Assembly (NCBI GenBank): GCA_019115615.1
Contig: DXDE01000125.1
Span: 1-35,352, forward strand
Origin: Candidatus Agathobaculum merdavium
GTDB lineage: Bacteria; Bacillota; Clostridia; Oscillospirales; Butyricicoccaceae
Reading direction: 5' to 3'
Length of the DNA: 35,352 nucleotides
A program made the translations under genes and the position numbers. The notes below the pieces were generated by a model that did no database searches, was not told where the DNA came from, and saw nothing but the letters and a program-made list of their open reading frames with translations. Shown piece after piece: positions 1-35,352 of this stretch (positions within the stretch are counted from its first letter, which is position 1; every line of letters begins with the position of its first letter).

Positions 1-774
1 GCAGACCCACCAAACCTTTTTGTGCGACCCTGCCGTGACCATCTGGGAAGTCAGGGAACTGTTCAGCGTTGGATGCCACTGTGCCGCGATTTCTGGCTGC
101 GTAGTAGCCAGATCATTGAACCCGGCCAGGACCTTTTTCCCTGCACAGTAAGGACAGCCCGATTCCCGAATGGTCCGCATCCCTACCTCAGCCATATACT
201 CGTGCCCAAGGGGGCAGATCCACCAGACACGCCGTTTGCATGCGGGGGTGACCTGGGACGGCAGCAGCGATCCATTTTTTGTGGGGTGCCACTCCTGCGC
301 CACCTCCGGAAACTGAGATGCCATGTCGTTCGCTCCCGGCATAATCACCCGTCCAGCGCAGACCGGGCATCCAGTCCCGTCCAATGTGCGGGACTGGACG
401 GAAACGCGCCACTCGTGACCCTTTTCACAGCGCCACCAGACTTTACGCTTGGTGCCAGAGGTCACTTCCCCGGGCGTCAGCGTGCCATTTTTCGTAGAGT
501 GCCACTGCTGAGCCAGTTCAGGAAACTGGCTTGCCAGATCATTGCTGCCGAGCGCCACCGCACGGTTTGCACACATCGGGCAACCGCAGCCATCTACACG
601 AGAGCGGATTTTCGCCTGCCATTCATGGCCCAGACTGCACCGCCACCACACCTTCTTCTCACTTCCAGGCAGTACATGTTCCGGAGTGAGCGGAAGATTG
701 GTGTCCTCTTCCCATTGATCCAGCAGCTCTTGCCGCCCTTCCCGTATGCAGAAATCATGCAGGCTTTCCCGCAT
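1..774 (-). CDS. Tandem zinc-ribbon repeat protein (DUF4379-like), 3' end cut by the window edge
   Basis: Reverse-strand frame open from ATG at 774 to base 1 (258 codons, no stop), absent from the ORF track. Translation MRESLHDFCIREGRQELLDQWEEDTNLPLTPEHVLPGSEKKVWWRCSLGHEWQAKIRSRVDGCGCPMCANRAVALGSNDLASQFPELAQQWHSTKNGTLTPGEVTSGTKRKVWWRCEKGHEWRVSVQSRTLDGTGCPVCAGR... with repeated (K/R)VWWxC-x2-GHE(W/Y)...GCPxCA units. RBS AGAAGGGGG lies just upstream. Confidence 0.88.
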   Translation of the reverse strand, partial: MRESLHDFCIREGRQELLDQWEEDTNLPLTPEHVLPGSEKKVWWRCSLGHEWQAKIRSRVDGCGCPMCANRAVALGSNDLASQFPELAQQWHSTKNGTLTPGEVTSGTKRKVWWRCEKGHEWRVSVQSRTLDGTGCPVCAGRVIMPGANDMASQFPEVAQEWHPTKNGSLLPSQVTPACKRRVWWICPLGHEYMAEVGMRTIRESGCPYCAGKKVLAGFNDLATTQPEIAAQWHPTLNSSLTSQMVTAGSHKKVWWVC

Positions 775-788
775 GGGCAGTCCCCCTT

Positions 789-814
789 CTATGCAGAATC
801 GACATTCTGCATAG
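789..814. repeat. Near-perfect palindrome at the left inverted-repeat site
   Basis: CTATGCAGAAT-CGAC-ATTCTGCATAG: 11-bp arms around a 4-bp centre, or 10-bp arms around a 6-bp spacer. Confidence 0.9.
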
Positions 815-852
815 AACCGGCCCTTTCCTTCCAATCAAATGGGAAAAATGGG

Positions 853-889
853 AAAAAAATCGCCCATCTTTCTTGCGGAAAGAGGGCGA
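853..889 (-). terminator. Intrinsic terminator on the minus strand between the recombinase and the DUF4379-like gene
   Basis: Minus strand reads TCGCCC-TCTTTC-CGCAA-GAAAGA-T-GGGCGA-TTTTTTT. Confidence 0.8.
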
Positions 890-905
890 AAGGGCGCGGA
901 AAGCC

Positions 906-944
906 AGACCGCATATGCAAATTATGCCTGCGGTCTATGTTTTT
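906..944 (+). terminator. Possible weak terminator hairpin on the plus strand
   Basis: AGACCGCA...TGCGGTCT (8-bp stem) followed by ATGTTTTT. Confidence 0.4.
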
Positions 945-967
945 GCGCTCAAAATCTGAAAGATATC

Positions 968-996
968 TTGTCTTTCATGTCCACACCTGCTATAAT
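968..996 (+). promoter_or_regulatory. Sigma-70-type promoter with extended -10, pointing right
   Basis: TTGTCT (968-973), 17-bp spacer, TATAAT (991-996), preceded by TGC (extended -10). Confidence 0.7.
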
Positions 997-1052
997 GTCG
1001 GTGTATTATTTCAATATGTAGCCGATTTTGAGACGGAATGTCGATTCTGTGA

Positions 1053-1898
1053 CTACAACACAAGTCCCAGTCGGTCAATCTCCCGTTGGTGCTCTGTGCC
1101 TGAAGTAATCAGGTAGATGCGTGTGGTTTCGATGCTGCTGTGGCCTAGCAGGTCGGCCAGTTTTGCGATATCCCGGCAGGCATGATAGAAGACTGTGGCA
1201 AACAGGTGCCGCAGGTTATGTGGGAATACTTTTCCCGGTTCCACACCTGCGTACTTGCACAGCCCTTTCAGTTCTGCCCATATCTGTCGACGGCCAAGTT
1301 CCTTTCCGCTTTTGGTGCGAAAAATCGTGCCGGAAGCGGTTTTTTGTTTTTTAGCGTACCTCAGCAGCTTGCGACGCAGCTTTTCGGGAAGCAGGATGGT
1401 GCGGATCTTGCCTTTAAGCGCAATCACTGCTTTGCCATGCTGAGCAGCTTCCACGGTGATATACGGTACTTCGCTGACCCGGATGCCGGTCGCTCCAATG
1501 GTCTCCACCAGAAGTCCCAGTCGTTCCCGCCCCAATTTGCGCGCCGTGTTCAAAAGCCTCTGATAGTCTTCCTTCGTCAGTTCACGGTCGGCATCCCGAA
1601 ACAGGCAGCGCTGAATCTTGAGGAACTTTACCCGGCACTCCCGCAGGTCAAGGAACTCCAGCAGGCTGTTCAGGGCAGAGAGCATAGCATTGACTGTCGT
1701 CGGGGCATAGTTCTGCGCTATAAGATGCCCTTTCCACTCCGAAGTCAGCTCTTTTCTGATCGCACGACCGTCAAGCCAGCGGGCAAATGCCCGGATATCC
1801 CGAAGATATTTCTCCATGGTGGCACGGCTCTTCTCCTCCATCTGAAGATGATGGGCGTATGCTTGGATTTGTTGTTGTGTTAATTGATGATTCTTCAT
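1053..1898 (-). CDS. Tyrosine recombinase / site-specific integrase (XerC/D-like)
   Basis: 281 aa with N-terminal SAM-like region. Catalytic motifs present: GATGIRVSE (Arg I), HNLRH (HxxR), LLGHSS, TRIYL (Tyr). Confidence 0.93.
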   Translation of the reverse strand: MKNHQLTQQQIQAYAHHLQMEEKSRATMEKYLRDIRAFARWLDGRAIRKELTSEWKGHLIAQNYAPTTVNAMLSALNSLLEFLDLRECRVKFLKIQRCLFRDADRELTKEDYQRLLNTARKLGRERLGLLVETIGATGIRVSEVPYITVEAAQHGKAVIALKGKIRTILLPEKLRRKLLRYAKKQKTASGTIFRTKSGKELGRRQIWAELKGLCKYAGVEPGKVFPHNLRHLFATVFYHACRDIAKLADLLGHSSIETTRIYLITSGTEHQREIDRLGLVL

Positions 1899-1951
1899 AG
1901 AGACCCTCCTATCAGAACTATATCGCTATTGTACAGGAAGCGCGAGAACAG

Positions 1952-1987
1952 CAACGCCCACAAAGTCAAATACTGCTGTGGGCGTTG
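1952..1987. repeat. Inverted repeat / hairpin upstream of the recombinase
   Basis: CAACGCCCACA ... TGTGGGCGTTG, perfect 11-bp arms with a 14-nt loop. Confidence 0.75.
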
Positions 1988-2181
1988 TGCGCCGTATTGA
2001 TAGATTTGCCACTAACATAGAAAAGATATACGCTTATCAGATCCTTTCCTCTTCAAAACAATTCCGTTCGTATACCAGTTCCCACGCAAACTTGGCCCCA
2101 AAGGAAACTGTCCCCGGAGCACTTCTCTGTTATCTGCCAAATAAAATTCGAGGAAGTCAGTCCGAGAAAGCGTGTAATATA

Positions 2182-2217
2182 AAATCAGGGCCTGTGGTAC
2201 TCCACAGGCCCTGATTT
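2182..2217. terminator. Strong bidirectional terminator-like hairpin
   Basis: AAATCAGGGCCTGTGG-TACT-CCACAGGCCCTGATTT, perfect 16-bp stem with A/T-rich ends. Confidence 0.7.
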
Positions 2218-2234
2218 CTCCCATACACGGCGTC

Positions 2235-2271
2235 AAGCCCCATAGGTACATTGTGTGCACCTATGGGGCTT
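2235..2271. repeat. Hairpin downstream of the aminotransferase gene
   Basis: AAGCCCCATAGGT-acattgtgtgc-ACCTATGGGGCTT, perfect 13-bp stem. Confidence 0.7.
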
Positions 2272-2311
2272 ACCCCTTATCACGTCTTTTTCTACTGCCA
2301 TACGACGCATT

Positions 2312-3511
2312 TTATGCGTTCTTGATAAACTCCTCCAGCCGGTCAAGACCCTTGTCGATCTCCGCCAGCGAAGTCGCGTAGCTCCAGCGGACAAAGCCCG
2401 GTGCGGCAAATGCGGTGCATGGTACGGTCGCGACCAGTCCCTTCTCGAGGAACAGCTGCGCGAAATCCTCCGCGCTCTCGATCGTTTTGCCATACATCTG
2501 CTTGCCGAGGAAGTTCTTCATGTTCATCATAACATAGAACGCACCCTGCGGCTTGATGCAGGAAACGCCCTCAATGCGGTTCATGCGCTCGACCAGATGG
2601 TCGCGGCGGGCTTCAAACGCCTTTTTCATGACCTGCATATCTTCCTGCGGGCCCTTGAGCGCCACGATCGCCGCATACTGCGAAATGGTCGACGGCGCGG
2701 AGGTCGAGTGGCTCAGGTAGTTGCTCATCACCTTGGCAAGTTCCGGGTTGGAAGCGCTGTAACCGATACGCCAGCCGGTCATGGCGTAGCTCTTGGAGAC
2801 GCCATTGACGATGATCGTGCGGTTCTTGACATCCTCGCTGAGCGAAGCGAAGGAAACGAACTCAATATCGTCATACACCAGATTGCAGTAGATCTCGTCC
2901 GCAATGACATAGATGTTATGGCGGCAGCAGACCTCTGCGATCGCCTCCAGTTCCTTACGGGTGTAGACCATACCGGTCGGGTTGCAGGGCGAGTTGAGCA
3001 TGAACGCCTTGGTCTTGTCGGTGATCGCGGCTTCGAGCTGTGCGGCCGTGATCTTGAAGTCCTGCTCCTCTTCGGCGGTGACAATCACCGGTACTGCGCC
3101 CGCCTGCTGCACCATTTCCGAATAGCTGACCCAGTATGGCGCCGCAATGACGACCTCATCGCCGGGGTTGCACAGCGTCATCAGCGCAATATAGACCGAG
3201 TGCTTCGCGCCGGACGCGACCACGATCTGCTTCGGCTCATATTCCAGGCCGAAATCGGTTTTCAGGCGGTAGCACGCAGCCTCACGCAGCTGCATCAGGC
3301 CGGCAGCCGGTGTGTAGCGGGTCTGGTTGTTCTCGATCGCCTCAATGCCTGCCTGCTTGATATGCTCGGGGGTCGGGAAGTCCGGTTCGCCCGCGCCAAA
3401 GCCGACAACATCCTTGCCCTCCGCCTTCATCTGCTTGAACAGCGAGTCGATGACCAACGTTGTCGATGCCTGCACCCCTGCTGCAATCCTCGAAATCGGT
3501 TTCAATGCCAC
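2312..3511 (-). CDS. Pyridoxal phosphate-dependent aminotransferase (aspartate aminotransferase type)
   Basis: 399 aa with GAGEPDFPTPEHI, NSPCNPTGMVY, ADEIY, and SKSYAMTGWRIGY (PLP lysine). Confidence 0.93.
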   Translation of the reverse strand: MALKPISRIAAGVQASTTLVIDSLFKQMKAEGKDVVGFGAGEPDFPTPEHIKQAGIEAIENNQTRYTPAAGLMQLREAACYRLKTDFGLEYEPKQIVVASGAKHSVYIALMTLCNPGDEVVIAAPYWVSYSEMVQQAGAVPVIVTAEEEQDFKITAAQLEAAITDKTKAFMLNSPCNPTGMVYTRKELEAIAEVCCRHNIYVIADEIYCNLVYDDIEFVSFASLSEDVKNRTIIVNGVSKSYAMTGWRIGYSASNPELAKVMSNYLSHSTSAPSTISQYAAIVALKGPQEDMQVMKKAFEARRDHLVERMNRIEGVSCIKPQGAFYVMMNMKNFLGKQMYGKTIESAEDFAQLFLEKGLVATVPCTAFAAPGFVRWSYATSLAEIDKGLDRLEEFIKNA

Positions 3512-3545
3512 GCTAAAGCACTCCTTTTCGTCTCTCTATGATTTT

Positions 3546-3574
3546 ATTATATGCCTGCCGCCGTTTTTTTGCAA
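3546..3574 (-). promoter_or_regulatory. Promoter upstream of the aminotransferase gene
   Basis: Minus strand TTGCAA, 17-bp spacer, TATAAT. Confidence 0.6.
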
Positions 3575-3609
3575 GTCTGCGTCTGCAAAACTGCAAAACG
3601 CAGGAATAG

Positions 3610-3635
3610 AAAAAACCGCCGGGCAGGGCGGTTTT
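3610..3635 (-). terminator. Intrinsic terminator after thiN
   Basis: Minus strand AAAACCGCC-CTGCCC-GGCGGTTTT followed by a T-run. Confidence 0.8.
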
Positions 3636-3647
3636 CGTGTGGAACTT

Positions 3648-4310
3648 TCACAAAGCGGGGGCGAGATCGCGCGAAAAGACGACGATCGCGCGCCCGTCCC
3701 GGATTTCGACCGCAACAGTCTCATTTGCTGCGGCCTCGTTGGAAATGGTGATCATGCCCGCGCGCGTGACCGTCGCGTCATGCAGCGGGTATTTTGCATT
3801 TTCGATTGTCACGCCATGCAGCACAGCGTCGAGCGGTACCAGCGAAAAATACTTGTACCCTGTCGGCATTTTGAATTTCATGCAGCCGCCCGCATGCAAA
3901 ACGATGCGGTTCTGTCGGTCAATGATCTCCATCTGCACGCCAAGGGCGTACGCCTCTTCGAGCAGCGACAGGTTTGCCAGCTCGTGATCGATGCGCCCGC
4001 CGGTTGCGCAGACCAGCGTCACCGCGGTACAGCCGCGGCGGATGACCTCACGCAGGCATCCCTGCGTGTCGGTGTCGTCCTTTTCGGGTTTGAGGCGGAT
4101 GATCTCCGTGCCTTCGATCTCCGGGCTGGAATCACAGTCCGCGATCATAAAGTCCGGGTGCAGGCCAAGCGCACGCGCATGGCGCAGCCCGCCGTCCGCG
4201 CAGGCGATCAGCGCGTCCGGATGCTCGTCCAGAAACGCACGGATGTAGCCGTATTCGGTTTCGGGCGCGGCCGCGAAAATCAGCGCGTGCCGCCCTTGGA
4301 AATCTCCCAT
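3648..4310 (-). CDS. thiN: Thiamine pyrophosphokinase
   Basis: 220 aa with ALIACADGGLRHARALGLHPDFMIADCDS, KDDTDTQGCLREV, and GGRIDHELANLSLL motifs. Confidence 0.9.
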   Translation of the reverse strand: MGDFQGRHALIFAAAPETEYGYIRAFLDEHPDALIACADGGLRHARALGLHPDFMIADCDSSPEIEGTEIIRLKPEKDDTDTQGCLREVIRRGCTAVTLVCATGGRIDHELANLSLLEEAYALGVQMEIIDRQNRIVLHAGGCMKFKMPTGYKYFSLVPLDAVLHGVTIENAKYPLHDATVTRAGMITISNEAAANETVAVEIRDGRAIVVFSRDLAPAL

Positions 4311-5179
4311 TGCTTCAAATCCTTTACACTGTCATACAGCTTGACATAGCTCTCATGCCGGCTTTTTGCGATCTCGCCCGCGGCAACGGCCGCGAGCACC
4401 GCGCAGCCCTTTTCCTTAACGTGTGCGCAGCCGGTAAACTGGCACTGTCCGATGTACGGCTCAAACTCGGGGAACGCATATTGCAGATCCTCAGCCAGCA
4501 CCAGATCCATCTGCTCGGTCTCAAACGAGGAAAAACCGGGCGTGTCCGCGATATAGCCGCCGCCCTCGATCGGGTGCAGCTCGACATGGCGCGTCGTGTG
4601 CTTACCGCGACCGATGCGGTCTGATATCGCGCCGACTTCGGCACCGAACTGCGGGTCGATGCGGTTGAGTACGCTCGACTTACCTACGCCTGAATTGCCC
4701 GCAAATGCGGCCACCCGGCCGCGCAGGCGGGCTTTGAGCGCATCGATTCCCTCGCCGGTCAGCGCACTGACGCGCAGCACATCAATGCCGCTTTTCTGAT
4801 AGGTCTCAAACAATTCGTCGCCCGGGTTTTCATCCGTCTTGTTGATGACGACCAGCGCGCCGATCTCCTTGTGCACCGCGATCGCCGTCACCTTATCGAT
4901 CAAAAACGGGTCGGTCACTGGCGGCGCAGCCGAGGCGACTGCGACCACCAGATCGAGGTTGGCTACCGCCGGGCGAACCAAGCTGTTCTTGCGCGGCGCG
5001 ATGTCCAGCAGATAGCCCGTGCCGTCCTCCGGCTGGACTTCGAGTGTGACACGGTCGCCCACGATGGGCTTTCCCACCGTTTTGCGGAACCGTCCGCGCG
5101 CCTTACATTCAATCAGACCATCGGCGGTATCCACATAGTAGAAGCCGCCGATGCCCTTGAGGATAATGCCTTCGGTCAA
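4280..5179 (-). CDS. rsgA: Ribosome small subunit-dependent GTPase A
   Basis: Circularly permuted GTPase: NKTDE, GNSGVGKSSVLN, DTPGFSSF, and C-terminal CQFTGCAHVKEKGCAV zinc motif. Confidence 0.95.
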   Translation of the reverse strand: MTEGIILKGIGGFYYVDTADGLIECKARGRFRKTVGKPIVGDRVTLEVQPEDGTGYLLDIAPRKNSLVRPAVANLDLVVAVASAAPPVTDPFLIDKVTAIAVHKEIGALVVINKTDENPGDELFETYQKSGIDVLRVSALTGEGIDALKARLRGRVAAFAGNSGVGKSSVLNRIDPQFGAEVGAISDRIGRGKHTTRHVELHPIEGGGYIADTPGFSSFETEQMDLVLAEDLQYAFPEFEPYIGQCQFTGCAHVKEKGCAVLAAVAAGEIAKSRHESYVKLYDSVKDLKQWEISKGGTR

Positions 5180-5360
5180 ACTTTCGCCCCTTCCGATTCG
5201 GGTAATGCCACATCATTCGGCAAAAACGATTTTCGTGTAAATTTTACGTTCGGATGCGGCGCGGTTTTGCAGCAATACTTGGTGTATTGCAAAAAAGCGC
5301 AACAAAATCCCAGCGGAAAATTTTCGCAAAGCGTCGAAGACGCAATGATACGGGATTTCC

Positions 5361-7409
5361 CTAACTAAACGTGCAGGTCTGCGAGCTGGACGCGCCATCC
5401 ACGCTGATCGTGACCTCATGCTGGCCGGGCGTGCCGGTCAGCTTGACCGCGATCGTGCCGTCGCTCGTGGCATGCGTCGCGTCATACTGCACCACGCCGT
5501 CTACCGAAACGACCACATGCGCCATATCCGTGCTGTCCGGCAGCGGAATGGATACCGTTGCCTCGCCGACAGCCGGCGTAGACGGTTCATCCGTGTCACC
5601 GCCGCTGCCGCTGCTATTGCCGTCGTCCTTTCCATCGTCTTCCGACGTATCCGGCGGATTTGTCTGCTCGCTCTTGCCCTTGGAGATCTGGATATTGATC
5701 GTTGTGCCTTCGCTGACTTCTACATTCGTGTCGACAGACTGCCAGACCACCGTGCCGACTGCGGCCGAGTTTTCCACCTGATCGACCGAGCCGAGTTTCA
5801 GCCCCTTTTCCTCAAGCGCCTGCTTGGCTGCACTCTGCGACAGACCGTACAGGCCGGGCACGGCGACCTTCTTTTCCTCCTTGCCCTTGCTGATATAGAT
5901 GGTCAGCGTCGCGCCCTTTTCCAGCTCTTCGCCGGCAGCCGGGTCGGTGCGGGTGATCTTGCCCGCCTCCACTTCGTCGCTATATTCTTCCTCTGTCTTA
6001 TAGCTGACCTCATGCTCATCAAGCATAGCCTGCGCATATTCCAGCGTGCGGCCCTTGAAGTCGATGATCTTATAGGTATCACTGACATTATCGCCGCCCG
6101 CCGAAACGGTCAGCGTAATGATTGCGCCCTTGGTTACCTTGGTACCAGGCTCAGGGTCCTGTTCGAGAATCTCGCCGACCGGACGATCGGATTCCAGTCG
6201 TTCCGCAGCTTCCTCGATGGTGAACTGTCCGGTATAGGTCGTATCCGCGAGCACGTCGTCGATCGTCTGTCCCACAAGCGATGGCACCGTGAGTTTTTCC
6301 TCGCCCGAGCTGCCGGTCGACATCAGCAGGAACACGACCACGAATGCGATCACTGCGACCACGGCCACCGCGATACCCGCGGCAAGCCCCGGCCGCTCGG
6401 CCAGACGGTCAAAAAAGCCCTCCGGCTCCCGCACGGCTGTCGCGGTCTCACGCCGCGGCGCTGCCGAACGGTTTACCTGCTCCTGCATAGCGCTGCGCCG
6501 TGCGGCGCGCTGCACATCGCGGCCGATCACCTGCGTCTCGCTGGTTTCGTCGTCCACCCAGGCATAGTCAAAGCGCGTCTGCGCGTCGTTTTTCAGCTTC
6601 TCCAGATCCGCATACAGCGCCTCGGCCGAAGCGTACCGCTTGCCGATGTTGGCGCACATCGCGTGCATGACGATCTCGTCAAGCCCCTTGGGAATGCCGG
6701 GCATGAGTTCGCTGGGCGCCAGCGGCACAGCGTTGAGATGCTGCATCACAACCTGCAACGCAGTCTCGCCCTCGAACGGCAGCTTGCCGGTCAGCATCTC
6801 GTACATGACGACGCCAAGCGAATAGATATCCGTCCGGTAGTCGATCTTGGAACCCTTCGCCTGCTCAGGCGAAATATAGTGCACCGAGCCGATGGCCTCC
6901 TGCACCACGCGGGTCTCCTGCGTGGTCGCAAAGGACGCGATACCGAAGTCGGTGAGCTTCGCGGTGCCGTCGCGCAGGATAATGACATTCTGCGGCTTGA
7001 TATCCTGATGGATGATGCCGCGGGAGTGTGCATGCACCAGCGCGCGGCAGATCTGTTCTGCGAAGAACACAGACTCCTGCCAGGACAGATGCCCCTTTTT
7101 CTGCAAATACTCCTTGAGGGTGATGCCCTCGATCAGTTCCATAACGATATAATCCGTGCCGTTTTCGCTGCCGACATCGTATACCGACACGATATTATGA
7201 TGGCTGAGCTTGGCGACCGCCTGCGACTCGATCGAGAAGCGCTTGCGGATATCCGGGTCTTTTGCGTATTCGTCTTTCAGTATTTTTACGGCGACATAAC
7301 GGTTGAGCACATGGCAGCGCGCGCGGTAAACCACCGCCATGCCGCCCACGCCGACCACGTCGATGATCTCATACCGGCCGCCGAGCAATTTGCCGATATA
7401 TTTATCCAT
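5361..7409 (-). CDS. prkC: Ser/Thr protein kinase with PASTA repeats (PrkC/PknB/Stk family)
   Basis: GVGGMAVVYRA glycine loop, HQDIKPQNVI, DFGIAS, a TM segment, three PASTA-like repeats, an acidic Ser/Gly-rich linker, and a C-terminal beta-rich module. Confidence 0.95.
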   Translation of the reverse strand: MDKYIGKLLGGRYEIIDVVGVGGMAVVYRARCHVLNRYVAVKILKDEYAKDPDIRKRFSIESQAVAKLSHHNIVSVYDVGSENGTDYIVMELIEGITLKEYLQKKGHLSWQESVFFAEQICRALVHAHSRGIIHQDIKPQNVIILRDGTAKLTDFGIASFATTQETRVVQEAIGSVHYISPEQAKGSKIDYRTDIYSLGVVMYEMLTGKLPFEGETALQVVMQHLNAVPLAPSELMPGIPKGLDEIVMHAMCANIGKRYASAEALYADLEKLKNDAQTRFDYAWVDDETSETQVIGRDVQRAARRSAMQEQVNRSAAPRRETATAVREPEGFFDRLAERPGLAAGIAVAVVAVIAFVVVFLLMSTGSSGEEKLTVPSLVGQTIDDVLADTTYTGQFTIEEAAERLESDRPVGEILEQDPEPGTKVTKGAIITLTVSAGGDNVSDTYKIIDFKGRTLEYAQAMLDEHEVSYKTEEEYSDEVEAGKITRTDPAAGEELEKGATLTIYISKGKEEKKVAVPGLYGLSQSAAKQALEEKGLKLGSVDQVENSAAVGTVVWQSVDTNVEVSEGTTINIQISKGKSEQTNPPDTSEDDGKDDGNSSGSGGDTDEPSTPAVGEATVSIPLPDSTDMAHVVVSVDGVVQYDATHATSDGTIAVKLTGTPGQHEVTISVDGASSSQTCTFS

Positions 7410-7415
7410 AGGGGG

Positions 7416-8168
7416 TTACGCCTCCTCTTCCGCGCCGCGGGTGAACAGCGCAACCGTGATATTATCGCGGCCACCGCCCTCAAGCGCGAGGGTGAGCAGC
7501 GCATCGCCCGCCAGCGCAAGCGTTTTGGCATATTTGAGCGTTTCAGCGATCTTGTCATCCTCCGCCATACCGGTCAGACCGTCCGAGCACAGCAGCAGCG
7601 TTTCGCCCATCGCCAGACGCACTTCGAACAGGTCGCCCTCCACATCCGGCTCAACACCGACCGCGCGGGTAATCAGGTTCTTCTGCGGGTGGGTGCGCGC
7701 GTCCGCCTCGGTGATGCGGCCCTGCCGGCGCATCTCCTCGACATAGGAATGATCCTCGGTCAGCTGGTGCAGACGGGTGCCGTCGAATAAGTAGGCGCGG
7801 CTGTCGCCAACGTTCAGGATGGTTGCCTCCTCACCCTGCACAAGCGCCGCGACCAGCGTCGTACCCATGCCGCGGAACTCAGGCTGCCGTCCAGCGAGCG
7901 TAAAAACCGTATCGTTGGCCTGTTCAAGCGCATGCGAAAGCAGCGCCTGCCGCTTTTTCGCATCCAATTCGCGGTCAAGCATGCCACGCGCGTATTCGAC
8001 AAACGCCTGCGCAGCAAAGCGGCTGGCCACGTTGCCTGCGTTTGCGCCGCCCATACCGTCACACACGACGAGCAGTGCGGTGTTATTCTCCTCCCGCACT
8101 TCGATCATATAAATGTCCTGATTGGTTGGGCGCACACGGCCCCTGTCCGTCAAGCCAAACCATTCCAT
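7416..8168 (-). CDS. prpC: PP2C-family Ser/Thr phosphatase (Stp/PrpC)
   Basis: MEWFGLTDRGRVRPTNQDIY..., VCDGMGGANAGNVAS, LNVGDSRAYLF, GGRDNITVAL. Start chosen at 8168 after RBS GGAGGTG. Confidence 0.94.
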   Translation of the reverse strand: MEWFGLTDRGRVRPTNQDIYMIEVREENNTALLVVCDGMGGANAGNVASRFAAQAFVEYARGMLDRELDAKKRQALLSHALEQANDTVFTLAGRQPEFRGMGTTLVAALVQGEEATILNVGDSRAYLFDGTRLHQLTEDHSYVEEMRRQGRITEADARTHPQKNLITRAVGVEPDVEGDLFEVRLAMGETLLLCSDGLTGMAEDDKIAETLKYAKTLALAGDALLTLALEGGGRDNITVALFTRGAEEEA

Positions 8169-8232
8169 GCGAACACCTCCGTGTCTTGTAAGCATTCTGT
8201 ATCGTTAAAAGGGAAACCCGGCCATTCCGGCC

Positions 8233-9267
8233 TTATCCCTGTTGTTTCTGTAACTCCCGACGGCGCAGCTGGCCGCAGGCGGCGTCGATATCCGGGCCAA
8301 GCCGTCGGCGCACGGTCGCGGTCACACCGCGCTTTTCCAGCGCCTGCTGGAAGCGGCGCACCGCCTCGGGCCGCGAGGGGGAAAGCGGGCTTTCCGCCAC
8401 CTCGTTGAGCGGAATGAGGTTCACGTGCGCGGGCCGTCCGCGCAGAAGCGAGGCCAGCTTTTCGGCCTGCCATGGGCGGTCGGTTTTATCGCGCGCCATC
8501 ATGTACTCATAGGAAATACGCCGTCCGGTGGTGTCGAAGTAATACCGGCAGGCGCGCATCAGCCGCTCGACCGGATAGGCATCGTTTACCGGCATGATGG
8601 ACGAACGTGTCTCATCATCTGGCGCGTGCAGAGAGACAGACAGCGTGATCTGTAATTTTTCCCCTGCTAACTTCTCTATTTTATCAGCAATTCCGCTGGT
8701 TGACAAGGAAATATGCCGCTGCCCAATATTGACACCCTCTGGACAGCTGACCAAATGCAGGAATTTGAGCACGTTGTCATAGTTGTCAAGCGGCTCACCC
8801 GTTCCCATCAGCACGATGTTGGAAACCGTTTCACCGCTGTCCTTCTGCATGAACAGCACTTCGTCGAGAATTTCGCCCGCGGACAGGTGACGCTTGAGGC
8901 CGTTCAGTCCCGATGCGCAGAACTTGCACCCCATCCGGCAGCCGGCCTGTGTGGACACGCAGACCGACACGCCGTGCTCGTAGTGCATGAGTACAGACTC
9001 GACGCAGTCGCCGTCCCGCAGCCGCCACAGATATTTGACCGTGCCATCGACTTTACTCACCTGCTTGCGCGCCACCTGCGGCACGGTCAGGATAAACCGC
9101 TCCGCGAGCCTTGCGCGTAGGTCTTTGGACAGGTTGGACATCTCTTCAAAGGACTCTACGCCTCCGTGGAGCCATTTGAAGATCTGTCCCGCGCGGAAGG
9201 GCTTTTCGCCCATCTCGACAAGCGCGGCTTTCAGTTCTTCGATTGTCAGGGATTTGATCTCTGTCAT
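8233..9267 (-). CDS. rlmN: 23S rRNA / tRNA A2-C2 methyltransferase RlmN (radical SAM)
   Basis: 344 aa with CRMGCKFCAS radical SAM motif, NIVLMGTGEPLDNYDNV, and HVNLIPLNEV. Confidence 0.96.
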   Translation of the reverse strand: MTEIKSLTIEELKAALVEMGEKPFRAGQIFKWLHGGVESFEEMSNLSKDLRARLAERFILTVPQVARKQVSKVDGTVKYLWRLRDGDCVESVLMHYEHGVSVCVSTQAGCRMGCKFCASGLNGLKRHLSAGEILDEVLFMQKDSGETVSNIVLMGTGEPLDNYDNVLKFLHLVSCPEGVNIGQRHISLSTSGIADKIEKLAGEKLQITLSVSLHAPDDETRSSIMPVNDAYPVERLMRACRYYFDTTGRRISYEYMMARDKTDRPWQAEKLASLLRGRPAHVNLIPLNEVAESPLSPSRPEAVRRFQQALEKRGVTATVRRRLGPDIDAACGQLRRRELQKQQG

Positions 9268-10616
9268 GCGTTTTTCTTCCTTAATTTAGCGATAAAAAAG
9301 CCGTCGGTCTGATGTACAGGCGGCAGGAGCGTAACCATGCCGTCCTCGCGCATGCCGCAGGCTTTGTGCTCCCACGGCACGGTCTCAAACTGCGGGTTTG
9401 CAGCAAGGAACGCGCGGACAACGTCCTCATTCTCACGCTGCAGAATCGTACAGGTCGAATAGACCAGCGTGCCGCCGTCTTTGACATACTGCGCGCAGTT
9501 TTGCAGGATTTTCGCCTGCAAGGCGGGCAGGTTTTCCAGTTCCGCCGGATCTTTGTAGCGGATTTCGGGCTTTTTGCGGATGATACCCAGCCCCGAGCAC
9601 GGTACGTCGCACAGCACCACATCCGCCGTGCCCTTCCACTCGTTACGTGTGACAGACGCGTCCTGCAAAGCGGTCTGGATGTTCGTCAGCCCCAGCCGCT
9701 GCGCGCCCTCTTGGATACGCGTCAGTTTATGTTCGTAAATGTCGCACGAGGTCACGCTGCCGCGCCCCTGCATGTGTCCGGCCATCGCAAAGCTCTTGCC
9801 GCCGGGCGCAGCGCAGCAGTCGAGCACGGTGTCGCCCGGTTTCGGGTCGGCCACCGAGGCCGCGAGCGCGCTTGCCGCGTCCTGCACGGTGATCTCGCCC
9901 GCCTGAAATGCAGGCGTTGCCGCCGCGTCTCCACCGGTGCAAAGCAGGATATCGTCGAATGCCGGATGCACCTGCACGGTCAGCCCCGCGCTTTCGAGCG
10001 CCGTGCGCGCAGCTTCCGGCGTGGTTTTCAGCAGATTGACCCGCACGGACACCGGTGTGTCCGCGTTGTCCGCCTGACACAACTGCCCGGCCATTTTTTG
10101 CCCGAACTGCTCAGACCACAGCCGCACCAGCCATTCGGGGTGGCTGTACCGCAGCGCGTAGTAACTTTCCTTATCCGGGCAATCAAGTACGGGCAGGCTG
10201 CCGTTTTGCACCGCGTCAGCTGCATGGCGCAGCACCGCGTTGGCAAACGAAACCGTGCGCCCGTCCGCGCGGCAGTACCGCCGCACGAGCGCGACCGTCT
10301 CATCGACCGCCGCATGCGATGGGATTTTATCCATCAAAATCAGCTGATACAGCCCCATACGCAGGCAGGTGCGCACGCGCGGCGCGATCTTTTTGAGTCG
10401 CACGCTGGAAAAATACCGCAGATACCAGTCGAGCAGCATTTCGTTCTGCACCGTGCCGTACACCAGCCGGGAGGCAAGCGCCGCGTCCCGGCCGGACAGG
10501 GCAGCCGCCGCCAGCTGCTGGTGCAGCGCGCCATCCGACCACGCGCCGTCCTCTTGCATCGCGAACAGCGCAAAGGCCGCGGCTTCGCGCGCCGTGCGCG
10601 GGCGTTTGTCAGTCAT
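9264..10616 (-). CDS. rsmB: 16S rRNA (cytosine-C5)-methyltransferase RsmB
   Basis: NusB-like N-terminus. MTase motifs DCCAAPGGKSFAMA, DVPCSGLGIIRKKPEIRYK, and VYSTCTILQRENE. Start MTDKRPRT at 10616. Confidence 0.93.
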   Translation of the reverse strand: MTDKRPRTAREAAAFALFAMQEDGAWSDGALHQQLAAAALSGRDAALASRLVYGTVQNEMLLDWYLRYFSSVRLKKIAPRVRTCLRMGLYQLILMDKIPSHAAVDETVALVRRYCRADGRTVSFANAVLRHAADAVQNGSLPVLDCPDKESYYALRYSHPEWLVRLWSEQFGQKMAGQLCQADNADTPVSVRVNLLKTTPEAARTALESAGLTVQVHPAFDDILLCTGGDAAATPAFQAGEITVQDAASALAASVADPKPGDTVLDCCAAPGGKSFAMAGHMQGRGSVTSCDIYEHKLTRIQEGAQRLGLTNIQTALQDASVTRNEWKGTADVVLCDVPCSGLGIIRKKPEIRYKDPAELENLPALQAKILQNCAQYVKDGGTLVYSTCTILQRENEDVVRAFLAANPQFETVPWEHKACGMREDGMVTLLPPVHQTDGFFIAKLRKKNA

Positions 10617-11316
10617 TGTTTCTCCGTCCTCCAAAAATCAACAGCAGACGCAGCAGCTGCGCAAGCGATACTGCCAGTGCTGCCACATAGGTCATTGCGG
10701 CGGCCGTCAGCGTCTTTTTCGCCATCGGGTATTCATCTTCATAGAGCAAATTGCGTTCGCGGATGGCTGCCAGCGCACGGCGCGACGCGTCCAGCTCAAC
10801 CGGCAGCGTCACCAGCTGGAACACGGTCGAAAGCGCGAACGCCAGAATACCGACATAGATGAACGACGTGGAATTGAACACCAGTCCCAGCAGGATGAGC
10901 GGGAACGCCGCCATCGAGCCGAACTGCGTCAGCTGGATGATGGCCGAACGCAGCCGGATCGGGAAATAACCGACCGCGTGCTGCACCGCATGCCCCGCCT
11001 CGTGCGCCGCCACGCCGACCGATGCGACCGAGGTCGAGTCATACACCGCATCCGACAGGCGGATGACGTTTGAGCGTGGGTCAAAATGGTCGGTGAGCTT
11101 ACCGGACACGCGCTCAATGCGCACGCCGTTTACGCCGTTTGCCCGCAGCACGGCTTCCGCTGCCTGTGCGCCGCTCATGCCGCGGCGATTGAACACTTGT
11201 GAATACTGGTTAAAGGTACTCTTTACCTTGCTCTGCGCCCAGAACGCCAGAATGATGCAAGGAACGACCAGCACGATATAATACATATCAATGCCGTAAT
11301 AACCAAAATAAGGCAT
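10609..11316 (-). CDS. Zinc metallopeptidase, YugP family membrane protein
   Basis: MPYFGYYGIDMYYIVLVVPCIILAFWAQ..., VAAHEAGHAVQH (HExxH), multiple TM segments. Confidence 0.9.
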   Translation of the reverse strand: MPYFGYYGIDMYYIVLVVPCIILAFWAQSKVKSTFNQYSQVFNRRGMSGAQAAEAVLRANGVNGVRIERVSGKLTDHFDPRSNVIRLSDAVYDSTSVASVGVAAHEAGHAVQHAVGYFPIRLRSAIIQLTQFGSMAAFPLILLGLVFNSTSFIYVGILAFALSTVFQLVTLPVELDASRRALAAIRERNLLYEDEYPMAKKTLTAAAMTYVAALAVSLAQLLRLLLIFGGRRNND

Positions 11317-11319
11317 AGT

Positions 11320-12252
11320 TTACTCCTTTGATTCTCCCAAAACGGTTGCTTTCTCCACCGCATGACCGCGCAGGAAATCCGCGCTCTTCATGCGTTTGCC
11401 GCCAACCAGTTGAATCTCTTCGAGTGCAAGCGCCCCCACGCCGCACGCAACAATAAGCCCCTTTTTCGCATCGCTCACCAGCACCTCGCCCGGCTTGCCC
11501 TTGCCGTCCACCGGCTGCGCCGCATAAACTTTCAGCCGTGCACCGTCCAGCGTCGTCAGCGCGACCGGCCACGGGTTCAGTCCGCGGATCAGGCAGTCGA
11601 TCTCGTGCGCGGACTTTGTCCAGTCGATGACTGCCATCTGCTTATCCAGCATATGCGCATAGCAGCTTTGGCTGTCGTCCTGCGGGGTGGGGGTGATGCT
11701 GTCGAGTTCGACGAGTGTCCGCACCAGAAGTTCCGCGCCCGCCTGCGCAAGCCGGTCGAACAGTTCGCCCGCGGTCTCCCGCGCGCCGACTTCAGTCTCA
11801 TAGGTGAGCAGCATATCGCCCGTATCCAGCCCCTCAGCCATCTGCATGGTGGTCACGCCCGCCTTTTTGTCACCCGCGATCACCGACCACTGGATCGGCG
11901 CCGCGCCGCGCCACCGCGGCAGCAGCGAACCGTGCACGTTGATGCACCCGCGCGGCGGGATGTCCAGCACTGCTTTCGGCAGCAGCTTGCCATACGCCAC
12001 AACGATAATGACCTCGGGCGCGAGCGCACGCAGCTGCGCCTGTGCGTCCTCATCCTTGAAGGAAAGCGGCTGGTAGACCGGGATATTGTGCTCCTGCGCC
12101 AGCGTTTTCACCGGCGGCGGGGTCAAAACCTGCTTGCGTCCCTGCGGCTTGTCGGGCTGGGTGTAAACCGCGCACACCTCATGCCCTGCGTCAATGAGCG
12201 CCTGCAAACTCGGCACGGCGAAGTCCGGCGTGCCCATAAAAACAATTCTCAT
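11320..12252 (-). CDS. fmt: Methionyl-tRNA formyltransferase
   Basis: MRIVFMGTPDFAVPSL, NVHGSLLPRWRGAAPIQWSVIAGD. Confidence 0.97.
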   Translation of the reverse strand: MRIVFMGTPDFAVPSLQALIDAGHEVCAVYTQPDKPQGRKQVLTPPPVKTLAQEHNIPVYQPLSFKDEDAQAQLRALAPEVIIVVAYGKLLPKAVLDIPPRGCINVHGSLLPRWRGAAPIQWSVIAGDKKAGVTTMQMAEGLDTGDMLLTYETEVGARETAGELFDRLAQAGAELLVRTLVELDSITPTPQDDSQSCYAHMLDKQMAVIDWTKSAHEIDCLIRGLNPWPVALTTLDGARLKVYAAQPVDGKGKPGEVLVSDAKKGLIVACGVGALALEEIQLVGGKRMKSADFLRGHAVEKATVLGESKE

Positions 12253-12749
12253 TCCGCGTCATCCTCGTCGCCCTGCTGTAGTTCCTCCGGGTCGACATAC
12301 TCCTCGACCTTTTCGGTGAACAGGTGGCCGTCCAGATGCTCGGTTTCATGGCAGAAGCACTGCGCGACGATGCCCTCGCCCTCGCGCTCAAACCAGTTGC
12401 CGTCGCGGTCCTGCGCGCGGATCTTCGCCCAGGTCGGGCGGGTAACATAACCGTATACGCCCGGCACCGACAGGCAGCCCTCGACCACGCGCTGCTCGCC
12501 GCGCTGCTCGATCACCTCGGGATTAACGAGTTCGACCATTTCCTCCGGCTCAGTGTTGACGTCCAGCAGCACGACCACGCGGCGCAGCACGCCGACCTGC
12601 GGCGCGGCGAGACCGACGCCGCCCGAGTTTTCCAGCGTTTCGCGCATATCATCGATCAGCGTATGCAGACGTGCGTCAAACTTTTCGACCTTGCGGCTGT
12701 GCTTTAAGAGCTGCTCATCGCCCTCTGTCAGAATTTTACGAAGTGCCAT
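12249..12749 (-). CDS. def: Peptide deformylase
   Basis: GVGLAAPQVG, EGCLSVPG, QCFCHETEHLDGHLF. Confidence 0.96.
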   Translation of the reverse strand: MALRKILTEGDEQLLKHSRKVEKFDARLHTLIDDMRETLENSGGVGLAAPQVGVLRRVVVLLDVNTEPEEMVELVNPEVIEQRGEQRVVEGCLSVPGVYGYVTRPTWAKIRAQDRDGNWFEREGEGIVAQCFCHETEHLDGHLFTEKVEEYVDPEELQQGDEDDAE

Positions 12750-12755
12750 GTCTGT

Positions 12756-13358
12756 TCAGTCCTCCATTTTCAGCATTGCCGTATACCGGCATAAACATTC
12801 CTCTATTTTTTCCTCGCCGAGCGCCGCAAACGGCACGACCGGCCGCGCGGGTGCATCTCCACCGAGGCGTTTTTCAAACCAGCCGACATCGTGCCATCCC
12901 TCGAACTTCCAGCCCGAGCCGTGCCACACACCGGTCAGCACAAAGCCCAGCTTTTCGTGCAGCCGGCGGCTGCCTTCGTTCGGCAGCGTGACACAGCCGT
13001 ACAAAATACGGATATTCTGCATGTCCAGCAGGTCGATCAGGCACTGGTACAGCACCGTGCCCACACCCTGCCCCTGCGCTTCTGGCGCTAAGTAAATCGA
13101 CAGTTCGACCGCCCAATCGTACGCCGCGCGCTCACGGATGTGGTGCGCGTAGGCATAGCCGACCGGCTTGCCGTCCCGCTCGCATACGAGATAGGGAAAA
13201 TCCGCGAGCGTATCCGTGATACGCCCGGCAAATTCGTCCGCCGTCGGCACATCGTATTCAAACGTCACAACCGTGTCTGTGATAAACGGCCGGTAAATCT
13301 CCAGCAGCGCGGCCGCGTCGCCCGCTTCCGCCCGCCGGATGGTAAATTGTTGCTGCAT
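12756..13358 (-). CDS. GNAT-family N-acetyltransferase (phosphinothricin/YncA-type)
   Basis: MQQQFTIRRAEAGDAAALLEIYRPFITDTVVTFEYDVPT...YLAPEAQGQGVGTVLYQCLI...LHEKLGFVLTGVWHGSGWK. Start placed at 13358, downstream of the ORF-track start. Confidence 0.9.
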   Translation of the reverse strand: MQQQFTIRRAEAGDAAALLEIYRPFITDTVVTFEYDVPTADEFAGRITDTLADFPYLVCERDGKPVGYAYAHHIRERAAYDWAVELSIYLAPEAQGQGVGTVLYQCLIDLLDMQNIRILYGCVTLPNEGSRRLHEKLGFVLTGVWHGSGWKFEGWHDVGWFEKRLGGDAPARPVVPFAALGEEKIEECLCRYTAMLKMED

Positions 13359-13394
13359 ATCGTTTCCTCCGCGCCGTAAGCGCGCATTTGATAG

Positions 13395-13548
13395 AACATA
13401 GCGGCACGCCGCTATGTTATCCAAAGTCAGGACATGCGCCTGACTTTGGATTCCCCGACCCAGCCGCCTTTGGCGGCATCCGGGGGTATCGGAAACAGGT
13501 TTCTTCGGAACCTGTTTCCGTATATAGGGGGTATGGATACCCCCTATA
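13395..13548. repeat. Cluster of five consecutive hairpins between priA and the GNAT gene
   Basis: AACATAGCGG/CCGCTATGTT (13395-13418); ATCCAAAGTCAG[GACATGCGC]CTGACTTTGGAT (13419-13451); GCCGCC TTT GGCGGC (13463-13477); GGAAACAGGTT/AACCTGTTTCC (13491-13519); TATAGGGGGTAT GG ATACCCCCTATA (13523-13548). Confidence 0.85.
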
Positions 13549-13549
13549 C

Positions 13550-16003
13550 TCACATATCGGGATTCTCGTCCGCAAAAATAGAAACATTCCTGTTTTTGCT
13601 GTCCAGCGCGAACTCACGCATCACACCCGCGATCAGTGACCGCCAGCGCGCGGTGTTCTGTGCACGCATGGTCAGGTGGTAGCGGTAGCGCCCCATGACC
13701 TTGACCATCTGCGCCGCTGCCGGGCCGAGCACGGGCGCTTTCACGTCCGCATACTGCCCTTCCATCAGGCTTTGCAGCCGGGTTTTGAGTGCAAGCAGGC
13801 TTGCCAGCACCTGCTGCTCGACCTCGCCGATCGCGGTCAGTACGGTCAGATCGCAGACCGGCGGGCATTGCAGCGCCTGCCGCGTCTCCAGCTCACGCTC
13901 GAAAAACGCTTCGTAATCCTGCCGCGCGGCGGTCAGGATGACCGGATGTGTCGGACTGTATGTCTGGATGACCGCCTTGCCCGTGTCAAACCGCCGTCCC
14001 GCGCGTCCGACCACCTGCGTGATAAGCGAAAAGGTACGCTCGCGCGCGCGGTAGTCCTGCGCGTACAGGCTTTGGTCGGCGTCCAGCACGCCGACGAGCG
14101 TCACGTTCTCGAAATCCAGCCCCTTGGTCACCATCTGGGTGCCGAGCAGGATATCCGCGCCGCCTTTGGCGAACTGCGAAAGCAGCTTTTCGTGCGCGCC
14201 CTTGGTGGTCATGGTGTCCGCGTCCATGCGCAGCACGCGTGCGGACGGGAATTTCTCATGCAGTTCCTGCTCAACCTTCTGCGTGCCCGGCGTTTCGGTA
14301 AACAGATGCTCGCCGCCGCAGACCGGGCATTTGCCCGTAATCTTCACCGACGCGCCGCAATAGTGGCACATCGCGCGACCGGAGGCGGAATGATAGGTCA
14401 TGCTGGTCGAGCAGGACGGGCACTCGGGCACCCAACCGCACAGCGCGCAGCCGATCACGCGGCTGTTGCCGCGCCGATTGAGGAATAAAATCGCCTGTTT
14501 GCCCCTTTGCAGCGTGTCGATCAGCTCACTTTCGAGCTGCTGACCGATCACGCCGCTGCGTCCCTCGCGTGCCTGCCCGCGCAAATCCGCGATCTGCACC
14601 TCGGGCAGCGACGCGCCGAGAAAGCGCTCGGTCAGCGTAAACACCGGGTATTTGCCCTGCTTCGCGCCGTAATATGTCTCGACCGACGGGGTCGCGGAGC
14701 CGAGCACCAGCAGCGCGTTTTCGTGCGCCGCGCGGTACTTCGCCACATCGCGCGCGTGGTAGCGCGGCGACTGCTCGGATTTATACGCGCCGTCCTGCTC
14801 CTCGTCTACGATCAGCACGCCGAGGTTTTGCACGGGCGCAAACACCGCCGAGCGCGTACCAATGACGACGCGCGCACGGCCGGATTGGATTTTCTTAAAG
14901 CTGTCGTACCGTTCCCCGGCGGACAGCGCCGAGTGCAGCACAGCGACCAAATCGCCGAAGCGTGCGGCGAACTGCCGCAGCACCTGCGGCGTCAAGCCGA
15001 TCTCAGGCACAAGCACGATTGCGCTTTTGCCCTGCTCGAGCGCGTGCGCGATCAGCTGCAAATACACCTGCGTTTTGCCGCTGCCGGTCACGCCGAACAG
15101 CAGCGCCGCACGCGGTGCGTTTTCGTCCATCAGCGCGGCAAGGCCGTCGTACGCCTGCTGCTGCTGCGCGCTGAGCACCGGCGGTGCGGCAGGCGGCACA
15201 TCGGAAAAATCGGGCGCACGCAGGCGTTCCTCCTGCCGCGCGCGCAGGATGCCCTTTTTGACCATGTCGCGCAGCGCGGCATCGGTCACGCCCGTCATGT
15301 ATACCAGCTCTTTCTGGCTCATCCAGCCGCCGTCCGCCAGCACCGAGACCACGTCCATGCGCGCGGGGCTGCGGCGGCTGATGCGCGCCATCGCCTCACT
15401 TGCCTCCATGTCGAGCGCAAGCATTTTCTCGGTCTTGTCGGACGACTTCTGCACGGTATTGCTGTGATAGGTCAGCACACCCTCGCCCGCGAGCGCATCC
15501 AGAACGCCCGTGACGCTTCTGCCGCCCAGCCGCTGCCGGATATCGGACAGCGCAAGCGTCTGCCCCGGCTGGTCGAACAGCTGCATCACACGCCCCGCGT
15601 CGCCCTCCCGCTGCCGCAGCGCGGCAAGGTCGGCGTCCGTCGCAAGCGTATACGTCTCGTTGCGCTTGAACCACAGCCCGGCGGGCAGCAGCACGCGCAC
15701 GCAGTCGAAATAGGTGCAATACAGCCTTTCGCGCATCCACGCGGCGAGTTTGAGCTGCTGCGCGGTCAAAATCGGGGTATCGTCCAGCACCTCAATGACC
15801 GGCTTGAGCTTGATCCCGCCCGTGTCCTCGCGGAACGCGAGTACGACCGCTTCCGCCCGTTTATTGCCAAAGCCGAACGGCACGAGAACACGGGTGCCGA
15901 TCAGCACCTGTTCCCGCAGCTCGTCCGGCACACGGTAGGAGTACAGCTTGTCGATGGCGTAGGTCGCCGCGTCCACGGCAACCGCACAGATCTGTTCCGT
16001 CAA
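13550..16003 (-). CDS. priA: Primosomal protein N' (replication restart helicase PriA)
   Basis: 817 aa with LLFGVTGSGKTQVYL, DEEQDGAYKSEQSPRYHARDVA, zinc-binding CALCGWVPECPSC...CHYC...CPVCG, and LGTQMVTKGLDFENVTLVGVLDAD. Confidence 0.97.
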   Translation of the reverse strand: MTEQICAVAVDAATYAIDKLYSYRVPDELREQVLIGTRVLVPFGFGNKRAEAVVLAFREDTGGIKLKPVIEVLDDTPILTAQQLKLAAWMRERLYCTYFDCVRVLLPAGLWFKRNETYTLATDADLAALRQREGDAGRVMQLFDQPGQTLALSDIRQRLGGRSVTGVLDALAGEGVLTYHSNTVQKSSDKTEKMLALDMEASEAMARISRRSPARMDVVSVLADGGWMSQKELVYMTGVTDAALRDMVKKGILRARQEERLRAPDFSDVPPAAPPVLSAQQQQAYDGLAALMDENAPRAALLFGVTGSGKTQVYLQLIAHALEQGKSAIVLVPEIGLTPQVLRQFAARFGDLVAVLHSALSAGERYDSFKKIQSGRARVVIGTRSAVFAPVQNLGVLIVDEEQDGAYKSEQSPRYHARDVAKYRAAHENALLVLGSATPSVETYYGAKQGKYPVFTLTERFLGASLPEVQIADLRGQAREGRSGVIGQQLESELIDTLQRGKQAILFLNRRGNSRVIGCALCGWVPECPSCSTSMTYHSASGRAMCHYCGASVKITGKCPVCGGEHLFTETPGTQKVEQELHEKFPSARVLRMDADTMTTKGAHEKLLSQFAKGGADILLGTQMVTKGLDFENVTLVGVLDADQSLYAQDYRARERTFSLITQVVGRAGRRFDTGKAVIQTYSPTHPVILTAARQDYEAFFERELETRQALQCPPVCDLTVLTAIGEVEQQVLASLLALKTRLQSLMEGQYADVKAPVLGPAAAQMVKVMGRYRYHLTMRAQNTARWRSLIAGVMREFALDSKNRNVSIFADENPDM

Positions 16004-16029
16004 CCGCTATACTCCTTTCTCTTTCCAGT

Positions 16030-17229
16030 TTAGTTCATCCGCAGGGACAGCAGACGGTCGAAAATAATGTCTGCCACGTCCTCCTTGGACATCAGCGGCG
16101 GCGTTTCGCGCGTGCCGTCGGCAAACAGCAGCGTCACCGCGTTGGTATCCGTGCCGAATCCTGCGCCCTTGTCGCGCAGCGAGTTCGCCACCAGCATATC
16201 GCAGTTCTTGCGGCGCAGCTTATCGGCCGCATTTTCCAAAAGGTTCTGCGTTTCCATCGCAAAGCCGCAAAGCTGCTGCTCCGGACGCTTGTTGCGTCCC
16301 AGCTCAGCCAGAATATCCGGATTGCGCACAAGCGCAATGCTCAGATCGTCGTCGCTCTTTTTCATCTTTTCGTCGGCCGTCTGCGCGGGACGGTAATCAC
16401 CCACCGCGGCGGCTTTGATGATGATATCCTGCGTATCCGCGCGGGAAATCACCGCGTCATACATATCGCATGCCGAGGTGATGTTCACACGATGCACCCC
16501 CTGCGGCGTCCGCAGCGCAGTCGGGCCGGAGACCAGCGTCACCTGTGCGCCGCGCATAGCTGCGCGCGCCGCGATGGCATAGCCCATCTTGCCGGTCGAA
16601 TGGTTAGACAGGAACCGCACCGGGTCGAGCGCCTCCTGCGTCGGGCCGGCAGTCACCAGCACGCGCAAGCCCTCGAGATCCTGCTTTGTCAGCGCCTGCT
16701 CGATGCCCCACATGAGCGTCGGCGTATCCGGCAGCTTGCCACGGCCGGAATCCCCGCAGGCGAGGTGCCCCGCCGCCGGATCAATGATATGAAAGCCCCG
16801 CTCGCGCAAGGTATTCAGGTTTTGCTGTGTGATCGGGTTGTCGTACATACCGGTGTTCATTGCGGGTGCGATCACGACCGGCGCTTTGGTCGCGAGCAGC
16901 GTCGTCGACACCATATCATCTGCGATGCCATGCGCGGCCTTCGCGATGATATTGGCGGTCGCGGGCGCAATCACGAACACATCCGCGGCTTTCGCCAGCG
17001 AAATATGCTCGACCTCCCACGCGAAATTGCGGTCGAAGGTGTCCACCACCGTACGATACCCCGACAGTGTTTCAAACGTGATAGGGGAAATAAACTGCGT
17101 GGCCGACTCGGTCATCAGCACGCGCACACTCGCCCCCGCCTGCCGCAGCTTACTGGTCAGGTCGGCGGCTTTATAGGCCGCGATGCCGCCCGTCACGCAC
17201 AGCACCACGGTTTTCCCAGCCAAACGCAT
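16030..17229 (-). CDS. coaBC: Bifunctional phosphopantothenoylcysteine decarboxylase / phosphopantothenate-cysteine ligase
   Basis: KTVVLCVTGGIAAYKAADL, APAMNTGMYDNP, TAGPTQEALDPVRFLSNHSTGKMGYAIA. Confidence 0.97.
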   Translation of the reverse strand: MRLAGKTVVLCVTGGIAAYKAADLTSKLRQAGASVRVLMTESATQFISPITFETLSGYRTVVDTFDRNFAWEVEHISLAKAADVFVIAPATANIIAKAAHGIADDMVSTTLLATKAPVVIAPAMNTGMYDNPITQQNLNTLRERGFHIIDPAAGHLACGDSGRGKLPDTPTLMWGIEQALTKQDLEGLRVLVTAGPTQEALDPVRFLSNHSTGKMGYAIAARAAMRGAQVTLVSGPTALRTPQGVHRVNITSACDMYDAVISRADTQDIIIKAAAVGDYRPAQTADEKMKKSDDDLSIALVRNPDILAELGRNKRPEQQLCGFAMETQNLLENAADKLRRKNCDMLVANSLRDKGAGFGTDTNAVTLLFADGTRETPPLMSKEDVADIIFDRLLSLRMN

Positions 17230-17232
17230 GGC

Positions 17233-17622
17233 TTAGCGGTCCTCCTCCGGCACATCGCCGTCATCCAGCTCGTGATCGTCAAACTCGTCGAGGCGGTGCG
17301 CTTCGCCCTCGTCCTCAGCCACATCCTCATCGGCTGCAGCCTCTTCCTCGTCGTCCATGACGACCGCGTCGTCCACGTCGACCATCGCCGCCGCGATCGG
17401 GTTATTCTGCACAATCACAGGCTCCACGCGCGGGCCCGGACGGTATACAACCGAACCGGCTGCGATTTCGTCAAGCGCCAGCTTGACGGCCTTATCCGGC
17501 AGCTGTTCGCCGGTTTCCTCAGCCTGATCGGCAATATCGCGGGCACGCTGCGCGGCCAGATTGACCAGCAGATAGCGGTTACCCACACGTTTCATCAGTT
17601 CCTGCATCGAAGGTTTCAGCAT
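17233..17622 (-). CDS. rpoZ: DNA-directed RNA polymerase subunit omega with acidic C-terminal extension
   Basis: MLKPSMQELMKRVGNRYLLVNLAAQRARDIA... KAVKLALDEIAAGSV, then a Glu/Asp-rich tail. Position between gmk and coaBC matches the usual Firmicutes order. Confidence 0.9.
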   Translation of the reverse strand: MLKPSMQELMKRVGNRYLLVNLAAQRARDIADQAEETGEQLPDKAVKLALDEIAAGSVVYRPGPRVEPVIVQNNPIAAAMVDVDDAVVMDDEEEAAADEDVAEDEGEAHRLDEFDDHELDDGDVPEEDR

Positions 17623-17673
17623 TGTAATCTTATCTCCTTATATTACCCTTTGTATTTATTCTCGCAAAACAGT

Positions 17674-18234
17674 TCAACCGCGGCGCGCCTCGAAAATCGC
17701 CTTGATCTCGTCAACTGCGCGGTCGATCTCATCGTTAACAATGACATAATCGAACTTGTGCTGATGCTCCAGCTCACCTTTTGCGGTTTCAAGGCGTTTG
17801 AGCACCTTTTCCTCGTCCTCGGTGCCACGTCCGCGCAAACGCGCCGCCAGCTCCTCAAACGACGGCGGCGCGATGAATACCATCACCGCGTCCGGACGCT
17901 TTTCATGCACCTGCATTGCGCCCTGCACCTCGATCTCAAGGATCACATCATAGCCCTCGTCGAGCTTTTCATTCACCGGTGCTTCGAGCGTACCATAATA
18001 GTTTTCCACATAGCAGGCATACTCCAAAAAGGCGTTCTGCGCGATTTTCTCTTCAAAATCCGCTTTCGTCAGGAAGTAATACTGCACGCCGTCGGTCTCT
18101 CCGGGGCGCGGTGCGCGGGTGGTTGCGGAAATCGAATAAAACAGGCGGTCGTCCTGCTCGCGCAAGCGCGAGAGCAGCGTGCCCTTGCCCGCACCGGACG
18201 GGCCGGTGAATACATACAAGCTTCCTTTACGCAT
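17674..18234 (-). CDS. gmk: Guanylate kinase
   Basis: [39 protein letters not shown]. Confidence 0.97.
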
Positions 18235-18490
18235 CTTCGCTCACTCCTTCCTCACTGTCGCCCGCAAAACGGGCTGCAACCGTCTCCGGCTGCAAGGCGC
18301 TCAGCACAACATGGTCGCTGTCCATAATCAGCACGGCACGGGTGCGGCGGCCATAGGTGCCGTCGATCACCATGCCGCGGTCGCGCGCTTCCTGTACAGT
18401 GCGCTTGACCGGCGCGGACTCCGGGCTGACGATTGCGATCAGCCGCGACGAGGCCACCATGTTGCCGAACCCGATATTGATGAGTTTCAC
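18227..18490 (-). CDS. remA: RemA-family extracellular matrix regulatory protein (DUF370)
   Basis: [71 protein letters not shown]. Confidence 0.94.
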
Positions 18491-18521
18491 CGCATCGTCC
18501 CCCTCCGCGCGTTACTTCGCG

Positions 18522-19397
18522 TTACTCAATGTTCTGGATCTGCTCGCGGATCTTTTCGATCTCGCTCTTGATATCGACCACGATGCGCGCGAGCGTCACA
18601 TCGTTCGCCTTGGAGCCGATCGTATTCGCCTCGCGGTTCATCTCCTGCACGAGGAAGTCCAGCTTGCGGCCGATCGGCTGCGTTTCCTTCAGCATGCCGT
18701 CCATCTGGTGCAGATGGCTGCGCAGGCGGACGGTCTCCTCGTCGACCGCGGTTTTATCCGCGTAAATCGCGGCCTCGGTCAGGATGCGCGTCTCGTCGAT
18801 GCTGGTATCGGCCAGCACCTCCTGCATGCGCGCAAGCAGCTTTTCGCGGTATTCTTTGACCCGCTCGGGCGAACGCGTCTCGACCTCACCGACCATGCGC
18901 TCGATCGCCGCGCAGCGGTTTCTCACGTCCTCGGCGAGCTTCTCGCCCTCCCGCTCGCGCATCTGGTCAAATCCGTCGCAGGCCTGCTGGAATACGGCAA
19001 GCACCTCGCGGGTCATGGCCTCAGCATCCTGCTCAATGCGCTCGGAACCGAGAACATCAGGCAGCTTGGCCAGCGACATCACGGTTACATCGTCGCGCAG
19101 GCCATAGGTCTCGCTCAGATCGTGCAGCGCGTCCAGATAGCGCTTTGCCAGCTGGTGGTTGACCGTAACGGCAACGTCGCCGCCCTCTTCGACCTCCACG
19201 CCGACAAAAATCTCCACCTTGCCGCGTGCAATACGGGCTGCCGCAGCCTTTTTGACCGCGTCATCCAAAAAACCGTACTGCCGCGGGGCTTTGACCGTGC
19301 AGTCCAGATAGCGGTGGTTCACGGCGCGCAGCTCGACCGTGATGGTCTTGCCGTCCCGCACCTCCTTGGCACGGCCGTAGCCGGTCATACTTTTCAT
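18522..19397 (-). CDS. YicC/YloC-family endoribonuclease
   Basis: MKSMTGYGRAKEV...VELRAVNHRYLDCTVKAP...NREANTIGSKANDVTLARIVVDIKSEIEKIREQIQNIE. Start placed at 19397. Confidence 0.94.
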   Translation of the reverse strand: MKSMTGYGRAKEVRDGKTITVELRAVNHRYLDCTVKAPRQYGFLDDAVKKAAAARIARGKVEIFVGVEVEEGGDVAVTVNHQLAKRYLDALHDLSETYGLRDDVTVMSLAKLPDVLGSERIEQDAEAMTREVLAVFQQACDGFDQMREREGEKLAEDVRNRCAAIERMVGEVETRSPERVKEYREKLLARMQEVLADTSIDETRILTEAAIYADKTAVDEETVRLRSHLHQMDGMLKETQPIGRKLDFLVQEMNREANTIGSKANDVTLARIVVDIKSEIEKIREQIQNIE

Positions 19398-19414
19398 GTT
19401 TTCTATCCCCTTTT

Positions 19415-19918
19415 TCAATCGGGCGGCAGGCTTCTGCGCAGCAGTGCGATCAGCCGTGACAACGCCACATCATAGATAACAAATACAATATTGGCAGCAA
19501 CCCATACCACCACAAGTCGAAAGCCGCTCAAAGTAAACTGCGGCAGGAAAACAAAAATCGCCAGCGCAGCCGCTATGACCAGCACAATATTAAAATATGC
19601 CAGCTTAAAATCCATCTGTCTCCGGCGCGGCGCATAGCACTCCACGCAGAATTTGACAATCGGATACAAGCCGCAAAACAGCACATAAGCCACGGCCACA
19701 ATCTTGCGCGGCACGAGCAGCGCGGATAGGATCGACACCGCCAGATACAGCGTTACCGCAGTTTTCAGCCGCGCATGGCGCAAAAGCGGCACCGCCGAGG
19801 TCACACCGGCGACCAGACAGGCCGCCACACTGATATAGCTTGCCGCCGCGCCCATATACAGCAGCGCCACGGCAGCCGCAGCCAGCAGGCCGCCGCGCGC
19901 GATGTCCTTGGTATTCAA
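19415..19918 (-). CDS. Hypothetical multi-pass membrane protein
   Basis: 167 aa, several hydrophobic segments, tightly coupled to the J-domain gene upstream (2-bp gap). Confidence 0.75.
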   Translation of the reverse strand: MNTKDIARGGLLAAAAVALLYMGAAASYISVAACLVAGVTSAVPLLRHARLKTAVTLYLAVSILSALLVPRKIVAVAYVLFCGLYPIVKFCVECYAPRRRQMDFKLAYFNIVLVIAAALAIFVFLPQFTLSGFRLVVVWVAANIVFVIYDVALSRLIALLRRSLPPD

Positions 19919-19919
19919 C

Positions 19920-20558
19920 TCAGCATCCGCCTCCGCCGCAGCACGCGTTCAGGCAGCAGTTGCAGATCGCCAGCTGCACGCACAGGTCGCACATATTGGC
20001 CTCCTGCATCGGCCGATAGCCGCCGTAACCGCCCGACATGTTCAGATTGTTGAGCGCCGTGCGGTACTCCATATTGGACGGGTCCATCTGGCAGGCCTGC
20101 GTGTAAGCGCGCGCCGCCTCGTCATACCAGCCCTTGCGGTAGTACACCGTGCCCATCAGGTAGAACCACTCAGCGTCGCGGCCGTTTGCGCGCTGCAAAA
20201 GCTGCTCGGCCATACCGAGATTACCCTGATTGATCGCCTGCCGCACCTGGCTGTACAGTGTCGCGTTCGGCCCGGCATAAGAGCGCTGCTGCTGGCTGCC
20301 GCCATACTGCTGCCCGCCATATTGCTGGCCACCGTACTGCTGTCCGCCGGATGCACCCGCGCTCGACTTGCCCGAGCGCTCGTTCATAATCATGTCATAG
20401 GCCTCGTTAATTTCTTTCATACGGGCCTCGGCCAGATCGGCCAGCGGGTTGTTGATATAGTTGTCCGGGTGATATTTGCGCGCCAACTCGCGGTAAGCGC
20501 GTTTGACGTCGTCGTCGCTTGTCTGCGGCGTCACGCCGAGCACCTTATAGGGATCCAT
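19920..20558 (-). CDS. J-domain (DnaJ) protein with Cys-rich C-terminus
   Basis: DPYKVLGVTPQTSDDDVKRAYRELARKYHPDNY (HPD), GGQQYGGQQYGG repeats, C-terminal MCDLCVQLAICNCCLNACCGGGGC. Confidence 0.92.
   Translation of the reverse strand: MDPYKVLGVTPQTSDDDVKRAYRELARKYHPDNYINNPLADLAEARMKEINEAYDMIMNERSGKSSAGASGGQQYGGQQYGGQQYGGSQQQRSYAGPNATLYSQVRQAINQGNLGMAEQLLQRANGRDAEWFYLMGTVYYRKGWYDEAARAYTQACQMDPSNMEYRTALNNLNMSGGYGGYRPMQEANMCDLCVQLAICNCCLNACCGGGGC
20302..20346. repeat. Short tandem repeat (about 3 x 15 bp) within the J-domain gene
   Basis: ccatactgctgcccg / ccatattgctggcca / ccgtactgctgtccg, encoding (GGQQY)n on the minus strand. Confidence 0.8.
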
Positions 20559-21429
20559 GTTTGCCCCATCCTCCGTTCGTTTGGTACGTCCCGTCCAGCA
20601 CTTGTTTCGTCACCAGCGGCATACCCAGAAAAATAATATTGCGGACCAGATCCGCGTCCCGCCCGATATCCAGCAGGTCATACGCCATGCAGATATCGGC
20701 GAGCGACCGTTCGAGCGTGCGCTCGAGCGGCTCTCTGATTTCTTTCAGCTCCGGTGTTTTCAGCCCATAGCGCAGCACCACCGGATTATAATTGTCCTGC
20801 GCAAGGTCCTCAGCCACGTCCTGCGCGGCGTCAAGCAGGTAGACCCAGCGGCCGACATGATAGAACATCTGCCGCAGCACGCGCTCGCGGTCGTCCCCGG
20901 TGCGGGGCACGACCGCCGCTGCCATGCGGGCGGATGCGTCTGCCGCGCGGTCCATCGAGTCGCAGCGCTCACGCTCGAGCTGCTGCAGATCGTCCAGCGC
21001 CGCAATGATCTCGCGGTCGGCCGCAGGCAAGCGCTCCCGGGCGCGTTTATAGCCCCGCCGTCCCAAACGGCACAGCAGCCACGCCAGCGCACGCTTCGCG
21101 CCCTTCTCATCGGCCAGACTATCGCGGAACTTATGATACGTGAGCAACACGCTCACATCCGCTGCGCGCGCAAGCGCGTCGTCTGGCGCAGCACACGGCC
21201 GCCGTGTCAGCGGGTGCGCGTCGCACCGTTTACGGCAGGGCGGCGGGGTATCCGCCTGATCCGAGCCGGTCACAAGTGCGTAAAACGTCATGTCATAGCT
21301 CAGGAAAAGCGTATAAAACCGGCCGTAACGCGCGCGGATCGCATGACACAGCCCGCAGTAAACCTGCTGGAACCGGTCGGCCTCCCTGACCCGCAGCTCG
21401 CTCTTCACCGGACGGATAAAGCCAAACAT
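20545..21429 (-). CDS. DUF5685-family protein
   Basis: MFGFIRPVKSELRVREADRFQQVYCGLCHAIRARYGRFYTLFLSYDMTF... with CxxCH and CRKRC motifs. Overlaps the J-protein start. Confidence 0.8.
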   Translation of the reverse strand: MFGFIRPVKSELRVREADRFQQVYCGLCHAIRARYGRFYTLFLSYDMTFYALVTGSDQADTPPPCRKRCDAHPLTRRPCAAPDDALARAADVSVLLTYHKFRDSLADEKGAKRALAWLLCRLGRRGYKRARERLPAADREIIAALDDLQQLERERCDSMDRAADASARMAAAVVPRTGDDRERVLRQMFYHVGRWVYLLDAAQDVAEDLAQDNYNPVVLRYGLKTPELKEIREPLERTLERSLADICMAYDLLDIGRDADLVRNIIFLGMPLVTKQVLDGTYQTNGGWGKHGSL

Positions 21430-21479
21430 GCGATAACCCTTTCCTGCCGTATTTTCACACGGCCTTGCGTATTCAATCT

Positions 21480-21508
21480 ATTCTACCGAACTTTTTTCAA
21501 TAGCACAA
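21480..21508 (-). promoter_or_regulatory. Promoter for the DUF5685/J-protein/membrane-protein operon
   Basis: Minus strand TTGTGC, 17-bp spacer, TAGAAT. Confidence 0.5.
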
Positions 21509-21547
21509 GGGCAAGACACACAAAATCAGTAAAAATTCACAAAAAAT

Positions 21548-21961
21548 TCAGAGTACTTTTGTAATTTCAAACGGGATGCTGTTCCGGCGCTTCATTTGGT
21601 GGCTGTACAGGATCGCCGCCACAATGCCCAGCGCGAACAACACGCCGCCGCACAGCGCGGATACACCCGCGCCCTTCTGCATCAGGCTGCCCACGCCATA
21701 GCCGACGAAGAACAGCACGACCGGCACCAGATACACCAGTCCCGCGATGCCGAGCACCTGCCCGGTCTCGCCCTCGATCAGCACGCGCTCACCCACCTTG
21801 GCCTGCGCGCGGTTGCGCGCGGTGACGTACAGCGTCTGGGTTTCCAGTCCGCCGCAGCCGCCGCATTTGGCACAGTCGTGCCCACAGGCCGAACGGCGTG
21901 TGACCTCGATCTCGGCCATGCCGCCCGGCAATATTTTCTTAATCGTTCCCTGTTGGGTCAA
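21548..21961 (-). CDS. SoxR-reducing system protein RseC family
   Basis: MTQQGTIKKILPGGMAEIEVTRRSACGHDCAKCGGCGG, two TM helices. Confidence 0.85.
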   Translation of the reverse strand: MTQQGTIKKILPGGMAEIEVTRRSACGHDCAKCGGCGGLETQTLYVTARNRAQAKVGERVLIEGETGQVLGIAGLVYLVPVVLFFVGYGVGSLMQKGAGVSALCGGVLFALGIVAAILYSHQMKRRNSIPFEITKVL

Positions 21962-21999
21962 TGTCCTCGCTCCGTTTCTTTCTATTGCTCCCGCCGGGC

Positions 22000-23589
22000 T
22001 CAGCCGAGCACCGGCGCAAATTCCTCCATAATACGGTATGCGGCACGGATGCCGTCGACCGCGGCGGACAAAATGCCGCCCGCATAGCCCGCGCCCTCGC
22101 CGCAGGGAATGAGCCCCTTGCAGCCAAGGCCGAACAGGTCGTCCCCGCGTTCCATGCGTACCGGCGAAGATGTGCGCGTCTCCGGCCCGGTCAGCAGCGC
22201 GTCTGCTGCGTCAAAACCGCGGATCTTGCGACCAAAGTACGGCAAGCTATCCCGCAGCATGGCCTGCGCAAAGTCCGGCAGACAGGCTGCGGCTTCGCCA
22301 AACTGCACCCCGACCGGGTAGGTCGGCTGTACGATGCCCGGTTTGCGGCTCGGCTTGCCTGCCAGAAAATCGCCCACGCGCTGACAAGGCGCGCGGTACG
22401 AGCCGGTCTGCGCGAACGCCACGCGCTCAATGCGCCGCTGTAAGGCCACACCGCCAAACGGCGTGCCGTCGTCAAAATCGGCCGGATCAACCGACACCGC
22501 GAGCGCCGCGTTGGCGTTTTTGCCGTCGCGCGCATGATAACTCATGCCGTTGGTGACCACGCTGTTTTCCTCGCTCTGCGCCGCGACGACCACGCCGCCA
22601 GGACACATGCAGAACGAATAGCAGGCCCGTCCGCCTTCGCGGCGGGACAAGTTATATTCGGCAGGCGGCAGCAGCGGGTGTCCCGCAAACTTACCATATA
22701 GCGCGCGGTCGATCTCGCTTTGCAAATGCTCGATGCGCACGCCGACCGAAAACGCCTTCGGGACAAAGTATACCCCATTTTCGTGCAGCGCATAGAAGGT
22801 ATCGCGCGCAGAATGGCCGATGGCAATAACCGCCCGCTCGCAGGCGGTCTCTCCATCCGCGGTGCGCACAGCGCGCAGCGCGCCATTCTGCACCGAAACA
22901 CCGGTCAGCGCGGTGCCAAAGCGCACCTCGCCGCCGTTTGCAATGATGTCGCGCCGCATGGCGCGCACCACGTCTTTCAGGATATCCGTGCCCACATGTG
23001 GCTTGGCCTTTTTGACAATGTCATCCGGCGCACCGTGCGCCGCCAGCGTGTCAAGCACCGCGCTGCACAGCGGGTCGCCGATGCGGGTGGTCAGCTTGCC
23101 ATCCGAATACGCGCCCGCGCCGCCCTCACCAAACTGGATATTGGTTTCCGGGTCGAGCGCGCCGCCCGACCAGAAGGCTTCCACCGCGCAGTCGCGCGCG
23201 TCCAGATCGCCGCCGCGCTCCAAAACCAACGGTGCGTAGCCGTGTTTTGCCAGCGTATAAGCTGCAAACAGCCCAGCCGGACCCAATCCGACCACGACCG
23301 GCCGATGTTCCAGCCGCTTAGTCCCGCGCGGGATGGCAGGCCGTGCATCGTCTTGATAACGAACGAAGGGCATTTGCAGATGTTCTGCAAATGCCTTTTC
23401 GTCCACAGGTGCGTCCAGCCGCACCGAATATACGCGGAAGATCCTGCCGCGGCGTGCATCAATGCTCACGCGGCTGACCACCGCCTGCGTTTCGTTTGAA
23501 ACAAGGCCGGTCAGGCGGCGCGCTTCGGCGATTGCCTGCGCCTCCGGTTCGTCAAACGGCAGGCGGATGTTGCTCACAAGCAGGCTCAT
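22000..23589 (-). CDS. NAD(P)/FAD-dependent oxidoreductase (uncharacterized FAD-dependent dehydrogenase, COG2509-like)
   Basis: VVGLGPAGLFAAYTLAKHGYAPLVLERG, NIQFGEGGAGAYSDGKLTTR, IPCGEGAGYAGGILSAAVDGIRAA. Confidence 0.9.
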   Translation of the reverse strand: MSLLVSNIRLPFDEPEAQAIAEARRLTGLVSNETQAVVSRVSIDARRGRIFRVYSVRLDAPVDEKAFAEHLQMPFVRYQDDARPAIPRGTKRLEHRPVVVGLGPAGLFAAYTLAKHGYAPLVLERGGDLDARDCAVEAFWSGGALDPETNIQFGEGGAGAYSDGKLTTRIGDPLCSAVLDTLAAHGAPDDIVKKAKPHVGTDILKDVVRAMRRDIIANGGEVRFGTALTGVSVQNGALRAVRTADGETACERAVIAIGHSARDTFYALHENGVYFVPKAFSVGVRIEHLQSEIDRALYGKFAGHPLLPPAEYNLSRREGGRACYSFCMCPGGVVVAAQSEENSVVTNGMSYHARDGKNANAALAVSVDPADFDDGTPFGGVALQRRIERVAFAQTGSYRAPCQRVGDFLAGKPSRKPGIVQPTYPVGVQFGEAAACLPDFAQAMLRDSLPYFGRKIRGFDAADALLTGPETRTSSPVRMERGDDLFGLGCKGLIPCGEGAGYAGGILSAAVDGIRAAYRIMEEFAPVLG

Positions 23590-24938
23590 ACGCCATCCCC
23601 GCTTTCTGCGGCAGCCCCGTCGCCGGCCTCGCCGGCAGGCACATCGGCCGACACATCACCGCCCGCATTGCCATCCTCTGCCGTGCCGGTGATCTCGATC
23701 TCGACCTCCACGTCTTCCTCGACCAGCGTTACGCCGGCGGGCAGCCCGGTCGCCGCGATGACACCCTTGACCTTGTGCGTACCTGTGCCGAGCGAAACAG
23801 AGTCAAATGTAAGGCCAACGGACAGCGCATTGACATCTACCTGCTCCAGTGCACTCTCACTGCCGCGCAGCTCGATCTCAACCGATTCAGTCAGCACGCT
23901 GACCGTATATGGCGTCTCCTCCTGTGCAGTGTCGGTCGGCACGAATTTGCTGACCTGCACGCTGCGCGTGGAGACATTTTCCTCTTCCTTAACGGTCAGC
24001 GTGACCTTGGCGGTCGACGGCTGGCCGCTGTCCAGACGCACGCCTTCCGGCAGCGGAATCTCCATTTCGATCGCGACGCCTGTGCGCGCGGTATCCAGAT
24101 CGATCGTCCCGAGGTTGATCTCGGTAATGCCCGCAAGGGTGTTCTGATCGCCGATCAGCGTGACCGCCGCCGGATCGATCGAAACATCGACCTGCTCCTG
24201 CTTGAGGGTCTCGCCGTCGGTCAGTGTGACCTTGAGCGGCACGCTCTCGATCGGGTAGATCGGCACGCGCACGGTAATGGTATCAGTCTGGCAAGTGACA
24301 TGCGTGCCGGTAATCGGCTCGCCCGCGTCATTGTACAGCGAAATACCACATTCTCCGGTAAAGGTCGAGGAACGGTCATCGACACTGATCGTGCCGTAAG
24401 CATAAGCGACCTCCTGCAGTTCCGCAGCGGGGCCGGAGATCGTGACCTCCTTGGTCGTGGTCGGCTCGGGCGTACCGGCGCGGCTGCCTTCGGCCGTGGT
24501 GCCGGTGGTTTCAATGCGCACAGGCACGGTCGTGGTCGTTACCTTGTCCACCAGCACGCGGACGGTCACCGGATCGGTGCGCAGCGCATCGACATTGTAG
24601 CTGCCGGTCGAAATCTGCGGTGTAAGCGCGTATTCGCCCGCGCCATCCGTCAGTGTAGACACGTCAACCGTCACAGCGACCTTTTTCTGGAATGCCCGGT
24701 CGGTGATTTCGTTGTTCGGGCCTTCGACCACAACGTCCACCATGGTAGTGTATTCGATCACCGACAGACCATACTCGCTGTACAGTTGATCTGCGCCGAC
24801 GATCTTCACTTCCACATCGTTGACAGTCGTGCGCTTGCTGGGGTTTTCAATATCACGCACAACAATCCACAGCACAAACGCCAGAAACAGCGACAGCAGC
24901 CGCAGCCACAGGTCATGCTTTTTCATAAACTGCTTCAT
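23586..24938 (-). CDS. cdaR: YbbR-like domain protein (CdaR, CdaA regulator)
   Basis: Single N-terminal TM (LWLRLLSLFLAFVLWIVV) followed by repeated YbbR-like modules. Overlaps cdaA by 4 bp. Confidence 0.88.
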   Translation of the reverse strand: MKQFMKKHDLWLRLLSLFLAFVLWIVVRDIENPSKRTTVNDVEVKIVGADQLYSEYGLSVIEYTTMVDVVVEGPNNEITDRAFQKKVAVTVDVSTLTDGAGEYALTPQISTGSYNVDALRTDPVTVRVLVDKVTTTTVPVRIETTGTTAEGSRAGTPEPTTTKEVTISGPAAELQEVAYAYGTISVDDRSSTFTGECGISLYNDAGEPITGTHVTCQTDTITVRVPIYPIESVPLKVTLTDGETLKQEQVDVSIDPAAVTLIGDQNTLAGITEINLGTIDLDTARTGVAIEMEIPLPEGVRLDSGQPSTAKVTLTVKEEENVSTRSVQVSKFVPTDTAQEETPYTVSVLTESVEIELRGSESALEQVDVNALSVGLTFDSVSLGTGTHKVKGVIAATGLPAGVTLVEEDVEVEIEITGTAEDGNAGGDVSADVPAGEAGDGAAAESGDGV

Positions 24939-25834
24939 TTGCCCGCGCCCCCCTTCCAGATGTTGCGGAGCACGGAAATGCGCTTCTTATCCAGTTTATT
25001 ATCGCTGATGAGTTCAGCCTCAAGCACCTTGCGCAGCACCTCGGGCGACAAATGCCGCTTGAGCATGCCGCCGATAGCGACCGAGATCGCGCCGGTCTCC
25101 TCCGACACGACGACCAGCACGCTGTCGGCCGATTCGCTCATGCCGACCGCCGCGCGATGGCGCGTACCCAGATCGCGCGACAGCGTCTGGCTGCCGGAAA
25201 GCGGCAGCACGCATCCGGCCGCGCAGATCTTTCCTGCACGCATAATGAGTGCACCGTCGTGCAGCGGGCTGTTTTTGAAAAAGATGTTTTTCAGCAGCTC
25301 GGGCGAGGGGATCGCGTCGATAACCGTGCCGGTTGCGACGATCTCACCCAGACGTTCCTTGCGCTCGAACACGATCAGCACGCCGGTCTTGGTCTTGGAC
25401 ATATCCGCACAGGCCGAGACAGTCGCGCTGATCGCGGCCTCGATCTCATCCGGGTCGTCGCTCGGCACCAGCAGACGGCTCAGGTTGCCCTTACCCAGCT
25501 GTTCGAGCAGCCGGCGCAGTTCCGGCTGAAAAATGATGACCAGCACAAACGGCGCATAGTATACCGCCGTGCGCAGGATATACGAAATCGAGGTCAGTCC
25601 GAGCCAGCTCGACAACAAAAGCGCCAGTCCCAGCACAATAATGCCCTTGGCAAGCCGCGCCGCGCTTGTATCCTTCAGCAGCTTCATCATACGGTAAATG
25701 ATGTAGGCAACGATCAGGACGTCGACCACATCCATGATGCCCGCCGTCTGCAGTGACGCTATGCCGCTTTCCAGCGATGAGAGCAGATCAAAATTCTGCA
25801 GCGGTGGGATAATAAAATCTTGAAAAGCCTCCAT
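24935..25834 (-). CDS. cdaA: Diadenylate cyclase CdaA
   Basis: Three TM helices, then LIVFERKERLGEIVATG, SPLHDGALIMRAGKICAAGCVLPLS, LGTRHRAAVGMSE (DGA/RHR catalytic motifs). Confidence 0.95.
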   Translation of the reverse strand: MEAFQDFIIPPLQNFDLLSSLESGIASLQTAGIMDVVDVLIVAYIIYRMMKLLKDTSAARLAKGIIVLGLALLLSSWLGLTSISYILRTAVYYAPFVLVIIFQPELRRLLEQLGKGNLSRLLVPSDDPDEIEAAISATVSACADMSKTKTGVLIVFERKERLGEIVATGTVIDAIPSPELLKNIFFKNSPLHDGALIMRAGKICAAGCVLPLSGSQTLSRDLGTRHRAAVGMSESADSVLVVVSEETGAISVAIGGMLKRHLSPEVLRKVLEAELISDNKLDKKRISVLRNIWKGGAGK

Positions 25835-25934
25835 AAAGCCACCTATCCTGTCAATTTTCTGCCTTGCACAAAAGCGGAAGGCAAAATTTTTCCTTATTTA
25901 TACTACCACAAATCCCCGGCCCTGTATAGCGAAT

Positions 25935-27062
25935 TCACAGATTTTTTACGGCTTTGCAAACCGCAGCGGCCGCTTGCTCCATCTGCCGCGCGGTCGAATA
26001 AAAGGAGGTGGAAAAGCGTACCGTACCGGTATCCTCCGTGCCCGCCGTGCGGTGTGCGAGCGGCGCACAGTGCAGTCCTGCGCGCACTGCAATCCCCTGC
26101 TGCGAGAGCGCCTCAGCCACGGTCTCGCTCGGAACACCCGCCACCCGCAGGGATACGACCCCGGTCTGTTCCGGGTGCGAAAAGCACTCGATACGCGGCG
26201 AGTTTTCCAGCGCACGCACAAACTCATGGACGAGCCGCCGCTCATGCGCCAAAATATTCGCTGCCCCGACCGACCGCACAAACGCAATGCCCGCGGCAAG
26301 CCCCGCTGCACCGGGCAGGTTGGGCGTGCCGCTCTCAAGCGCGTCCGGCAGGAAATCCGGCTGGGAAAGCTGTTCGGACAGGCTGCCCGTGCCGCCCGCA
26401 AGCAGCGGGCGCTGCGCGATGCGGTCGTCCAGCACAAGCAGTAGTCCCGTGCCCTGCGGGCCATATAGGCCCTTATGCCCCGGCATACAGACCGCCGCAA
26501 GACAAGGATATTTGGTCACGTCGAGGTCGATCACACCTGCCGACTGCGACGCGTCCAGAATCAGCGGCACACCCGCCTTATCCAGCAGCGCGGCGATGCT
26601 GTCCAGCGGGGCGGCATAGCCGAACACATTGGACACATGGTTCAGGATCATCAGCTCGACCCCATCCGCGAGCGCCTGCTCCGCCCGCCGCACCATGCCG
26701 TCCGCGTCCCAAAGCGGTGCGTCCAGCACAATCGGCTCTATGCCGCGCAGCGCGAGCGGCCGCATGACCGCATTATGCTCATACCCGCCAACCGCAATAC
26801 GCATACCCGGCTGCACCAGCGCATGAATCGCCAAATTGAGCGCGTGCGTGGCGTTCATCGTGAGCACCACCCGCGCAGGATCAGTCACGCCGAACAGCGC
26901 TGCCGCCTGTTCCCGGCAGGCGTACATCGTTTCGCCCGCCTTCTGCGCCGCGGCATAACCGCCGCGCGCATACCCTGCTGCCCCGCGCAGCGCCTGCCGC
27001 ACGGACTCCTCGACCGCGCGCGGCTTGTGCAGCGTGGTTGCGGCATTATCCAGATAGATCAT
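25935..27062 (-). CDS. Class V aminotransferase (cysteine desulfurase-like PLP enzyme)
   Basis: MIYLDNAATTLHKP, DASQSAGVIDLDV, MPGHKGLYGPQGTG, VRAGLHCAPLAHRTAGT. Confidence 0.92.
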   Translation of the reverse strand: MIYLDNAATTLHKPRAVEESVRQALRGAAGYARGGYAAAQKAGETMYACREQAAALFGVTDPARVVLTMNATHALNLAIHALVQPGMRIAVGGYEHNAVMRPLALRGIEPIVLDAPLWDADGMVRRAEQALADGVELMILNHVSNVFGYAAPLDSIAALLDKAGVPLILDASQSAGVIDLDVTKYPCLAAVCMPGHKGLYGPQGTGLLLVLDDRIAQRPLLAGGTGSLSEQLSQPDFLPDALESGTPNLPGAAGLAAGIAFVRSVGAANILAHERRLVHEFVRALENSPRIECFSHPEQTGVVSLRVAGVPSETVAEALSQQGIAVRAGLHCAPLAHRTAGTEDTGTVRFSTSFYSTARQMEQAAAAVCKAVKNL

Positions 27063-27298
27063 GTGCCCGCCCCCTCATCCGGCAGCACACGGCAGGGCGA
27101 AATGCCAAGCTGCCGCAAACGGCGCAAGGCCTCGTCCGCCTGCCCCGCACCCACGCGCACCGCCCAGCCGCAGGATTCCGTCTGCGCATGCCGCGGCGGG
27201 CGGGTGACCTCACCCGGCACGCCCATCTGTCCCAAATGCCGCCGCAGACCGATCGCCTCGGTGTAGCTGCGGCATATCAAAAGCGAATATCGGCTCAT
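27059..27298 (-). CDS. DUF3343-like small protein (putative Se/S carrier)
   Basis: MSRYSLLICRSYTEAIGLRRHLGQMGVPGEVTRPPRHAQTESCGWAVRVGAGQADEALRRLRQLGISPCRVLPDEGAGT, 79 aa, with 4-bp overlap to the class V aminotransferase. The 518-aa ORF-track call is an upstream extension antisense to the DUF815 gene. Confidence 0.75.
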   Translation of the reverse strand: MSRYSLLICRSYTEAIGLRRHLGQMGVPGEVTRPPRHAQTESCGWAVRVGAGQADEALRRLRQLGISPCRVLPDEGAGT

Positions 27299-27340
27299 AG
27301 CCGTCCTCTCCCTCCAAGCATAGTCTATCCCCATCCTATG

Positions 27341-27369
27341 TTGAAAAGGCGCACAAAGTGTGCTATGCT
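27341..27369 (+). promoter_or_regulatory. Promoter for the DUF815 gene
   Basis: TTGAAA, 17-bp spacer, TATGCT, upstream of RBS GGAGGGG. Confidence 0.6.
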
Positions 27370-27406
27370 GGTTGCGAAACAAAAATCTTCCTTGGAGGGG
27401 AGCAAT

Positions 27407-28612
27407 ATGGAACTTTCCGCCCTTTCGCTGCGCCTGCGCGCGCTTTCCGCGCTGCGCGGCCTGCAACATACGCCGCTTGTGCGCGCGTCGATGTCTGCGC
27501 TCGACAGCCTCGCGGGCGACAGTGCCGCACAGTTTGCCGACGCCTATGGCGCGCTGTGCGCCGCACACTATGCCTGCGGCGATGCGTCGCGCACCCTGCT
27601 TGACGCCGTGCACTACGACGTCAATACCCTGACCGATACGCTCGCCGCCCCGGCGGATGCGCTGCTGGGCGCGGCAACGCGCGATCTGGAAACGCTGGAC
27701 GCATTGCTCGCACTGGATGGCGCGGCGCTCAAAACCGCCGCGTCCGGACGTTTCGGCGTGCCCGCCCTGCTTGACCTGCCGGATTTCCCCGCCTCCGCCC
27801 CGCTGCCCTTCCGGGACGGCGCGGCGCTGGCGAGCTTCTACCGTGCGCAGGGCTACGGCTTTTTCGCACAGGCAACCGCCTTCGCCGTGCAGGATGACGG
27901 TTCGGTGCGCCCGATCGTGCACCCCGATCCGATCCGGCTGCGCGACCTGCCCGGCTATGAGCGCCAGAAGCAGCAGATTCTGCAAAACACCCGCGCTTTC
28001 CTCGACGGACGCGAGGCCAACAATATCCTGCTTTACGGCGACAAGGGTACGGGTAAATCCTCGACCGTCAAAGCCGTTGTCAACGAATATGCCGAGCGCG
28101 GCCTGCGCATTATCGAAATGGCCCCGCGGCATATCACCAGCTTCCCCAAAATCTTCGCGGAAACGCTGCGCTCGCCGTTTAAATTCATCGTATTCCTCGA
28201 CGATCTGTCTTTCAGCCGCGAGGACGACAACTTCGCTGCGCTCAAGGCGTTCATCGAGGGCGGCCTCGCCGGCAAGCCTGCAAATCTGGTCATTTATGCG
28301 ACCAGCAACCGCCGTCACCTGATCCGCGAAAGCTTTGCCGACCGCGAGGGCGACGAGGTGCGTGTGCGTGACAGTCTGGAGACCGTCACCTCTCTGTCCG
28401 ACCGCTTCGGTTTGGAGATCACCTTCTCTGTGCCGGACAAGGACGAGTACCTGTACATCGTCGACCAGCTTGCCGCCGAGAGCGGCCTCACGCTCGAGGG
28501 CGAACAGCTGCATCTGCTTGCCGAGCGTTTCGCGCTGCGGCGCAACGGACGCTCGCCGCGCACCGCGCGCCAGTTCATCAGCCAGCAGCTGGCAGAAAAA
28601 TACGAGAAGTGA
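27407..28612 (+). CDS. DUF815-family AAA ATP-binding protein
   Basis: 401 aa from ATG 27407 (RBS GGAGGGG). Walker A LLYGDKGTGKSSTVKAV, Walker B FIVFLDDLSF, IYATSNRRHLI. Confidence 0.92.
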   Translation: MELSALSLRLRALSALRGLQHTPLVRASMSALDSLAGDSAAQFADAYGALCAAHYACGDASRTLLDAVHYDVNTLTDTLAAPADALLGAATRDLETLDALLALDGAALKTAASGRFGVPALLDLPDFPASAPLPFRDGAALASFYRAQGYGFFAQATAFAVQDDGSVRPIVHPDPIRLRDLPGYERQKQQILQNTRAFLDGREANNILLYGDKGTGKSSTVKAVVNEYAERGLRIIEMAPRHITSFPKIFAETLRSPFKFIVFLDDLSFSREDDNFAALKAFIEGGLAGKPANLVIYATSNRRHLIRESFADREGDEVRVRDSLETVTSLSDRFGLEITFSVPDKDEYLYIVDQLAAESGLTLEGEQLHLLAERFALRRNGRSPRTARQFISQQLAEKYEK

Positions 28613-28651
28613 CACACAGAAAAAGTGCGCCGCATGGCGCGCATCAGACAG

Positions 28652-28682
28652 AAAAGAACCGCCCCCAAAGGGCGGTTCTTTT
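28652..28682 (+). terminator. Intrinsic terminator downstream of the DUF815 gene
   Basis: AAAAGAACCGCCC-CCAAA-GGGCGGTTCTTTT. Confidence 0.88.
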
Positions 28683-28683
28683 C

Positions 28684-28803
28684 ATAAAAGCCGAGGACAT
28701 GCGCCTCGGTTTTTATACCAGTGCGGAGCAAAGTTTCGCGCGCGGTGCGCGTCGGAACTTTGCGCAGCCAAGGCGATGTCCGCGTGTATCGCGGCATCGC
28801 CCT
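28684..28803. repeat. Cluster of three hairpins between the DUF815 gene and htrA
   Basis: ATAAAAGCCGAG[GACATGCGC]CTCGGTTTTTAT (28684-28716); GCAAAGTT...AACTTTGC (28728-28763); GGCGATG-t-CCGCG-tgtat-CGCGG-CATCGCC (28772-28801). Confidence 0.8.
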
Positions 28804-28835
28804 TTCGTTTGCAAGCGTGGTTGCCAACGAGTTTT

Positions 28836-30344
28836 TTACCAGCCGAAATAGGAGAACGGATTCTGATACTGCGGATACTGCGAACTGCCGCTCTGGCTGT
28901 TCTGCGTGCTCTGCTCAGCCTCCGGGTCTTCGCCCTCGAGGTCGTGCGCATCGGTCAGCGTGACAGTCAGGTTGAGCGTCTTGCCGGTCGAGAGACGGTA
29001 AACCGTCAGCGTGATCTTGTCGCCCGCCTTCATATCTTCCTTGATCTCGTTTACGTCATCCATGGTCGGGGTTGGGGTGCCGTTGACCGCGGTAATCACG
29101 TCACCAACCTGCAGACCCTCGCTTGCCGCCTTGGCACGCGAGTCAATCGAGTAAACCTGTACGCCCGCGATGCTGCCGTCCGCAGATTCAACGTTCTGGC
29201 CGGTGATACCGATGGACGGACGGCCCGCAACATAGCCGTTGGCGATCAGCTCATCAACGACCTCCTTGGCCGTGTTGATCGGGATCGCAAAGCCCATGCC
29301 TTCGATCGAAGCCTCGCCAAACGCGCTGCTCGACAGCTTAGCCGAGGTGATGCCGACAACCTGACCATACTTATTGATCAGTGCGCCGCCCGAGTTGCCG
29401 GGGTTGATGGACGCGTCGGTCTGGATGAGTGTCATAACGCGGTCGTTAATGGTTACGTCACGGTTAATAGCCGAAATGCGGCCGCCGGTGATCGTGTTGG
29501 CAAACTGTACGCCGCCGGGCGAGCCGATTGCGTAAGCGTATTCACCAGGCTGCAGTTCATCCGAGTTGCCGAACTCTGCTGCGGTCAGCTCTTCTTCCGG
29601 CTCGACCTTGATGACTGCGAGGTCGGTCTGCTCGTCTGTGCCGACGATGGTCGCCTCATACTGCTTGCCATCGCTCAGCTGTACGGTCACGCTCTGCGCA
29701 TCCTCGACAACGTGGTTGTTGGTGATGATGTAGCCGTCCGAACTCATGATAACGCCCGAACCGCTGCCCGTACCGTTCGCCATCGTCGAAATAACCGACA
29801 CGATGGACGGGCTGACCTTCTTGTAGATCTCCTCACCAGCAAGGCCGTTGACCGTATCGTAGTTATCCGGATCGAGGTCAGGCGTGCTGTTGAGCTGGAC
29901 TGTCGGCGTATCGCCCGTCTCCGCGTTGGCAGAAACCACGTTGCCATCACCCGTATACACCAGATGTCCGATCAGCGCGCCGCCCGCGAACAGCAGGCAG
30001 GCCGCTGCCACACTGCAAAGGCCGATCACGACCGCGCGGCCATGCCGCTTGTGCTTTTTCGGCGGCTGCGGCGGTACCGCGCCGTTCTGATACTGCGGCG
30101 GCACCGTATACTGCGGTGCGCCGTCCTGCTGTGCGTTGAAGTCCGCCCGCTGCTGCGGTGCGACGTAGTCCGGATGCTGCACCGGCGTCTGGAACGGGGT
30201 GCGCGGCTCAGCAGACTGCTGCTCAGGTGCCTGCGATGCCGGCTGTTCGTATGCCTGCTGCTGTGCCTCGCTCGGCTGCTGGGAATCGGTATATGCTTCG
30301 CCGTGTTCGTTCGGCGTCTGGTTGTTCTTATTGAAGTCGTCCAT
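28836..30344 (-). CDS. htrA: HtrA/DegP-like membrane-anchored trypsin-like serine protease with PDZ domain
   Basis: One TM, then IITNNHVVEDA (His), TDLAVIKVE (Asp), INPGNSGGALIN (Ser), and a PDZ region (AASEGLQVGDVITAVNG). Confidence 0.95.
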   Translation of the reverse strand: MDDFNKNNQTPNEHGEAYTDSQQPSEAQQQAYEQPASQAPEQQSAEPRTPFQTPVQHPDYVAPQQRADFNAQQDGAPQYTVPPQYQNGAVPPQPPKKHKRHGRAVVIGLCSVAAACLLFAGGALIGHLVYTGDGNVVSANAETGDTPTVQLNSTPDLDPDNYDTVNGLAGEEIYKKVSPSIVSVISTMANGTGSGSGVIMSSDGYIITNNHVVEDAQSVTVQLSDGKQYEATIVGTDEQTDLAVIKVEPEEELTAAEFGNSDELQPGEYAYAIGSPGGVQFANTITGGRISAINRDVTINDRVMTLIQTDASINPGNSGGALINKYGQVVGITSAKLSSSAFGEASIEGMGFAIPINTAKEVVDELIANGYVAGRPSIGITGQNVESADGSIAGVQVYSIDSRAKAASEGLQVGDVITAVNGTPTPTMDDVNEIKEDMKAGDKITLTVYRLSTGKTLNLTVTLTDAHDLEGEDPEAEQSTQNSQSGSSQYPQYQNPFSYFGW

Positions 30345-30495
30345 GATTCATGACCTCCCTATCGATTTTGTGATTTCATTCTACCCGGCTATTGTGGCGG
30401 TTTGTTGAAAACAATATGAATAATTCTTGAACTTCTGCAGATAGGCCGCCCCGGCGCGCCGCTTTTCAGCGGCCGCGTCGGCGCGGCCTTTCCGG

Positions 30496-31959
30496 TCATT
30501 TTGTGCTGTTTTTCGCGCCGTTTTGCAGTTGCGGCGGCGCTAACGGCAGAGTAAAGGAGAATTCCGTCTCGCCGCCGTCCGACCGCACGGCGATCTCGCC
30601 GCCATGCAGGTTAATAATGTTTTTTACAATGTACAAGCCCAGCCCAGCGCCCGTCTTATCCATCGAGCGCGAGCGGTCTGCCTTGTAGAACCGGCCGAAC
30701 ACATGCGGCAGATCTTCCGGCGAAATGCCGATACCGGTATTGGTGATCGAGAACGCACAGAAGTTGCCTTCCGGATGCGCACGCAGGCACAGCCGTCCAC
30801 CCTCATTGATAAATTTAACCGCGTTGTCTACCAGATTATAGACCGCGCGATACAGATGGTCGCGGTCGCCCATGACCATCAGCCGGTCATCCAGATCGCA
30901 CTCGACCTCGAGCTTTTTCGCCTCAATCTTCTGTTCAAAGGACAGGATGATCTGGCTAGTCATTTCAGAGAAATCGAACGGCGCGGGATTCAGGATCAGC
31001 TCGCCCGACTGGATCTTGGCCGCGTCCAGCATGCGGTTGACCATGCGGGACAGGCGGCGCGTCTCCTCGGCGATGATGCGCAGGTATTTGTCGCGCTGCG
31101 TGACCGGGATCGTGCCGTCGATCATGCCGTCAACAAAGCCGCCGATCGTTGTCATCGGGGTCTTGAACTCATGGCTGACATTGGAGATAAAGCCGCGTGT
31201 CAGCTCCTCCAGCTGGTCAAGATCGCGCGCCATATTGTTAAACGACACCGCCAGCTCATCAATCTCATAGCAGTGATTATCCTCAGGTACACGTACATCG
31301 AAATTGCCGGCGGCAAATTCCTTGGCAGCTGCCGCGATCACCTTGAGCGGCCGCGTCATGTGCTGCGACAGGATGAACGACAGTACGAGCGCTACCGCCA
31401 ACGTGATCAGCAGGATGAGCACCAGCGTCTGCGTGGAATGGCGCACCACGCCCGCGGCCGTCGCGTCCTGTGAATAGACAAAGATCATCGCGCTGATCTC
31501 GCCGTTTTCGTTCAACACGCGCGTACCGACCGTGTAGCTCGACCGGTCGCCCAGCACGCCCAACTGACCGACCTCGGCATAGCTGCCGGTGCGGCGCACC
31601 TTGTTTGCGACCTCAGACGAGATCATCCAGCCCGAGACCTGCGCGGCCTCGCCATCCGGACCGGCAACCATCTGGATCACGCCATCCCGGTCGGTGACAT
31701 ACACCGTCACCGCGTCCTCTTTGGCGACCGTGCCGATCGACAACATGTAGATCTCGCGCAGCACGTCTGAATCGGTTCCCAGCAGCAGGCGGGTCTGTTC
31801 GGCAAGGCTCTGCACCGTTGTGCGCAGTTCGGCCTGCTTGGACTGCAGCGCGTAGTTACCCATCTGGTAATAGAATACGCCGCCCGCCACCGCAAATGCA
31901 CTCACAATCAACAGCATATGCGTGACATAGTTTTTGAAAAAGAAACTGCGTCTACCCAT
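30496..31959 (-). CDS. Sensor histidine kinase (HAMP-HisKA-HATPase)
   Basis: Two TM segments, HAMP, FISNVSHEFKTPMTTIGGFVDGM, NLVDNAVKF, FGRFYKADRSRSMDKTGAGLGLYIVKNI. Confidence 0.95.
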   Translation of the reverse strand: MGRRSFFFKNYVTHMLLIVSAFAVAGGVFYYQMGNYALQSKQAELRTTVQSLAEQTRLLLGTDSDVLREIYMLSIGTVAKEDAVTVYVTDRDGVIQMVAGPDGEAAQVSGWMISSEVANKVRRTGSYAEVGQLGVLGDRSSYTVGTRVLNENGEISAMIFVYSQDATAAGVVRHSTQTLVLILLITLAVALVLSFILSQHMTRPLKVIAAAAKEFAAGNFDVRVPEDNHCYEIDELAVSFNNMARDLDQLEELTRGFISNVSHEFKTPMTTIGGFVDGMIDGTIPVTQRDKYLRIIAEETRRLSRMVNRMLDAAKIQSGELILNPAPFDFSEMTSQIILSFEQKIEAKKLEVECDLDDRLMVMGDRDHLYRAVYNLVDNAVKFINEGGRLCLRAHPEGNFCAFSITNTGIGISPEDLPHVFGRFYKADRSRSMDKTGAGLGLYIVKNIINLHGGEIAVRSDGGETEFSFTLPLAPPQLQNGAKNSTK

Positions 31960-31962
31960 TGG

Positions 31963-32643
31963 TTACTCCTTGGTCTCGAACTTGTAGCCCACGCCCCAGA
32001 CGGTCTTGACCTCCCACTTGTCCGACACGCCTTCGAGTTTTTCGCGCAGGCGCTTGATATGCACGTCCACCGTGCGGGTATCGCCGAAGTAGTCAAAGCC
32101 CCACACATCGTCGAGCAGCTGTGCGCGTGTGAACACGCGGTTGGGGCTGGAGGCGAGGTAATAGAGCAGCTCAATCTCCTTGGGCGGCGCATCCACGCGC
32201 TTGCCCTTGATAACCAGATCATAAGCCTGCTTGTCGATCACCAGATTATCAAACGTGAGCTTTTCGGGCGCGTCGTCCGGCGCCATACGGCGGAACACCG
32301 CGCGCACACGCGCAATAACCTCAGGCATCTCGAGCGGCTTGACGATATAGTCGTCCGCGCCCATCTCAAGGCCGGATACACGGTCGGCCGTTTCACCCTT
32401 GGCCGTCAACATGATGATCGGCACATCGCTCTCCGCGCGGATCTCCTTGCAGACCGCCCAGCCGTCCATCACCGGCATCATCACATCCAGCAGCAGCATA
32501 TCCGGCTTTTCGGACTTCCACAGTTTGATGCCCTCCACGCCGTTTGCCGCTTCGACCACCGCGTAGCCCTCGCGCTCCAGATACAAGCGCAGCAGCTCGC
32601 GAATATTTGCTTCGTCTTCGACGATGAGTATCTTTTTTGCCAC
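31963..32643 (-). CDS. OmpR/PhoB-family response regulator
   Basis: KKILIVEDEANIRELL, LLLDVMMPVMDGW, winged-helix C-terminus (RTVDVHIKRLREKL...WGVGYKFE). Confidence 0.95.
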   Translation of the reverse strand: MAKKILIVEDEANIRELLRLYLEREGYAVVEAANGVEGIKLWKSEKPDMLLLDVMMPVMDGWAVCKEIRAESDVPIIMLTAKGETADRVSGLEMGADDYIVKPLEMPEVIARVRAVFRRMAPDDAPEKLTFDNLVIDKQAYDLVIKGKRVDAPPKEIELLYYLASSPNRVFTRAQLLDDVWGFDYFGDTRTVDVHIKRLREKLEGVSDKWEVKTVWGVGYKFETKE

Positions 32644-32730
32644 AGTTTACCCCTGCTTTCTCATCAGTATGTTTTCATTATACCGCTTTTCCTCAGTGAA
32701 TGCATTAACAATCTGTAAAAGCAGGAAGAA

Positions 32731-32759
32731 TTGCGTGTCCCGCGCGGACATGCTATACT
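32731..32759 (+). promoter_or_regulatory. Promoter for tsaA/trmO
   Basis: TTGCGT, 17-bp spacer, TATACT with TGC extended -10. Confidence 0.6.
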
Positions 32760-32789
32760 GGACACATCAATGGCAAAGGAAGATCGTTT

Positions 32790-33479
32790 ATGTCCCAAAC
32801 CGTTCCCATGCATATCATCGCACGCATCCGCAGCGATTTCCCCACGAAATTCGGCATCCCACGGCAAAGCGGGCTGGCGGACGCGCCCGCGCGTATCGTA
32901 TTCGAACCAGAATACCGCAACGCGGATGCGCTGCGCGGCATCGAAGGCTTTTCCCATCTCTGGCTGATCTGGCAATTCTCCGAAGCCGTACGCGACGGCT
33001 GGTCACCCACCGTGCGCCCACCCAAGCTGGGCGGCAACCGCCGCATGGGCGTGTTCGCCACCCGCTCGCCCTTCCGGCCGAATGCGGTCGGACTTTCCTC
33101 TGTTCGGCTCGATCGGGTAGCGCTGCACACACCGGACGGGCCAGTGCTGCACGTCTCGGGCGCCGACCTGATGGACGGCACGCCGATTTTCGACATCAAG
33201 CCCTATCTGGCCTACACCGACGCGCATCCGGATGCCACAGGCGGCTTTGCGCTGCAAAACCGCGAGGGCGTGCTGCAAGTTTGCTGCGCGGACGAACTGC
33301 TCAACCGTCTGCCCACAGGGCGGCGCGACGCGCTGCTTTCCATTCTTGCGCAGGACCCACGCCCAGGCTATCAGCACGAGCCGGGCCGCGTTTATGGCTT
33401 CCCGTTTGCAGGCTGCGAGGTACGCTTTTCGGTTGACGGGGATACTTTGACCGTACAGGACATCATTCCCGCCCCATAA
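32790..33479 (+). CDS. trmO: TsaA/TrmO-family tRNA (N6-threonylcarbamoyladenosine) methyltransferase
   Basis: IARIRSDFPTKFGIPRQSGL, GFSHLWLIWQF, RRMGVFATRSPFRPNAVGLSSVRL, GADLMDGTPIFDIKPYLAY. Confidence 0.93.
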   Translation: MSQTVPMHIIARIRSDFPTKFGIPRQSGLADAPARIVFEPEYRNADALRGIEGFSHLWLIWQFSEAVRDGWSPTVRPPKLGGNRRMGVFATRSPFRPNAVGLSSVRLDRVALHTPDGPVLHVSGADLMDGTPIFDIKPYLAYTDAHPDATGGFALQNREGVLQVCCADELLNRLPTGRRDALLSILAQDPRPGYQHEPGRVYGFPFAGCEVRFSVDGDTLTVQDIIPAP

Positions 33480-33486
33480 TGCAATA

Positions 33487-33515
33487 AAAAACCGCTCCCG
33501 ATGGGAGCGGTTTTT
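33487..33515. terminator. Bidirectional intrinsic terminator between convergent trmO and the DUF4914 gene
   Basis: AAAAACCGCTCCC-GAT-GGGAGCGGTTTTT. Confidence 0.88.
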
Positions 33516-33535
33516 GTTTCCATTCAATCGTGGGA

Positions 33536-35352
33536 TTACAGGTTGGTCGGGGTGATCGCCTCAAAATCGGCGAGCGAGCCGCCGTTCATGAAGCAGTCAA
33601 TGATCTGCTTGCCGCGCGGATCCAGCTCGGGCGTATCAAACTTCGCCAGTTCCTTACGGAAGAAGTCGGTCAGGATCTTCGCACCTGCGTCATAGCCGTC
33701 CGTGCCAACACGGTCCTGCGTATCGACGCGCAGATACTTGGAACGGATGCGCTGACCGTCAATAGTCATATCCTTCATCGCGTAGCCGAGCAGCGGGCAG
33801 CGAGCCGGTTCAAGATGCTCGCGGCGGATCTTCGCGCCGCCGTGACGCGCCAGATACTCGCGGGAGATCCACTCAGCCGCAAAGCCGACCTTGTATACGC
33901 CGATGTGCTGGTTCGGGATGAGCACATAGCGGGTGTTCGGGCTGTTCATGATCTGCTCGAGCAGCAGGTTTGCCTGCTTGACGCGCTGACCGGTCGCAAA
34001 CGGCCAGTAAGAACCGACACCCTCGCTCTTGAGCTCATTGCCGGTGACGATCGAGGGGTTGTTAAAGCCGCGCGGCGCTACCAGACGCCACAGCCATGCC
34101 AGTGCGGGCGGGATGATGTGCATCATGCCCATGATACCGTAGTTCGGGTTCTCGCGGGTCGAGGGGGGCATGCGAACGCCGAACGAACGCACATCAACCT
34201 CTACCGGCTCCTTGACGATGTGCGGTACATCCCAGCGCGGCACGATCGCGCGCGGGTTGGAGCAGGGCTTGCCGGTGGAATCGAGCGTATGCTCCCAAAT
34301 CAGCAGCGTTGCACCCGGATGGCCTTCCATGTTAAAGAAGCAGAGCGGCTCCTTGGGCTCGGTGCAGATGCGCTCGTACACCGGATCGCAGCCATAGTGG
34401 GTCACGCCGTCCATGCGGAGGAACCAGCCGTCCTCACCATCGACCAGCACCAGCTTGCCGGACTTGTTCTGCAGCTGCGGATAGCAGGTAGCCATATCGT
34501 CGCACACCGGCTCGATCGAGCAGGTTGCGCCCATGGTGATATAGGTTTCCTCGCCGGTGACGGTGTTTTTGGACAGCAGCACGCGGCCATCCGGCTCACG
34601 CGCGATATCCTGCAGCATTTCGCTCTTGCCGCCGCCGGATGCACCCTCGTGCATGATAACCATTTCGTTCTCATACGGCGTTACCAGACGGCCGCAGGAA
34701 GTATGGCAAGTCGTCCAACCCTCCTGCTCGCCGATATCGAGCAGCACGGAGTAAACGCCCTTCTTGGCAGACGGGCCGGGATAGAGGTTATAGGAGAACA
34801 CTTCGTGGCAGTCGTCCAAACGGTTGTGCACGACAACCTGCTTGCCCTCGAAGTGGGTATGGCGGAACGGGGGTGCAACGTAGACGATCGCGCGCGGCTT
34901 ATAGCCCTCGCTCTCCTCAGCGTTGACAAAGCCCTGCAAATGCGCCAGTGCGAACGCGAAGAACGCGCACTGCACCGGGCAGACCAGCATCGAGCCATAA
35001 CCGTAAATATTGCCGCCCGAGTTGAACGGCATCAGGATCAGTTCCTGCGTTTTGAACCACGCCATCGTCTCGCGGCGCAAGTCGGCAAAGGGATAGCCGT
35101 ACACGTCGGCAAAACGCTTCTTGTCGGTCGGCTTATCATCCGCGATGCGCATCGAGTCCGGATCGCGGCGGCGCATGTAATCCTCGGTAAAGTTAACCGA
35201 CGCACCATTCTTGCAGCGGACGACATCTGCTTCCTTGTACGGGCCCTTACCCGGCACATCAAAGATGACGTCGTACACATCGGCATGCTCCGGGCCGAAC
35301 ACCATGTCGTACAGCTCGGCCTTGGTCGTCGGGACGTGTACGCCTTGGCAGT
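33536..35352 (-). CDS. DUF4914-family protein (PEPCK-like P-loop), 5' end beyond the window
   Basis: Frame stays open past the listed ATG (35305) to the window end (CQGVHVPTTKAELYDMVFGPEH...). Contains MHEGASGGGKSEMLQDIA. Confidence 0.82.
   Translation of the reverse strand, partial: CQGVHVPTTKAELYDMVFGPEHADVYDVIFDVPGKGPYKEADVVRCKNGASVNFTEDYMRRRDPDSMRIADDKPTDKKRFADVYGYPFADLRRETMAWFKTQELILMPFNSGGNIYGYGSMLVCPVQCAFFAFALAHLQGFVNAEESEGYKPRAIVYVAPPFRHTHFEGKQVVVHNRLDDCHEVFSYNLYPGPSAKKGVYSVLLDIGEQEGWTTCHTSCGRLVTPYENEMVIMHEGASGGGKSEMLQDIAREPDGRVLLSKNTVTGEETYITMGATCSIEPVCDDMATCYPQLQNKSGKLVLVDGEDGWFLRMDGVTHYGCDPVYERICTEPKEPLCFFNMEGHPGATLLIWEHTLDSTGKPCSNPRAIVPRWDVPHIVKEPVEVDVRSFGVRMPPSTRENPNYGIMGMMHIIPPALAWLWRLVAPRGFNNPSIVTGNELKSEGVGSYWPFATGQRVKQANLLLEQIMNSPNTRYVLIPNQHIGVYKVGFAAEWISREYLARHGGAKIRREHLEPARCPLLGYAMKDMTIDGQRIRSKYLRVDTQDRVGTDGYDAGAKILTDFFRKELAKFDTPELDPRGKQIIDCFMNGGSLADFEAITPTNL

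Follow-up and report, generated by a model that had tools for sequence, protein, structure and literature searches.

The start of the window (the whole analysed stretch of Candidatus Agathobaculum merdavium DNA, 35,352 nucleotides; GCA_019115615.1, DXDE01000125.1, positions 1 to 35,352) carries a short segment bracketed by inverted repeats, with a tyrosine recombinase gene on one side and the 5′ part of a zinc-finger protein gene on the other. Is this segment a genetic switch, and what does it control? Our reading, to which we assign a probability of about 90%, is that the locus is a self-contained phase-variation cassette (inverton), assembled in its OFF orientation, that would make a surface structure bistable.

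The segment is delimited by CAGAATCGACATTC at 794–807 and its exact reverse complement at 1036–1049, which leaves 228 bp between them, as the original prediction had it. The 14-bp repeat has no further exact copies in the 2.24-Mb assembly, and a single-mismatch copy is present once elsewhere. We estimate the chance of a perfect 14-bp inverted repeat in 1.6 kb at about 0.005, a figure far outweighed by the comparative evidence described below. The sequence and a site-pair scan place the repeats within two palindromic recombination sites of a 7-4-7 design: a cargo-side site, GCAGAAT-CGAC-ATTCTGC (793–810), and a recombinase-side site, ACAGAAT-CGAC-ATTCCGT (1033–1050, read in the recombinase direction). 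The two arms have the same asymmetric 4-bp crossover centre, CGAC, and form the only site pair found in this genome. Tyrosine recombinases invert segments that lie between inverted sites, and they require matching crossover regions.

The recombinase gene (1053–1898, minus strand) has its stop codon 3 bp from the right arm and encodes a complete XerC/D-type tyrosine recombinase of 281 aa (PF00589, E 1.7e-23), which also matches the SAM-like N-domain family PF02899. Its reading frame is intact, with the full catalytic set in place (R140, H227-R230, H253 and Y262, as motif positions), and its solved relatives in alignments are XerA and XerD. Against the NCBIfam XerC/XerD and XerA equivalogs it scores at best 143 bits, below the curated cut-off of 220 for these housekeeping classes. 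This enzyme presumably acts on the 793–810/1033–1050 pair. Its Pfam family is that of phage integrases, so the repeats could instead be the attachment sites of an integrative element, with the recombinase as its integrase. This is very improbable: the sites are inverted, not direct, and the roughly 228 bp between them contain no convincing gene; IMG/VR viral contigs yielded no relative, and the best match in a phage collection is 46% identical; moreover, the segment occurs in both orientations between fixed flanks (the window compared with locus L116, see below). The neighbouring genes sampled in the window (aminotransferase, thiamin pyrophosphokinase, PASTA kinase, RlmN-like, PriA, Dfp-like) are housekeeping genes, and for this reason the locus looks chromosomal rather than phage-derived.

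Inside the segment, a promoter scan locates a sigma-70 promoter on the plus strand (968–996, TTGTCT-N17-TATAAT with TG before the −10 element), and none of 40 shuffled segments scores as high. The promoter is probably active. It faces away from the cargo (OFF), and its −10 element ends 36 bp from the site that it faces. On the minus strand, a hairpin (860–889) with a T-tract (850–859) resembles an intrinsic terminator (850–889, −17.4 kcal/mol, z −4.29) and is expected to block read-through from the recombinase gene into the cargo in the OFF orientation. Both elements had been proposed in the original prediction, which overlooked a larger central hairpin (892–950). This hairpin is terminator-like whichever strand is read (−31.9 and −24.5 kcal/mol), and relatives have a similar layout, GCGCAAAA..GCCGCA..TGCGGC..TTTTGCGC. 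The probable ribosome-binding site of the zinc-finger gene, AGAAGGGGGA (781–790, minus strand), lies outside the repeat. Around the cargo-side arm there is a perfect 13-bp palindrome (787–816; fold −26.8 kcal/mol, z −4.2), predicted to form a strong hairpin abutting the ribosome-binding site in OFF read-through RNA and to be broken by inversion; it may be a second lock on the cargo. A similar near-palindrome is kept in the OFF relatives L114 and L033 (L004) and is absent from L116, which is ON. An Rfam search of window positions 1–3600 gave no match. Another terminator-like hairpin (1306–1347, plus strand) lies antisense to the recombinase gene, in line with the OFF-state promoter; it may limit an antisense RNA or be a coincidence, and it stands outside the main claim.

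Short repeats, and regional sigma-70 scans that gave 2 matches with 1.2 expected, would also fit a chance hairpin beside a promoter-like sequence, with no function at all. The comparative data refute this. The recombinase was used as a query against 99 relatives, giving dozens of strong homologues, and a scan of named genomes added records at 51–91% identity, mostly from Oscillospiraceae. Isolates with relatives include Flavonifractor sp. AGMB03687 (a near relative), Pusillibacter faecalis MM59 and Anaerotignum lactatifermentans An390. When about 72 loci were scanned uniformly, a site pair was found at 68; one of these (L063) was left out as a spurious GC hairpin, so that paired sites lie 3′ of 67 of the roughly 72 recombinases tested. 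All have the architecture of the window, namely two inverted 7-4-7 palindromes, mostly 225–300 bp apart, with a promoter between them. Examples of the sites are ACAGAAT-CAAC-ATTCTGT, ACAAAAT-CAAC-ATTTTGT, ACATAAT-CCGC-ATTATGT and ACATTAT-TGAT-ATAATGT. The 4-bp centre is identical between the two arms in every one of the 67 loci, even though 34 different centres are in use, all but one of them non-palindromic. The 54 distinct arm pairs contain 56 left–right mismatches, none of which falls in the centre (p ~8e-7 for mismatches spread uniformly over 18 positions). Identical, non-palindromic centres in both arms are what strand exchange by a tyrosine recombinase requires. The pairing criterion itself is loose (27 of 289 control regions reach at least 14 of 18 positions), so single weak loci prove little, and the weight lies on the whole set, on centre identity, on position and on the promoter. 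In the 67 loci, the best promoter in the segment has a −10 element whose median distance to the site ahead of it is 48 bp, whether the locus is ON or OFF, and this promoter reaches p ≤ 0.05 against shuffled segments in 54. Within the window's own clade, the offset is 36–37 bp for most loci in the OFF state and 39 bp for L116, which is ON. Conservation of the site pair, of centre identity and of promoter offset in 67 loci speaks against chance.

Some cassettes depart from the simple plan. Five (L037, L043, L056, L127 and L021) have three sites, the extra one being a second, directly oriented copy next to the recombinase side, which in L037 and L056 lies within a tandem duplication of about 50–60 bp; third sites could permit deletion or alternative inversions, or could be an assembly effect. 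In L036 and L117, the first gene behind the inverton is a second tyrosine recombinase-like gene, followed in L117 by a secreted-protein gene, and the pair is possibly a two-recombinase (FimB/FimE-like) arrangement.

The orientation of the segment varies among relatives. By a simple consensus score, on which all orientation calls rest, 48 of the 67 loci are OFF, with the promoter directed at the recombinase, and 18 are ON, with it directed at the cargo; at least 14 changes of orientation map onto a recombinase tree (a quick tree with many weak branches). The nearest inverted relative is L116 (CALWYG010000110.1), whose recombinase is 81% identical to that of the window. Aligned in inverted orientation, its segment has 151 of 232 positions identical to the window's (score 114.5); the direct alignment scores −8.5, and the best of 300 shuffles −7.0. 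On both sides of the segment, at the recombinase end as well as in the cargo-side flank ATTCTGCATA-AAAGGG, L116 matches the window in direct orientation. The segments of L114, L115, L126, L033 and L034 match the window directly and have the same orientation. Within a single genome of an order-level relative (G094), the paralogue L083 is inverted with respect to L082, L084 and L085. The original prediction of a recombinase-adjacent invertible promoter, caught in its OFF state, is thus strongly supported by the paired sites, the inverted homologue and the mixed orientation across 67 loci; the related recombinase with an oppositely oriented segment, which it proposed to look for, exists in L116 at the level of a homologue.

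The window locus itself has been seen in a single orientation, in its own assembly, and the outer bases of its arms differ (ACAGAAT..ATTCCGT against GCAGAAT..ATTCTGC). Both facts would suit a real cassette that is locked or decayed in this strain, where it would no longer invert. We regard such a loss as quite unlikely, given that the recombinase reading frame and its catalytic residues are intact, the two centres are identical, and the promoter and ribosome-binding site are preserved; similarly divergent arms are found in relatives of either orientation. As far as can be judged from sequence, an inverton that still flips in the window's strain is the likelier reading.

For a functional inverton, the mechanism would be as follows. 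The recombinase (1053–1898) would bind the inverted 7-4-7 sites at 793–810 and 1033–1050, and strand exchange around the CGAC centre would invert the segment of about 225 bp. In the OFF state, the promoter (968–996) would face the 3′ end of the recombinase gene, and the two terminator-like hairpins would insulate the cargo. Inversion to ON would set the promoter about 36 bp inside the cargo-side site, directed toward the minus-strand operon led by the zinc-finger gene, with the ribosome-binding site intact. By analogy with the closest relatives, the switched operon would run on into the gene for a small conserved protein, which we call SDL, and that for a giant anchored surface protein. The surface structure would be bistable, with the zinc-finger protein and SDL as accessory leader proteins.

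What the cassette switches can be read in the window only in part. The minus-strand reading frame that begins at 774, described in the original prediction as DUF4379-like, is a genuine DUF4379 (treble-clef zinc finger repeat) gene with four DUF4379 stretches (PF14311, E 1.4e-71). Its start codon is at 772–774, and it is cut at position 1 (1–774), full-length relatives being 300–380 aa long. Base 1 of the window is also base 1 of contig C4, in an assembly that is fragmented (2.24 Mb in 212 contigs, 86% complete); since the contig starts inside the DUF4379 gene, the genes downstream of it at this locus are unseen. In the same genome, PF14311 matches are confined to contig C4, and no match to SDL, sortase or Cna_B was found. 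The surface protein of L114 finds matches there in its C-terminal SLH region only, and the continuation of the operon was not found.

The relatives show what follows. At 11 inverton loci, the window among them, DUF4379 is the first gene; in most cases SDL, a sortase and/or a giant secreted protein come after it, encoded in the same direction. G044 (84%) has, one after another, the recombinase, the inverton, DUF4379 (378 aa), the small protein (92 aa, its gene overlapping that of DUF4379 by 4 bp), a sortase (PF04203) and a Cna_B protein of 3492 aa with VPTGD, a membrane span and a basic tail at its end. L114 (89%) has DUF4379, the small protein and then a 1221-aa SLH protein. In G097 and G036, DUF4379 precedes secreted proteins of 3680 and 3574 aa with SLH-like C-terminal repeats (SLH being confirmed by Pfam for the G097 protein), and L126 encodes the small protein together with a Cna_B protein of 1060 aa and a sortase. 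Cargo domains in relatives comprise Cna_B, SLH, LRR_5 and sortase; a signal peptide and a cell-wall anchor on the cargo are seen in relatives, the window's own cargo being cut at the contig end. Behind other cassettes lie genes for pilin-like proteins, for c-di-GMP enzymes (L116) or, directly, for large secreted proteins. A related recombinase (60%) in Pusillibacter faecalis MM59 also has a site pair and is annotated beside an SLH-domain protein.

Because DUF4379 usually leads operons for giant anchored proteins in those relatives whose downstream region is readable, the switch most likely controls a surface structure, with the zinc-finger protein as an accessory gene, and by the same analogy the window's operon probably continues off the contig. 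The original prediction had set an uncharacterized zinc-ribbon cargo against a known surface structure; this opposition does not hold in relatives, where DUF4379 usually leads into a giant SLH- or sortase-anchored protein, and probably arises from the point at which the contig happens to end. The same switch could instead have the DUF4379 protein itself as its key output, for instance as a stand-alone regulator or defence protein: the gene lies directly behind the switch, the window shows none further downstream, and in other genomes DUF4379 is also found apart from invertons. We consider this unlikely in view of the genes that mostly follow DUF4379 in relatives and of the many sister cassettes that drive a large secreted protein without any DUF4379. 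In L133, L140 and L141, furthermore, DUF4379 lies directly upstream of large secreted-protein genes, and neither a site pair nor an adjacent recombinase was found there, so DUF4379 is linked to surface proteins in part independently of the switch. L140 and L141 also have a divergent MerR-like gene upstream of DUF4379.

Related cassettes carry further kinds of cargo. The L116 operon, which lacks DUF4379, was considered as a set of exopolysaccharide genes, and this was rejected when Pfam gave EAL/GGDEF and VTC proteins. G094 has about 20 recombinase homologues, of which the dozen checked carry an inverton (L079, L081–L089, L091 and L102), and in nearly all of these a type IV prepilin-like gene (GFTLVEL) comes next. 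The arrangement, with two loci ON and the others OFF, looks like a multi-locus phase-variable pilin repertoire. In L051, the second gene of the switched operon encodes an HU-family DNA-binding protein (PF00216), 513–855 bp past the right arm. In L068 and L074, the gene behind the cassette is helicase-like (motif HPTGTGKS) and may serve in phase-variable defence or have some other intracellular function.

The unexplained part of the cassette is its leader genes. DUF4379 is modelled with high confidence (pLDDT 89) as repeated small zinc-finger-like units, and among solved structures its significant relatives are confined to trypanosomatid mitoribosomal proteins and assembly factors, which suggests a role with RNA or the ribosome. 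SDL, named for its invariant S-D-L, stands behind 15 invertons, with some decayed copies. It is confidently modelled as five helices (pLDDT 84) and gave no Pfam match above cut-off and no significant match to the PDB, whether by sequence or by fold. We tentatively suggest, at odds clearly below even, that DUF4379 and SDL are dedicated leader factors of phase-variable giant surface-protein operons, either RNA-acting processivity/antitermination or translation factors or ON-state recombination-directionality factors that feed back on the switch. If true, either role would add a new regulatory layer to invertons. The scant literature that names DUF4379 contains, by titles and abstracts, nothing on switches.

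Invertons, adjacent tyrosine recombinases and surface cargo are already well known. What appears to be new is a widespread recombinase-plus-inverton cassette family of Oscillospiraceae and neighbouring Clostridia, undescribed in the open-access literature searched. In that literature, no paper links phase variation and inversion to Oscillospiraceae, and the novelty of the family is provisional. The main text of the hCom2 inverton survey (PMC11892184) describes its Firmicutes_A groups 139 and 125 as clostridial invertons detected by reads, with group 139 enriched for a nearby tyrosine-type recombinase/integrase, and mentions neither zinc proteins nor Oscillospiraceae; the two groups could be the same kind of cassette. 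The site code (palindromic arms with a locus-specific 4-bp centre) makes such switches callable from assemblies alone. The family ties phase variation to the giant SLH- or sortase-anchored proteins of common gut bacteria, and it sets DUF4379 zinc-finger proteins, on which there is very little literature, in an operon context for the first time.

Several known systems resemble the cassette in part. The fim switch of E. coli (FimB/FimE) and the UpaE switch of UPEC (PMC6083910) likewise combine a short invertible promoter segment, inverted repeats, a nearby tyrosine recombinase and surface cargo. Unlike them, the cassette family has one XerC/D-like recombinase, its palindromic 7-4-7 sites have centres that are specific to the locus, a two-way terminator-like hairpin lies inside the segment, and the cargo is giant, anchored and of the Gram-positive type. 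The invertible capsule promoters of Bacteroides (PMC11892184) also precede a conserved leader gene, there the UpxY antiterminator, and a long surface operon; the leaders here, DUF4379 and SDL, give no antiterminator match by Pfam, and the recombinase and promoter type differ. The likeness to UpxY leader genes is a lead only. The RecV switches of C. difficile (cwpV and flagellar; PMC2784873, PMC5903667) share with the cassette a XerC/D-family recombinase, a clostridial host, short inverted repeats and surface cargo. RecV, compared here by description, serves several genomic loci, whereas one site pair was found in the genome of the window; cwpV is switched by a terminator with its promoter outside the segment, whereas the promoter of the window lies inside. 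In kind, the giant surface-protein cargo of the cassettes resembles CwpV.
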